Of a stretch of 64,000 bases of DNA, positions 1-64,000 are shown in pieces. The position numbers and the translations under genes are program-made. Within the stretch, counting starts at the first letter, position 1; each line of letters starts with the position of its first letter. The notes below the pieces were generated by a model. That model saw nothing but the letters and a program-made list of their open reading frames with translations. It did no database searches and had not been told where the DNA came from. This DNA comes from a bacterium (GTDB lineage: Bacteria; Patescibacteriota; Saccharimonadia; Saccharimonadales; UBA4665), in assembly GCA_021777375.1 (NCBI GenBank), contig JAJYDV010000002.1, forward strand, positions 1 to 64,000, written 5' to 3'.

Positions 1-74
1 TGGCTGGGGATGAGGGATTCGAACCCCCGATCCTGGGACCAGAACCCAGTGCCTTACCGCTTGGCCAATCCCCA
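1..74 (-). tRNA. tRNA-Gln (anticodon CTG), CCA encoded
   Basis: Reverse strand TGGGGAT...CTGGG-TTCTGGT-CCCAG...GGTTCGAATCC...ATCCCCAGCCA; 7-bp acceptor stem, anticodon loop TTCTGGT. Confidence 0.95.
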
Positions 75-127
75 ATCTGACTGCCAGATTATACCTCAAA
101 AAGGTATCTTATAGCTATGTTATAAAA

Positions 128-1318
128 TTAATTGAAGAATTCTGTACCAGATAATTCTTCAGGCAAAAAGCCCTGCTCAGGCTTAAATCCCGATTGCCAT
201 TTATATCCGCTATTGTAACCTAAATCACGCATTAGTTTAGTCGGCGCATTTCTTAGCCAAAGAGGTACCGGAAGATTCGGGAAGTCTGTCGCTGTTCGTA
301 ACGCTTTACTCATCGCATCAGTGACTTCCCTAGATTTTGGTGCTTTAGCCAGTACAGCTGCACAATGAAATATATTGTATTGAGCCTCCGGCATACCGAT
401 TCGCTCAACCGCTAAGAAAGTTGACATGGCTAGGTTCAGTGCGGCTGGTGCGGCGAGCCCAATATCTTCACTAGCAAAAACTATCATCCGCCGAACGATA
501 AATTTAGGATCATCTCCAGCCTGAAGCAGGCGAGCTAAGTAGTAAAATGAAGCATTGGCATCGCCGCCCCGCAAACTTTTAATAAATGCACTGATCAGGT
601 TGTAGTGCGATTCTCCGGCTTTATCATGGAGTGGAACTCGCGTTTGAGCTGCGGAATTAATGATTGCTTCACTAAGCGGTTTATCTCCAGCTAAATCGAG
701 GCTTAGCTCAAGCAAATTCAATGCCATTCTGGCATCGCTACCGCTAAGCTCGGCAATCTGCTCAAGTAAATTTCTATTTAACCTTGCTGGACTTAAATTA
801 AGCTGTTTAGTGGCTAGACGTAAAATTTTCTCAATATTTGGCTTGGTTAGCGGTTCTAGAACTACTATCCGACTTCGGCTAAGAAGCGGAGATATAATTT
901 CAAAACTCGGATTTTCGGTCGTTGCACCAATCAGTGAAATCGTTCCATTTTCGACGTAAGGCAGAAAGGCATCCTGCTGAGCTTTATTAAAACGGTGAAT
1001 TTCGTCTACAAACAAAATCGTCTGTCGTCCGATTCTGAGATTCGTTTGCGCACGGTCAATAACGCCTAGGACATCTTTCTTGCCAGAAGTTACGGCAGAA
1101 AGTTCAACAAAGTCAGCCTCAGCCTCGTTAGCAATGATTCGTGCTAGGGTGGTTTTACCGCTTCCTGGCGGCCCCCAAAAAATAAGACTAAGCGGCTTTT
1201 TAATACTAATTATCCGCTCAAGCAGCTGATCTTTGCCGGTAATCTGCTCTTGCCCAATCACCTGACTTAGTTTGGTGGGCCTAAGACGATCGGCCAAAGG
1301 CACATTATCTCTTAACAT
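128..1318 (-). CDS. rarA: Replication-associated recombination protein A (RarA/MgsA AAA+ ATPase)
   Basis: LADRLRPTKLSQVIGQEQ, Walker A GPPGSGKTT, Walker B ILFVDEIHRFNKAQQD, GATTENPSFE. Confidence 0.95.
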   Translation of the reverse strand: MLRDNVPLADRLRPTKLSQVIGQEQITGKDQLLERIISIKKPLSLIFWGPPGSGKTTLARIIANEAEADFVELSAVTSGKKDVLGVIDRAQTNLRIGRQTILFVDEIHRFNKAQQDAFLPYVENGTISLIGATTENPSFEIISPLLSRSRIVVLEPLTKPNIEKILRLATKQLNLSPARLNRNLLEQIAELSGSDARMALNLLELSLDLAGDKPLSEAIINSAAQTRVPLHDKAGESHYNLISAFIKSLRGGDANASFYYLARLLQAGDDPKFIVRRMIVFASEDIGLAAPAALNLAMSTFLAVERIGMPEAQYNIFHCAAVLAKAPKSREVTDAMSKALRTATDFPNLPVPLWLRNAPTKLMRDLGYNSGYKWQSGFKPEQGFLPEELSGTEFFN

Positions 1319-1360
1319 AACTCTAAGTATACCCTGAGATATCCGTCATATAATTAAAGA

Positions 1361-1954
1361 ATGACGAAAAGAGTTGTCACTGTTCCGCTGGATGTTTTAT
1401 CTAAAATGAGTGCAACGGATGCGGCGTCGAGACTCATTGGTAGCGATCTGATCCGATATATTGACGGCAAACAGCTTATCGGACGTATTGTAGAAGTTGA
1501 AGCCTATGACCAAAACGACCCGGTCAGCCATAGCTATCACGGTAAGACCGCGCGGAATGCGGTAATGTTTGGACCGGCTGGATTTGCCTATGTGTATTTT
1601 ACATATGGGATGCACTTTTGCCTTAATGTTGTTGTTGGGCCGAAAGATAGCGCTGCTGCGGTTTTAATTAGGGCCCTTCAGCCTATTCAGGGAGAGTCAA
1701 TAATGCTTGCGAACCGCGGATATAACAAAAACCTCCTAAATGGGCCAGCTCGGCTGACCCAAGCACTTAAAATAGATAAAAGTCTAAATGGTCACGACTT
1801 AAGCCTTGCACCGCTAAGATTAAAACTTAACCCCGCAATTAAAAGTTCAGATATTAAGTGGGGTGCAAGGATTGGAATTAAAGAAAAAGCTAACAATGTA
1901 AAGAAATGGCGAGCCGTATTAAACGACAGTGCTTATCTTTCTCGACCTCTGTAA
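1361..1954 (+). CDS. mpg: 3-methyladenine DNA glycosylase (AAG/Mpg family)
   Basis: RIVEVEAYDQNDPVSHSYHGKTARNAVMFGPAGFAYVYFTYGMHFCLNVV. Confidence 0.93.
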   Translation: MTKRVVTVPLDVLSKMSATDAASRLIGSDLIRYIDGKQLIGRIVEVEAYDQNDPVSHSYHGKTARNAVMFGPAGFAYVYFTYGMHFCLNVVVGPKDSAAAVLIRALQPIQGESIMLANRGYNKNLLNGPARLTQALKIDKSLNGHDLSLAPLRLKLNPAIKSSDIKWGARIGIKEKANNVKKWRAVLNDSAYLSRPL

Positions 1955-2020
1955 TAGGAATATTGCAAGTAGCAACAATAAGGCTTATGCTATGAATTAG
2001 GAAGTGTGAGGCTTCCTAAC

Positions 2021-2050
2021 AGACCCGGGAATAAACACCCGGGTCTTTTA
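2021..2050 (+). terminator. Rho-independent terminator after mpg
   Basis: AGACCCGGG-aataaaca-CCCGGGTCT followed by TTTT; between convergent genes. Confidence 0.85.
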
Positions 2051-2067
2051 GTGCACTTTTGACTTTT

Positions 2068-2667
2068 TTAAGCGCTTTGCTCGATTTTAATTTGAGTTCC
2101 AACCTGAGCCCAGTTAAATAACCACTGAGCTCCGGCTAGGGGCATTTCTACACACCCATGTGAGGCGTTCTTGGAAGTAGGTGAGATGTTGCCAAATTGG
2201 GATGGGGTTCTCCAGGTGGCATCGTGAAAACCGTAAGCCCCATAGTTGTTAAAGAGAAAAGGCATCCAGTATGACACATGATCATTCCAAGAAGAAACTC
2301 CGTCACTCCCGGTTAGGTTCAAGTTAGTTTCTTTGGCAAATATCTGGTAACTTCCAACCGGTGTAATATCTGCTGCCAAACCTGAGTATCCGGTAACAAC
2401 TGGAGTTGAGTAGGAAGTTAGATTAAAACTACAGGCCCAAAGATGCTGCTGATTAATGCCCACTACGATTAGCTTATCCAGGTTGTTGTTAACGCAAGGT
2501 GATGGCGGTGGCGGAGGCGTTAAGTTGGTCTGGGCTACTGCCTGTTTACTGGTGCTCACCGTAACATCGCTGGCCGCCCGGTTTAAATGATACAAATCAA
2601 AACCGGAGGCTATGACGAGCACGACTAAAACAACGATAAATAAAACTACGGTACGAGGGTGTTTCAT
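2068..2667 (-). CDS. L,D-transpeptidase (YkuD domain), N-terminal membrane anchor
   Basis: N-terminal TM helix; GAYGFHDATWRTPSQFGN...SHGCVEMP (HGCxxMP active-site motif). Confidence 0.88.
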   Translation of the reverse strand: MKHPRTVVLFIVVLVVLVIASGFDLYHLNRAASDVTVSTSKQAVAQTNLTPPPPPSPCVNNNLDKLIVVGINQQHLWACSFNLTSYSTPVVTGYSGLAADITPVGSYQIFAKETNLNLTGSDGVSSWNDHVSYWMPFLFNNYGAYGFHDATWRTPSQFGNISPTSKNASHGCVEMPLAGAQWLFNWAQVGTQIKIEQSA

Positions 2668-2767
2668 AATTGTAAAAATTTACTTTCCTTATCTTATCCC
2701 GCTCTTTATTATACCCGATTCACTTTTGGCTGCTTAAGACAATCAATCTATAATAGTTAAACAAGTT

Positions 2768-3892
2768 ATGTTAGTAGCAATTATCATTCTAGCGGTTATC
2801 GTATTGGCCTTGGCGGTTTTACTTCTGTGGCGAAATTTGGGCTCTGAAGACAAACAGTCCGGCCTGCTACTTAAGGCCGACTTAGACCGTCTGAGTCAGG
2901 ATATTGGGTCTCTTAAAGACAACTTGCAAAACCAACTTGGTGAACGACTAGAGAAAAACCAGGCCTTAATGGTCGGATCGCTTCAAAAACAGTTTAGCGA
3001 GAGCGCCAAACTGATTCGCGAGGTCACTTCTAGTCTGGTCGAACTTAAAGAATCCAATAAACAAGTTGTCAGTATTACTGATGAGCTTAAGACCTTACAA
3101 AATGTCCTTCAAAACCCAAAACAGCGCGGGGTTCTAGGTGAGTATTACCTTCAGACGGTGCTTGAGAATGTACTGCCCCCGGATAGTTACAAGCTGCAAC
3201 AAAAAATTGGCAGAACCGATGATGGCGCAGAGCTGATTGTTGATGCTGCAATCTTCTTGGATAAAGGAATAATGTTGCCGGTTGACGCGAAGTTTTCCCT
3301 TGAAAACTACAACCGCCTTATAGAGGAACGTGATCCTGCCCGACGCGATACCCTGGCCAAGCAATTTAAGGCTGATCTAAAGGCTAGGATTGATGAGACG
3401 GCCAAATATATCAGGCCAAATGACGGCACTATGGATTTCGCATTCATGTTTATTCCAAGCGAAGCGATTTATTATGACTTATTAGTTAACAAGGTGGGCT
3501 CAACACAGGTCGCGGCGCGTGATTTAATTGAGTATGCCTTTAGAGATAAAAACGTCATTATTGTTAGCCCGACTAGTTTTTTAGCCTACTTACAAACGGT
3601 ACTTCAGGGTCTACGTAGTCTGCATATCGAGGAGCAAGCTAAACTAATTCAGGCCAGAGTTGGCGATCTGGGTCGGCATTTAAATACTTACCAGCTATTA
3701 ATGAATAAACTTGGTAATTCACTAGGCACTACGGTTAGCCATTTTAATTCTGCACACAAGGAACTGTCCAAGGTAGATAAAGATGTCCTAAAGATAGCTG
3801 GAGACAAAGCAAGCAAACTATCGCTTGAGCCAATCATTTTAGAAAAACCGATACTGGAGGAATCGAGTTCTCTAGATTCGGATCGGACTTAG
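2768..3892 (+). CDS. rmuC: DNA recombination protein RmuC
   Basis: N-terminal TM and coiled coil; RGVLGEYYLQTVLENVLPPDSY, LPVDAKFSLENY, FMFIPSEAIYYDLL. Confidence 0.92.
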   Translation: MLVAIIILAVIVLALAVLLLWRNLGSEDKQSGLLLKADLDRLSQDIGSLKDNLQNQLGERLEKNQALMVGSLQKQFSESAKLIREVTSSLVELKESNKQVVSITDELKTLQNVLQNPKQRGVLGEYYLQTVLENVLPPDSYKLQQKIGRTDDGAELIVDAAIFLDKGIMLPVDAKFSLENYNRLIEERDPARRDTLAKQFKADLKARIDETAKYIRPNDGTMDFAFMFIPSEAIYYDLLVNKVGSTQVAARDLIEYAFRDKNVIIVSPTSFLAYLQTVLQGLRSLHIEEQAKLIQARVGDLGRHLNTYQLLMNKLGNSLGTTVSHFNSAHKELSKVDKDVLKIAGDKASKLSLEPIILEKPILEESSSLDSDRT

Positions 3893-5203
3893 GGATAAAT
3901 CCACTGCTAAAGCGGCTGTCCAGGAGAAAGCTGGCGTTCCGAGAGCGTGTCCGTCATTCGGATCAAAGTATTCACTAAATCCATAACTAGTGACCATGTT
4001 TAAGGTAGTCTCTCGGAGTCGTTTGGCTTCTTCAAGAAATCCATAGCGTTTTAGTCCATCAATGATTAGCCAGTTGGTGTTTACCCAAGTCGGTCCCTGC
4101 CAGTAATTGTCGGGCTTAAACCAACTTGAATTTAGCGGCACGCTGGGTACCGGAAAATGACTATTGAAACTGTGCTTGTCGCTCAGCTGGCTTACAATGG
4201 CGTCGGCCTTATCTTTAGGAAGTGAACCGGCATAAAGAGCCAGCAATGACCCGATCGAGGGATCTTTAAATAGTTTATGAGTTATAAAATCGCGGCTAAA
4301 ATAGTTTGAACTTAGCGGATCCCAAAGTTCTTCAAAAGCTTGTTCGGTTTTCTTCATCCTGGTAGTAAACTCTTCAGGAAGCGGTTCGTGAATTGCGGCG
4401 GCGATGGCTTTTAATCGATCGTTATTGCGGATTAGAATGGCATTAAAGCCGACATCTTCAATTGCAAACATTGAGTGATCAAGAATTCTTCGGATATCAT
4501 AAATTTTACGGCGTAAACGGCGCTGAATATCAAAAAGAGCTAAGGCTTCAATGGCGTCGAACCGTTCATTCGATGGAACCCGGCGCGTATCTCGTCTAAA
4601 AAGATCAATAGCCCGCTCAGCGTGGGTTTTTTTAGCAGCCCTAATCCATAGGTTAAGCTGATGTTCGTGCAATTCGGTCATCCATGGCGGAGTATTGTCC
4701 ATTCCGACCTCCCAAGGATGTATCTGCAGCACTAATCCTTCGCCGTGTGGATCGCGTTCGTTATAAAGCCATAGATGATACTTAAGCAGTGAAGGAAACA
4801 CTCTACGGTACCAATCTCGTCGTTCACTTGGCGATAGCATCTCGCCAACGCGCGTAATGGCTTCGGCCAACATAGGTGGCTGAGTGATTCCGGTAGTCGC
4901 AACTTCTGAGGGAGCATCCGGGTTAATCCAACTGCGCCAAAAGTTTCTATCACGCTCATAACGCTTATCTGGAGAAAAAATAATGTTTGGTAACATACCG
5001 TTTTGCCACTGACCTCTAAGCAGACTTATAATTTCAATTTGAGCCCGTTCCGGATCACGGTGCCGAAGCCCAATTGCAATAAAGCAACTATCCCAAAGCC
5101 ATTGATGCGGGTAAAGATTAGCTGCCGGCTGGGTATATGAAGACTGATCGTTAGCATCAAGAACGTCGTAAGCTTCACTAATTAAATTGGTAGGTGGTTC
5201 CAT
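3872..5203 (-). CDS. (alpha/alpha)6-barrel glycoside hydrolase, GH63/mannosylglycerate-hydrolase/trehalase-like
   Basis: PHQWLWDSCFIAIGL, WQNGMLPNIIF, NYWQGPTWVNTNWLI. Confidence 0.75.
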   Translation of the reverse strand: MEPPTNLISEAYDVLDANDQSSYTQPAANLYPHQWLWDSCFIAIGLRHRDPERAQIEIISLLRGQWQNGMLPNIIFSPDKRYERDRNFWRSWINPDAPSEVATTGITQPPMLAEAITRVGEMLSPSERRDWYRRVFPSLLKYHLWLYNERDPHGEGLVLQIHPWEVGMDNTPPWMTELHEHQLNLWIRAAKKTHAERAIDLFRRDTRRVPSNERFDAIEALALFDIQRRLRRKIYDIRRILDHSMFAIEDVGFNAILIRNNDRLKAIAAAIHEPLPEEFTTRMKKTEQAFEELWDPLSSNYFSRDFITHKLFKDPSIGSLLALYAGSLPKDKADAIVSQLSDKHSFNSHFPVPSVPLNSSWFKPDNYWQGPTWVNTNWLIIDGLKRYGFLEEAKRLRETTLNMVTSYGFSEYFDPNDGHALGTPAFSWTAALAVDLSLSPIRI

Positions 5204-5277
5204 TTAGAATTTAGTATAGCGCTCATGTATAAGTCGCGCCAAACCTGGCTTTAGGCTGATATACTTAAGCTAACTTT

Positions 5278-6357
5278 ATGTTGAATGAAGATCTAAAAAA
5301 CGAAGTTGACAAGGCGCGCGAGCGGTTACTAAAACAACTTGAACAGGTTGCGGATAAGACAATAATTCTTAGGTCTTCGGACTTAAAAGCGCTTTATCAG
5401 AGGATCGCCCAACTGCCAGAGGATCAGAGGGGCTTTTTTGGCCAAGCCGTAAATCAGCTGAAAAATGAGTTGACCCAACTGATTAGTGAGCATCGTGAAG
5501 CTGAGTCGGCCCTGCCAACGGTAGATGTTAGCGCACCGTTTGCTCTTAATAGCCAGTTTAATCGCCGACCGGGTTTGTTCGGGGCAGAACTTGGCAGCTG
5601 TCATCCGTTAAGCCGCGAGCTTGGACTTATCTTGTCTATCTTTAGGAGTATGGGTTTTAGCGCCATTGAATCACGAGAAATAGACGACGATTGGCACATG
5701 TTTGGTGCGCTGAACTTTCCAGTAGGCCATCCAGCCAGAGACGATTATGACACTTTCATGACCGAGCAGACCGACAAGGATGGTTTACCGCTTATTGCTC
5801 CGGCGCATACTTCATCAATGCAAAATCGAGTCATCGCCCGCTACAAGGAAAACCTTGCTAAGAATGAACCAATTGCGGTCGTTATACCGGGTCGGACATT
5901 TCGCAATGAAGACGTTGATGCCCGTCATGAGCATACTTTTTACCAAGTTGAGGGTGTCTATATAGATAAAGGTGTAAATATTGGCAACCTAATCGCGACC
6001 TTAAGGACCTTTTTGCAAAGTTATTTTGGTAATGACAAGCTAAGTGTTAAAACCCAACCTTTTTATTTCCCATTTACCGAGCCCTCCTTAGAGTTTTCAC
6101 TAAGTTGCCCGTTTTGTAATAAACAAGGCTGTTCGATTTGCTCATTTAGCGGTTGGATTGAGCTGCTTGGCTGCGGCATGGTTCATCCTAACGTACTAAA
6201 AGAGGCCGGTGTGGATTCTAAAGAATATCAGGGTTTTGCTTGGGGTATGGGTGTAGAGCGGCTAATTATGATGAAGTACGGGATAGAAGATATTCGTCAT
6301 TTTGAATCATCTAAATTAAGCTTTTTACGTCAATTCTCGGCCGGAGGCGAAGCATGA
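5278..6357 (+). CDS. pheS: Phenylalanyl-tRNA synthetase alpha subunit
   Basis: GFSAIESREIDDDWHMFGALNFP, FRNEDVDARHEHTFYQVEG, LGCGMVHPNVL, FAWGMGVERL; contains a CPFC/CSIC Cys4 insertion. Confidence 0.95.
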   Translation: MLNEDLKNEVDKARERLLKQLEQVADKTIILRSSDLKALYQRIAQLPEDQRGFFGQAVNQLKNELTQLISEHREAESALPTVDVSAPFALNSQFNRRPGLFGAELGSCHPLSRELGLILSIFRSMGFSAIESREIDDDWHMFGALNFPVGHPARDDYDTFMTEQTDKDGLPLIAPAHTSSMQNRVIARYKENLAKNEPIAVVIPGRTFRNEDVDARHEHTFYQVEGVYIDKGVNIGNLIATLRTFLQSYFGNDKLSVKTQPFYFPFTEPSLEFSLSCPFCNKQGCSICSFSGWIELLGCGMVHPNVLKEAGVDSKEYQGFAWGMGVERLIMMKYGIEDIRHFESSKLSFLRQFSAGGEA

Positions 6358-8861
6358 AAGCCTCTTTGTCACTGATGCGCAAACTGGCGGTGAACGCGGA
6401 ATCGTTCCCGGACGACCCAGCCCTAGTTGAGCAACATATTAACGCGCAAATCGGGGCGATTGAGGACAAACTGGAGCTTGGGCCCATTTATCAAGACGCA
6501 ATGATCGTTAAAGTTATTAGCGCAGTACCACTTGAGGGCAGTGATCACTTAAGCTTATGTCAGATTGATGATCGACAAGTGCGAAGTAATGTCGAGCGTG
6601 GCAATGACGGGCTAGTCCAAGTTGTCTGTGGGGCGCCTAATGTCAAAGCCAATCAGATTGTAGTCTGGTTGCCGCCAGGTAGTATAGTGCCGTCTACCGC
6701 GACAGCTGTCGAACCCTTAAAATTAGAGATCCGTAAGATTTTAAATCAAATGAGTAATGGAATGTTGGCCAGCGCCAGCGAACTGGCTTTTTCTAGTGAT
6801 CATGAGGGGATTGTAGTGCTACCCGAAGACACGCCTTACGGTACCAAACTCAGTGATTTAATTAACCTAGATGATACGATCTTTGACATTGAAAATAAGA
6901 TGTTTACTCACCGTCCAGACTTGTTTGGGCAGCTAGGTATTGCAAGGGAGGTGTGTGCGACCTTTAATCTGTCATTCAAAAGTCCGGATTGGTATAGCGA
7001 GGACAGAGGTCTAAGTTCTAAACTATCCGGCAATCTCAGTGTCATTAATCAGCTAAAAGATAAAGCTTGCCCGCGTTTTATGGCAGTTTCAATTAATAAT
7101 ATTAAGGTTGAAACGAGTCCCGTGTGGTTGCAAAGTTATCTCTCGCGCTCTGGAATCCGGCCGTTAAATAACATCGTAGACATTACAAATTACGTGATGC
7201 TTGTGTCGTCTCAGCCGCTACATGCTTACGACCTAAATAAAGTCGGTGCCAATGGAAAGGCCGAGCTGCAAGTTAGAGATGCTCTTCCTAGAGAGAAACT
7301 AACGCTACTTGATGGATCAGAAATTGAGCTGACTAAAGAAGATATTGTTATTGCGAACCGAGATCATGCGCTTGGACTAGGTGGCGTTATGGGTGGTAAA
7401 AATTCGGAGATTAGCGATCATACGACCCAAATAGTTCTCGAGTGTGCGAGCTTTGATATGTACCGTATTCGGCGTTCATCAATGGCTCATGGTGTATTTA
7501 GTGAGGCAGTAACTAGATTTACCAAGGGGCCTTCAGCATTAGCTTGTCCGCCGGTCTTAGCATTTACCTTTGACTTAATAAAGCAGCTGTGTCCGGAGGC
7601 TGAGATAATTTCTGAGGTCGTTGACGAGCGCAATGATAGATTGGTGCATAAACTTGCGCCGCTTAGTCTCGATCTAGGACTTCTAAAAAGCTATTTGGGA
7701 ATTGAGCTTGACATTAAAGAAGTCATAACCTTACTTAATAATGCCGAAATTAAAGCTCATTCCGAAGAAGACAAGCTAATCGTTGAAGTGCCTTTTTGGC
7801 GCACCGATCTAAGTATTGATGTTGACGTAATTGAAGAGATTGCTCGTTTATATGGATTTGATAACTTGCCACAACAGCTGCCCCGGCGTTTACTTAACGC
7901 GCCAAATGTAGATCCGTTGCAGAAGACTAAGCAGCAGGTAAGAGTTTCGCTCGCTGCGGCCGGCGCTAACGAAGTGCTTTCTTACAGTTTTGTTAACCGG
8001 GTTTTAATTGAAGCTGCCGGGCAGGACCCGTCCCAAGCCTATAAGCTAATGAACGCCCTCTCCCCGGAGCTGGAATATTATCGCCTATCATTGATCCCCA
8101 GCTTGTTAAGTAAAGTGCATCTTAACCATAAAGCCGGATTCGAACGGTTTGGTATTTTTGAAATTGGTAAAGCGCATCAGATCAACCAATTGGACGACGA
8201 AGGTTTGCCGCTCGAAGCTGAACGACTAGCATTGGTTATTTCCACCGAGGCTAAAAGTGCAAAACAATATCAAGGGGAGGCTTATTTCCAAGCCCGTAGT
8301 TGGCTTAATTATTTACTAAGTTCACTCAACTGTAATTTAGAATTACTAAGTTTTAGACCTTTGGAGAAGACTGATTTAACTTATGACACTCTCTGGGAGG
8401 CTACCGCTAAAACATATCGCAGCGGACGAAGCGCTCTAGTTGAGTTTAACTCCGAAGTTTTGGGGATTATGGGTGAGTTTAAGGCTGCTACTGCTGAAGC
8501 TTTAAAGTTACCTGCTTATTGCTCTGGCTTTGAGCTAAACCTAGCTAAATTAAGTGAACTAGCACTGTCTTCACACCGCCAATACCGAGAATTATCACGA
8601 TACCCAAAAGTTATTCAGGATTTAACAGTCTCTTACGGCGGTAAAAGTTTTAGCGAGCTAAATGAGCAACTGAACCTTGAGCTAAAAGATTTAGTACCCA
8701 AGGATGTTGATTATACTTTGCAAGCCATTGATGCCTATCAACCGGCTACTGATTCAGGTAATATTTCTTGGACATTCCGCTTGTTCGCCCAAAGTAATGA
8801 CAGAACCTTAACCGACAAAGAGATTACTGATATTTTAGAAAAACTTAAACCTAAATTTTAA
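6354..8861 (+). CDS. pheT: Phenylalanyl-tRNA synthetase beta subunit
   Basis: EMAP-like tRNA-binding domain, B3/B4 (RPLNNIVDITNYVMLVSSQPLHAYDLNK), C-terminal FDX-ACB; overlaps pheS by 4 bp. Confidence 0.95.
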   Translation: MKASLSLMRKLAVNAESFPDDPALVEQHINAQIGAIEDKLELGPIYQDAMIVKVISAVPLEGSDHLSLCQIDDRQVRSNVERGNDGLVQVVCGAPNVKANQIVVWLPPGSIVPSTATAVEPLKLEIRKILNQMSNGMLASASELAFSSDHEGIVVLPEDTPYGTKLSDLINLDDTIFDIENKMFTHRPDLFGQLGIAREVCATFNLSFKSPDWYSEDRGLSSKLSGNLSVINQLKDKACPRFMAVSINNIKVETSPVWLQSYLSRSGIRPLNNIVDITNYVMLVSSQPLHAYDLNKVGANGKAELQVRDALPREKLTLLDGSEIELTKEDIVIANRDHALGLGGVMGGKNSEISDHTTQIVLECASFDMYRIRRSSMAHGVFSEAVTRFTKGPSALACPPVLAFTFDLIKQLCPEAEIISEVVDERNDRLVHKLAPLSLDLGLLKSYLGIELDIKEVITLLNNAEIKAHSEEDKLIVEVPFWRTDLSIDVDVIEEIARLYGFDNLPQQLPRRLLNAPNVDPLQKTKQQVRVSLAAAGANEVLSYSFVNRVLIEAAGQDPSQAYKLMNALSPELEYYRLSLIPSLLSKVHLNHKAGFERFGIFEIGKAHQINQLDDEGLPLEAERLALVISTEAKSAKQYQGEAYFQARSWLNYLLSSLNCNLELLSFRPLEKTDLTYDTLWEATAKTYRSGRSALVEFNSEVLGIMGEFKAATAEALKLPAYCSGFELNLAKLSELALSSHRQYRELSRYPKVIQDLTVSYGGKSFSELNEQLNLELKDLVPKDVDYTLQAIDAYQPATDSGNISWTFRLFAQSNDRTLTDKEITDILEKLKPKF

Positions 8862-8869
8862 TTCCGCTA

Positions 8870-8899
8870 TCGACAGGCAAGCATTCTTTTAGTTATAAT
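8870..8899 (+). promoter_or_regulatory. Predicted sigma70-type promoter of the FKBP gene
   Basis: TCGACA-N18-TATAAT, -10 ends 12 nt before ATG. Confidence 0.6.
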
Positions 8900-8911
8900 A
8901 GGCGAAATATT

Positions 8912-9454
8912 ATGGCTTTAGGTAAAAGATTTTTTGCGGGTTTTGGTGCTGCCTTATTCTTAGTGACCAGTTCGGCTTTAACAATTGCCGTAGTTCTTTC
9001 GCTGACCGGCAGTTCTAGCAATAATACAACTAACCCTAACGCTTCCAGTTCCAATAGCCATACTTGTCCGAGCGGTTATGACGTAGCCGACGGGACTAAA
9101 CTACAGGGATATACCCCACAAGCCGCCGCGATTCCGCATCTAGAAGTGGCTGACATGCAAGCCGGGAATGGAGCGGTTATTAAATCAGGTGCTACGGTGT
9201 CGGCCTGTTATGTTGGAGCGCTGGCGAAAACCGGTGTAGTTTTCGATACTTCCGGAGCGCACGGAGGACCGGCGACGTTTTCGCTTAATGGCGTAATTAC
9301 AGGTTGGCAACTGGGTATTCCGGGGATGAAAGTCGGTGGCACGCGCGAGTTACTTATTCCGGCCGCTATGGCGTACAAGAACCAACAGGTAGGTTCTATT
9401 CCGCCGAACTCTGATTTAGTGTTTTATGTTTTAGTTCTCTCGACTAAGAATTAG
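8912..9454 (+). CDS. Secreted/anchored FKBP-type peptidyl-prolyl isomerase
   Basis: Signal/TM segment, Ser/Asn linker, FDTSGAHGGPATFSLNGVITGWQLGIPGMKVGGTRELLIPAAMAY. Confidence 0.9.
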   Translation: MALGKRFFAGFGAALFLVTSSALTIAVVLSLTGSSSNNTTNPNASSSNSHTCPSGYDVADGTKLQGYTPQAAAIPHLEVADMQAGNGAVIKSGATVSACYVGALAKTGVVFDTSGAHGGPATFSLNGVITGWQLGIPGMKVGGTRELLIPAAMAYKNQQVGSIPPNSDLVFYVLVLSTKN

Positions 9455-9479
9455 CGTAAAAAGCACAATATATAGCGTA

Positions 9480-9509
9480 TTGACTGAAAAGCTAACACTA
9501 TTCTATAAT
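9480..9509 (+). promoter_or_regulatory. Predicted promoter of grx-trxB
   Basis: TTGACT-N18-TATAAT; gives a ~90-nt leader with SD AAGGAG before ATG 9606. Confidence 0.65.
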
Positions 9510-9605
9510 GTACCGCATAAGACCTTAGCTCTCAAAAACAAACACAACTAAAGGCCTTAAGCAACGTAAAACTAAGACAAAGTCTGATTAAGGAGACTCT
9601 CAAAA

Positions 9606-9854
9606 ATGGTCAAAAACATCACTATCTTTACGACAAACACTTGCGGTTACTGTCAGATGGTTAAGACCTATCTTAAGGCTAAGGGCATGGGTTTTGACGA
9701 AGTTAATCTGGATCACGAACCGCATCGCCGAAGTGAGGCGCACCGACTTAGTGGAGCTTTGACTGTCCCGGTTACCGTCGTCACTAAAACTGACGATAGC
9801 CAGGAAATTATTGTCGGCTATAACCTAGCCAAACTTGCTCCAGCTGTAAATTAG
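9606..9854 (+). CDS. Glutaredoxin/mycoredoxin-like protein (CGYC)
   Basis: FTTNTCGYCQMVKTYL, cis-Pro TVPVT. Confidence 0.85.
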   Translation: MVKNITIFTTNTCGYCQMVKTYLKAKGMGFDEVNLDHEPHRRSEAHRLSGALTVPVTVVTKTDDSQEIIVGYNLAKLAPAVN

Positions 9855-9918
9855 TACAATTTTCTAATTTAAATTTACTTTAAAGACTATTATTAACTTA
9901 ATCGGGGTTTGACTATTT

Positions 9919-10896
9919 ATGAGCAAAGATGATACGCCAAAGCATGAACTAGTTATTGTCGGCGCCGGACCGGCAGCTTTAAGTGCGGCGATTTATACAA
10001 CCCGCGAAGATATTGAAACCGTGCTTTATGAGCGTGGCGTAATCGGCGGACTTGCTGCCGTTACTGACATCATTGACAACTACCCTGGTTTTAGCAAAGG
10101 CGTGACCGGTCTCGAACTAGCCGATTCACTACGCAATCAAGCGGAGCGCTTTGGAGCTAAGATTGAACTTGGTGAAGTTAAGTCAATCATTAACGGGGGA
10201 GAATATAAGCGCCTGGTTACTGACAGTGGAGACGTACTGGCCCGATCGGTATTAATTGCTACCGGGTCGGACTATATGCGCACCGGTATTCCCGGTGAGG
10301 AGAAATTCTACGCCAGAGGTGTGCATTTTTGCGCGACTTGCGACGGTGCCTTTTATAGAGATAAAAAGCTAGTTGTTATTGGCGGCGGTAACTCGGCAAT
10401 CCAGGAAAGTATTTTTCTGACTCGTTTTGCGAGCCACATAGATATCTTAGTTCGTTCCAAGCTAAAGGCCAGCGAAGTATTAATTAAAGAGTTGCAGCGG
10501 TTTATTGACAGCGGTAAGATTACTCTACAAATTGGTATTACCCCTAAAGAGATTGTTGGTGACGCTAACGGGGTGACTAAAGTAGTTGGTGTCAACAAAG
10601 ACTCTAAAGATCAGGATTTTATCTGCGATGGCGTATTCGTGTTTATAGGCCTCAAACCAAATACAGCGTTTTTAGCAAACACTAAGGTCGAGCTTGACGC
10701 TAGAGGGTTCGTGATCACTAATCAAGATTTTGAAACTGCCGTGCCAGGCGTTTTTGCTGCAGGTGACGTCAGAAGCGGCGCAACGATGCAAATTGCCAGT
10801 GCATCAGGTGAAGGGGCTACCGCAGCACTCAGGATTCGGGAATATCTTGAGGGTCGGACCCGTGAAGTCAAAAACAATCTTAGTGCTGCGGCTTGA
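9919..10896 (+). CDS. trxB: Thioredoxin-disulfide reductase
   Basis: VIVGAGPAALSAAIY, CATCDGAFYRDK, VVIGGGNSA, GVFAAGDVRSGATMQIASASGEG. Confidence 0.95.
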   Translation: MSKDDTPKHELVIVGAGPAALSAAIYTTREDIETVLYERGVIGGLAAVTDIIDNYPGFSKGVTGLELADSLRNQAERFGAKIELGEVKSIINGGEYKRLVTDSGDVLARSVLIATGSDYMRTGIPGEEKFYARGVHFCATCDGAFYRDKKLVVIGGGNSAIQESIFLTRFASHIDILVRSKLKASEVLIKELQRFIDSGKITLQIGITPKEIVGDANGVTKVVGVNKDSKDQDFICDGVFVFIGLKPNTAFLANTKVELDARGFVITNQDFETAVPGVFAAGDVRSGATMQIASASGEGATAALRIREYLEGRTREVKNNLSAAA

Positions 10897-10945
10897 TACA
10901 ATAAAAGGTAGACAGTAAAAAGCTTTTTAAACGGAGATATATTTA

Positions 10946-11473
10946 ATGCCAGATTTTAACCGTGTTCTTGAACCGGGCAATATTGACCAGGGAATGCTGA
11001 ATGCAGTAATTGAGATTCCGATGGGCAGCCATTTAAAAATTGAATATGACCGGACGCGTGCAGCCTTTATGATTGATCGGATTGAACCAAGTATTTACGC
11101 AAAGCCGGTCAATTATGGTTTTATCCCTCAGACCAAGGACGAAGATGGAGATGAATTAGATGTCTTGTTGGTAACTAGCGAACCCGTCCCTACCGGAGTT
11201 TGGTTAGAATGCCGAATAGTTGGGGTTTTAAAGTTTGAAGATGGCGGTGAAGGTGATCATAAGATTGTAGCCGTGGCAGCCGACGATCGGGATAGCGGTG
11301 ACGCAATTAACGGCCTTGACGATCTTGGTGAGCGTTGGCAGCAAAAGATTGCCGAACACTTTACCCATTATAAGGATCTTAAAAAGCCGGGTACCACAAA
11401 GGTTCTAGGCTGGGGAGATATCGAGGAAGCCAAAAAGATTATTTTTGAGTCCATTGAGCGCTATAAGCCATAG
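10946..11473 (+). CDS. ppa: Inorganic pyrophosphatase
   Basis: VIEIPMGSHLKIEYDR, YGFIPQTKDEDGDELDVLLVT, DHKIVAVAADD. Confidence 0.96.
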   Translation: MPDFNRVLEPGNIDQGMLNAVIEIPMGSHLKIEYDRTRAAFMIDRIEPSIYAKPVNYGFIPQTKDEDGDELDVLLVTSEPVPTGVWLECRIVGVLKFEDGGEGDHKIVAVAADDRDSGDAINGLDDLGERWQQKIAEHFTHYKDLKKPGTTKVLGWGDIEEAKKIIFESIERYKP

Positions 11474-11570
11474 TCAGTCAGTTGATGCTTGGTTGCATCA
11501 GGGGCTGAAGCTGGTATAGAGTAGAAGTAATAAATAAATTAACAAAAAAAATGGGAGGGCACAGCTTTAG

Positions 11571-12593
11571 ATGAAAACAAAAGTTGCCATTAACGGTTTC
11601 GGAAGAATCGGTCGAATAACTTTTAGGATTGCACATGACAGAGAGGATTTGGACATTGTTGCGGTTAACGATTTAACCGATACCAAGACTCTAGCCTACT
11701 TGCTGGCACACGATACGAATTATGGTCTTTACCACCATAAAGTAGAGTACGATGAGCAAAACTTAATTATTGACGGCAAAGCAATCCGGGTTTATGCCGA
11801 AAAAGATCCAACCGCCTTGCCTTGGAAGGATTTGGACGTCGACGTAGTAGTTGAATCAACCGGCCGCTTTACGACCTCCGAGACAGCCGGTGCGCATATC
11901 ACGGCTGGCGCTAAAAGGGTGGTAATTTCGGCTCCGACCAAGAGCGACGACGTACAGACGGTTGTTATTGGCGCAAATGACGAGCTACTTAAAACTTGCG
12001 GCAACATTATCTCTAACGCCTCCTGCACCACTAATAGCGTGGCCGCTATTATGGATGTTATCGACCAAGAGTTTGGTATTGAAAAGGCAATGCTGACTAC
12101 AGTTCACAGTGATACGGCCAGCCAATCACTGACCGATGGACCTTCTAAAGATTTACGCGAAGGGCGTGCGGCTCCGTATAACATCGTGCCAACCACTACC
12201 GGCGCGGCGATTGCCGTAGCCAAAACTGTTCCAAACCTTGTAGGTAAGTTTGACGGCATCAGCGTCCGCGTACCAACTCCAGTGGTCAGCTTGAGTGACG
12301 TAACGATGGTACTTAAAGCTAATGTGTCGAAAGAAACGATTAACGATCTTTTAATTAAGGCTTCGAAGGAGCCATATTACCAGGGTATTATTGCCGTTTC
12401 AGATGAGCCTTTGGTTTCCTCTGACTATATTGGTAATTCGAACTCCGGTATTGTCGATCTCGAGCTAACCAATGTAGTGGCTGGCAATTTAGTTAAGGTA
12501 GTTGTCTGGTACGACAATGAATGGGGCTACTCAAACCGCTTAGTCGAAATGGTGGCCGATACCGGAAAGCTTTTGCGCATTCCGGCTGCTTAG
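11571..12593 (+). CDS. gap: Glyceraldehyde-3-phosphate dehydrogenase
   Basis: INGFGRIGRI, SNASCTTNSVA, WYDNEWGYSNR. Confidence 0.97.
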   Translation: MKTKVAINGFGRIGRITFRIAHDREDLDIVAVNDLTDTKTLAYLLAHDTNYGLYHHKVEYDEQNLIIDGKAIRVYAEKDPTALPWKDLDVDVVVESTGRFTTSETAGAHITAGAKRVVISAPTKSDDVQTVVIGANDELLKTCGNIISNASCTTNSVAAIMDVIDQEFGIEKAMLTTVHSDTASQSLTDGPSKDLREGRAAPYNIVPTTTGAAIAVAKTVPNLVGKFDGISVRVPTPVVSLSDVTMVLKANVSKETINDLLIKASKEPYYQGIIAVSDEPLVSSDYIGNSNSGIVDLELTNVVAGNLVKVVVWYDNEWGYSNRLVEMVADTGKLLRIPAA

Positions 12594-12615
12594 GCAGAGA
12601 TGGCAGATAACTGGA

Positions 12616-13062
12616 ATGAAAATATTTTTGGGAACCGACCATAACGGACTTGAACTTAAGCAAACACTTAAAGATTTCCTAGAAAGACTGGGATACGATG
12701 TGGTTGACGAGGGCAACACTAAACTTAATCCGGAAGACGATTTTCCGGTTTTTGCCGGTAGAGTGGTCAGCGCGATGCTAGCCAGTGATGAAGCCGATCC
12801 GAAGGGCATCTTAATTTGCGGCAGCGGGCAGGGTATGTGTATGGCCGCGAATCGTTTTAAAGGTATCCGGGCTGCCTTGTGCTGGAATACCAAAGAAGCG
12901 CACGCTGCCAGAAACGACGATAACAGTAATATACTCTGTCTTTCTTCGCGCTCAACATCTAACGCTAAGGCCGAAGCGATAGTGAGTGTCTGGCTTAGCA
13001 CCGCCTTTGCCGGTGCTTCACGTTTTAACCGCCGACTTAAAGAGCTAGATCAACTAACTTGA
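12616..13062 (+). CDS. rpiB: Ribose-5-phosphate isomerase B
   Basis: GTDHNGLELKQTLKDFLE, GILICGSGQGMCMAANRFKGIRAALCW. Confidence 0.92.
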   Translation: MKIFLGTDHNGLELKQTLKDFLERLGYDVVDEGNTKLNPEDDFPVFAGRVVSAMLASDEADPKGILICGSGQGMCMAANRFKGIRAALCWNTKEAHAARNDDNSNILCLSSRSTSNAKAEAIVSVWLSTAFAGASRFNRRLKELDQLT

Positions 13063-13088
13063 GAACTAAAGCTGGGGAGACTGCCCAT

Positions 13089-13736
13089 ATGCAACTAGCT
13101 ATCTGTCCGACCATTACGGCGCTCAGTAAAGAAGAATATCTAGCACAGCTTAAAAAGCTTACTAAGTTTGCACCGCGCATTCATATAGATATTTCTGATG
13201 GTACTTTGGCGCCGCGTGAGCTGCTAGGAATTGGATTAATACGCTGGCCGCGCAAGACAATTGCTGACATCCATGTGATGAGTCGTCATCCTCATGCCGA
13301 GCTGGCAATCGCGAAAGAACTGAGGCCACACTTAGTTATTATTCATGCTGAGGCACAAACCAATTTGAAGGCTGCAGCCCAAGAGCTGCACCAGAATGGA
13401 GTAAAAGCCGGTCTTGCGATTCTACCGGAAACTGAAGTTCAGCCGTTTAGCGATTTAATTATTAACTACTTTGACCACGTCCTTATTTTTTCTGGAAATC
13501 TAGGCTACCAGGGGGGGTCGAGCGCCGATTTAAGACTTACTGCGAAGGCTCGGATGCTGAAATATATTAACCCGTCAATTGAGATTGGCTGGGACGGAGG
13601 CGTTAACGAGCATAACGTTAAACTGATTGTTAAAGCCGGAATAAGCGTCATTAATGTTGGTGGCTATATTGCCCGAGCCAAGTCCGCAAAAGACGCTTAT
13701 GCTAAACTGATAACAGTTTCAGAAAGCGTAAATTAG
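13089..13736 (+). CDS. Divergent ribulose-phosphate 3-epimerase family protein
   Basis: LAICPTITA, RIHIDISDGTLAP, DIHVMSRHP, GWDGGVNEHN; start set at ATG 13089 with upstream GGGGAG rather than TTG 13059. Confidence 0.8.
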   Translation: MQLAICPTITALSKEEYLAQLKKLTKFAPRIHIDISDGTLAPRELLGIGLIRWPRKTIADIHVMSRHPHAELAIAKELRPHLVIIHAEAQTNLKAAAQELHQNGVKAGLAILPETEVQPFSDLIINYFDHVLIFSGNLGYQGGSSADLRLTAKARMLKYINPSIEIGWDGGVNEHNVKLIVKAGISVINVGGYIARAKSAKDAYAKLITVSESVN

Positions 13737-13737
13737 G

Positions 13738-14595
13738 ATGCCTCAAGTCCGCTCCATTAATCAACTTGAAATCATTGCCAATAATATTCGCGAGGATATT
13801 ATCCGTATGCTTGTGCATGCCGGCAGTGGACACTCAGCCGGTCCGATGGGACTGGCGGACATTTTTACGGCGCTGTATTTTGATATCTTAAAACATGATC
13901 CTAAAAACCCGAACTGGTCGGAACGAGATATTTTAATTCTTTCCAACGGTCACTGCGTCCCGGTGCGTTATGCGGCAATGGCTAATGCCGGTTATTTCGA
14001 TCGTAAAGAATTGCTTACTTTGCGTCAGTTGGGTTCGAGACTTCAGGGACATCCCGAACGTACTCGTCTACCGGGGCTAGAGACAACTTCGGGTCCGTTA
14101 GGCTCCGGTTTAAGTCAAGCTGCAGGTATAGCCCTTGCCCACAAGATGGATAATATCCTGCACCGTTGGGTTTATGTCGTAATTGGTGATGGCGAGACCG
14201 ACGAAGGCAACATTTGGGAGGCGGCGATGTTTGCCGCCAATAATCATCTAAGCAAGCTGATTGCCATTATTGATCGGAACAATATTCAAATTGACGGTCC
14301 GACCGAACAGGTGATGCCGCTAGAGGACTACCGTGCCAAGTGGGAGGCCTTTGGTTGGCACGTGATTGAGATTGACGGCAACGATATCGAAGCGGTAATT
14401 GACGCCTGCGCGATGGCCAGAGCGATTGTCGAAAAACCGGTTGCAATCATCGCCCATACGATTCCGGGCAAGGGTGTCGACTTCATGGAATACGACTTCC
14501 ATTGGCACGGTATGCCGCCTAATCCCGCTCAGGCCAAAGAAGCCCTGCACGAACTTAGAACCCTTGGGGGCAGGATAAGGAGCGAGCATGAGTAA
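13738..14595 (+). CDS. Transketolase, N-terminal (TPP-binding) subunit
   Basis: HAGSGHSAGPMGLADIFTALYFDILKHDP, VIGDGETDEGNIWEAAMFA. Confidence 0.94.
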   Translation: MPQVRSINQLEIIANNIREDIIRMLVHAGSGHSAGPMGLADIFTALYFDILKHDPKNPNWSERDILILSNGHCVPVRYAAMANAGYFDRKELLTLRQLGSRLQGHPERTRLPGLETTSGPLGSGLSQAAGIALAHKMDNILHRWVYVVIGDGETDEGNIWEAAMFAANNHLSKLIAIIDRNNIQIDGPTEQVMPLEDYRAKWEAFGWHVIEIDGNDIEAVIDACAMARAIVEKPVAIIAHTIPGKGVDFMEYDFHWHGMPPNPAQAKEALHELRTLGGRIRSEHE

Positions 14596-15580
14596 TCCTC
14601 CTGCACCGCACAAGGACGTCGCGCGCGATACGCTATCCCTAGAACCGTTACGAGCAGGTTTCGGCCGTGGACTTGAGCGTGCTGGTCATATTTATCCCAA
14701 TGTTGTCGCCGCTTGCGCCGATTTAACCGAGTCGACCCAGATGCATTTGTTTAAGCAATCATTTCCAGAGCGTTTTATCGAAATGGGGATTGCTGAACAA
14801 AATTTAGTAACCGTCGGCGCCGGTTTGGCGGCTGGCGGAAAAGTTCCTTTTGTTAGTAGCTATGCGGCGTTTAGCCCAGGGCGGAACTGGGAACAAATAC
14901 GTACTACGATTTGTTTAAACGATCGCCCGGTAAAGATTATCGGTTCACATGCCGGAGTCAGTGTTGGACCGGATGGAGCTACACACCAGATGCTCGAAGA
15001 TCTGGCCATCATGCGCGTATTACCTAATATGGTAGTTATTGCGCCTGCCGATAGCCTGGAAGCTGAGAAGGCGACACTGGCGATGGCCGATGATCCCCGA
15101 CCTAACTACCTGCGACTCGCTAGAGAAGCCACGCCGATTATAACCTTGCCCGAGACACCGTTCCATATAGGGGAAGCCCTGTTGTTGGAGTCCGGTAGTG
15201 ACGTTAGCTTGATTGCAACCGGGACCATGACCTATCACGCTCTAATGGCTGCCGAATTGCTGTATAAGGACGGAATTGAGGCGGAAGTGATTCATGTAGC
15301 TACAATTAAGCCTTTGGATAGTGAGGTACTACTTAAGAGCATTCGTAAGACTAGGGCTGTAGTTACAGCTGAAGAGGGGCAGATTATTGGTGGACTCGGT
15401 TCTGCGGTGGCTGAACTGGCCGCTGAGCATTGTCCAGTACCGATACAGCGCATTGGTATGCGTGACCGATTTGGCGAATCAGGTGAACCAGAACAATTGC
15501 TTAAACATTTCGGCCTTGATGCAACGCATATTCGTATGGCCGCCCATGCCGTATTGAGTGACAAAGAAAAGGAGAGTTAA
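14588..15580 (+). CDS. Transketolase, C-terminal (pyrimidine-binding) subunit
   Basis: ERFIEMGIAEQNLVTVGAGLAAGGKVPFVSSYAAF, GLGSAVAELAAEHCP; overlaps N-subunit by 8 bp. Confidence 0.94.
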   Translation: MSNPPAPHKDVARDTLSLEPLRAGFGRGLERAGHIYPNVVAACADLTESTQMHLFKQSFPERFIEMGIAEQNLVTVGAGLAAGGKVPFVSSYAAFSPGRNWEQIRTTICLNDRPVKIIGSHAGVSVGPDGATHQMLEDLAIMRVLPNMVVIAPADSLEAEKATLAMADDPRPNYLRLAREATPIITLPETPFHIGEALLLESGSDVSLIATGTMTYHALMAAELLYKDGIEAEVIHVATIKPLDSEVLLKSIRKTRAVVTAEEGQIIGGLGSAVAELAAEHCPVPIQRIGMRDRFGESGEPEQLLKHFGLDATHIRMAAHAVLSDKEKES

Positions 15581-15588
15581 TAATTACT

Positions 15589-16503
15589 ATGAGCCAAACA
15601 CTGAGGCAGATGCGAGAAAATTGTTATCGGGCTAGAGAACGGATGGCTACTGCTCGGGCTCAGCACTGGGCCTTTGGGGCTTTTAACTTAGATGATGAAG
15701 CCACGCTCATTGCGGTTGCATTGGCCGCCAAAAAACATAATGCCCCGGTGCTGGTCGAGGTCAGCCAAGGAGAAGTTGACGACATCGGCCTGGATAATAT
15801 CCGAGATCTGGTCGACAACACAAAAAGTAACTTCGGCATTGAGATGTACGTTAACTTAGATCATAGCCCAAGTGTGGAAGCGGCTAAGGCCGGTATCGAA
15901 GCCGGATTTGAATTTATACATATCGATATTAGCCAGGCCAATCATGATGCTAGCGACCAAGAGATTATTGAAGCTACGCGCGAAGTAGTGGCTTATGCCA
16001 AACTTACTGGGGCTTCTGTAGAAAGCGAGCCACACTACTTTGGCGGCAGTTCTAATTTGCATACCGAAAAAATTGACTACCAAGAAATCCGTAAAACCTT
16101 CTCTACCCCTGATGGAGCTCGGGCTTTTGTCGAGGCTACGGGAATAGATACTTTTGCTGCTGCAATTGGCAATCTTCACGGCAAGTATCCGGTTCCGAAG
16201 ATGCTTGATCTTGAACTTCTGAAAAATATTCGCGAGGCAATTAGCTGTAACATTAGTTTGCACGGTGGCAGCGGAACGCCTGGGCATTACTTTAAAGACG
16301 CGGTGCGCATCGGGGTCAGCAAAATTAATATTAATTCGGACATGCGGATAGCCTATCGCACCGCTTTAGAAACGGTGTTAAGAGAAAATCCGGATGAGTA
16401 TTCGGTTGCCAAATTGTTGACCAAGTCGGTTGTGCCGGCGGTATCTAAAATTGTTGAAAGCAAACTAGCGGATTTTAACTCCGCGGATAAAGCTTTAATT
16501 TAA
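15589..16503 (+). CDS. Class II fructose/tagatose-bisphosphate aldolase family protein
   Basis: AFGAFNLDDEATL, VNLDHSPSVEAAKAGIEAGF, AAAIGNLHGKYP, SLHGGSGTPG (zinc His residues conserved). Confidence 0.88.
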   Translation: MSQTLRQMRENCYRARERMATARAQHWAFGAFNLDDEATLIAVALAAKKHNAPVLVEVSQGEVDDIGLDNIRDLVDNTKSNFGIEMYVNLDHSPSVEAAKAGIEAGFEFIHIDISQANHDASDQEIIEATREVVAYAKLTGASVESEPHYFGGSSNLHTEKIDYQEIRKTFSTPDGARAFVEATGIDTFAAAIGNLHGKYPVPKMLDLELLKNIREAISCNISLHGGSGTPGHYFKDAVRIGVSKININSDMRIAYRTALETVLRENPDEYSVAKLLTKSVVPAVSKIVESKLADFNSADKALI

Positions 16504-16560
16504 GTTTCAACTGCTGCCTGCTATTTACTAAGTAATAACTAAAGCGCTATATTATAGTTA

Positions 16561-16800
16561 ATGCAGTCTTTGAGTGAGGAAGAAAAGAAGCAGGTGTTGG
16601 GTTCGGTATTAGCCGATCAACTCAGCGCCATCCAAGAAGCCGTTAAAGACGTTCCAGAAATAAAAACCAAACTGGACAATATGGAGCGGATCTTGAGCGA
16701 CGTGGGCTCAGACGTCAGAGTGGCTAAAGCGGCAATTACCGACCTGAGCCACCAGGTGAACGAGCATGAGCGTGAAATCGCACGCCTGCAATCAATTTAG
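16561..16800 (+). CDS. Small coiled-coil protein of unknown function
   Basis: 79 aa, heptad-like, -10-like TATATT/TATTAT immediately upstream, co-directional in the carbon cluster. Confidence 0.6.
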   Translation: MQSLSEEEKKQVLGSVLADQLSAIQEAVKDVPEIKTKLDNMERILSDVGSDVRVAKAAITDLSHQVNEHEREIARLQSI

Positions 16801-16837
16801 TTCAAATTAATCAAAAAAGGGCGGGGTATTATTTAGA

Positions 16838-17842
16838 ATGTCTAATCAACCGGACGTAATCAGCATCGGTGATATTGTTACCGACGTATTTATAAAGTTA
16901 GAAGATGATCAGGCTAAGGTTTACGCCGACAGTGACGATAAACGCTGGCTGGCCATGCCTTTTGGCACCAAACTGCCCTATGATACCGTGCAAACCATTA
17001 AAGGTGTTGGTAACGCCGCCAATGCCGCCGTAGCTTTCGCCCGTCTAGGACTGGCCTCGGCCTATGTAGCAAACGTTGGCGACGATCAAGCTGGCCGGGA
17101 GATGATTGATGAATTGCATGCCAACCATGTAGATAGTCGTTTTGTGCGTATTAATCCGGGAAAGATCAGTAACATTCACTATGTTTTGCGTTACCAGGTG
17201 GAGCGTACGATCTTAATTAAGCATGAAGCTTATGATTATCACTGGCCGCACTTGCGTCCCGATGAAGTTCCGAAATGGCTGTATTTTAGCTCAATTTCCG
17301 GGCAAGCACTGCCTTATCATGATCAAATAGCCGACTGGTTAGATGAGCACCCTGAAGTCAAACTGGCCTTTCAGCCTGGCACTTTCCAAATGGATGCCGG
17401 TGTGGAGCGGCTAAAACGGATTTATCAGCGGAGCGAAGTGGTTATTGTGAACCGCGAAGAAGCAGCTTTTATCACCGGTGGCAACCACGATGACTATCAT
17501 GACTTGCTGGGACGCATTCATAACATGGGCGTGAAGATTGTCGTAATTACCGATGGCCCGAATGGCGCAGTAGCTAGTGACCAGACGCAAATTTTAAAAA
17601 TGCCCTTGTACCCTGATCCTGCTCCTCCGCTAGAGCGCACCGGGGCCGGTGATGCTTTTGCGGCCACTTTCGTTGCAGCTTTAATTAAAGGCAACACGTT
17701 AGCTGGAGCTTTGCAATGGGCGCCAATTAATTCAATGAGCGTTGTACAGCAGGTTGGCGCTCAGGCCGGACTGCTGAACGAAGCTCAAATTGAGCAGTAT
17801 CTTTCTAAAGCGCCGGATAACTATCGCCCTGAAGCTTTCTAG
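16838..17842 (+). CDS. PfkB/ribokinase-family sugar kinase
   Basis: KGVGNAANAAVAFARLGL, VVITDGPNGAVA, ERTGAGDAFAATFVAAL. Confidence 0.9.
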   Translation: MSNQPDVISIGDIVTDVFIKLEDDQAKVYADSDDKRWLAMPFGTKLPYDTVQTIKGVGNAANAAVAFARLGLASAYVANVGDDQAGREMIDELHANHVDSRFVRINPGKISNIHYVLRYQVERTILIKHEAYDYHWPHLRPDEVPKWLYFSSISGQALPYHDQIADWLDEHPEVKLAFQPGTFQMDAGVERLKRIYQRSEVVIVNREEAAFITGGNHDDYHDLLGRIHNMGVKIVVITDGPNGAVASDQTQILKMPLYPDPAPPLERTGAGDAFAATFVAALIKGNTLAGALQWAPINSMSVVQQVGAQAGLLNEAQIEQYLSKAPDNYRPEAF

Positions 17843-17915
17843 TAACCGACTTTGCGCTTATGCTAGGATAAGAGTAGCTATCCTTGCAGGGAAAATATAA
17901 ACGGACTAAGAGCAT

Positions 17916-19163
17916 ATGACTAAAATGTTAGCGCAATTACTAGACACCCAAGAACCACAGTTTCATCAGACACTGTCAAGTTTGGAAGCGGCCACCGGGC
18001 GTCAGGGTCACGACATTCGTCTAAGTGAGTCTATTAACCAGCTGCAACGTACTAAGTTAGCCCAACTGGGACTAGATCCTGAAGATACCACCGGGGAAGA
18101 GCTGTTTCATGCCTTGCAGACTAAACTTAAGACCGATGACAGTCTACTAGTCAAACGATTACGCTCAATTAGTGCCTATCAGGTGAATGCGGCGGCTAAC
18201 TTAAGTGAAGGAATAGCTACAGCAATTAGCCAGGCTACAAAGAATAATCTTATTTTCGTAATTAAAGCTTCGGTAGCTAAACGGGCCATTGCTAAGTTTC
18301 CGCCCAAAAAGGTAATGAAGGCTCTAAATTACCGATCTTACGAATCGCTAGTCAAACACGTTCCTTTAGGACTAATGGTTACGGCTGCTGAGGAATTAGA
18401 GAGTTCGGCATGGATGCAACATTACAGTGCATTCCTACGCTCTCTTAGTCCACGTGATTTTGAAGAACGAGCAGTTAGTGTTTACTCGCCGCATACCGAT
18501 AAGTGGCTGGTCATCAAATCCCAGCTTTTAGCTATTAGTAAGCGCACCGTTATGGTAAATAAAGAGCTGGGGAGCCTTGTTATATTGCCGCTGCCTAATC
18601 GTCCGGTATCTGGCCTTGCAACACTGACTCTAGCCAGTGCGGCAAATGGCTTAAATGCCATCTATGCACTCAGCAGCTACTTACGCTTAAGCCAAGTTGC
18701 AAAAGATTTTAATATCCGTCTGCTTAGTAGTGTTAGTGATGAGCCGCGTTTTGAGCATATTGATTACTTTAGCGCACCCTTGAGCTGGGAGACGGTTATT
18801 CGTTTTATTCATCATCTGCAAGGGCAGCTAGGTACAGCGCTGGATACCCGCATTGGGTCCGAAGAAATGATTGGTTGGCAGCCCGTAGAACAGTTAATCC
18901 AAATGATAGCACCGGAGATGGAATTCTGGCGTGATTGTGGACATGTCGGTCGGTTAGACGGAAATAGCACGGTTTCGTTTAATGTACTGGATAATGCCCT
19001 TAGCCTAGTAAATAGGGCAAGATATCCGGAACGATACAGTCATCATGTCAAACGAGCCCTTTGGCAGGAGCTGATAGCTAAATATATTCGTCCGGATTTA
19101 TTTAGCGAGTTTATTGGGGCTGAACTAGTTCCAAAATTGGCAACTGAAAGTATCGGAATTTAA
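17916..19163 (+). CDS. Uncharacterised 415-aa protein, last-but-one gene of carbon cluster
   Basis: Long ORF, co-directional, short spacers; FPPKKVMKALNYRSYESLVKH segment; no family recognised. Confidence 0.8.
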   Translation: MTKMLAQLLDTQEPQFHQTLSSLEAATGRQGHDIRLSESINQLQRTKLAQLGLDPEDTTGEELFHALQTKLKTDDSLLVKRLRSISAYQVNAAANLSEGIATAISQATKNNLIFVIKASVAKRAIAKFPPKKVMKALNYRSYESLVKHVPLGLMVTAAEELESSAWMQHYSAFLRSLSPRDFEERAVSVYSPHTDKWLVIKSQLLAISKRTVMVNKELGSLVILPLPNRPVSGLATLTLASAANGLNAIYALSSYLRLSQVAKDFNIRLLSSVSDEPRFEHIDYFSAPLSWETVIRFIHHLQGQLGTALDTRIGSEEMIGWQPVEQLIQMIAPEMEFWRDCGHVGRLDGNSTVSFNVLDNALSLVNRARYPERYSHHVKRALWQELIAKYIRPDLFSEFIGAELVPKLATESIGI

Positions 19164-19181
19164 ATAAGGAATGAGGAGCTA

Positions 19182-19748
19182 ATGTACCAGATAGCAATTT
19201 CAGGAGCAGCTAGAGGAGACAGTGTAGAGGCCGGTAAGTTATTAGCCCAAGCAATGGGTGAAGCCATTGCCCGTTCCGGGCAGGCCTTGATGAGCGGGGC
19301 GACAGTCGGGCTTCCAAACTACACGGCCGAGGCCTATAAGGCTGCTGGAGGCAAAATGAGTGTCGGCATGAGTCCAGCTAGTTCAAAGGTTGAGCACATC
19401 ATGAAGTATCGCTTACCGACTAAGGCCTATGACACGATTATTTATTCTGGTCTGCACTATATTGGCCGCGACTCCCTACTAATCACTTCAAGCGATGCTG
19501 TAATATCTATTGGCGGACGTATGGGCACGCTACACGAATTTACAATAGCTGTTGAGAGCAGTACTCCAATTGGCTTTTTGCAAGGCGCTGGGGGTATTAG
19601 TACTGAAGTCCAGACGCTAATTTCCTTGGCGCATCCATTACGCGAAGGTACAGACGTCTTATTTAGCGACGACCCGGTAGAGTTAATTAATAGTATTGTC
19701 GAATTACTGGATCGCGAACACGGCAAATACAAGAAGCTTTACTACTAG
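19182..19748 (+). CDS. LOG/lysine-decarboxylase-like Rossmann protein (TIGR00725-like)
   Basis: AISGAARGD, LMSGATVGLP, DAVISIGGRMGTLHEFTIAVES. Confidence 0.75.
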   Translation: MYQIAISGAARGDSVEAGKLLAQAMGEAIARSGQALMSGATVGLPNYTAEAYKAAGGKMSVGMSPASSKVEHIMKYRLPTKAYDTIIYSGLHYIGRDSLLITSSDAVISIGGRMGTLHEFTIAVESSTPIGFLQGAGGISTEVQTLISLAHPLREGTDVLFSDDPVELINSIVELLDREHGKYKKLYY

Positions 19749-19766
19749 TAGAATCTGGGAAACTGG

Positions 19767-19801
19767 TCTAGCTGTTACAATTTAACAAGTAACAAGCTAG
19801 A
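19767..19801. promoter_or_regulatory. Palindrome upstream of uvrB (candidate operator)
   Basis: TCTAGCTGTTAC-aatttaacaa-GTAACAAGCTAGA, one bulged base; no T-run follows. Confidence 0.45.
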
Positions 19802-19822
19802 TTTAGAGCATATATTTCAATA

Positions 19823-21784
19823 ATGGGACTTTTTAATTTAGTTAGCAATTACGCTCCGCTAGGCGATCAGCCGGCGGCAATTAAGCAGTTGGCCCAGGGT
19901 ATCAGCGATGGGCTGAAGTATCAGACCTTGCTTGGTGCTACTGGATCTGGAAAGACCTTCACCGTCAGCAACGTCATTAGTCAATTTGAACGTCCAGTAC
20001 TAGTACTTAGCCATAACAAGACGTTGGCTGCCCAATTGTATGGTGAATTTAAGCGTTTTTTCCCGGATAACGCAGTACACTATTTCGTCAGCTACTTCGA
20101 TTACTACCAGCCGGAAGCCTATATTCCAAGAAGTGATACCTATATTGAAAAGGACAGCCAGATAAACGAAGAGATAGATCGCCTTCGCCATGCGGCTACC
20201 GATTCTTTACTTAGTCGCCGCGATGTGATTATTGTTGCTAGTGTTTCATGCATTTACGGTATCGGTAGTGTCGAAGACTACGCCGCTTTAGCCGTTAAGT
20301 TAAAGACTAAGGAACAGCGAAAAAGAGATAAGCTGTTACGTCATTTAACAGACATCCAATATCAGCGCAATGACCTTGATTTTCACCGCGGCTCATTTCG
20401 AGTGCGCGGCGATGTAGTGGATGTCTTTCCGGCTGGTGAAGAGACGGCCTACCGTATCAATTTTTTCGGCGATGAAGTTGAACGAATGACCCAGCTTAAT
20501 CCTCTTACCGGGGAGCTGGTTAGGGAAATCGACGAGCTTACTATTTTTCCTGGCTCACACTTCGTTACGCCAGAGGATAAACTTAAAAATGCTATTGTTC
20601 AGATTGAGCAGGAGCTACACGAGCGGCTAGAATACTTTAGGCAGCATAATAAGCTTTTGGAGGCGCAAAGACTAGAACAGCGTACCCGTTTTGATCTCGA
20701 AATGCTGGCCGAGACAGGATTCGTTAAAGGTATCGAAAATTATAGCCGTTATCTAACTAATCGTGAGCCAGGAGAACAGCCAGCTACTTTACTCGATTAT
20801 TTTCCCGATGATTACCTAATGATTGTTGACGAATCGCACATGAGTATACCTCAGGTCAGGGGTATGTATAATGGCGATCGGGCCAGAAAAGAAGTACTAG
20901 TCGATTATGGTTTTCGTCTACCTAGCGCGCTAGATAATCGGCCGTTAACGTTTAGCGAGTTTGAGCGTCACGTCAATCAGGTAATTTTTGTCTCTGCAAC
21001 TCCTGCCGAGTATGAGCTGCGTTTGAGCCCCCCTCCTGCGCAACAGGTAATCCGACCGACCGGACTACTGGACCCTAAAATTACTTTGAAGCCGATTGCC
21101 GGCCAAATAGATGATCTAGTTGCCGAAATTAATGAAACCGTCAAAAAGGGTCATCGGGCGCTAGTCACTACCTTAACGAAGCGCATGGCGGAAGAACTTG
21201 CTGATTATCTAAAAGAGTTAGATATTAAAGTCGCCTACTTGCACAGTGACATTAACACTTTGGAGCGCACCGATATTTTGCGTGATTTACGATTGGGAAT
21301 TTATGACGTTTTAGTGGGCATTAATCTTCTAAGAGAGGGTCTGGACTTACCGGAAGTTTCCTTCGTAGCCATTCTTGATGCCGATAAAGAAGGTTTTTTA
21401 AGAAGTTACGGAGCCTTAATCCAGGTTATTGGTCGAGCCGCTCGGCACTCCGAGGGACACGTATTTATGTACGCCGATGTGCTAACTGACAGCATGAAAC
21501 AAGCGATTGATGAAACAAACCGGCGCCGGGCAATCCAAGAGGCACATAACCAGAAGCATCACATTAAACCGCAGTCAATTACCAGAGAGGTGGAGCAACG
21601 GATGCGCGCTGAAGATGCATCTTCTAAATCCAAACTTGAGATTAAAAAGATTCCTAAAGACGAGTATCCGCTCTTAATTAAGCAATTAAGTGATCAACTG
21701 GAACTGGCAGCCGCCAATTTACAGTTTGAAAAAGCCGCCGAATTACGGGATCTAATCCAGGAGATTAAACTAAACGCATCGTAA
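19823..21784 (+). CDS. uvrB: Excinuclease ABC subunit B
   Basis: [44 protein letters not shown]-terminal UVR motif. Confidence 0.97.
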
Positions 21785-21818
21785 AATTTCTAATCTGTGG
21801 TATACAATTAAGATAACT

Positions 21819-22112
21819 ATGGCCAGACTATCCAAAGACGATGTGCTCAGATTGGCTCACCTCGCCCGGATTGAGTTGAGTAATGATGAGATTGAAGAGT
21901 TCTTAATTGAGCTCAATGAAGTTCTGGCTTATTTCCAACAGCTACAGAGCTTAGATACGAAAGGTATTATTGAAACAAATCAAGTCAATGGACTAACTAA
22001 CGTTATGCGTGATGACCAGTTGATTGACTACGGTTATGCACCCAGAGTTTTACTTAAAAACCTGCCGTTGAAAATGGATGATCAGATTCAAGTTAAACGG
22101 ATGGTTGAATAA
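21819..22112 (+). CDS. gatC: Asp/Glu-tRNA(Asn/Gln) amidotransferase subunit C
   Basis: LRLAHLARIELSNDEIEEF, position before gatA. Confidence 0.9.
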   Translation: MARLSKDDVLRLAHLARIELSNDEIEEFLIELNEVLAYFQQLQSLDTKGIIETNQVNGLTNVMRDDQLIDYGYAPRVLLKNLPLKMDDQIQVKRMVE

Positions 22113-22120
22113 AAATTTTT

Positions 22121-23563
22121 ATGCAGCAGGATTGGCCCACGTTAAAAGAGCTCGCAACAGCCGTAAAAAACGGTTCTAGTTCGGCTATTGATCTGACTCA
22201 TAGAGCGTTAGAACGAGTTGAACGTCAACAGAAGAAATATAATGCCACAATTTTAACCCTCAAAGAAGCTGCTCTCAAACGAGCCGAAGCAATTGATCGA
22301 GCAATTGCAGAAGGTAAAGACCCTGGCGTGTTAGCCGGAATTCCTTTCATTGCAAAGGATAATTTTTTAATTTTAAATAGCGAGACAAGGGCTGCAAGCA
22401 ACATTTTAAGCGGTTTTATAGCTCCTTATCAGGCGAGCGCAATAAATGCACTTGAGAGGGCCGGCGCAGTTTGCGTCGCAAAAGCCAATATGGACGCCTT
22501 TGCTCATGGCGCCAGTACCGAAAATAGTGATTTTGGAGTAACCAAAAATCCATATGACACGAGCCGTGTTGCTGGAGGTTCGTCCGGCGGCAGCGCGGCA
22601 TCGGTTGCCCTCGGCTTGGTTCCGTTTGCTTTAGGAACCGATACCGGTGGGTCAATTCGCCAGCCGGCAGCTTTTTGTGGAGTAGTAGGTTTGAAGCCTA
22701 CCTATGGGTTAGTTAGTCGAAATGGAGTAATCGCAATGGGCAGTAGCCTTGATTGTATCGGTCCGATTACCTCTCGTGTTGAAGATGCGGCTCTGGTCCT
22801 TGATGTGATGTCCGGTCGCGATGAGCTTGATTCGACAACTATTGAAAAAGATAAGTTAGGATACACGAACCTTGAGAAGCTCAAGCTTGATAAAGTAAAA
22901 ATCGGCGTAATTAGCGAATACTTCGAACAAGGGCTGGATGACGAAGTAAAAGCCAAGCTTCTAAAGCTTCTAAAAAAGTTGGAAGCAGGTGGCGCTAAGG
23001 TTTCAAATGTCTCGTTGCCGTCAACCAAGCTGGCTCTGGCGTGTTACTACATCATTGCTCCGGCAGAAGTTAGTTCCAATTTGAGCCGTTACGACGGCAT
23101 ACGTTACGGTTATTCCGACCGGGATGCTAACGATCTCGAACAGACTTACTTAAACTCGCGCGGCAAGGGTTTTGGTAAAGAAGCCAAGCGGCGAATTATA
23201 ATCGGTACGTTCGTCTTAAGCAGTGGCTATTATGATGCTTACTACAAGAAAGCTATGACGGTCCGGACAAAAATAATCAACGAATTCGATGCGGCGTTTA
23301 AAGACTATGATTATTTAATCGGTCCGGTTGCGCCAACGACAGCATTTAAAATTGGAGAGAAGTCTAAAGATCCGCTTCAAATGTACCTTGCAGATGTCAT
23401 GACAGTAGCCGCTAATCTGGCAGGTATCCCGTCAATTTCTTTGCCTAATGGTTTGGATGAAAAAGGCCTCCCAATTGGAGTTCAGCTGATGGCCGGCCGA
23501 CAAAATGATCGCAACCTGCTATTAATGGCCAAAATGATCGAAGAGGTGAATAGCCATGCATAA
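22121..23563 (+). CDS. gatA: Asp/Glu-tRNA(Asn/Gln) amidotransferase subunit A
   Basis: GIPFIAKDNF, RVAGGSSGGSAASVALGLVPFALGTDTGGSIRQPAAFCGVVGLKPTYG. Confidence 0.96.
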   Translation: MQQDWPTLKELATAVKNGSSSAIDLTHRALERVERQQKKYNATILTLKEAALKRAEAIDRAIAEGKDPGVLAGIPFIAKDNFLILNSETRAASNILSGFIAPYQASAINALERAGAVCVAKANMDAFAHGASTENSDFGVTKNPYDTSRVAGGSSGGSAASVALGLVPFALGTDTGGSIRQPAAFCGVVGLKPTYGLVSRNGVIAMGSSLDCIGPITSRVEDAALVLDVMSGRDELDSTTIEKDKLGYTNLEKLKLDKVKIGVISEYFEQGLDDEVKAKLLKLLKKLEAGGAKVSNVSLPSTKLALACYYIIAPAEVSSNLSRYDGIRYGYSDRDANDLEQTYLNSRGKGFGKEAKRRIIIGTFVLSSGYYDAYYKKAMTVRTKIINEFDAAFKDYDYLIGPVAPTTAFKIGEKSKDPLQMYLADVMTVAANLAGIPSISLPNGLDEKGLPIGVQLMAGRQNDRNLLLMAKMIEEVNSHA

Positions 23564-24050
23564 TCTGCTGAGTAAAGTGCACGATAAATTGCAGACCCTT
23601 GGCTCCACAAATATTGAGCATATTGTGCTCGGCATCGCATTAATAATTTTACTGGCCGTGCTTATAGCTTTAGTTATTACCTTGCACGCTAAGTATAACT
23701 ATTCTTCTAACTGGCGAGCATTGCAAAAAATGCTAAGAAACAAAGCTACCTGGAGTAATGCCGTACTGGAGGCAGATAAGCTGCTTGACGCAACACTTAA
23801 GAAGCGTCATTTTAAAGGAAAAACTATGGGCGAGAGATTGGTTGCCGCCCAGCACGAGTTAAGCGCCAACGATATGGTATGGTACAGTCACAAGCTGGCT
23901 AACAAGATTATTAGTGATAGCGTTGATGTTTCAAAAGCTCAGGTGAAACGAGCCTTACTAGGCTTTTGGAGGGCATTAAAAGATTTAGGCGCTTTTGGCC
24001 AAGAAAAAGGCCCTGAACAAGTGGCCAAAGAAAGTAAAAACGATGAGTAG
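23556..24050 (+). CDS. Single-TM protein of unknown function inserted between gatA and gatB
   Basis: 164 aa; TM IVLGIALIILLAVLIALVITL followed by basic soluble domain; overlaps both neighbours. Confidence 0.7.
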   Translation: MHNLLSKVHDKLQTLGSTNIEHIVLGIALIILLAVLIALVITLHAKYNYSSNWRALQKMLRNKATWSNAVLEADKLLDATLKKRHFKGKTMGERLVAAQHELSANDMVWYSHKLANKIISDSVDVSKAQVKRALLGFWRALKDLGAFGQEKGPEQVAKESKNDE

Positions 24051-25497
24051 TAAATACCTTCCAACAATCGGGATCGAGTGTCACGTTCAGCTGAGGACTA
24101 AAACTAAGCTTTTTTCGGGCGCCGACAACGATGCCCGCACTGCAAAACCAAACACTTTAATTAATCATATTGATTTTGGCCTACCGGGCGCACTGCCGGT
24201 ATTTAATCGTGAGGCGCTGCACTTAGCGGTGCGTGCCGCACTGGCTCTTGGAGTTGAGCCTCAGCTGTTTTCAACTTTCGACCGAAAGCATTATTTTTAT
24301 CCCGATCTGCCAATGGGCTATCAGATAACCCAGTATGATCAACCGGTTATAATCGGCGGCCAAGTCGAATATACTTTAAACGGAGAGTTAAAAAGAGTGT
24401 CGATTACCAGAGCCCATTTAGAGGCTGATGCAGGTAAAAGTTCTCACCCCGGCACTAAAGACTACTCTCTTGTAGATTTAAATCGTGCCGGTACACCGTT
24501 ATTAGAAATTGTTAGCGAACCGGACATGCACTCTGCTGCCGAGGCTAGAGCTTTCGCCGAAGAGCTTTACTTATTAATGTGCTATGCCGAGGTAACTGAT
24601 GGTGACTTATATCACGGAAATATGCGTTTTGATGTTAATGTCAGCCTAAGTGACAACGATAAACTTGGTGTGCGCAGCGAAACTAAAAACCTTAACAGCT
24701 TTAGAGCCGTAGAGAAAGCTGTAGATTATGAAATTAAACGCCAAAGTGAGTTGCTTGAACGTAATCAGCTGGTAGTCCAAGAAACACGCGGATGGAACGA
24801 AGCCAAGCAAAAGACGATTCCCCAGCGCAGCAAAGAAAACGCCGATGACTACCGCTATATGCCCGATCCCGATCTGCCGCCTATCGAAATTGATCCAAAA
24901 TATATTAAACAAGTAGAGTCGGAAATGCCGAAGCTACCTGCATTTTGGCGCAACGAACTCAGTGCGTTAGGGCTAAGCTCGTCACAAAGTAATATTTTGC
25001 TTGAAGCCGGAGTAAATTTTGCTGAAGCAAAGTACATGGATCTAGTGCTTGATTTCTCGAGCAGAGGACTAAATACCAAAGCTTTGGTGAACTGGCTGGT
25101 TAATGTCGATATCCCATTAGTTAAAACGGACTCCTCGCTAATCAGGACCGATCGCAATAAGCTATATCTTGATGTGCTTAATCTGGTTGAGGCCGGTAAG
25201 TTAAGCTCTACCAATACTAAGGAGTTGATTGCTGCTGCGCTTAAATCAAGCGAGGTACTTAGTAATATATCAGCCTATGCTTCACAGGCTGGACTACTGC
25301 AACAATCAGATAGCTCACAGTTGGAGGAGACTATTAAAGAAATTCTATTTACCAATGCTGAAGCCGTTAAGGACGTCAAGGCTGGTCAAGACAAAGCAAT
25401 CGGCTTTCTAATCGGCCAGGTTATGGCTAAAACTTCAGGACAGGCTAATCCCGAAGTAGCGCGTCAGCTCATTGAAAAGCTAATCAAGCAAGCATAA
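24043..25497 (+). CDS. gatB: Asp/Glu-tRNA(Asn/Gln) amidotransferase subunit B
   Basis: PTIGIECHVQL, DFGLPGALPVFN, RAHLEADAGKSSHPG; internal ATG 24043 preferred over the track start 23995. Confidence 0.95.
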   Translation: MSSKYLPTIGIECHVQLRTKTKLFSGADNDARTAKPNTLINHIDFGLPGALPVFNREALHLAVRAALALGVEPQLFSTFDRKHYFYPDLPMGYQITQYDQPVIIGGQVEYTLNGELKRVSITRAHLEADAGKSSHPGTKDYSLVDLNRAGTPLLEIVSEPDMHSAAEARAFAEELYLLMCYAEVTDGDLYHGNMRFDVNVSLSDNDKLGVRSETKNLNSFRAVEKAVDYEIKRQSELLERNQLVVQETRGWNEAKQKTIPQRSKENADDYRYMPDPDLPPIEIDPKYIKQVESEMPKLPAFWRNELSALGLSSSQSNILLEAGVNFAEAKYMDLVLDFSSRGLNTKALVNWLVNVDIPLVKTDSSLIRTDRNKLYLDVLNLVEAGKLSSTNTKELIAAALKSSEVLSNISAYASQAGLLQQSDSSQLEETIKEILFTNAEAVKDVKAGQDKAIGFLIGQVMAKTSGQANPEVARQLIEKLIKQA

Positions 25498-25572
25498 ATT
25501 AGTCATCTTAAAGCCGCGTGAGAAACTGTACTTAAGCTGTTTAATGATGTAAATTGGTTTATAGAAATTAAT

Positions 25573-25821
25573 ATGAGTACCGTAGACAGCACATTTTTAA
25601 TTATCGGATCGGTTTGCTTGAGCCTATTTTTCCTCGCACTATTTGGCCTAACTATCTATACTTGGACGACATTTCACCGTTTGGCGCGTCGTACCGAAGC
25701 AGCCCTTAGTGGTGTCGAGGCGGCCGGACATCTGCTTCGTGAAGCTGGAAAACGCGGTGCTTTTATGCCTCTTGCCGGTCTTTTTAAGTATATTTTCCAA
25801 TCACGTAGCAGAAAGGACTGA
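25573..25821 (+). CDS. Small membrane protein (N-terminal TM)
   Basis: 82 aa; FLIIGSVCLSLFFLALFGLTIYTW; TATAGA ~10 nt before ATG. Confidence 0.55.
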   Translation: MSTVDSTFLIIGSVCLSLFFLALFGLTIYTWTTFHRLARRTEAALSGVEAAGHLLREAGKRGAFMPLAGLFKYIFQSRSRKD

Positions 25822-25827
25822 GGCGCC

Positions 25828-26274
25828 TTGGTGTCAAAGCTTTTGCCAGACAGCAGCAAACTAAAAAAAGCTGCTGTAAGCAATGCATTGCTTGGAGGGC
25901 TAAATTACCTCATCTCTCTGATAAGTATTGAGGATTCTAAAGAAGAAACAGTGCAAAAGGTCGAGGAAAAGCTTGCCGCTGAGAAAAGAAACCTGGAGGA
26001 CAAAATTAGCTTGCTTCTTGTAGAGCTTAAGGAGTTGGTTGATATTGTGGCTGACGAGACAAAGACTCTAATTGCCGGCAAGCGCAATCATTCCAGTGCG
26101 CTCGTCACAAGAGTTACTCAAGCTAAAGTTAAACTTGAACAGGTTCTTGCCGCCCTGAGAGATAAACGCAGTATTCAGGATAAAGACTTAGCCAATGCTG
26201 TAAAAGAGGCCAAAAAAGCAATTGTTGCCGCCAAGAAGTTTCTATTAAAAGCTGACCACAATAATAATCTATAG
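25828..26274 (+). CDS. Coiled-coil protein of unknown function (non-ATG start)
   Basis: Lys/Glu-rich heptads, 6 bp after preceding gene. Confidence 0.55.
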   Translation: MVSKLLPDSSKLKKAAVSNALLGGLNYLISLISIEDSKEETVQKVEEKLAAEKRNLEDKISLLLVELKELVDIVADETKTLIAGKRNHSSALVTRVTQAKVKLEQVLAALRDKRSIQDKDLANAVKEAKKAIVAAKKFLLKADHNNNL

Positions 26275-26390
26275 ATTAGCTAAAGCAGAAAAAAATACAG
26301 CGCTTAAGGCTAGCGTTTAATAAAACCCAGCGATATAATAAGGTAGTTAGCGTTAGAGACAAAAAAGGAAATAAAGGGAAATAATAGCTT

Positions 26391-29300
26391 ATGGCTAAGG
26401 CTAGGCAATTAGAAGCCTCGGATTTTGTTCACCTGCATAACCACACACATTTTTCGGTGCTGGATGGCTTAACCAAGATCCCGGCGCTAATAAGCCAAGT
26501 TAAAGATTTTGGCATGGAAGCAGTAGCCATAACCGATCATGGCACATTAAGTGGGGCCATAGACTTTTATACCGAAGCCAAGGAGAAAGGACTCAAACCG
26601 ATTATTGGCATGGAAGCTTACGTGGCTCCACGCTCAAATCAGGACCGTGACCCTAGTAAGGATAAGAATAACTTTCACCTGACGGTTTTAGCTAAAAATT
26701 ACACAGGCTATTTAAATTTAATGCGCCTGGCTACCATAGCCAGCCTGGAGGGCTTCTATTATCGGCCACGAATTGATTTTGAGACGCTAACTAAGTACCA
26801 CGAAGGGCTAATTGTACTTAGCGGCTGTATTGGCGGAGAAGTTGCCGATCACTTGCGTTCAAATCAGGAGAAATTAGCTGAAGTGGCTGCTTTAAAGTAT
26901 AAGAAACTGCTTGGTGGTAGTTATTATATTGAGCTCCAAGACCACGGGCACCCTATGCACCCTGGACACTGGAGTGAACAAGAAAGAGTAAATGCCGCAT
27001 TGCTTAAGCTGGCTAAAAAGCTGGATATACCGGCGGTATTAACGTGCGATGCTCACTATTTAAAATCTGAAGATAAGGAAGCGCACGAAATTTTGCTCTG
27101 TGTTCAAACCGGCTCATTTTTAAGTGATCAGGATCGAATGTCTCTAGCTGAGTTCGATTTAAGTGTCACTGACCCAAAGAATATTATTGAACGCTGGGGC
27201 AAAGATTATCCGGAACTAATCTTAAACACCAAGGCAATTGCCGACTCCGTCGATCTAAAGATTAATCTCGACAGTATTTTAATTCCGAAATTTCCGATTC
27301 CCGAAGCTCAAGTCAGCGAGCATGACTATCTGGAGAAGCTGGTCTACCAAGGCTTGGCGTGGCGCTATGCTGGAATTGATCGTCTTCAGGCCGGTAAATT
27401 AACGGTTAAAGATGCTAAGCAAAAGCTCCCTGAAGCAATTCTAAAGCGTGCCGAATACGAGCTAAGTGTTATAGATAAGATGGGCTTTCAGGGATACTTT
27501 TTAATCATTAACGATTTTATTTCATGGGGTAAAAGCCAAGGTATTGTGTTTGGTCCTGGCCGAGGTAGCGCTGCCGGCTCAATAGTTTCCTACGCTTTAG
27601 ATATTACCGCTCTTGATCCGCTGCAGTTTGATTTACTATTCGAACGTTTTTTAAACCCGGACCGTATCAGCATGCCAGATGTAGATATTGACATCATGGA
27701 TACCCGTCGCAATGAAGTTATTGCTTATTGCGCAGATAAGTATGGGCATGACCGGGTGGCTAATATAGTAACTTTTGGTACGATGGCTGCTAGAAATGCA
27801 GTGCGTGACGTTTCTAGAGTGCTCCAAGTGCCCTACTCTGAAGCTGACCGGCTAGCCAAAATGATTCCACCACCTATTCAGGGGATTCATACGCCGCTTA
27901 AGCGTTCGATTCAGAAAAATCATGATTTAAAGCATGAATATGAAACTAATCCGCAGGCTAAGCGTGTCTTTGACTTGGCTACGCAGCTAGAGGGAACAAT
28001 CCGCTCACACGGAGTGCACGCTGCCGGTGTAGTTATTGCCCCGGATGACATCGTTAAGTACGCTCCTTTAGAGATGGCTCAGAAGGGAGTTTTCGCGACA
28101 CAATATTCAATGGGCCCAATTGAGCATCTTGGGCTACTTAAAATGGATTTTTTGGGTCTCAGCAATTTAACTGTAATTAAAAACGCCCTTAGGATTATAA
28201 AAAAAGTATATAACGTAGATCTGGACATTGAAAAGCTGCCCTTAGACGACAAAGCAACTTATGAGCTGTTTCAGCGTGGCGATACTACCGGTGTATTTCA
28301 ATTTGAGTCAGCCGGAATGAGACGTTATTTAAAGATGCTCGAACCCACTAACTTTGAAGATATTGTGGCCATGAACGCGCTTTACCGACCTGGTCCAATG
28401 CAATTTATTGATGAGTTTATTTCTCGCAAGAGAGGCGAGAAAAGAATTACTTATCCGGACCGCAGTATGGAGCCGGCCCTTAAAGCTACCTATGGAGTAT
28501 TAGTGTATCAGGAACAGGTGATGCAGATTAGTAAAGATGTCTGTGGTTTTAGCGGAGGCGAGGCTGATACTTTGCGTAAGGCAATCGGGAAAAAGAAAAT
28601 AGATATTATGCGCAAGATGCGTGACCGAATGATCGAAGGCGCTAAAGAAGTGTCCGGAATTAACGAATCGACAATGGAGAAGTTTTGGCAACAACTGGAG
28701 GAATTCGCCGCCTACTGTTTTAACAAAAGCCATGCTGCCTGCTACTCCTTAATCGCTTATCAGACTGCATATTTAAAAGCGCACTGGCCAGCTGCTTTTA
28801 TGGCAGCTCTTATGACTTCCGTCTACGATGACACCGAACGTTTGGCGGTAGAAATTAGTGAGTGCCAGAGAATGAGCATTCCAGTCTTGCCCCCAGATAT
28901 TAATGAGTCGTTTAATGAATTTGCAGTAATTCAGAGTGCAGACTCGGCGGCCATTCGTTTTAGTTTGAAAGCCGTTAAGAATGTCGGTAGTAACGCCGTA
29001 GATGAAATAATCCGAGCTCGTGAAAGCGGTCCGTTTGAGAGCCTGGAAGACTTCTTATGGCGCGTTGATTACCACGCGATTAACCGTAAATCTTTTGAAA
29101 GCCTGATTAAAGCAGGGGTTTTTGACAGCTTCCACGACCGCAGTGTTTTGCTTGAAAATCTGGATATGATAATGGTTTATGCCTCACGCTCCCAGAAACA
29201 GGCTGAACATGGTCAAACTGATCTATTTGGTGGAGTTGACATCACGGTCAAGGCGCGAGGACAACTTAATTTGCCACCGGCTTCGAGCGATCAGACACTG

Positions 29301-30011
29301 ATGCCCCGTGATCATCTAATTTGGGAGAGAGAATTACTTGGCCTTTACCTATCTAAACACCCACTAACCTTATATGAGCAGTATCTAAAGGATAGGGTTA
29401 GGCCAATTGCTGAACTTAACGAGGATATGGACGGTGAGTCTGTTCAGATTGGCGGTATTGTTAACGGTGTGCGAGAGATTACTACTAAAAACGGTCAAAA
29501 AATGGCTTTTGTTAAAGTTGAAGACATGAGCGGCGACATCGAAGTGATTTTATTCCCCTCAATGTACTCGCAATACGGTAGTCTTTGCACTCTAGATAAA
29601 GTTTTAATTGCGCGAGGCAAAATTAGTGCCAAAGATCGTGATGGACGTATCAGCACGGAATTAAAAATCATACTCGACAGCGCGATTGAAGTCACTGTTG
29701 AACAAGCCGAGGCTGCTCAGCTTTCAAACAAGGCTACAACAAGCAATCTAGCTCTAAATGGTCCTGGAGCTAAAGACAAGAACGAAAGACAGCGTTTGTT
29801 TATCCGTTTGACTAGTTCTGAAGACGAACGCTTGTTGATTGATTTAAAGCGGACCATTGATAAGCATCAGGGTTCAACTGAGGTAGTATTAGTACTTGGC
29901 GAAGAACAACGCAAACAAGCCATCAAATTACCTTCTGGAATTGAAATTGAGAGCGACGGGCCTAGGCTCTTAAAAGAACTTATGGGCAGTGAAAACGTGG
30001 CTTTGAACTAG
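26391..30011 (+). CDS. dnaE: DNA polymerase III alpha subunit
   Basis: PHP domain FVHLHNHTHFSVLDG, FGPGRGSAAGSIVSYAL, PDVDIDIMDTRR, YRPGPMQFIDEFI, OB fold near C-terminus. Confidence 0.97.
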   Translation: MAKARQLEASDFVHLHNHTHFSVLDGLTKIPALISQVKDFGMEAVAITDHGTLSGAIDFYTEAKEKGLKPIIGMEAYVAPRSNQDRDPSKDKNNFHLTVLAKNYTGYLNLMRLATIASLEGFYYRPRIDFETLTKYHEGLIVLSGCIGGEVADHLRSNQEKLAEVAALKYKKLLGGSYYIELQDHGHPMHPGHWSEQERVNAALLKLAKKLDIPAVLTCDAHYLKSEDKEAHEILLCVQTGSFLSDQDRMSLAEFDLSVTDPKNIIERWGKDYPELILNTKAIADSVDLKINLDSILIPKFPIPEAQVSEHDYLEKLVYQGLAWRYAGIDRLQAGKLTVKDAKQKLPEAILKRAEYELSVIDKMGFQGYFLIINDFISWGKSQGIVFGPGRGSAAGSIVSYALDITALDPLQFDLLFERFLNPDRISMPDVDIDIMDTRRNEVIAYCADKYGHDRVANIVTFGTMAARNAVRDVSRVLQVPYSEADRLAKMIPPPIQGIHTPLKRSIQKNHDLKHEYETNPQAKRVFDLATQLEGTIRSHGVHAAGVVIAPDDIVKYAPLEMAQKGVFATQYSMGPIEHLGLLKMDFLGLSNLTVIKNALRIIKKVYNVDLDIEKLPLDDKATYELFQRGDTTGVFQFESAGMRRYLKMLEPTNFEDIVAMNALYRPGPMQFIDEFISRKRGEKRITYPDRSMEPALKATYGVLVYQEQVMQISKDVCGFSGGEADTLRKAIGKKKIDIMRKMRDRMIEGAKEVSGINESTMEKFWQQLEEFAAYCFNKSHAACYSLIAYQTAYLKAHWPAAFMAALMTSVYDDTERLAVEISECQRMSIPVLPPDINESFNEFAVIQSADSAAIRFSLKAVKNVGSNAVDEIIRARESGPFESLEDFLWRVDYHAINRKSFESLIKAGVFDSFHDRSVLLENLDMIMVYASRSQKQAEHGQTDLFGGVDITVKARGQLNLPPASSDQTLMPRDHLIWERELLGLYLSKHPLTLYEQYLKDRVRPIAELNEDMDGESVQIGGIVNGVREITTKNGQKMAFVKVEDMSGDIEVILFPSMYSQYGSLCTLDKVLIARGKISAKDRDGRISTELKIILDSAIEVTVEQAEAAQLSNKATTSNLALNGPGAKDKNERQRLFIRLTSSEDERLLIDLKRTIDKHQGSTEVVLVLGEEQRKQAIKLPSGIEIESDGPRLLKELMGSENVALN

Positions 30012-30013
30012 GC

Positions 30014-30406
30014 TTAGACTGCTCCGTTATGGTGTGCCAGCAATAATCCGATTACGCTAACGGTTACCAAAATGATATCTAGCATCGGGTGCTTAGATAC
30101 AAAATCTTCGCCCCGAATAAAGACCTTGTGCCAGGCAAAAGCGTGCCGCAGCAAGAAAATTGCAAGAGCTCCAACCCCAACGCTTGATTCAAGTAGCGTG
30201 GAGAAGCTGAAAGCTGTTAAGCTAGGTGTTGAGTTAGCGGCAATTGGAGTGTGCCAGATGCTGGCTACAAAAAAACCCATCCCAATGATTGCAATTATTG
30301 GCAAGTACGGCCAGTAAGGCTTCAGATAACTTTTATTAACGCGGTGATGGCCAGCTTTAATTTTTTTATGAGCAACACCTGTTCGGGGCTTAGTAGTAAG
30401 TGACAT
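30014..30406 (-). CDS. Hypothetical multi-TM membrane protein
   Basis: 130 aa, basic N-terminus then hydrophobic segments; 2 bp from convergent dnaE stop. Confidence 0.55.
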   Translation of the reverse strand: MSLTTKPRTGVAHKKIKAGHHRVNKSYLKPYWPYLPIIAIIGMGFFVASIWHTPIAANSTPSLTAFSFSTLLESSVGVGALAIFLLRHAFAWHKVFIRGEDFVSKHPMLDIILVTVSVIGLLLAHHNGAV

Positions 30407-30426
30407 CTTTGTTTTAGCTTTACACT

Positions 30427-30933
30427 TTAAACTATACCATAAGTCAAATAGTATAAGGCCATTGCAGCGGCTGTGCTGACATTAAAAGACTCTTTTTGCC
30501 CAAGCATCGGAATCTCGACTATCTTAGTACAAATCTTAAGAATCTCAGGATCTACGCCGCTAACTTCGTTGCCTACTATTAGGGCGACGTCCTTACTGCT
30601 TTTAAACTTGCTTAGTGGAGTAGAGGCGGGGTTCTGTTCAAGAGCGACAACCTTAATGCCTTGAGATTTGAGAATATTAACTAGCTTTTTAACATCCGAT
30701 TGATATTCCCAAGGTTGAGTTAGCTCGGCGCCAAGTGAAGTTTTGGCAATCCGCCGGTTAATTTTTTCTACAAGATATGGTGGCCGTTCATCTCCTTTCG
30801 ATACCTTAGGAAAAGGGGAAATCCCACAGAGAAATACTTTGCTAATTCCCAAGCCTTCAGCAACCCGAAGCAGAGCGCCAACGTTATGAGCGCTGCGCAG
30901 GTTATCCGCAATGAGGTAGAGCTTCCGAGACAT
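30427..30933 (-). CDS. TrmH/SpoU-family RNA 2'-O-methyltransferase
   Basis: LRSAHNVGALLRVAEGLGI, ALIVGNEVSGVDPEIL, IPMLGQKESFNVSTAAAMALY. Confidence 0.92.
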   Translation of the reverse strand: MSRKLYLIADNLRSAHNVGALLRVAEGLGISKVFLCGISPFPKVSKGDERPPYLVEKINRRIAKTSLGAELTQPWEYQSDVKKLVNILKSQGIKVVALEQNPASTPLSKFKSSKDVALIVGNEVSGVDPEILKICTKIVEIPMLGQKESFNVSTAAAMALYYLTYGIV

Positions 30934-31020
30934 CTATCTAGATATCATACAAGAAGTTGGTGAAGATATAAGCGCTCATGCTTTATACTAGATGCAGCAG
31001 CTAATGCTTACTAAAAACAC

Positions 31021-32634
31021 ATGAGTGAAGATTTAAGATACACCGAAGAGCAAGCTTCGCAGCGGCGGGCCCGGCTGCTTGGTTTTGATTATGTCAATAC
31101 TTCGCAAAATGGCGGGCATAAGCAGATCTACGTTAACTTAATTAGCGTAGCTGAAATGCGCGAACTTAAATCCTTACCGATATTTGCCGATGCCAATCAT
31201 ATAACTTTTGGCATACTAAACACCACGCCCCAGTCCGCGATACGATTACTAAGGGATAAATTTAACGATCGTAGGGTGACCTTCGCTTTAATATCGGACA
31301 CCGGTTTTCGGGAGTACATGAACCTTTATGATCCGCCTAAACAAATTGTCTATCACGATATTGAATTAAAAGACGCCGGATCAAAAGCTCTAATTGATCA
31401 GATATCCACAATACTAAACGAGGTTAGAGCTGACGATATGCTAGCTTACCTCGTATCTCAAGCGCACCGCTTGAATGCCAGCGACATTCACATAGAAACA
31501 CAAGTCGAAAATGTGCGCATTCGCATCCGTATTGATGGCGTTCTACATGTTATTGCGCGCCTGCCTTTTGATAAATATCGCGTTCTTTTGTCGGCAATTG
31601 CAAGTGCTGGAAATATCTCTACTGGATCGAACGAAGCTCAACAAGGACATATTGCTCAGAAAGTAAAAATGGCTGACGGAACTGATGTAGATGTCAATGT
31701 TCGACTTGAAACGGTTCCTACGATCAACGGCATCGATATCGTGATGCGTTTGTTTAATATGGATGAAAAGCGTTTTGTACTAGATAAGCTAGGATTATCC
31801 GATAGCGAGCGCGGAGTAGTCGACTCAATAATCGCCAAACCTTCGGGTTTAGTGATGGTCGTTGGACCAACCGGATCTGGCAAGACTACGACCCTGTATT
31901 CGATATTAAATAGCCTTAATAATGAGCAAAGAAAAATCATTACAATTGAGGATCCCGTAGAATTTCAGTTTAGAGGAATTACTCAAATCTCTGTTCACTC
32001 TAGCGATGTCACAGACAGTGATACGGTTTTTGCAGATAAGCTAAGGGCGGTTTTAAGACTTGATCCTGACGTCGTTATGGTTGGCGAAATTAGAGATCAG
32101 GATACAGCGCGTACAGCTCTTCAAGCATCACTTACCGGGCATTTAGTGCTTACCACATTCCACGCTGGTAATGCCGCAGCAGCATTAACGCGGCTATCAG
32201 ACATTATTGGTCAAAATCCCCTATTTGTTTCGGCTATCCGGCTAATTATGGCTCAGCGTTTGATTCGACGTCTAGATAATGAAACCAGACAGGAATACGA
32301 ACCTAGTGAGGCCGAGATACGAGTAATCCAATCAGTTATAAATACTTTGCCGGAAGGTTATGAACGGCCAACTATAGATGGGTTAAAACTTTACCGCCCG
32401 GGTTCTAGCGAAAGTAATCCCTACGGCTACTCAGGATTACTAGCAATTCGTGAGCAGCTAACCATGAGTGAGGCGATTAGCAAAGTAATTACTACTCCTG
32501 GACAAGTAGTTAGTACTGAAGACATAGAGCAAGCGGCACGAGCGAGCGGTATGACAACTATGCTTCAGGATGCCATATTAAAAGTCGTGGCCGGTCTGTC
32601 TACGCTTGACGAAGTATTCAGAGTTATCGGTTAG
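31021..32634 (+). CDS. GspE/PilB-type secretion/pilus assembly ATPase lacking the Cys4 zinc site
   Basis: GPTGSGKTTTLYSILN, ITIEDPVEFQFRGITQISV, MVGEIRDQDTARTALQASLTGHLVLTTFHA. Confidence 0.92.
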   Translation: MSEDLRYTEEQASQRRARLLGFDYVNTSQNGGHKQIYVNLISVAEMRELKSLPIFADANHITFGILNTTPQSAIRLLRDKFNDRRVTFALISDTGFREYMNLYDPPKQIVYHDIELKDAGSKALIDQISTILNEVRADDMLAYLVSQAHRLNASDIHIETQVENVRIRIRIDGVLHVIARLPFDKYRVLLSAIASAGNISTGSNEAQQGHIAQKVKMADGTDVDVNVRLETVPTINGIDIVMRLFNMDEKRFVLDKLGLSDSERGVVDSIIAKPSGLVMVVGPTGSGKTTTLYSILNSLNNEQRKIITIEDPVEFQFRGITQISVHSSDVTDSDTVFADKLRAVLRLDPDVVMVGEIRDQDTARTALQASLTGHLVLTTFHAGNAAAALTRLSDIIGQNPLFVSAIRLIMAQRLIRRLDNETRQEYEPSEAEIRVIQSVINTLPEGYERPTIDGLKLYRPGSSESNPYGYSGLLAIREQLTMSEAISKVITTPGQVVSTEDIEQAARASGMTTMLQDAILKVVAGLSTLDEVFRVIG

Positions 32635-32655
32635 CAAGATCAGTTTGAAAAATAA

Positions 32656-32705
32656 CACAAAAGAGCTCTTATTGGAGTTCATATTTCCCTAAAGAGCTCT
32701 TTGTG
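32656..32705. terminator. Candidate bidirectional terminator between convergent genes
   Basis: CACAAAAGAGCTCTT-N20-AAAGAGCTCTTTGTG, near-perfect inverted repeat. Confidence 0.55.
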
Positions 32706-32725
32706 CCAGAACCAGATTTTAATAT

Positions 32726-33712
32726 TTATTTGTTGCCGTTGTTGTTGCTCACAGTGTGATTGTTAGTGTGATTGTTGTTAACAGTGTGACTGTTATTGTT
32801 GCTGGTACTAGTGGATGTGTTGCCAGAATTTGAATTGTTGGAATCGCTAGTAGAAGTGTTATTTGAGTCAGTGCTGATGTTAGTGTTGGATGAAGTATTG
32901 CCAGAGTTTGTGTTGTTGTTGTTGGTAGTAGTGTCGGATGAAGTATTGCCAGAGTTTGTGTTTCCAGTGTCCGTGTTACTAGTAACGTTTGTCGTAGTAA
33001 TGTTATTGTTCAGGCTAGTGTTGTTAGTGGTACTAGAGTTTCCTGAATTTGAGCCGGAACTGTTATTGTTACTACTAGTGGTCTGATTGTAAGAGTTGTC
33101 AGTACTGCTACTTGGGTTATTGTTATTATTGCCCGAGCCATTGCCATCACTGGAGTTGGTTGAATTTCCTGAAGACGTATTGTTGTTGGAATCGTTGCCG
33201 TTTAAAGATCCATTAAGTGTGTTATAGCTACCCGTGGTGTTATAGCTATCCTTATTGTTATTAGTTGTTTCTGTAGTAGTAGTGGCAGTATTGTAGCTAC
33301 CGGTGGATGTGGTGGTGTTGTAGGTATTTGAAGTATTTGTCTCAGTGTTATAGCTGTTTTCGGTTCCTACTGGCCATGAATAGCCGGAATTATTGGCATT
33401 ATTTGAATTGTTCGTTGAGCCAGTTGTTGCAGTAGATCCTGAGCCCGATCCAGCATTACCCGTCGTGTTGCTTGAGCCAACCGAATTACTTTGTGTAGTA
33501 GGTTGTGTGCACTGGCTTTGGTTAGTGCTAGTAGTAACGTCAGAGACTTTAGCATAGGACAGAAATTGCTTATCGAGTAAAGCAAAATTAGCGCGGTTCA
33601 TGCTGTTTAGCGCATATACAGAAACTAGAACCATTGCCGCACCGGCCATAAAAGCCAGCACGTAATTATAAATAACTGGCATCTCGAACGATACCGTTGA
33701 GCGACTTTTCAT
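32726..33712 (-). CDS. Membrane-anchored Asn/Ser/Thr/Gly-rich low-complexity surface protein
   Basis: N-terminal YNYVLAFMAGAAMVLVSVYAL, then ~250 residues almost only N/S/T/G; start taken at internal ATG 33712. Confidence 0.75.
   Translation of the reverse strand: MKSRSTVSFEMPVIYNYVLAFMAGAAMVLVSVYALNSMNRANFALLDKQFLSYAKVSDVTTSTNQSQCTQPTTQSNSVGSSNTTGNAGSGSGSTATTGSTNNSNNANNSGYSWPVGTENSYNTETNTSNTYNTTTSTGSYNTATTTTETTNNNKDSYNTTGSYNTLNGSLNGNDSNNNTSSGNSTNSSDGNGSGNNNNNPSSSTDNSYNQTTSSNNNSSGSNSGNSSTTNNTSLNNNITTTNVTSNTDTGNTNSGNTSSDTTTNNNNTNSGNTSSNTNISTDSNNTSTSDSNNSNSGNTSTSTSNNNSHTVNNNHTNNHTVSNNNGNK
32888..32962. repeat. Two direct copies of a 27-bp repeat at 48-bp spacing within the low-complexity gene
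   Basis: GGATGAAGTATTGCCAGAGTTTGTGTT at 32888-32914 and 32936-32962. Confidence 0.85.
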
Positions 33713-34014
33713 TTCTTTATACCCTCTTTCCCCACTCTTAAAATAAATTGTAGAAAAAACTAAATGTTTTGTTTTCAATAGAATAAACACAAGTTTACAG
33801 AAACGCCAGCATATGTCTTAGCATAAGCGCATTAAAAGCCTTGGTTATCCACAAACTAAACAGAAACTATGCGTAGTAAAAAAAACATGTTTTCTTGATT
33901 TTTATTAAATAGTTTCAGTATTTAGAAATGATGCAAATTTTGTAATATTTTTAAAAATTAGTTTTGAAGTTGATTATTTACAGAGACCAGATAATAGTGT
34001 AGTCTAGTACGGTT

Positions 34015-34515
34015 ATGTCGTTAGTTATAGACTCACTTAATCGTTCCAACATGAAGCCGCAAGTTGTCCAAGTACGCAGTGGTGATACTGTTCGTGTGCA
34101 TCAGCGCGTGCGTGAGGGCAGTAAGGAACGGGTCCAGGTGTTCCAAGGCCTGGTTATTAAGACTTCTAAGCAAGGTGGTCATTTAAATCGGATCACTGTT
34201 AGGCGTGTAAGCGGTGGTGTTGGTGTTGAGAAGAGCTTTTTAATGCATAGCCCGCTAATTGTTAAGGTTGAGGTTACTAAGCGCAGTAAAGTTCGGCGCA
34301 ATTACTTAGCCTATATGCGTGATTTAACTGGTAAAGCGGCCCGCTTAAGCGGTATAGAATTTGATCGGCAAGCAGTTAACGAGACTTTAGAAGTTTCCGA
34401 GAATGTTCTTTTAGACGAAGTCAGCAAGCCGGATATTGAAACACCGAAGACTAAAACTCCCGACGAGGATGTTGAAGCCAAAATAGATTCAACAGAAACC
34501 GAAGCAAAAGAGTAA
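34015..34515 (+). CDS. rplS: 50S ribosomal protein L19 with acidic C-terminal extension
   Basis: RSGDTVRVHQRVREGSKERVQVFQGLVIK, FLMHSPLIVKVEVTKRSKVRRNYLAYMRD. Confidence 0.94.
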   Translation: MSLVIDSLNRSNMKPQVVQVRSGDTVRVHQRVREGSKERVQVFQGLVIKTSKQGGHLNRITVRRVSGGVGVEKSFLMHSPLIVKVEVTKRSKVRRNYLAYMRDLTGKAARLSGIEFDRQAVNETLEVSENVLLDEVSKPDIETPKTKTPDEDVEAKIDSTETEAKE

Positions 34516-34570
34516 TTTATTCTAGTAACTAGTAAGTAAATTCGTTAAATCAAGCTAAACTAATAAAATA

Positions 34571-35140
34571 ATGAGCTTGATGGTAGTCGGAATTGATGAA
34601 GTCGGCCGAGGATGCATTGCCGGACCGTTAGTTGTTGGAGCGGTCGCGCTGGATCGTCCAATCGATGGACTGCGCGATTCTAAAGTTTTGTCTAGTATTA
34701 AACGGCTAGTGTTGGCTCAGCGTATCTATAGTGAGGCATTATTTTTTGGAATAGGGTGGGTAAGTGCGGCTGAGCTGGATCGCATAGGCCTTACTAATGC
34801 CCATTCATTAGCATCGAAACGCGCCCTTGAAAGCATGAAATCATCAATCGCAAAGTATTTATTAGACGGCAATTATAACTATTTGCCACAAGAGTATAGC
34901 CCGGTCGAGTTATTAGTTCACGGCGACGCTTTAGAGCCCGCAATTAGTGCCGCCTCTATCATTGCTAAGGTAGCCAGAGACAATTTTATGATTAATCTAG
35001 CTCGATACTATCCCGAGTATGGTTTCGATAATCATGTTGGTTATGCCACTCAGGCGCACATTAAAGCCCTAAACAAGTATGGAGTCTCGCCGCACCACCG
35101 CAAATCATTTGAGCCGGTTAAGTCTATTTTGCAGGTTTAA
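34571..35140 (+). CDS. rnhB: Ribonuclease HII
   Basis: VVGIDEVGRGCIAGPLVVGAVAL, LRDSKVLS, AASIIAKVARDN. Confidence 0.94.
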   Translation: MSLMVVGIDEVGRGCIAGPLVVGAVALDRPIDGLRDSKVLSSIKRLVLAQRIYSEALFFGIGWVSAAELDRIGLTNAHSLASKRALESMKSSIAKYLLDGNYNYLPQEYSPVELLVHGDALEPAISAASIIAKVARDNFMINLARYYPEYGFDNHVGYATQAHIKALNKYGVSPHHRKSFEPVKSILQV

Positions 35141-37703
35141 GATAAAAAGCTGCAATCTTGGCCGCATCACGTTCTTTCCAAAGCGCCTGCCAAGTTATGG
35201 TTTCTAGGGCTTGATTAAATGGTCGTTTAAAGCTGGGTGTTAGATGCTTATTAAAAAACTCCTCAAAATCTTTCAAAAATGAGAAATCGTTTATGCCTCG
35301 AGCCACGTAGTTAGGCATGCGCGAAAAACTCAGATCGGAACCGAGATTTTTTTCCAGCCATCCCCAATGCTGTTTCAGCCATTGCCACGACAGATCTTTG
35401 GCAAAGCGGTTAGCAAAACTATAGCTTACCCAATAAGCTACGTCTTGCAGACGCACTGCATCGGATGTAATTAAGTCTAAGGAGCGGGCAATAAGCTCTG
35501 GTTGCTTAAAATTAGTTAAAGCAGATGCTAATGCCAGACGCTCTTCGCTACTGTCACTATTATTATGCATTTCTAAAAATAAATTAAACTCCTTGGCGCC
35601 GCCCTTTTTAGCTATAGTTTGATAAATAAGTGAGCGAATATCCGGATGGATTGTTACCTTAGTGCGGTTACTAAAGCGCGAGCGGACTTGGCTAAGCGCA
35701 TCCGGCTCATTGCTCATAGTGGCCAGTCCAAGAATTAGCGGCCGTAGCAGTTTATCGAAATGCGAATCCTCTTTTTTCTCATCCCAGCCGAGACGGGTGT
35801 ATTGTTCGGCAATTAGTTTATGCACTGAAGGATTCATTGCCTCACGTAAAGGTTCATTAGTGTCGATTAGAGTGCTGCGAACCCGAGCTAAATTTGAGGC
35901 GATTATCTCCCAAACTACTACATTGTTTTCATGCAAATAGGAGTTAAGCAACTTTAAAGCTGCATCGGTGCTAATTAGACCGGCTTTGGCTGCTTCAAAA
36001 TAGTCTGACAGTAAACCTAATCGGTCAAGAGGATCAAGCTTTAGCTGGCTTATGAGATCCATTAAGATATGAAGTTGGCGGTCGTCATAAATGACTCTAT
36101 AAAAACCACTGCGCCCTTGGTTTAGTACCAAAGGCTGCTTATTGTTAGCTAATTTGATGTTTATTAACTGCTCGGTTTTAGACAGCATAGCTAAACCCAA
36201 TTTCGGATTAGAGTTAAGCGGCAGCGGCCAAGTCGTTTCCTGATGTTTAGCTTTTGGAGAAAGGTAAAAGCGGGATTGAGATAGTTGCAATCTGTCTTTA
36301 GAAAATGTAGCTTTAAGAAGTGGATATCCGGATTGAGTAGTCCAGTCAGTCATAAAATTGGCAACCGGCTTGCCAGCTGTTTCCTCCCAAGCTTGCCATA
36401 AATCACTGGACTCGGTATTTGAGTAACTGTGTTTCTTTAGATAGATTTGGAGGCCTTTTTTAAAATCTTCATCACCTAAATAGCGCATTAGCATGTATAG
36501 GACACTAGCACCCTTCTCGTAGCTAATATTATCGAAAATGGAGCGAATTTCGTCCGGATGGTGAATTGCGACATTGACTGGATGAGTATACTCGAGCGAG
36601 TCAATTTTTAAAGCCGTCGCTTGCTCGTCAACAATAAACTGTACCCATACTTTCCATTCCGGAAACAAAGCGTCGACAGCTACATAGCTCATTAGCGAGG
36701 CGAAACTTTCGTTAAGCCATAAGTCATTCCACCAACGCATAGTAACAAGGTTACCAAACCATTGGTGAGTCAGTTCGTGAGCAATCACATTAGCGACGTA
36801 CTGCTTCATATTTAGACTGGTGTTTGCCGGGTCAACTATTAGACCTTGCTCACGAAAGGTTACAAGTCCCCAATTCTCCATTGCGCCACTGGCAAAGTCT
36901 GGCAACGCTACTAAATCGCATTTTGACAATGGATAGTCAATAGAGAAATATTGATTATAAAAATCTAAACACCGACTCGCGGTTTCAAGTGCAAAACTTG
37001 TATTTTTTATTAGGTCTGGGCGAGAGTACGTACGAACCCTCACGCCTGCTTTAGTAGTTGTCTCTAAATAGTCCAGTTTGCCAATAACGAAAGCTAATAG
37101 ATAAGTGCTCATCTTTGGTGTCGGAGCAAAAATAAACTCTTTAAACCCGGTTGCGTAATCCTTAGTTTCTATCAGCTCCGTATTAGCAAGTACAGTATTC
37201 CCTCGGCCAGTGATTAAGGATAGATTAAAAACCGCCTTGGCTTCCGGTTCATCGATACATGGGAAAACCTCGCGCGCATGATGGCTTTCAAACTGTGTAG
37301 CTAAAATGATTTCTTGTTTTTTAGAATCAGCTGTGTCATAAAAGCAAGGATACAGTCCTTCCATAGGTCGGGTGATGCGTCCACTATATTCAAGCTGGAT
37401 GGTGTATTCTCCCGGGTATAGTAAAGAGCTGCTGTGAAGTCTTAGCTCCTCATAACCTTGATGAACGGCAATCCGGCTCAAAGCTATCTCTTTTAGCGCA
37501 TCGTGATTTTTAACAAATAGCCGGGCCGATTTAATTTTTAATCTTTGGGCATGTAGCATGATCCGTTTTGACGGACGTCCACTTTTACGGCCGACCAGTT
37601 CTAACTTTCCCTCAAACCGCATTTTGTCTTTATCAGGATTAAGTTGCAGTTGGTACGAATGCGGCTCAAACTGGTCGTATAACCGGCGCACAAATCGGCT
37701 CAT
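35124..37703 (-). CDS. M1-family aminopeptidase (PepN-like)
   Basis: GAMENWGLVTFRE, VIAHELTHQWFGNLVTMRWWNDLWLNESFA. Confidence 0.95.
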   Translation of the reverse strand: MSRFVRRLYDQFEPHSYQLQLNPDKDKMRFEGKLELVGRKSGRPSKRIMLHAQRLKIKSARLFVKNHDALKEIALSRIAVHQGYEELRLHSSSLLYPGEYTIQLEYSGRITRPMEGLYPCFYDTADSKKQEIILATQFESHHAREVFPCIDEPEAKAVFNLSLITGRGNTVLANTELIETKDYATGFKEFIFAPTPKMSTYLLAFVIGKLDYLETTTKAGVRVRTYSRPDLIKNTSFALETASRCLDFYNQYFSIDYPLSKCDLVALPDFASGAMENWGLVTFREQGLIVDPANTSLNMKQYVANVIAHELTHQWFGNLVTMRWWNDLWLNESFASLMSYVAVDALFPEWKVWVQFIVDEQATALKIDSLEYTHPVNVAIHHPDEIRSIFDNISYEKGASVLYMLMRYLGDEDFKKGLQIYLKKHSYSNTESSDLWQAWEETAGKPVANFMTDWTTQSGYPLLKATFSKDRLQLSQSRFYLSPKAKHQETTWPLPLNSNPKLGLAMLSKTEQLINIKLANNKQPLVLNQGRSGFYRVIYDDRQLHILMDLISQLKLDPLDRLGLLSDYFEAAKAGLISTDAALKLLNSYLHENNVVVWEIIASNLARVRSTLIDTNEPLREAMNPSVHKLIAEQYTRLGWDEKKEDSHFDKLLRPLILGLATMSNEPDALSQVRSRFSNRTKVTIHPDIRSLIYQTIAKKGGAKEFNLFLEMHNNSDSSEERLALASALTNFKQPELIARSLDLITSDAVRLQDVAYWVSYSFANRFAKDLSWQWLKQHWGWLEKNLGSDLSFSRMPNYVARGINDFSFLKDFEEFFNKHLTPSFKRPFNQALETITWQALWKERDAAKIAAFYLKPAK

Positions 37704-37826
37704 AACTTTTAGCTATCCTCTCTCTGTTTACTGCTTAATTCTAGTTTAGCATGCTAAACTTAAGAAACAGGTTGGAAACGGTAATTGACTTAGAGCGACT
37801 TATAATGCTAAGGTAATACTATACGT

Positions 37827-37856
37827 ATCCGGCCGAATAATCAGGTCGGATTTTTT
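37827..37856 (+). terminator. Intrinsic terminator inside the nusA 5' leader
   Basis: ATCCGGCC-gaataatca-GGTCGGAT then TTTTT; 8-bp stem with one G-U; neighbouring upstream gene is divergent. Confidence 0.7.
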
Positions 37857-37887
37857 AATAGCCATAAAATAAGTTAAAGGCAGAACT

Positions 37888-39096
37888 ATGGATAATAATT
37901 TTGATTTCAAACAGTTAAGCGTCGCAATTAGAGCAATTGCAGAGGAGAAGAATCTTCCCGAGGAAACTGTGCAAGAAGCAGTAGAGCAAGCTTTAGCCGC
38001 CGCTTATCGACGCGACTATGGTGACCGTGATCAAGAGATCAGGGTTAAGATGAATTTAAATACCGGGGATGTCGATGCCTACACATCAAAAGAAGTTGTC
38101 GAAAAAGTTGAAAACCCGGCCTTCCAGATATCACTAGGTGAAGCTCAGGTAATGCAGAAGAATATTAAGATCGGCGATTTAATCGAGGTACACCAAAAAG
38201 TTGAAAATTTTGGTCGAGTTGCGGCTCAAACGGCTAAACAGGTAATCTTGCAGCGTCTGCGTGAAGCTGAGCGGGAAATTATTATGGCCGAGTTTGAAGA
38301 CAAAATCGGAACGGTCATTAACGCAATCGTTAACCGGGTGGAAGGAAGCGTGGTGCGTGTGGATTTAGGTCGTGCGCAGGGTATTATGCCAAGAAGTGAA
38401 CAGATTCAGGGTGAACGTTACTATCCCGGACAGCGCATTAAGGTCTTTCTTAAAGACGTTGAACGAGGCTTTAGGGGACCGCAGCTGGTTGTCAGTCGTG
38501 GTAACAAGGAATTTATCGAGTGGTTATTTAGAGGCGAAGTCCCAGAAATGGAATCCGGCGCCGTAGAAATTAAGGAATTGGCTCGCGAGGCTGGTGTGCG
38601 CAGCAAAATAGCCGTAGCCAGCAATGTGCCGGGCGTAGACCCAGTCGGTACTTTTGTAGGAGGTCATGGCACGAGAGTCAATGCTGTAATGAGCGAGATC
38701 GGCGAGCAGGAAAAAATCGACATTATTGTCTATAGTGATAAACCTGCGGTATTTATTACTAATGCCCTTAGCCCCACTAAAGTTACTTCCGTTACCGTCG
38801 ATGAGACTGCTAAACGCGCGCTAGTTAAAGTACCCGAAGATCAACAAAGTATTGCAATTGGAAAGGGTGGACAGAACGTTCGTTTGGCTAGCAAGCTTAC
38901 TGATTATGAAATAGATATTGTGGCTGATGCTAACGAAGTTAGCGCTGAGCCAGAAGAATCCCAAAATCAATTTGAAAAAAAGTCCCCCGTCGCAGTTGCC
39001 AAACCGCCACTGCCTGGACGGATTAAAAAGAAGACTGAATTAGAGAGCAGTTTAATTGATGCGATTGAGTCCACGCCAGAGGATCAAAGCAACTAA
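37888..39096 (+). CDS. nusA: Transcription termination/antitermination protein NusA
   Basis: YRRDYGDRDQEIRVKMN, S1 domain, NALSPTKVTSV, QQSIAIGKGGQNVRLASKLTDYEIDIV. Confidence 0.95.
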   Translation: MDNNFDFKQLSVAIRAIAEEKNLPEETVQEAVEQALAAAYRRDYGDRDQEIRVKMNLNTGDVDAYTSKEVVEKVENPAFQISLGEAQVMQKNIKIGDLIEVHQKVENFGRVAAQTAKQVILQRLREAEREIIMAEFEDKIGTVINAIVNRVEGSVVRVDLGRAQGIMPRSEQIQGERYYPGQRIKVFLKDVERGFRGPQLVVSRGNKEFIEWLFRGEVPEMESGAVEIKELAREAGVRSKIAVASNVPGVDPVGTFVGGHGTRVNAVMSEIGEQEKIDIIVYSDKPAVFITNALSPTKVTSVTVDETAKRALVKVPEDQQSIAIGKGGQNVRLASKLTDYEIDIVADANEVSAEPEESQNQFEKKSPVAVAKPPLPGRIKKKTELESSLIDAIESTPEDQSN

Positions 39097-39123
39097 TTAG
39101 CACTCTTGACTGGTGAGTGCTAG
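39097..39123 (+). promoter_or_regulatory. CIRCE operator (HrcA binding site) upstream of clpC
   Basis: TTAGCACTC-N9-GAGTGCTAG; contains the -35 TTGACT, followed after N18 by TATTAT. Confidence 0.92.
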
Positions 39124-39279
39124 AACGAGTATTATGTATATAATTGTCTATTTTGGACAATTTATATAACATAAATTAAGTACCCCAAATGCAGACTATC
39201 ATTAGCGTAATTTTTGCGCGCTAAGCATAAACAGTAAATCTTACAGCCGGGGCTCAAGGAAAGGTGCTAAATAGTAACT

Positions 39280-41775
39280 ATGATCCCCGAATCACCAGAC
39301 TTCCAAGAGTTTAGAAAACATTTAACTAATAACGCACTTTTGTCACTCAAGCATGCGGATGCGATTGCTCGTAGTTTGGGCAGTGCATACGTCGGAACCG
39401 AACATTTGCTACTTGGTATTTTAGCCCAGGAAAGCAGTATGGGCTCAAAGCTCTTGGAGCATGTTGGAGTGACACTAGATCGAGCCAGATTAGTTTTAAA
39501 TCTAACCCCCAAGTCTTTTGTGATTAATATAGGCGCTAAAGGATTAAGCGAAACCGCTAAACATACTCTGAAAACGGCATATGATATTGCGCAAGACTAT
39601 TCCCAGGATTTTTGCGGCACCGAGCATATTCTCTACAGTATTTTAAGTCAGCAAAAAGCTCGTGCAACCAAATTACTTAGAGATATGAATATCGATATCA
39701 TGGCACTAACTAATGAATTGGAACAGTTTCTTTCCCGGCAACAGTACATTGACCGAGAGGAAAATATTGGTCCGGGTTTGGGTCCGCGCAATGGTCTGCG
39801 CCATGCCAATTCAAAGAAATCGGTTTTAGATTTTTTTGGTACTGACATAACGGCTTTGGCACGTGAAGGTAAACTTGATCCGGTTGTTGGCCGAGAAGTC
39901 CAGATTGGTCGCATGATCACGATACTTAATCGTCGTATGAAAAATAATCCTGTCTTAATTGGGGAACCAGGCGTAGGTAAAACGGCTATTGTCGAGGGCT
40001 TAGCCCAACGGATTGTAGACGAGGAAGTGCCAGATAGCCTGTTAGGCAAGCGAATTATCATGATCGACCTAGCCGGTATGATTGCTGGCACTAAATACCG
40101 GGGCGAATTTGAGGACCGCTTGAAGAAAGTTATGGCTGAACTGGAACGTGACAAAAAAGCCATCGCCTTTGTGGATGAGATGCATTTAATTGTCGGCGCT
40201 GGTGCCGCCGAGGGCGCGATGGATGCGGGCAATATATTAAAGCCGGCTTTAGCGCGCGGAAAGATTCGTTTTATCGGGGCCACAACTACTGCCGAGTACA
40301 CCAAACATATCGAGAAAGATGCCGCTCTTGAACGCCGCTTCCAGCCAATTCAAGTTCCGGAGACTACCCCTGCCGAAACCTTTGCGATATTAAAAGGATT
40401 ACGTAAGCGTTATGAACAATTTCACGGCGTAAAACTGTCCGATGAAGTACTTCAGGATGCCGTTACCCTTTCCAAGCGTTATATACAGGACCGCTATTTA
40501 CCAGACAAAGCGATTGATTTAATCGATGAGGGCTCGGCGCAAGTACGTGTTGAAAGAGTTAAAACCAGCCCCGAAATTCGAAAACTCAATAAAGAGCTAC
40601 AACTAGTAAATTTACGCAAAGACGAGGCTAGTGATAATGAGGACTACCAGCTTGCGGCCCACTATAAAACTCGGGCTAGCCAAATAAGCGAGGAGTTGAG
40701 TTCCAAAGAAGCTTTAATCAAACAGGATAAAACTATTGAGCTTAAGAGCGATGATTTAGCGGACGTGGTCTCTAGAATAACCGGCGTGCCAGTGAAAAAA
40801 GTAATACGTACCGAAGCTAAGTATTTGCTGGACCTGGAAAAAACCTTAGGTAAATATATTATCGGTCAAAAAGAAGCGGTTAGCGCGGTGGCTCGTGCCG
40901 TTCGTCGTAATCGGAGCGGTATTGGTAGTGAGGCACGACCCATCGGTTCGTTTATTTTCTTGGGGCCTACCGGTGTTGGTAAGACAGAACTTGCCAGAGT
41001 ATTGGCCAGAGAGTTTTTTGGCAGCGAGAATGCATTAGTTAAGATTGATATGAGTGAATACGGCGAACACCATAATGTATCTCGATTAGTTGGTGCGCCG
41101 GCAGGGTATGTTGGTTACGATGATGGCGGACAGCTTACTGATAAGATCCGTAGGCAGCCATATAGCGTGGTATTGTTTGACGAAATAGAAAAGGCTCATC
41201 CGGATGTTTTCCACATGTTATTACAAATTCTTGAGGACGGTATCTTAACAGATGCCAAGGGTCGCCGAATTGACTTTACGAACACAATCGTAATTATGAC
41301 CAGTAATATTGGTGCCGAAAAATTGCAAAAGGAAGCTAGCCTTGGTTTTAGAATCGAGCGAGGAGCATCAAACTCACGCTTGCTAAGTTTGCATGCCGAG
41401 AATGAAGCGATGGTTTTAGATGAACTAAAACACCTCTTGCGTCCGGAACTGCTAAATAGAATAGATAAGGTAATTGTCTTTAATGCGTTATCTAAAAAAG
41501 ATATAAAGCGGATTATCGATTTGCAAATTGAAGAGCTTCGGGTTCGCCTGCGCCGTAAAGGCATCGGCTTAACGCTTACTCCTAAGGCGAAGGATTACCT
41601 GCTCGAGCATGGCTATGATTCACGTAATGGCGTCCGTCCCTTAAGACGACTAATCCAAGACACGATTGAAGATAAGATGGCACTAGAAGTGCTTGACGAA
41701 CATTACATCAAAGGGAATATCATACAGGTGGCCACCAAGAATGGTGAGCTTGCATACGCCACCCAAAATGAATAG
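39280..41775 (+). CDS. clpC: ATP-dependent Clp protease ATP-binding subunit ClpC
   Basis: Two AAA+ domains (GEPGVGKTAIVEGLA, GPTGVGKTELARVLA), N-domain repeats, UVR-like middle region. Confidence 0.95.
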   Translation: MIPESPDFQEFRKHLTNNALLSLKHADAIARSLGSAYVGTEHLLLGILAQESSMGSKLLEHVGVTLDRARLVLNLTPKSFVINIGAKGLSETAKHTLKTAYDIAQDYSQDFCGTEHILYSILSQQKARATKLLRDMNIDIMALTNELEQFLSRQQYIDREENIGPGLGPRNGLRHANSKKSVLDFFGTDITALAREGKLDPVVGREVQIGRMITILNRRMKNNPVLIGEPGVGKTAIVEGLAQRIVDEEVPDSLLGKRIIMIDLAGMIAGTKYRGEFEDRLKKVMAELERDKKAIAFVDEMHLIVGAGAAEGAMDAGNILKPALARGKIRFIGATTTAEYTKHIEKDAALERRFQPIQVPETTPAETFAILKGLRKRYEQFHGVKLSDEVLQDAVTLSKRYIQDRYLPDKAIDLIDEGSAQVRVERVKTSPEIRKLNKELQLVNLRKDEASDNEDYQLAAHYKTRASQISEELSSKEALIKQDKTIELKSDDLADVVSRITGVPVKKVIRTEAKYLLDLEKTLGKYIIGQKEAVSAVARAVRRNRSGIGSEARPIGSFIFLGPTGVGKTELARVLAREFFGSENALVKIDMSEYGEHHNVSRLVGAPAGYVGYDDGGQLTDKIRRQPYSVVLFDEIEKAHPDVFHMLLQILEDGILTDAKGRRIDFTNTIVIMTSNIGAEKLQKEASLGFRIERGASNSRLLSLHAENEAMVLDELKHLLRPELLNRIDKVIVFNALSKKDIKRIIDLQIEELRVRLRRKGIGLTLTPKAKDYLLEHGYDSRNGVRPLRRLIQDTIEDKMALEVLDEHYIKGNIIQVATKNGELAYATQNE

Positions 41776-42796
41776 ATCCATACTTGCCTCGTTAAGTAAT
41801 CCAAAACCTACACGATGTGTAAAAATTAGGCACTTTAGCTTAGGCTTACTGGCGGTTTTAATTGTCGCTTCGATGTTTTGGATTATCTATAACTTGAATA
41901 CGATAAGGGATTGGTATCTTCTTGCGACTTACCATCCACCTCAAATTGTGTCTCAGCTGGCCAGTGTAGATGGGATGACCAACTACGCTAAAGATTTATT
42001 TTATCTGAATCGTCCGGCAATTGAAGGCAAAAGTGCTTTTGCGGCTAACTGTTCGAACAAAGATAACCAGACTCATGTTATCGGCTGCTATCATGATGGC
42101 GACAATGGCATATTTTTGCTTAACGTCACCGATCCGCAATTAAATGGCATTATACCCGTTACTGCGGCTTACGAAATGCTTCACGCCGGTTATGCCAGAC
42201 TTTCAAAGACCGAGCAAACCAGTATTGACAATCAAATGTGGCAGTTTTATCAAGGTCACAATTTAGGTACAGAGATAAAGGCTCAGATGGCCTCCTACGC
42301 GGTTACTGAGCCGGGTGCTAAATATGACGAGCTATACTCAGTCTTAGGCACCGAGGTCGCAGCCTTGCCTGCTCAACTAGAAAATCACTACAAACTTTAC
42401 TTTAAAAATCGCGCCTCAATAGTTAGAACCTACCAAAATTATCAGGCCGCATTTAATTCTCGAGAAAATAGCATTGCCGCTTATAACAAAGAACTAACAA
42501 CTCTTTTGTCCCAAATCAATGCAAGTAAAAATCAGCTAACAGTTTTGCAAAATTCCATTACCCAGCAGCAAAATACTTTAAATCAATATCAAGCCAGTGG
42601 TAATTTTAGTGCCTATAACATTAATGTGCCGGGGTATAATGCGCTGATTAATCAATATAACGACTTAGTATATGCTACACGATCAGAGGTCAGTCAGTAC
42701 AACATTATTGTTGGGGAGAGTAACGCCCTGGCTCTTGAAGAAAGGCAACTAGTACAGGCAATTAGTTCGACTCCCAGCATTCAATCACCAAAATAA
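41768..42796 (+). CDS. Membrane-anchored protein with degenerate HExxH-like motif and coiled coil
   Basis: TM LGLLAVLIVASMFWIIYNL; TAAYEMLHAGYARLS; start at 41768 (8-bp overlap with clpC) preferred over 41693. Confidence 0.7.
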   Translation: MNRSILASLSNPKPTRCVKIRHFSLGLLAVLIVASMFWIIYNLNTIRDWYLLATYHPPQIVSQLASVDGMTNYAKDLFYLNRPAIEGKSAFAANCSNKDNQTHVIGCYHDGDNGIFLLNVTDPQLNGIIPVTAAYEMLHAGYARLSKTEQTSIDNQMWQFYQGHNLGTEIKAQMASYAVTEPGAKYDELYSVLGTEVAALPAQLENHYKLYFKNRASIVRTYQNYQAAFNSRENSIAAYNKELTTLLSQINASKNQLTVLQNSITQQQNTLNQYQASGNFSAYNINVPGYNALINQYNDLVYATRSEVSQYNIIVGESNALALEERQLVQAISSTPSIQSPK

Positions 42797-42816
42797 GGTA
42801 ATATAGCTTTACTAAT

Positions 42817-44160
42817 ATGTCTAAGTTAAAGTCAATAAAGCCTAACAATTATGTTTGTAATAACTGCGGTTCGACTTTTTCAACGTGGTCTGGACGTTGT
42901 GAACGCTGCGGTGAATGGAATACCTTAGAACTTAAAATCAGCAACCCTACTACTAGTCAGGGTCGTAGCGGACTAGTCGTTGAGCCAATTAGCCAAAGCG
43001 CTACGTTTTCTGAGCGCCGGATAAATAGCGGTATAGCTAGTGTCGATTCGGTATTTGGCGGTGGACTAGTTGAGGGCAGTGTCAGCCTGTTAAGCGGAGA
43101 GCCGGGCATGGGTAAAAGTACCCTCTTATTACAGTTAGCTTCGGCGATTGCTAAAAACCAATCAGTTTTGTATGTTAGCGGCGAAGAATCTGTGCACCAA
43201 TTGGCTGCCAGGGCGAAGCGCTTAGGGGCCGACCAGCATGTTTTTAATGTGGCCTCTAATAACTCTACCGAAGAGATTGCTGGAGAAATTTTGAGTGCCA
43301 AATATAAACTAGTGATTGTTGATTCCATTCAGACCCTGCGTAGTGAGCAAATTGGTTCTACCGCAGGTAGCGTCACTCAGGTGACAAGCAGCAGTGCCTT
43401 ATTAAGTAGTGCCGCTAAGCAAAGTAACACCGCTCTCTTAATTGTTGGACACGTTACTAAAGACGGAAATATTGCTGGTCCAAAGCTCCTTGAGCATGCC
43501 GTAGATACCGTTCTTAGCCTCGAGGGAGACCCTACGGTAGGTTTAAAGCTGCTTCGGGTAAGCAAGAACCGCTTCGGATCAACAAACGAAACTGCAATCT
43601 TTGAAATGCGCAGCAACGGACTAATCCCAGTGTTAAACCCATCAGCTTTATTATTAGCCGAACGCCAAATTAGCGACGGGTCAATTGTTCTAGCGGCTAT
43701 GGAAGGAAGTCGGCCGATTCTTGTTGAAGTTCAGGCTCTGGTAAATACGACCAGCTATGGCTATCCAAAGCGTGCCGCGAGTGGGCTAGACCTAGGCCGC
43801 TTAAACCTGCTCCTTGCCATGCTGGAGCGGCGCACCAAGCTCAAGCTTGGGGATAAGGACGTTTATCTAAATATTGTTGGTGGAATTAAGATTACCGAAC
43901 CAGCTGCTGATTTGGCAGTCGTAATGGCCATTGCATCGGCTGCTAAAGCTAAGCAATTAAAAGCTAATGCCGTGGTATTTGGTGAAGTCGGGTTGTCTGG
44001 AGAGGTACGTCACGTCCCAGGAATGGCCAAACGAATTGCCGAAGCTAAACAACTTGGTTTTGATTTTGCAATTGGACCAAAACCGCTTAATGCCAAACCT
44101 ACACCTTTGCTGCATCCGGTTAGCGATGTGCTAAGCGCCCTTAATACTTATCTATCTTGA
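42817..44160 (+). CDS. radA: DNA repair protein RadA/Sms
   Basis: YVCNNCGSTFSTWSGRCERCGEWNTL, GEPGMGKSTLLLQLA, KNRFGSTNE. Confidence 0.96.
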   Translation: MSKLKSIKPNNYVCNNCGSTFSTWSGRCERCGEWNTLELKISNPTTSQGRSGLVVEPISQSATFSERRINSGIASVDSVFGGGLVEGSVSLLSGEPGMGKSTLLLQLASAIAKNQSVLYVSGEESVHQLAARAKRLGADQHVFNVASNNSTEEIAGEILSAKYKLVIVDSIQTLRSEQIGSTAGSVTQVTSSSALLSSAAKQSNTALLIVGHVTKDGNIAGPKLLEHAVDTVLSLEGDPTVGLKLLRVSKNRFGSTNETAIFEMRSNGLIPVLNPSALLLAERQISDGSIVLAAMEGSRPILVEVQALVNTTSYGYPKRAASGLDLGRLNLLLAMLERRTKLKLGDKDVYLNIVGGIKITEPAADLAVVMAIASAAKAKQLKANAVVFGEVGLSGEVRHVPGMAKRIAEAKQLGFDFAIGPKPLNAKPTPLLHPVSDVLSALNTYLS

Positions 44161-44167
44161 CTAGAAA

Positions 44168-47140
44168 CTAGAGAACGGTTGGCGTAGTAGTGGTAGTGCT
44201 TGGGTTTGTCGTTGTACTAGGCGTTGACGTAGTTGTTGGAGCCGTGTATTGAGTAGGAAGTTGAATTGATGGTGGCGTGTATTGGTAAAGAACACTATCA
44301 GTCACGGTTGCCGAGACAGATACCGATCCGCTAGTTGTTGGCGAATAATAGTAAGTCACCGAAGCAGGCGAGCTACTGATAGAAAAGGTCCGCACTACAT
44401 TGCCGTTAATGCTCAGGGAAATTGTGCCGCCAAAACTACCGCCTCCAAGAGGATGAGTTCCTTGGGTTGCCGTCAGTACAAATTCACAGCCTTGATTACT
44501 ATTATCCGTATTACTGCAGACATTGCCGTTTGAACTAGTTATATCGCCGTTTCCATTAGTTATTGTGATGGAAAGATTGGGAGGCAAATCGCTGCATAAG
44601 TGAACATTATCGTAAGTTGTTGGCGTTGTTGCAGCAGTGTTGGATTTGATCTGGTTTAAAGGCCAGAATTGATCAACTGAAAAGTTACTGGCATTACCAC
44701 CGCTATTAAGAGTTTCAAGAGCATCGGATGGGGTACATGAGGTAGCTAAACCGCCGGAAACTTTATCGATTACCTCGTTTTTAGTATTACCGCCTTTACC
44801 GGTATACCAGGATGGGAAAAAGTCGGTACTCGGACCCGGCTCTTCTGATCCTAGCCCGACATGAACGGTTTGAACATAATCAGGTAATACTTTAATGTCA
44901 CTTGGTTGAACCCAGTTAATAGGTTTCTCGTTAAGCATATTAAGCGCATCTTGCATCCAATACCTAGTCATTGGTTCAGTTATATATTCCATTTGGCCAG
45001 CAGTTAACACTGTATTTACGGTGTGGTATGCAGCCCAGGAAATAACTGCGTACTGAGTGTTCCAGCCAGCCATTAAACCACTCTGCCCACTATTGGTTGT
45101 CCCGGTCTTGACCGCTATATCCCAGCCGTTATAGCGTTGCCATTTGTAGCCACCAGAAGTCAATGGAGAGCAGGTTGTAGCTGAGCAATAACCAGGTAAG
45201 TAGGAAGCTCTAGGATCGCTTAGCATGCTGTCCATGATAAAAGCCGTATCGGTCTTCAGAACTTGAACTGGTTTAGGTTGCTTCCATTGGTAAATCGTTT
45301 TTCCTGAAGAGTCGGTAACACTCAAAATATAAGTTTGGGGAATTTCTTGTCCTAGGCGCGCAATCGTGGCAAGTCCATTAACAGTCTGGTCAAGGTGTAA
45401 ATAACCGTTACCAATGGCTGCTGAACCGTAGCACGGAACCTCTTGCGCCGGACCGTCGGTAAATGGATTTGTGTTAGAAGCGTAGCAGCGGTAAGCATCA
45501 GGGTAGCCCATCATAGCGCTTGCCGTTTTTTGGACATTAGAAATACCAGCTTCTAGCCCAGCTTTAACAGCTGGGACGTTTCTTGATCCGGCTAATGCAT
45601 AACGTAAAGTTTCAGCCCCCGGATAGCGGTAGTCGTAGTCCTCCAAACAGTTGCCGCCATTGCTGGGTAAATTCTTATTAGTGCAAGGATATCCCGGCAA
45701 AGGTTCTTGGACATCATAAAGTACCGATCCGGCACCAACATTGGTGCTGTCGTTAATGAAAGTCGAGTAAACGTAGGGCTTAATAGTCGAGCCCGGGTTG
45801 ATGTTAATTGCCGCATAATCTACCTGCCCGTCAATGGGACTATTGAAATTTTCGCCACCGACATACGCTACTACCTGGCCCGTTTTAACCTGTTCTGCGA
45901 CCATTGCTTCTTCATCAGCACCGTTACGCAGGGCATTAGGCGCATTAGCCGCTACTAAATTATCTGCAAGATTCTGCAGCGGAACACTTAGCGTAGTAAT
46001 TACTTTCCAACTACCGCTATCGACTAATTTTTGACCATAAGTGTTAATTAATTGCTGCTTTGCTGCGAGGTCAAAGTAGGGGTACTTAATATTTGAGTAT
46101 TCGGATTGAATTGGCTGCACTTCAGCTAGCACGTTAACTCCTTCGGCAGCTTTAGCTTGAGCCTCGGTTATGTAGTGTTGCTGGGCCATCAATTCCAATA
46201 CATAATGAGCCCGGGCAGTTAATCCAATGGAGTCAAAATAGTTACCACTGACGGCAGAGTTATAAACCGGACTGGAGTAGGGAGAATAAGCAGTTGGTGA
46301 CTGAGGAATAGACGCTAGCATGGCCGCTTGAGCAAGAGTTAAATTAGCTGCCGTTGTATGAAAATAGTCTTCTGCAGCCGCCTGTACGCCGTAATCGATG
46401 TTTCCATAGGGTGCAATATTAAGGTAGGCATTAAGAATTTGTTGTTTAGTGTAGTCACGACTGAGCACAACCGATAAACCAATTTCTTCAATTTTTTCTT
46501 GGATTGATAAGGGATCTGGCCAGCCCTTATTCATTTTTACTACCTGCTCAGTTATCGTGGAGGCACCTTGTAGTCCGTGTCCTCCGCTTAAAATGTCATG
46601 ATAGCCAGAGCGCAGAATCGCCATTAAGTCGAAGCCTCCTTCGGTATAGAAATGTTTGTCTTCAATAGCTACAGTGGCATCCTTCATATACGGACTGATC
46701 TGATTAAAACTGACCGGAATCCGTTTCACGGACTTATAATCTTGCCAGAGAAGTACAGTGCCGGTCCGGTCGTAGTAACTAATGCTACCGCCTAAATTAG
46801 CGCCGTTAATACTATTAAAAGCCAGAATGTCTTTTTTAAAGTAAGCAAACATGCCAACCAGTAGCAAAAAACCAATAACGATAAATATGCCAATTATTTT
46901 AAGTGACATAATCGCGCCATCACGCGAAAACCAGAATTCAACTAGATGCTTAGGATGCAATCGAGCAGCTAATCGTTTCCAAGGCTCTTTTGGTAAACTA
47001 GCCAGATATTCAGCTTTTTTGGCGGTGCGATTAGCATTACGTTCCTTGCGGCGGGAAGTAATACTGCGGTTTAGTTGAATAGATGCCGGTTTTCTCCGGG
47101 CAGACTTCTTGCGACGTCCACCGGATTTGCTGTTCCCCAC
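44168..47140 (-). CDS. Class A penicillin-binding protein (GT51 transglycosylase + transpeptidase), Thr-rich C-terminal tail
   Basis: VAIEDKHFYTEGGFDLMAILRS, PGSTIKPYVY (SxxK), SRN, KTGTTN; GTG start. Confidence 0.93.
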   Translation of the reverse strand: MGNSKSGGRRKKSARRKPASIQLNRSITSRRKERNANRTAKKAEYLASLPKEPWKRLAARLHPKHLVEFWFSRDGAIMSLKIIGIFIVIGFLLLVGMFAYFKKDILAFNSINGANLGGSISYYDRTGTVLLWQDYKSVKRIPVSFNQISPYMKDATVAIEDKHFYTEGGFDLMAILRSGYHDILSGGHGLQGASTITEQVVKMNKGWPDPLSIQEKIEEIGLSVVLSRDYTKQQILNAYLNIAPYGNIDYGVQAAAEDYFHTTAANLTLAQAAMLASIPQSPTAYSPYSSPVYNSAVSGNYFDSIGLTARAHYVLELMAQQHYITEAQAKAAEGVNVLAEVQPIQSEYSNIKYPYFDLAAKQQLINTYGQKLVDSGSWKVITTLSVPLQNLADNLVAANAPNALRNGADEEAMVAEQVKTGQVVAYVGGENFNSPIDGQVDYAAININPGSTIKPYVYSTFINDSTNVGAGSVLYDVQEPLPGYPCTNKNLPSNGGNCLEDYDYRYPGAETLRYALAGSRNVPAVKAGLEAGISNVQKTASAMMGYPDAYRCYASNTNPFTDGPAQEVPCYGSAAIGNGYLHLDQTVNGLATIARLGQEIPQTYILSVTDSSGKTIYQWKQPKPVQVLKTDTAFIMDSMLSDPRASYLPGYCSATTCSPLTSGGYKWQRYNGWDIAVKTGTTNSGQSGLMAGWNTQYAVISWAAYHTVNTVLTAGQMEYITEPMTRYWMQDALNMLNEKPINWVQPSDIKVLPDYVQTVHVGLGSEEPGPSTDFFPSWYTGKGGNTKNEVIDKVSGGLATSCTPSDALETLNSGGNASNFSVDQFWPLNQIKSNTAATTPTTYDNVHLCSDLPPNLSITITNGNGDITSSNGNVCSNTDNSNQGCEFVLTATQGTHPLGGGSFGGTISLSINGNVVRTFSISSSPASVTYYYSPTTSGSVSVSATVTDSVLYQYTPPSIQLPTQYTAPTTTSTPSTTTNPSTTTTTPTVL

Positions 47141-47309
47141 TATTTTTTAGTCCTTTTCGCTATCCTGTTCTGAATGATAATAAATTCGATTATAGCAAAT
47201 AAAACTGAGACTTTGCCTGGATGAAATCGTTAATTAAGTTGTGACAAGTTATGATAATTGGCTAGAATAGCAAATGAAGTAAAGGAAGCGGATAATTAGG
47301 CAATAAATT

Positions 47310-48566
47310 ATGAGTACACTTTCTGAAGAACTGAGTTGGCGCGGATTTGTCGAGCAGAGTACCTTTTCAGATATCCATGAACTTGATGCTCGCAAATTTC
47401 GTTTCTACTGGGGCGTTGATCCAAGTGGCCGTTCGATGACCGTTGGTCATCTAGCGATGGCCATGATGATTAAGCATTTTATTAATTACGGACATCAGCC
47501 ATTTCTTTTAGTTGGCGGGGCGACCGGCATGATTGGTGATCCCGACGGCAAAAGCGAAGAGCGTAAAATACAATCACTTGATGAAGTGGCAGCCAATAAG
47601 CAAGCCCTAGCAAATCAATACCGGCGGCTTTTTTCAGGAAGTGACTTTGAAATTGTCGATAATTATGATTGGTTTAAAAACTTCCGCTATCTAGACTTTT
47701 TACGAGATATCGGTAAAAACGTTCCGCTTAGCCAGATGCTGGGCCGAGAGTTTATTCAAACCAGGTTAAAGACTGAAAATAGCGGTATTAGCTACGCCGA
47801 GTTTAGCTATGTTTTAATTCAAGCGTACGATTTCCTATACTTACACCGCGAGCATGGAGTCGATCTTCAAGTTAGCGGTTCAGACCAATGGGGAAATTCA
47901 ATCGCCGGTGTTGATTTAATTCGTCGTTTAACCGGAGATACCACTCACGTCTGGACTGGACCGTTAATAGTCAATCCGCAAACCGGTGTTAAATTTGGTA
48001 AAAGCGAGGGCGGGGCTATCTGGCTTGATGCTAATTTGACTTCGCCATCGGCTTTTTATCAGTTCTGGATAAACACTGATGACGCTGCGGTTGAGCACTA
48101 CTTAAAAATATTTACAATGCTTTCTCGGTCTGAAATTGAGCAAGTTATGGCTCGGCATAGTGTAAACAAAAAACTCCGTTTGGCACAGAAAAAACTGGCG
48201 GATGAAGTAACTAATTTGGTGCATGGTGATCTAGCCGCTGGTAGTGCTAAACGGGTTACCGATTACCTTACGGGCGAGGCCCACGTTTCGTCGGCAAATG
48301 ACGACGAGCTAGCGCAATTGCGTTTAGAGATTCCCAGTATTCAGATCCCTGCTACGGGCAGCATAATTAATGCGCTGGTTTCTAGCGGCTTAGCACAATC
48401 GAATACCGCGGCACGTCAACTAATCAGAGATAAAGCCGTGTATGTTAATGATTTAAGTATTGAGAGAGATAATTTTACAGAACAAGATTTTGTAAACGGT
48501 CGTTTATTACTTCGACGCGGTAAGGCTTTTCGAGACTCGGTCCTAGTCGAGCGCGCTGAGAGCTAG
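47310..48566 (+). CDS. tyrS: Tyrosyl-tRNA synthetase
   Basis: FYWGVDPSGRSMTVGHLA, QVSGSDQWGNSIAG, KFGKSEGG, C-terminal S4 domain. Confidence 0.96.
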   Translation: MSTLSEELSWRGFVEQSTFSDIHELDARKFRFYWGVDPSGRSMTVGHLAMAMMIKHFINYGHQPFLLVGGATGMIGDPDGKSEERKIQSLDEVAANKQALANQYRRLFSGSDFEIVDNYDWFKNFRYLDFLRDIGKNVPLSQMLGREFIQTRLKTENSGISYAEFSYVLIQAYDFLYLHREHGVDLQVSGSDQWGNSIAGVDLIRRLTGDTTHVWTGPLIVNPQTGVKFGKSEGGAIWLDANLTSPSAFYQFWINTDDAAVEHYLKIFTMLSRSEIEQVMARHSVNKKLRLAQKKLADEVTNLVHGDLAAGSAKRVTDYLTGEAHVSSANDDELAQLRLEIPSIQIPATGSIINALVSSGLAQSNTAARQLIRDKAVYVNDLSIERDNFTEQDFVNGRLLLRRGKAFRDSVLVERAES

Positions 48567-48583
48567 CGAAAGCAGGTAATAAT

Positions 48584-50638
48584 GTGAGCCAAAGTACGAA
48601 AGTTTTAAGGCTGACTGATCCGGTTTCGGCACTGAAGGGTATTGGCCCTAAAGTGGCCGAGGCCTTTACTAAAAAAGAAGTAAGTACAATTGAAGATTTA
48701 CTTTTTTATCTACCGAGAAAATACCAAGACTACAGTCAAATTACTCCCATAGCTCATCTTCAGCCGGGTCAGGTAAGTATTAAAGTAACCCTGAGCCAAA
48801 TAACGGCCCGCCGGGTGCGTCGGAACCTATCAATTACTCAAGCTTTAGCTAGTGATGAAAGCGGCAGCGTGCGGGTTGTATGGTTTAATCAGCCCTACCG
48901 GGCTGCTACTCTTAAAACCGACGTCGAGTACTTTATATCTGGTAACTTTAAACTGACATCACAACAATTGTCTATAGTTAACCCTTCTTGCGAGATGGCC
49001 GGCGATCCTACCTTAAGCAGTGGCCGGATTGTGCCAATCTATAGTGAGAGTAAAGTGCTAAGTTCCTGGCTAGTGCGCAGGGCGGTAGCACAAGCTTTGC
49101 TGCTTATCCATTCCATAAAGGAATATTTGCCGTCTTACCTAGTTAAAAGCGCAGGTCTAATTAGTATTGCTGATGCATTACAGCAAATTCATTTTCCGGA
49201 GTCCAATCAACAATTAGCTAAAGCCCGGCGTCGGTTTCAATTTGATGAACTTTTTCCTCAGCTCTTAGCAAATGAACTAACTAGTCAAGAGCGCCGAAAA
49301 CAAGCGGCGATTGCAGTAGACTTTAAACTAGATTTGGCGAAATCTTTTGTCGCTAAACTGCCTTTTAAGCTAACTGATGACCAAAGGCGGGTAATCTGGC
49401 AAATTTATCAGGATATGGGAAAGCCGCTGCCAATGAACCGACTGGTCGAGGGAGATGTCGGAAGTGGTAAGACCGTAGTTGCCGTGATGAGTGCCCTAAT
49501 GGCCATGGCTAAAGGATACAAAGTTGCCTTTATTGCCCCTACTGAACTGCTGGCTAGACAGCACGTAAGCACTATCTCCGCACTTCTTAAACCATTAGGC
49601 CTAGACGATCACCTGGTAGTCTTAACCGGAAGTATGAAAAGCTCATCAAAGCGGTCGGCCGTTCTTAAAGCCAATAAGGTACCCGGCGCATTTATAGTTG
49701 GTACTCACAGCTTGTTTACAAGCCAAATCGATTGGAGTAATCTTGCACTTTTAATTATTGACGAACAACATCGTTTCGGCGTTGATCAAAGAATGTCGTT
49801 GCAAAAACGAGCCGGACATTTACCACATTTTTTAAGTATTACGGCAACCCCAATTCCTCGCTCTCTAGCGTTAACCATCTTTAACGATTTAGATATTTCG
49901 CGTCTTAAACAGATGCCCAAGGGTCGGAAACCGATCACATCAAAACTAATTGCTCCTTCAGAACAATCCAGACTTTGGAAGAGCCTGGAAGCTGAACTTC
50001 AGTCGGGGCGTCAATTATATGTGGTTTGTCCCTATATCCATGCTAGAGAGCGCCAAAAAAATATTGCTGCAGAAGTTATTTACGACAATTACAAAGCTCA
50101 TTTTAATACCTACCGTGTGGGTCTCATTCATAGCCAGCTTAGTCAAAAGGAACAAACCACTGTGATGGATGATTTTATTCATAAGAAAATAGATATTCTA
50201 GTTGCTACTACTATTATTGAGGTGGGTGTTGATGTGGCTAATGCTAGTGTAATGATCATATACGGCCCCGAACGGTTCGGGTTGGCTCAACTACACCAAT
50301 TGCGAGGTCGTGTTGGTCGAGGGCAGTATCAGAGTTATTGCTACCTAATGCTAAGTGATACCCTGTCTCCCCCGGAACGCCTGAGGCGCTTTATTAATGT
50401 TGATGACGGTTTTATGTTGAGTGAGCTTGACTTAGCCTTCCGTGGGCCGGGAGCGATTTATGGTAAACTCCAGCACGGAAGAAAGATTGGAAATATGCTA
50501 ACTCTAGATGACCACGAACTAATAATGCTTGTGAAATCGGCTGTCGCAGAATTCATCGCAAAAGGCGAGCCGTTAGCTAAATATTCAGAGTTAGCAGCTG
50601 AGGTTGAGTCATCCCAACAATTAACCTACTTAAATTAA
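48584..50638 (+). CDS. recG: ATP-dependent DNA helicase RecG (GTG start)
   Basis: LKGIGPKVAEAF, LVEGDVGSGKTVVAVMSALMA, DEQHRFGVDQR, QLRGRVGRG. Confidence 0.95.
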   Translation: MSQSTKVLRLTDPVSALKGIGPKVAEAFTKKEVSTIEDLLFYLPRKYQDYSQITPIAHLQPGQVSIKVTLSQITARRVRRNLSITQALASDESGSVRVVWFNQPYRAATLKTDVEYFISGNFKLTSQQLSIVNPSCEMAGDPTLSSGRIVPIYSESKVLSSWLVRRAVAQALLLIHSIKEYLPSYLVKSAGLISIADALQQIHFPESNQQLAKARRRFQFDELFPQLLANELTSQERRKQAAIAVDFKLDLAKSFVAKLPFKLTDDQRRVIWQIYQDMGKPLPMNRLVEGDVGSGKTVVAVMSALMAMAKGYKVAFIAPTELLARQHVSTISALLKPLGLDDHLVVLTGSMKSSSKRSAVLKANKVPGAFIVGTHSLFTSQIDWSNLALLIIDEQHRFGVDQRMSLQKRAGHLPHFLSITATPIPRSLALTIFNDLDISRLKQMPKGRKPITSKLIAPSEQSRLWKSLEAELQSGRQLYVVCPYIHARERQKNIAAEVIYDNYKAHFNTYRVGLIHSQLSQKEQTTVMDDFIHKKIDILVATTIIEVGVDVANASVMIIYGPERFGLAQLHQLRGRVGRGQYQSYCYLMLSDTLSPPERLRRFINVDDGFMLSELDLAFRGPGAIYGKLQHGRKIGNMLTLDDHELIMLVKSAVAEFIAKGEPLAKYSELAAEVESSQQLTYLN

Positions 50639-50656
50639 TTAAGGAGATGTTTAAAG

Positions 50657-51190
50657 TTGCGTGTTATTAGCGGTTATCTAGGCGGTAGGGTTTTTGCAGC
50701 TCCAGACTCAAGTCGAATCCATCCGATGAGCGAAAAAGTGCGTGGTGCAATATTTGCTACGCTTGGAGATGTTTCCGGGCTTCGGGTACTGGACTTATAT
50801 AGCGGCAGCGGTGCGCTTGGCATTGAGGCGGTCAGCAGAGGCGCTTCTGAGGTTCTATCGATTGAAGTTGACCCTCAAGCCGTACGTTTAATAAATAAAA
50901 ATCTGATTGATTTAAAAATTAACGACAAGCTTAGGGTAATCAACGTTCGTTTAGAGCCTTGGTTAAAACAAAAAACAAAACTTTTTGATTTAATTCTCGC
51001 TGATCCGCCGTATGATCGGGTTCCAACTGTTCTAACGCTCGAATCAATTTCCTTACTGCTAAAACTCGAGGGTTTAATGGTATTATCCTGGCCCGGTAAT
51101 TATGAACTACCGCAATTTAAAGCAACAAATTTACTTAAAATAAAGAATTTTAATGATGCCCAAGTTGGCTTTTACCGGAAACAAAACTAG
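50657..51190 (+). CDS. rsmD: 16S rRNA (guanine966-N2)-methyltransferase RsmD (TTG start, SD AAGGAG)
   Basis: MRVISGYLGGR, VRGAIFATLGD, VLDLYSGSGALGIEAVSRGA, LADPPYD. Confidence 0.92.
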   Translation: MRVISGYLGGRVFAAPDSSRIHPMSEKVRGAIFATLGDVSGLRVLDLYSGSGALGIEAVSRGASEVLSIEVDPQAVRLINKNLIDLKINDKLRVINVRLEPWLKQKTKLFDLILADPPYDRVPTVLTLESISLLLKLEGLMVLSWPGNYELPQFKATNLLKIKNFNDAQVGFYRKQN

Positions 51191-51935
51191 AATTAACAGA
51201 GTGAGATTTATAATAATTGTTAATTTCAAGATAACGAAGAACTGGGACAAATAAAACGCTGTAGCTAACTAATGCTGCAGCCACATCGCCTATCAGGCTA
51301 CTGCCAAAAACTGCACTAGCCAAAAGACTAATGATTAAGACCAAGATGTAAGTTCCGTAAATAGGGTACATAAATTTAGTACTCTGAGAGGAGGAAAGTT
51401 TAAAAAGTTCCCTATAGCTTAGATTGGGGTTTTGCGCAGCATAATAAGGTAAAAATACATATCTTCTAAATAACAGTATGCCGGGCAGAATAAAGGCGAT
51501 AAGTCCAAGAACTACAATTAGCATAAACAGTAGTTCACTAAAAAGTACTTTCCAAAATATTTTAAATCCCTCCCTATAGCAGATCATTACTTGAGGCAAT
51601 TGTTTATCTGCAGCATGAATCCGAAAATAAATTGACGGCGCAAAATTAATAATACTTAGTGACAGCCAGATAATAATTAATCCTAAACCTATTTCGTTGC
51701 GCGTTGTTATGGCTGAAAAATGAATCGAGTGACTTTTAGAACTAATAATTACTAAATTACCCAGGTAAAAGCCGCCTAAAATCTTAAACAGTAGCGGAAT
51801 AAAAAAAAGGAAAGCAATCGGCTCATAATTTTTGATGGCTAATCGGTAACTTGGTCCTACCAGCTGCAAGCTTGGAACTGCTTTTACCTGACTTTGAAAT
51901 ATATTTTTATTATGGCTACTCATGGCATACCGCAA
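51150..51935 (-). CDS. Hypothetical multi-TM membrane protein
   Basis: 261 aa, several hydrophobic segments; 41-bp convergent overlap with rsmD. Confidence 0.7.
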   Translation of the reverse strand: MRYAMSSHNKNIFQSQVKAVPSLQLVGPSYRLAIKNYEPIAFLFFIPLLFKILGGFYLGNLVIISSKSHSIHFSAITTRNEIGLGLIIIWLSLSIINFAPSIYFRIHAADKQLPQVMICYREGFKIFWKVLFSELLFMLIVVLGLIAFILPGILLFRRYVFLPYYAAQNPNLSYRELFKLSSSQSTKFMYPIYGTYILVLIISLLASAVFGSSLIGDVAAALVSYSVLFVPVLRYLEINNYYKSHSVNSSFVSGKSQLGHH

Positions 51936-52078
51936 ATATGACAGCTAATGACTAATAATGTCAAACTTAATAGAAAACTCACTAACTAACAATCCTTCTG
52001 ATAAGATACAATAGTTAGAAGATTGCACAGCAGTTTATCGCCCTTCTGCGAGATTGCAATTTAAACAGTATTTAGTAC

Positions 52079-52162
52079 GCGCGGGTGGCGAAATGGTAGA
52101 CGCACTAGCCTTAGGAGCTAGCGGGGCAACCCATGGAGGTTCAAATCCTCTCCCGCGCACCA
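52079..52162 (+). tRNA. tRNA-Leu (anticodon TAG), CCA encoded
   Basis: GCGCGGG/CCCGCGC acceptor, CTAGC-CTTAGGA-GCTAG anticodon arm, long variable arm, GGTTCAAATCC, ACCA. Confidence 0.96.
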
Positions 52163-52183
52163 ATATAATTTAACTTATTTTTC

Positions 52184-53488
52184 ATGAAACTTTCGACTTC
52201 CCCATATAAAGGTGCACGTGACTTCTACCCAGAAGATCAGGCTTTACGTGAGTACATGTTTGGGGTCATGAAGCAAACGGTAGAGAAATACGGTTATCAG
52301 GAGTATGATGCTCCACTTATTGAGCCGATCGAGTTATACAGGGCTAAAAGCGGTGAAGAAATAGTATCCGAACAAACCTATACCTTTATTGATCGTGGCG
52401 GTCGTGAAGTGGCAATTCGGCCAGAAATGACACCTACCGTTAGTCGAATGGTTGCTGCTAGGAGACAGCAGCTAGGTTATCCATTGCGCTGGTTTTCAAT
52501 TCCTAATCTTTGGCGCTATGAGCGTCCTCAGCGCGGTCGTTTCCGGGAGCACTGGCAACTAAATGTTGATTTATTTGGGGTTAAATCGATGTCAGCCGAA
52601 CTAGAGCTAATGATGGTAGCCGGAGACATCTTTAAAGCATTTGGTGCGGGACCTGAAATGTACTCATTCCGTGTAAATCATCGTAAGCTTCTAGATGAAA
52701 TATTTTTTAGCGAGCTTAAATTATCTCAAAATCAAGCCGTCAGCATGGCACATTTAATTGATCGCCGCAATAAAATAGATCATTCACAATTCTTAAAATA
52801 CGTGGACGAGTTATTAACCGCTTCACAGAAAGAAAATCTTGTCGCCGAGAAGTTACTTAAGATCTTAGAAACTAAATCTTTAAGTGAATTACCGGCTAGT
52901 TTAAGAAGTAATCCGGCTGCCATAGAATTACAAAAACTACTCTCGTCGTGCTCAAAGTACGGACTGGATAACGTTATTTTTGATATCTCTTTAGTGCGCG
53001 GTTTTGATTACTACAGCGGAATAGTATTTGAACTTTTCGATAACGATCCGGACAACAAACGATCGATGCTTGGTGGCGGGCGCTATGACGGTCTTGTTGG
53101 GTTATTTGGAGTAGATCCGTTGCCGACAGTCGGTTTTGGGTTAGGTGACGCAACCCTGCTTAACTTCTTGACTTTGCATCATCTATTGCCAATGCTTAAA
53201 TCCACAGTTGAGTTAATCATTACTCCCCTAAGCGCAGGCGAGGTGCTCGACGGGGCAACTCTAGCCGCTAACGACTTAAGGAAACTCGGAATTAATGTTG
53301 CTGTGGATTATTCCGAACGTAAACTAGCCGATCAGTTTAAGTCGGCGCAGAAAAAACAAGTCAATTTCGTGCTAATCGTTGGTCCTAAAGAAATAGCAAC
53401 TCAGAAGTTCACATTAAGAAATCTAGCAGAGTCAAGCGAGACCATACTTAGCTTAAAGCAAGTGGCCAGCAAATTAGGGACAAAATAA
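52184..53488 (+). CDS. hisS: Histidyl-tRNA synthetase
   Basis: GARDFYPEDQALREYM, RPEMTPTVSRMVA, RGFDYYSGIVFE, LGGGRYDGL. Confidence 0.96.
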   Translation: MKLSTSPYKGARDFYPEDQALREYMFGVMKQTVEKYGYQEYDAPLIEPIELYRAKSGEEIVSEQTYTFIDRGGREVAIRPEMTPTVSRMVAARRQQLGYPLRWFSIPNLWRYERPQRGRFREHWQLNVDLFGVKSMSAELELMMVAGDIFKAFGAGPEMYSFRVNHRKLLDEIFFSELKLSQNQAVSMAHLIDRRNKIDHSQFLKYVDELLTASQKENLVAEKLLKILETKSLSELPASLRSNPAAIELQKLLSSCSKYGLDNVIFDISLVRGFDYYSGIVFELFDNDPDNKRSMLGGGRYDGLVGLFGVDPLPTVGFGLGDATLLNFLTLHHLLPMLKSTVELIITPLSAGEVLDGATLAANDLRKLGINVAVDYSERKLADQFKSAQKKQVNFVLIVGPKEIATQKFTLRNLAESSETILSLKQVASKLGTK

Positions 53489-53537
53489 AAGAAGCGCTAT
53501 TTTCGCCTGCAAGAGTTTAATGGTAGAATAGGCGCTT

Positions 53538-54827
53538 ATGCAATCAACTATTGAATATATTGAGCCTACCAAAGTTAAAATTAATATTAGCGTTGATGCA
53601 AAAGAATTGCGAAATGCTAAAGAAAAAGCCATAAATAAATTAGCATCATCGGTTAGTGTACCCGGATATCGAGCTGGAAAAGCACCCTCATCCGCAATAG
53701 AAAAACATCTTGACCCTAATTTGCTTTCGCAGGAATCCTTGGAGCAAGCTCTTAGCGATAGTTACGCTAAAGCATTAGGAGAATATGAGCTGCGGCCAGT
53801 TAGCAATCCGGAAGTTGTGATTAAGTCCTTTGTTCCCTATGAGAGTTTAAACATTGAAACCACCAGTGAAGTTCTTGGAAAAGTTAAGCTCGGTAAGTTT
53901 AGCGGTCTAAAAATTGGAGGCGATAAAAAATTAGCAGCAATTAAGTCTGAAGATGTTGATAACGTTATTAAGAGTCTACAAAAGCAACTAGCAACTAGAA
54001 CTTCAGTCAAGCGAGCCGCACAAGAAGGTGATGAAGTAGTAATCGATTTTGTCGGGAAATATGCCGATAGTAGTGATCTAATTGAAGGGGCTAGTGGTAA
54101 GGACTATCCTCTAGAGCTGGGTAGTGCTTCTTTTATACCTGGGTTTGAAACTAAATTAGTAGGCGTCAAAGCTGGTGAGAAACGGGAAATTGAACTTGTT
54201 TTCCCGAAAGACTACCAGGCTTCTTTGTTACGCAATAAAAAAGCTCTTTTTGAAGTTAATGTCAAAACTGTCAATCAGCTAGCTATCCCTAAGCTAGATG
54301 ATCAATTTGCGAAACAGGTTGGACAGTTTAATAGCCTAAGCGATTTGAAAGATGATATCAAACGCGAGCTAATGGCTAATCGAGCTAGCGAACAAGCTAA
54401 GCAGTTTCAAAACTTATTGCTTGAGAATATTATTGAAACCTCGAGCGTTGACTTGCCAAAAGTATTAATTGATGATGAAACGTCAAAATTAGAAAGTGAA
54501 CTTAGAAATAACTCAGCCTACAGAGGTATGACTTGGAACGAATATTTGGCTAACGAAGGTCTAACCGAGGAAAATTATAAGAAACAGCTTGAATTGCAAG
54601 CTACTAAAAGTGTAAAGGCCGGTTTAGTAATTGGCGAAATTGCCGCCAATCTTAGGATTAATGTTCTTCCAGAAGAAGTGGATTCAAGGATTGCTGCCTT
54701 AAAGAAGCAATACGCAAGTGATCCTTTAATGCAAAAAGAATTAGACAGGAAAGAAAATCGTAGCGATCTTCAGAGTAGGATTCTGGTCGAAAAAACTATT
54801 CAGCGTTTAGTTGAACTTAATTCTTAA
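53538..54827 (+). CDS. tig: Trigger factor
   Basis: VPGYRAGKAPSSAIEKHL, GDEVVIDFVGKYADS, FIPGFETKLVGVKAGEKREIELVFPKDY. Confidence 0.95.
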   Translation: MQSTIEYIEPTKVKINISVDAKELRNAKEKAINKLASSVSVPGYRAGKAPSSAIEKHLDPNLLSQESLEQALSDSYAKALGEYELRPVSNPEVVIKSFVPYESLNIETTSEVLGKVKLGKFSGLKIGGDKKLAAIKSEDVDNVIKSLQKQLATRTSVKRAAQEGDEVVIDFVGKYADSSDLIEGASGKDYPLELGSASFIPGFETKLVGVKAGEKREIELVFPKDYQASLLRNKKALFEVNVKTVNQLAIPKLDDQFAKQVGQFNSLSDLKDDIKRELMANRASEQAKQFQNLLLENIIETSSVDLPKVLIDDETSKLESELRNNSAYRGMTWNEYLANEGLTEENYKKQLELQATKSVKAGLVIGEIAANLRINVLPEEVDSRIAALKKQYASDPLMQKELDRKENRSDLQSRILVEKTIQRLVELNS

Positions 54828-54838
54828 TATTTTTAACT

Positions 54839-55078
54839 TTATAGATTGTGAATTTCTTGGGCTTTTCTGATTGCCTTGAGTCCAGCAGCAACAGCAGCAG
54901 CTCCCAGTGCTAGCGCCTCTCCCCCGTCAAATGAAAATAAGTTGCTTTTAAAATGCTCAAACGAGTTAATAGCGAACAAAACTGACGAACCAAAACATAA
55001 GGCTCCAATCTTCTCAAGCAGAGCACTTTCCGGCGAATAGTTTTCGTCTTGGTGAAAAGATTCGTTAATCATATACAT
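54839..55078 (-). CDS. Small hypothetical membrane-associated protein
   Basis: 79-aa ORF with Ala-rich hydrophobic segments in the tig-clpP interval. Confidence 0.4.
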   Translation of the reverse strand: MYMINESFHQDENYSPESALLEKIGALCFGSSVLFAINSFEHFKSNLFSFDGGEALALGAAAVAAGLKAIRKAQEIHNL

Positions 55079-55216
55079 TAATTAATGTAAATTGTCCGAA
55101 AGCTCTAGTTTTCCTCATAAGTCTATTTTCAAACATTCGCGAAGCTTTAAGTTAAGGAATTATATTATAATTTAAGTAGCATAGAATCAATGGTTTCAGT
55201 TTTGAGATAAAAAATT

Positions 55217-55483
55217 TTAGTAACTTTCAATCTGTTGCTCGGCAACCAATACTTCCAGACAAATTTGCGCGGCAGCCTTAAAAATCGGATCATCGGATCG
55301 GTTAGGGTCGGTCATGTCCATTAGATATGTAGTACTTTGTTCTAGTGGCAAAACTGTGAGATCTAATACAAGATCCGTTATGCGCTTGGATGTATTGTCG
55401 CTAGGGTGTAACGGAATATCTTTATCAATAAATCGTTTTTCAAGTAATGAAAGTCGCCATTCACTAAATATCGGCTCACTCAT
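55217..55483 (-). CDS. Small hypothetical acidic protein
   Basis: 88-aa ORF; TATAAT 9 nt upstream of its ATG on the reverse strand. Confidence 0.5.
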   Translation of the reverse strand: MSEPIFSEWRLSLLEKRFIDKDIPLHPSDNTSKRITDLVLDLTVLPLEQSTTYLMDMTDPNRSDDPIFKAAAQICLEVLVAEQQIESY

Positions 55484-55528
55484 GATTCTAATATTATACC
55501 CTGCGCACTATGATAGAGTACGATAAAG

Positions 55529-55557
55529 TTGTCACAATACTAGCAACATGTTATAAA
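55529..55557 (+). promoter_or_regulatory. Predicted promoter giving a leaderless mRNA for the 176-aa ORF
   Basis: TTGTCA-N17-TATAAA, 7 nt before ATG 55565. Confidence 0.65.
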
Positions 55558-55564
55558 TACCAAA

Positions 55565-56095
55565 ATGACTTCATATGAGAATAATTCTGAAAACTTCCCA
55601 AGTTATTTACATCTTCCGGAAAGTTTACCGGAAGTTATTCCTCCTAAAATCTCACAATATTTAGCTCGTTCTACCGCGCTGTTATATAAATATGGAGCAG
55701 CTAAGATTTTAGCTAATGACTACCATAATAAGCAGTATTTAGTTGAATCCGATGTAACGGTAGGTTCAGAGTACTATTATGACGAATCATATTTTTTTGA
55801 AGCAGATTCATTTCGAGAATTTCATGAATCTAAACTACCTTTAACAGCCCTGGCGCAACGGCACAAAGAGGATTTGATATTCGGATTAGTTAAAGTCGAT
55901 GCTTTTGGAGAAATTCTGTGTGGGTATTGTGTCGATATGTTTTGCATTTACCCAAATTCTAGAAATACAGTAAACGCCTATATCAGCAAAAAACATGGTT
56001 TGAGTCAACAAATAATTGATACCACTATTGCGCTGGTTTCTGAGCAACTTAAAATTGGCTGGAGCCCAGTTTATGATCTTAAAGAAAGCCTCTAG
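55565..56095 (+). CDS. Hypothetical protein, 176 aa
   Basis: Complete ORF with good upstream promoter; no family recognised. Confidence 0.6.
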   Translation: MTSYENNSENFPSYLHLPESLPEVIPPKISQYLARSTALLYKYGAAKILANDYHNKQYLVESDVTVGSEYYYDESYFFEADSFREFHESKLPLTALAQRHKEDLIFGLVKVDAFGEILCGYCVDMFCIYPNSRNTVNAYISKKHGLSQQIIDTTIALVSEQLKIGWSPVYDLKESL

Positions 56096-56110
56096 GGAGT
56101 AAGATTTTAA

Positions 56111-56137
56111 CTAGCACTCTTGACTATTGAGTGCTAA
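56111..56137 (+). promoter_or_regulatory. CIRCE operator (HrcA binding site) upstream of clpP
   Basis: CTAGCACTC-N9-GAGTGCTAA; contains -35 TTGACT, N17 then TAAACT. Confidence 0.92.
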
Positions 56138-56158
56138 TTTTTTAAACTAATCAGAAGT

Positions 56159-56779
56159 ATGAAATTAAGAATAGATGACATCAATTCGCAGATTTTGGTC
56201 CCTACAGTTATCGAGCAAGAGGGTCGTTATGAGCGGGCGTATGATATCTATTCGCGCTTGCTTAAAGAGCGCATTATTTTTTTAGGCAGTGACATTAATG
56301 AAACCAGCGCCAATATTGTCGTTGCCCAAATGCTATTTCTCCAAGCCAATGATCCCAAGAAAGATATTTTCTTATATATTAACAGTCCGGGAGGCTCGGC
56401 ATATGATGCGCTGGCAATTTATGACACTATGCAATATGTCAGTAACGACATTCAAACTGTCGGTATTGGTGTGCAAGCATCGGCTGCGGCCTTTATTCTA
56501 AGTAGCGGCACTAAGGGCAAACGTTCGCTTCTACCAAACTCAACAGTCATGATCCATCAGCCATCAAGTGGCACACAGGGCAAGATAACTGATCAGGAGA
56601 TTAGTTTACGCGAGGGTCTGAGACTTAAAAAAGTCTTAGAAGAGATTATGGCAAAAAATACAGGTCAAACTTTGGCTAAAATTCATACTGACATGGAGCG
56701 AGATAAGTGGCTTTCCGCAGAAGAGGCCAAAAAGTATGGTTTAGTCGATATGGTGTTTAAACCCGCGAAACGCGCATAA
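56159..56779 (+). CDS. clpP: ATP-dependent Clp protease proteolytic subunit
   Basis: [56 protein letters not shown]. Confidence 0.96.
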
Positions 56780-56995
56780 TTAATCATTGTTTTATGATCA
56801 ACTATTGACATGCATGCTATGTATCTGTCAAACTATAGTATAAGAAGTAGTGTAGGCTGGGGATTTTGTTTGCTAAAACAGTATCAAGATCAGGATGCTT
56901 AGGTACCTTCGCTCAAAATTAAATCAACAAAATATTATTAATCGCAAACTAAACTAACCAATGCTTATAAATTAAGCGAAGGGAGATATTTACGA

Positions 56996-59900
56996 GTGGC
57001 GCACACTACTAAGCCTAAAGGAAAATCTGACTTCAAACAAAAACGAATCTATTTTACTAAACAAGATCATGCTCTTGAACTACCAAACTTAGTTGACCAC
57101 CAAAATAAGTCCTTCGAATGGTTTGTTAGTGAAGGCTTGGGTGAATTGTTGTCCGAGATTAGCCCAATTGACGATTACACCGGAGCCAAGTTATCTCTAT
57201 CTTTTAAAGATTATCATTTTGAAAAACCAAAATTAACAGAGCAAGAGGCTAGGGAAAACAATGTTAGCTTTGAGGCTCCTTTGAAGGCTAGCGTTGTTTT
57301 AACTAATAAAGTAACTGGCGAAATCAAAGATCAAGAAATTTATCTTGGTGATTATCCTTGGATGACCAGTCGAGGCACCTTTGTTATTAACGGCGCCGAA
57401 CGAGTTGTTGTTAGTCAGCTCATTCGATCCGCTGGCGTATTCTTTACTCGTGAACAACATGGCACATCCTACTTATATGGCGCCAAAGTAATTCCAGGTC
57501 GAGGCGCATGGCTGGAATTTGAAACGGCCGCAAATAACACGATTTATGTCAAAATTGACCGCAAACGAAAGATTGCAGTATCTACCCTGTTCAGAGCTCT
57601 AGGTATGAGTGAAACTGCGATGCGTGAAGTTTTTGCTCACGTCGATACCGGAAGGCAGAATTATCTAGACGCTACTTTAGAAAAGGATCCTAGCCGGGGG
57701 CAGAATGATGCGCTAATTGAGGTCTACCGTCGATTGCGACCCGGTGATTTGGCTACCGTAGATAATGCCAAGAGTTTGATCGAAAACATGTTCTATAATT
57801 TTAAACGTTTTGATTTCTCTCGGGTCGGTCGGTACAAAATTAACAAACGTTTAAATTTGGACGTTCCGAATACTACCGAAAATCGTATTTTACGCTTAGA
57901 TGATCTTGTGGCCATTGTGGCGGAAATAATTCGTCTTAATAATACTCAGGAACCGTCTGATGATATCGACAGTCTAGCTAACCGACGGGTTAAATTGGTC
58001 GGTGAGTTAGTACAGCGCCAGTTTAGAATTGGTTTGCTGAGAATGGAACGCAACACCAAAGACCGCATGAGTATGAGCGATATTGAGACTGTTCAGCCGG
58101 CCCAGCTAATTAACGCTCGTCCTGTGGTTGCGGCAGTTCGTGAATTCTTTGCTTCGAGCCAGCTTAGTCAGTTTATGGACCAGATTAACCCGCTAAGCGA
58201 GCTTGCTCACAAGCGACGTTTAAGTTCGATGGGTCCGGGTGGACTAAGTCGTGAACGTGCCGGGTTTGAAGTCCGTGACGCGCACTCTACTCATTATGGA
58301 AGAATTTGTGCGGTTGAAACACCGGAAGGCGCGAATATTGGCCTAGTACTTAACCTGGCAAATTATGCTCGGGTAAATGAGTATGGTTTTATCGAAACTT
58401 CCTACCGAAAGGTAATTAATGCCGTAACTGCGAAAGAGTGTGTCGGACAAATCGCCGCAACAGACTATTTAAATGAGCGCGGTACGATCATTGTTAAAGA
58501 GGGCAAAATGCTCACTAAAGCCGATGCCGAAAAAATGGCTTTAGTCAAGAAACAAATAACTTGGCCAGTGAAAGCCAGAGTTACCGATGAAGTGGTATAT
58601 CTGGATGCTGCCGAAGAAGAATCTGCCATTATTGCCGGAGGCGGTAATGAAATTGATGATAACGGCTACTTTATTGAAGAACGAGTCAGTGCTCGAAATC
58701 GCCTAAATCCCGGCGAGGTGGACGCAAATGAAGTTAATTATATGGATGCTGCACGTAATCAGATTATCGGTAGTAGTGCCGGACTAATTCCGTTTATTGA
58801 GAAAAACTATGTTTACCGTTCATTAATGGGTAGTAACCAGCAACGACAGGCAGTTCCATTAATTCAGCCCGCAGCTCCGATAGTAGGTACTGGTCTTGAG
58901 CGTGTGGCAGCTCTTAATACCGGGCAAGTTTTGCTGGCTGAAGCTGACGGTGAAGTTATTAAGGCTAGCGCCGACCAGATAATCGTTAAATATTCCGATA
59001 ACCGGAATGTTAGTTATGAACCGCAACATTTTGTTCGTAGTAACGAGGGCACCTCGATTAATCAAAAAGTTGTGGTTAGCAGCGGACAGAAAGTTAAATC
59101 TGGCGAAGTACTTGCCGAAGGCATGTCAATTTCCGGAGGTGAACTGGCTCTTGGAAAAGATCTGCTGGTCGCTTTCATGCCCTGGTCCGGATATAACTTT
59201 GAAGACGCCATAATTATTTCGCGTAAGCTAGTTGAAGATGACACGCTGACGTCGATTCATATCGTGGATTTCATGATCGAAGTGCGTGAGACAAAGCTGG
59301 GCCCAGAAATTGTAACCCGTGACATTCCAAACGTCTCCGAAGAATCTTTGCGTCATCTAGACGAGGATGGTATTGTCCGAATTGGCGCCGAAGTGCATCC
59401 CGGAGATATTCTAGTTGGCAAAATTACTCCGAAAGGAGAGCAGGAACTAAGTTCAGAAGAGCGATTATTGCGTGCTATTTTCGGCGAAAAAGCCAAGGAA
59501 GTGCGCGATACTTCGCAGCGTATGAGTAATGGTAAGCACGGCAAGGTTGTCGGCGTAAAGGTCTTCTCGCGCGAGAACGGTCATGAGCTAAAAGCTGGAG
59601 TTATAATGCAAATCCAGGTATTTGTGGCACAGATGCGCAAAATATCCGTCGGTGACAAATTAGGTGGCCGTCACGGAAACAAGGGTGTAATTGCCCGAAT
59701 TCTACCGGTTGAAGACATGCCGTTTATGGAAGACGGTACTCCGATTGATATCATTCTTAACCCGCTTGGCGTACCTTCAAGAATGAACATTGGACAGCTT
59801 TTTGAAACACACCTGGGACTTGCTGCCAGAATGCTTGGCTTTTATGTAGCAAGCCCATCATTTAATGGTGTGCCTGAGGAAAAAATTCGTGAGCTGCTAT

Positions 59901-60559
59901 CTGAAGCGGGAGTGCCCGCCGACGGCAAACAGCAGCTTTTTGATGGGCGTACTGGAGAGGCCTTTAAGGAACGAACTTCAGTTGGCAGTATGTACATTAT
60001 TAAGTTGAACCACATGGTCGCTGATAAGATTCATGCCCGCTCTACTGGGCCGTACACGATGGTTACACAACAGCCATTGGGAGGAAAAGCTCAAAATGGT
60101 GGACAGCGCTTTGGTGAAATGGAAGTCTGGGCACTAGAAGCTTTTGGGGCAGCTACAACCCTCCAAGAAATGTTAACCATTAAGTCGGATGATGTTTATG
60201 GCAGAAGCAAGGCTTACGAGTCAATAATAAAGGGAACCGAAATTGTCGGGCCTAAAGTTCCTGAAAGCTTTAATGTGTTGGTTAAGGAACTGCAAGGCCT
60301 GGGTCTTAAAGTTGACTTAATTAAGGAAAGCGCAATTGTGGACGCGGAAGCTGTGCTAGCAACTAACGTTCATAACGAAGCAGTGAGCCAAAGTGCCATC
60401 GATATTCCCGAATCGGAAATTACCGATATTGATGTAACCGAAGAAACTATAGGTGACGATTTCAGCATAGAGGAAGAATTAGTTACCAATGAAGATATTA
60501 CGATAGCTAACAATGCGGCAGCTCAGAAAAATGCCGAAGACGAGAAGGAGGCAGAATAA
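56996..60559 (+). CDS. rpoB: RNA polymerase beta subunit (GTG start)
   Basis: SSQLSQFMDQINPLSELAHKRRLSSMGPGGLSRERAGFEVRD, VGDKLGGRHGNKGVIARILP, GGKAQNGGQRFGEMEVWALEA. Confidence 0.97.
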   Translation: MAHTTKPKGKSDFKQKRIYFTKQDHALELPNLVDHQNKSFEWFVSEGLGELLSEISPIDDYTGAKLSLSFKDYHFEKPKLTEQEARENNVSFEAPLKASVVLTNKVTGEIKDQEIYLGDYPWMTSRGTFVINGAERVVVSQLIRSAGVFFTREQHGTSYLYGAKVIPGRGAWLEFETAANNTIYVKIDRKRKIAVSTLFRALGMSETAMREVFAHVDTGRQNYLDATLEKDPSRGQNDALIEVYRRLRPGDLATVDNAKSLIENMFYNFKRFDFSRVGRYKINKRLNLDVPNTTENRILRLDDLVAIVAEIIRLNNTQEPSDDIDSLANRRVKLVGELVQRQFRIGLLRMERNTKDRMSMSDIETVQPAQLINARPVVAAVREFFASSQLSQFMDQINPLSELAHKRRLSSMGPGGLSRERAGFEVRDAHSTHYGRICAVETPEGANIGLVLNLANYARVNEYGFIETSYRKVINAVTAKECVGQIAATDYLNERGTIIVKEGKMLTKADAEKMALVKKQITWPVKARVTDEVVYLDAAEEESAIIAGGGNEIDDNGYFIEERVSARNRLNPGEVDANEVNYMDAARNQIIGSSAGLIPFIEKNYVYRSLMGSNQQRQAVPLIQPAAPIVGTGLERVAALNTGQVLLAEADGEVIKASADQIIVKYSDNRNVSYEPQHFVRSNEGTSINQKVVVSSGQKVKSGEVLAEGMSISGGELALGKDLLVAFMPWSGYNFEDAIIISRKLVEDDTLTSIHIVDFMIEVRETKLGPEIVTRDIPNVSEESLRHLDEDGIVRIGAEVHPGDILVGKITPKGEQELSSEERLLRAIFGEKAKEVRDTSQRMSNGKHGKVVGVKVFSRENGHELKAGVIMQIQVFVAQMRKISVGDKLGGRHGNKGVIARILPVEDMPFMEDGTPIDIILNPLGVPSRMNIGQLFETHLGLAARMLGFYVASPSFNGVPEEKIRELLSEAGVPADGKQQLFDGRTGEAFKERTSVGSMYIIKLNHMVADKIHARSTGPYTMVTQQPLGGKAQNGGQRFGEMEVWALEAFGAATTLQEMLTIKSDDVYGRSKAYESIIKGTEIVGPKVPESFNVLVKELQGLGLKVDLIKESAIVDAEAVLATNVHNEAVSQSAIDIPESEITDIDVTEETIGDDFSIEEELVTNEDITIANNAAAQKNAEDEKEAE

Positions 60560-60560
60560 C

Positions 60561-63500
60561 ATGGCAACACGTAATACTTACGGTACGGACATTGCCGATT
60601 TCGATGCAGTAAGACTGGCGATCGCCAGCCCAGCAGATATTCTCGAGTGGAGTTATGGCGAAGTTACTAAACCCGAAACCATAAATTATCGGACCCAAAA
60701 GCCGGAGCGTGACGGGCTGTTTTGTGAACGAATTTTTGGGCCAGTCAAAGATATTAACCCGCATGACGCAAAGTACAAAGGCGTTCGTAGTAGAGAAGCG
60801 GCTGTCGATAAGAATGGAGACCTAGTAACTAAGAGCATTGTTCGTCGTGAACGTATGGGGCACATTAATTTGGCGGTTCCAGTTGCTCATATTTGGTTTT
60901 TGCGTGGAACTCCCAGTGCTATGGGCCTACTCTTGGGCATGACCGTAAAAAACCTTGAACGTGTTGCTTATTTTGCCAGCTTTATCATTATTTCGGTAGA
61001 TAGCGACAAGCGTGATCAGCTGCTAGCTGACAAAGAAGCTGAATTTAATGCTGCAAAAGAGGCTATTAAGCTACGGTTTGAAAAAGAGGCAACTGAGGAC
61101 AATGCCAACGTCAGAGCTCTTGCAGAGATGCAAACCAAGGAGATTGAGGAGCTAAGTAAAGATTTCGAGAATTACCGCGAACAGTTGGGTGCTTTAGTCA
61201 AGCAAAACTTGATTAGTGAAACCGATTACCGGGTTCTGCCTGACGAACTACGGGCAATCGTAAAAGTCGGCATGGGCGGTGCAGCATTGAAAGAATTATT
61301 AGACGAGATTGATCTTACTACGTTAATAAATGATTTAAATGCTGAAGTCGAAGAAGCCAAAGGTCAGCGTCGTAAGCGTTTAATGAAACGTTTAAGATTA
61401 ATTGAGAGTATTGAACGGGCCGGTATACATCCCGGAAGTATGTGTCTATCGATTCTTCCGGTTATTCCTCCCGATCTTCGTCCAATGGTTCAGCTTACCG
61501 GTGGACGTTTTGCCACCTCTGATTTAAATGATCTATATAGGCGGGTTATCAATCGTAATAATCGCCTTAAGAAGCTTATTGATTTAAACGCTCCGGAAGT
61601 AATAAGACGTAACGAGCAACGAATGCTCCAAGAAGCAATTGACGCCTTAATTGACAACTCAGCTGCTAGAGGTGGCCGTGCTGTAGCGGCTACGGGACAG
61701 CGACGTCGATTGAAGTCACTGAGCGATATGCTTAAGGGAAAACAAGGTCGTTTTCGCCAGAATCTTCTTGGTAAGCGTGTTGACTACTCCGGCCGATCGG
61801 TAATTGTCTCCGGTCCTGAGCTTAAGATTCATCAGTGTGGTTTACCAAAAATGATGGCTCTGGAGTTATTTAAGCCCTTTGTTATTGGTGAGTTAATCAA
61901 TAACGAGCATGCTCATAACATTCGAAGCGCTACACGTTTAATTGAGTTGGGCGAGACAGTGGTTTGGGATGCCTTAGATGAAGTTATTAATGGTAAGTAT
62001 GTACTACTTAACCGCGCACCAAGTCTACATCGTTTAAGTATCCAAGCTTTTCAACCGGTACTAATCGAAGGACGGGCAATCCAACTTCATCCCTTAGTTT
62101 GCCGTGGGTTTAACGCCGACTTTGATGGAGACCAGATGGCGGTTCACCTTCCTTTGAGCGATGACGCGCAAGAAGAAGCCAGGACGATTATGGCGGCCAA
62201 CCGAAACTTACTAAAACCAGCCGATGGATCACCAATTTTACACATCGAACAAGATATAGTTTTAGGTTGCTACTACCTGACCTACGCCCGCCCGGGCCTT
62301 AACGAAAATGTTCACATTTTAAGTAGTATTAACGAGTTAATTTTGTCTTTGGATAGCGGCCAACTTAGTCTTCAATCTCCAGTAACTTTGCCGTTTCGGG
62401 GAGTAATACGAACCACTACCGCAGGCCGGATTTTATTTAACGAGACATTCCCAGAGGATTTTCCATTTCACGATGAACCAATGACCAAAAAACGTTTACA
62501 AAGCGTGATGGCTGAGGTTTATGCCCGCTATGGTCAGGAGCGTACGGCAGAGATTGCCGATGATCTAAAAGATTTGGGCTTCACTTACGCTACGATTTCC
62601 GGACTTAGTATGGGAATGAGTGATTTTGAACGAATCAAGGGTATGGATGAACTAATTAATGTTGGCGATGAGCGATCAGCAGCTATTTCCGCTCAATATG
62701 AGCAAGGTTTTATAACTGAGTCGGAACGCGTTCGCCTTGTCGTAGATAACTGGACAAAAATTGAAAACCAAGTTCAAGATTTACTAGCCGAGCAGACTGT
62801 AAATCGCGACTCTTCAATGGCCATTGCAATTACTTCGGGCGCAAGAGGAAATATTTCTCAGATGAAAATGACTGTCGGTATGGTAGGCGTGCTACAAGAC
62901 GCTGCCGGTCGTACCATTGAGCTGCCGATTAAGTCCAGCTACATTAGCGGTCTTGACCCGCTAGAGTATTTCACTGGCACACGAGGCACTCGTAAGGCGT
63001 TAATAGATATCGCCTTAAAAACTGCCGACGCTGGCTACTTAACCCGTCGCTTAGTTGACGTTTCTCAGGACGTGTTTACGATTAATGACGACTTAGCCGA
63101 TCCCGGATTCTCAATGCTTCGTGAAGATGCCGCTGCTATTGGTACAAGTTACGCTTCGCGTTTGACAGGTCGCTATGCTGCCGAAAACATTGCTAAGTAT
63201 GTTAAGCTCGGTGAACTCATTACCCCGGAAATAGCCCAAGCAATTGAAACAGACACTAAGCTTGACGGTGTAAAAATAATGAGTGCATTGTCATGCATGA
63301 ACGTTCGCGGGGTGCCAAGCCGAAGCTATGGCGTTGATCCGGCAACCGGTAAGTTAGTCAGTTCTCACCATCCGATTGGTGTAATTGCTGCTCAGAGTAT
63401 TGGTGAGCCTGGCACGCAACTAAGCTTAGACTCGAAGCACCGTTCCGGTGCTCTAGTAGCCGATGATGCTGCCCAGGGTCTTAGCCGTATTGAGGAGTTA

Positions 63501-64000
63501 TTTGAATGTCGAACTCCTAAAGGTGTTGCCTATTTGTCAGATATTAGCGGTACTGTTAACGCTTGGGAAGAAGGCGATCATTACGTGGTTCAAATTACGG
63601 CTCACGGTAAGAAGAATCTTAGCTTTGAGCTAGGTGAGCGAAAATCAAAGTTGGCTAGTGGCACTGATGTGCAAGTTGGTGACGTGATTGCTTCCAACGA
63701 AGACGGAAGCGAGCCGTTAATTGCCCCGATGGCTGGCCGCCTCAGTATTAGTGATACTACCTTGCAAATTACACCGACAAAGCAAAGTGTATTGCGCTAT
63801 GAGATACCAGGTATAAAGCAGTTGCTTGTTGCAGATGGTGATAAGGTTGTCGCCGGACAAAGATTGACCAACGGTTCAATAAATCTTCATGATTTAATGC
63901 GTTTACAAGGGGTAGAATCAACACAACGCTACATCATGAACGAGATTTTAAAAATTTTTGTCAGCCAGGGCCAAAATATTGCCGATAAGCACCTGGAAAT
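60561..64000 (+). CDS. rpoC: RNA polymerase beta' subunit, 3' end truncated by window; zinc ligands missing
   Basis: My translation from ATG 60561: [51 protein letters not shown]..., [32 protein letters not shown]; open to the window end. Confidence 0.97.
   Translation, partial: [1146 protein letters not shown]

Follow-up and report, generated by a model that had tools for sequence, protein, structure and literature searches.

The window analysed here, a 64,000-nucleotide stretch from a bacterium of the class Saccharimonadia, carries nusA on its plus strand (37888 to 39096), recognised by the Pfam NusA_N, S1 and KH domains of its product. Pfam analysis of the neighbourhood identified NusA, RNase HII, an M1 peptidase, L19 and a Clp ATPase. 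As the first-pass annotation had stated, no plus-strand gene ends shortly before nusA: pepN is divergent from it, and rnhB stops at 35140. A clpC-like gene, and not infB, comes 3' of nusA, both here and in many of the relatives; it has its own CIRCE operator and promoter in the window and often its own CIRCE in relatives. Two exact CIRCE operators (AGCACTC-N9-GAGTGCT; 0.01 expected by chance) occur in the window, at 39099–39121 and 56113–56135. The former lies directly after the nusA stop codon and before the clpC-like gene, its spacer containing the TTGACT of the predicted promoter, and a CIRCE follows nusA in 31 of the 73 loci examined. The region between pepN and nusA also contains a perfect 18-bp palindrome, AGTTTAGCATGCTAAACT, at 37743–37760. 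We discarded it as a regulator site, since close relatives preserve only part of it; the minus-strand –10 box of pepN may lie within it.

The nusA leader contains a hairpin at 37827–37851 on the plus strand, ATCCGGCC-GAATAATCA-GGTCGGAT, which is evident from the sequence, from predicted folding and from a conserved core with covarying outer pairs in 76–79 leaders. Its arms (5' arm 37827–37834, 3' arm 37844–37851) form eight pairs around a 9-nt loop (37835–37843), including the internal G-U pair that had been noted earlier, G37832·U37846. Immediately 3' is a U-tract of six T (37851–37856), the first of which also closes the stem, and 31 nt separate its last U from the nusA ATG at 37888. The hairpin, the U-tract and their distance from the ATG are thus as first described. 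Folding of the leader, which the first-pass annotation had proposed, predicted this same hairpin, with an energy of −15.3 kcal/mol that was equalled by 4 of 200 shuffled sequences (z = −2.2). A generic terminator scan of the window did not report it, because its 9-nt loop exceeds the loop limit of that scan. Nevertheless, the sequence, the fold and the alignment described below agree on a G-C-rich hairpin directly followed by a U-tract, the form of an intrinsic terminator. A probable Shine-Dalgarno sequence, AAAGG (37876–37880, plus strand), sits 3' of the terminator.

The promoter first proposed for nusA combined TTGACT (37785) with TATAAT (37801). Both sequences are present, but they do not make a promoter: TATAAT (37801–37806) lies only 10 nt from TTGACT, a spacer that rules out the pair. 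TATAAT is also at a distance from the hairpin outside the usual range, and it has no counterpart in L002, a 92%-identical relative. Instead, TTGACT (37785–37790) pairs with TAAGGT (37809–37814) across an 18-nt spacer. TTGACT-N18-TAAGGT is the better promoter pair, because it is kept in L002 and because the 14 nt between TAAGGT and the hairpin core CCGGCC are the commonest gap among relatives (10–17 nt in most of 77 loci, with a mode of 14). A TTGAC-type −35 box is conserved in relatives 17–18 nt 5' of the −10 box, and the sigma70-type promoters upstream of their hairpins have a mean score of 11.3, compared with 3.9 (sd 2.4) for shuffled sequences. From the position of the −10 box, we infer a transcription start about 7 nt downstream, at 37821–37822 on the plus strand. 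The hairpin therefore stands between the predicted promoter and the nusA ATG, as in a leader attenuator. The transcript would begin about 6 nt 5' of the hairpin and would end near +36. Since the RNA would reach the hairpin after only about 6 nt, there is no space for an aptamer, a uORF or leader peptide, or an antiterminator; together with the lack of any Rfam match in an Rfam search of 34000–44000, this speaks against a riboswitch, a T-box or a ribosome-mediated attenuator.

To examine conservation, 80 loci were fetched by NusA protein similarity alone, disregarding the leader; their sources are recorded as Saccharibacteria, Patescibacteria or MAGs. One locus (L073) was left out, its NusA match having no N-terminus. 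The hairpin or a close variant lies upstream of nusA in the window and in 79 of 79 relatives, whose NusA identities span 57–92%; in five of these the stem or U-tract is slightly changed. Lack of the hairpin in sister genomes, which the first-pass annotation had named as evidence against its reading, was thus not observed. The core of the stem, CCG[R]CC..GG[N]CGG, is almost invariant; the loop is variable (about 3 to 12 nt) and the outer pairs covary. Counting from the loop, the fifth pair is C-G and the fourth G-C in all 79 aligned leaders, while the third is G·U in 69 and A-U in the other 10. Further out, the pairs vary among C-G, U-G and U-A and among U-A, G-C and A-U. T is likewise invariant (79/79) at U-tract positions 10–12. 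On the alignment, 96.2% of cells are paired compared with 92.0% in shuffles, and 21 cells show double changes compared with 6.7, counts that are inflated by the relatedness of the sequences and do not represent independent trials; sliding the partner along the alignment abolished the pairing. Conservation of the hairpin is far beyond chance. On this evidence we regard the element as a strongly conserved, promoter-proximal, predicted intrinsic terminator.

Between the terminator and the ATG of the relatives, only the Shine-Dalgarno sequence stands out, GAAAGGA being the most enriched word. We also considered TTACAATTTRGA as a conserved element of this interval and rejected it: only 8 of 75 loci contain it, and its words are no more frequent than in shuffled sequence. 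In these loci (L014, L015, L022, L029, L039, L048, L054 and L064) it lies between the terminator and the Shine-Dalgarno sequence, where it might serve as another promoter or as a binding site.

How closely the hairpin is tied to nusA was addressed with a covariance model, which was only briefly calibrated, affecting its E-values, and was searched against 195 Saccharimonadia genomes that may overlap with those from which it was built. It matched in 117 of the 195, and in 104 a match lay on the nusA strand, 16–225 nt before the gene. Among 100 matches above 30 bits, 92 were upstream of nusA. Three of the remaining eight (G127, G033 and G111) also precede a nusA coding sequence, one that was missing from the compared NusA list or located on a second contig, and two (G104 and G080) are directly 3' of tRNA genes. 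The genome of the window has one further CCGRCC..GGTCGG, within an apparent coding sequence and without a T-run. We rejected a wider regulon sharing the hairpin, given this single further match and because in relatives the inspected matches elsewhere were often tRNA terminators or further nusA leaders. In L104, L107, L108, L109 and L115, tRNA genes are followed by terminators whose stems resemble that of the nusA leader (for example, CCCGACC..GGTCGGG). Given such CCGACC/GGTCGG tRNA terminators in some genomes, the stem likeness is partly not nusA-specific. Of 72 loci, 52 have a divergent gene upstream of nusA and 20 a codirectional one; from these orientations and the 104 genomes, the hairpin is conserved with nusA independently of its neighbours.

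The third pair from the loop, G37832·U37846 in the window, is a conserved weak pair in the middle of the stem. Its 3' partner is U in all 79 leaders of the first set. A stem search allowing any base at this position recovered 117 stems, of which two (L075 and L101) were excluded as wrong picks. In the remaining 115 leaders the pair is G·U in 74, A·C in 13, A-U in 11, G·A in 8, A·G in 6 and G·G in 3; its 5' side is always a purine, and G-C or C-G was found in none of the 115. The covariance model mostly misses two genera, g21 and g29, although the hairpin is present there too, with a different non-G-C pair at this position; in g21 the pair is non-Watson-Crick in 28 of 28 leaders scored (30 loci fetched). 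The pair type has changed at least 19 times on a tree of 110 NusA proteins. By comparison, control terminators at the 3' ends of genes in the same genomes have G-C in 11 of 20 pairs of comparable G-C context, a small set that includes some CIRCE elements. Avoidance of self-complementary arms was considered as the cause of the missing G-C, but it fails for the g21 stems CCGGCTC..GAGACGG, which with G-C would not be self-complementary and are still mismatched. The stem of the window, at a predicted −11.9 kcal/mol, is only modestly weaker than the ordinary terminators of these genomes (median −14.2). The hairpin is suboptimal at one position, where G-C never occurs, and only modestly so in overall energy. 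The earlier description of a weak, factor-tunable terminator gains support from this avoidance of G-C in every leader scored.

Leader hairpins are not confined to Saccharimonadia. We examined 30 nusA loci, most of them from other Patescibacteria classes: a terminator-like hairpin lies in the 250 nt before nusA in 23, compared with 0.6 expected from shuffles. Many of those from other classes directly follow a promoter, and their stems are lineage-specific; some may be terminators of upstream genes. In one such class, the nusA-leader hairpins of three out of three genera (L160, L164 and L210) have the form GGTGAGG..CCCCACC, with A·C in mid-stem. A weak mid-stem pair thus recurs outside Saccharimonadia, but further classes have fully paired stems.

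In many bacteria an attenuator precedes the rimP-nusA-infB operon, making RimP and NusA both candidate regulators. RimP was found in none of 41 relatives, by a search that was positive in 10 of 14 control genomes. The presence of the element on nusA alone, where RimP was not found, favours NusA as the regulator. No match to Rho exceeded the cut-off in the same 41 relatives; the weak matches below it are most likely related ATPases.

The rimP-leader has been described as the most ubiquitous attenuator, with NusA as its likely regulator (Naville and Gautheret, 2010, PMC2965389; Rfam models a rimP leader as RF01770). The element described here resembles it in being a short terminator of unusually conserved stem sequence that precedes a nusA-bearing operon, in having no visible antiterminator in its general form, and in that NusA is the proposed regulator. 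However, its stem reads CCGRCC..GGNCGG where the rimP-leader has GGGc..gCCC, and the gene directly behind it is nusA and not rimP. The region 34000–44000 has no Rfam match, and RF01770 has none in the window's genome. Because of the different stem sequence and the position on nusA itself, we do not assign the nusA-leader hairpin to the rimP-leader family, although geometry and setting are shared. In B. subtilis, as summarised in PMC12288461 after Mondal 2016, NusA is reported to stimulate termination in its own leader, and it helps suboptimal hairpins (see also PMC8060035). That terminator, like the one predicted here, is part of the 5' leader of the transcription unit with nusA and limits transcription into the gene, but it belongs to a long leader (180 nt; PMC2965389) in front of rimP, and the effect of NusA was tested there. 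For the rimP-nusA-infB transcript of S. agalactiae, an end 31 nt downstream of the transcription start has been described, with feedback by NusA as the proposed control (PMC4448216). This is close to the geometry predicted here; the operon, however, contains rimP and infB, and the comparison is one of geometry. A non-exhaustive literature search found no paper on the nusA leader of Saccharibacteria.

Taken together, three features strongly support attenuation in the nusA leader, as originally suggested, as the likely role of the hairpin: conservation throughout the class, a fixed position right behind a sigma70-type promoter, and an association with nusA that does not depend on which gene lies next to it. 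We think it likely that the hairpin is a promoter-proximal intrinsic terminator that attenuates nusA, with NusA as the likely factor. The cases of B. subtilis (PMC12288461) and S. agalactiae (PMC4448216) make NusA the best candidate for the effector by analogy, and autoregulation the best inference. RNA polymerase would start about 6 nt before the hairpin and, by about +36, would either release an RNA of about 36 nt at the U-tract, the expected site of termination in vivo, or continue into nusA. The weak or mismatched pair amid a fixed G-C core would keep the stem suboptimal, so that termination would depend on a factor that aids hairpin formation. If that factor is NusA, more NusA would lead to more termination and less nusA mRNA; the hairpin would then probably let NusA limit its own production.

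A leader attenuator could also sense something other than NusA, such as NusG, a ribosomal or Nus-complex protein, nucleotide levels or the switch from sigma to elongation. Termination at about +36 would occur near promoter escape, NusG too stimulates suboptimal terminators in B. subtilis (PMC8060035), and the fixed flanking stem bases would suit a specific binder, so that recognition by another RNA-binding protein is possible. Yet the element follows nusA alone, without rimP or infB, and the known parallel systems point to NusA; we consider a different signal unlikely. More improbable still is that the hairpin is not a terminator at all and instead protects the nusA mRNA or positions ribosomes. 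Stabilising stems do occur at the extreme 5' ends of mRNAs, and the hairpin would be placed there, but a stabiliser would not need the U-tract that is kept at the foot of the stem in all 79 leaders, and the stem retains its weak pair instead of reaching maximum stability.

The released RNA might itself act in trans. In E. coli, the greA leader yields terminated RNAs of 37–59 nt (GraL), similar in size to the one predicted here, which act both in trans and in cis (PMC6829880). The two cases would share a transcription-factor gene, a leader terminator within about 40–60 nt of the start and feedback by the product, and they differ in the gene and factor concerned, in the action of GraL in trans and in its imprecise termination. 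A small RNA of this kind seems very improbable here, as the loop and 5' tail that base pairing would need vary freely in length and sequence. We give least credence to the reading that the hairpin terminates an upstream gene or acts as a DNA operator. The codirectional upstream genes of 20 of the 72 loci would allow the former, but most of these loci have a divergent gene there and the promoter is directly 5' of the hairpin, while a loop of about 3 to 12 nt fits no operator of fixed spacing.

Returning to attenuation by NusA, a more specific model can be put forward tentatively, and we hold it at slightly short of even chances: that the weak pair is a conserved calibration element, at which evolution exchanges G·U, A·C, G·A, A·G, G·G and A-U for one another but excludes G-C to keep termination dependent on NusA, and that the leader is a self-contained NusA-level sensor of about 36 nt, serving nusA only, in bacteria that have no recognisable RimP or Rho; elsewhere in Patescibacteria, lineage-specific stems would take its place. 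The position-specific exclusion of a strong pair offers a simple, testable rule for tuning factor-dependent terminators, and the leader would add a regulatory RNA element to the little-studied gene regulation of Patescibacteria.
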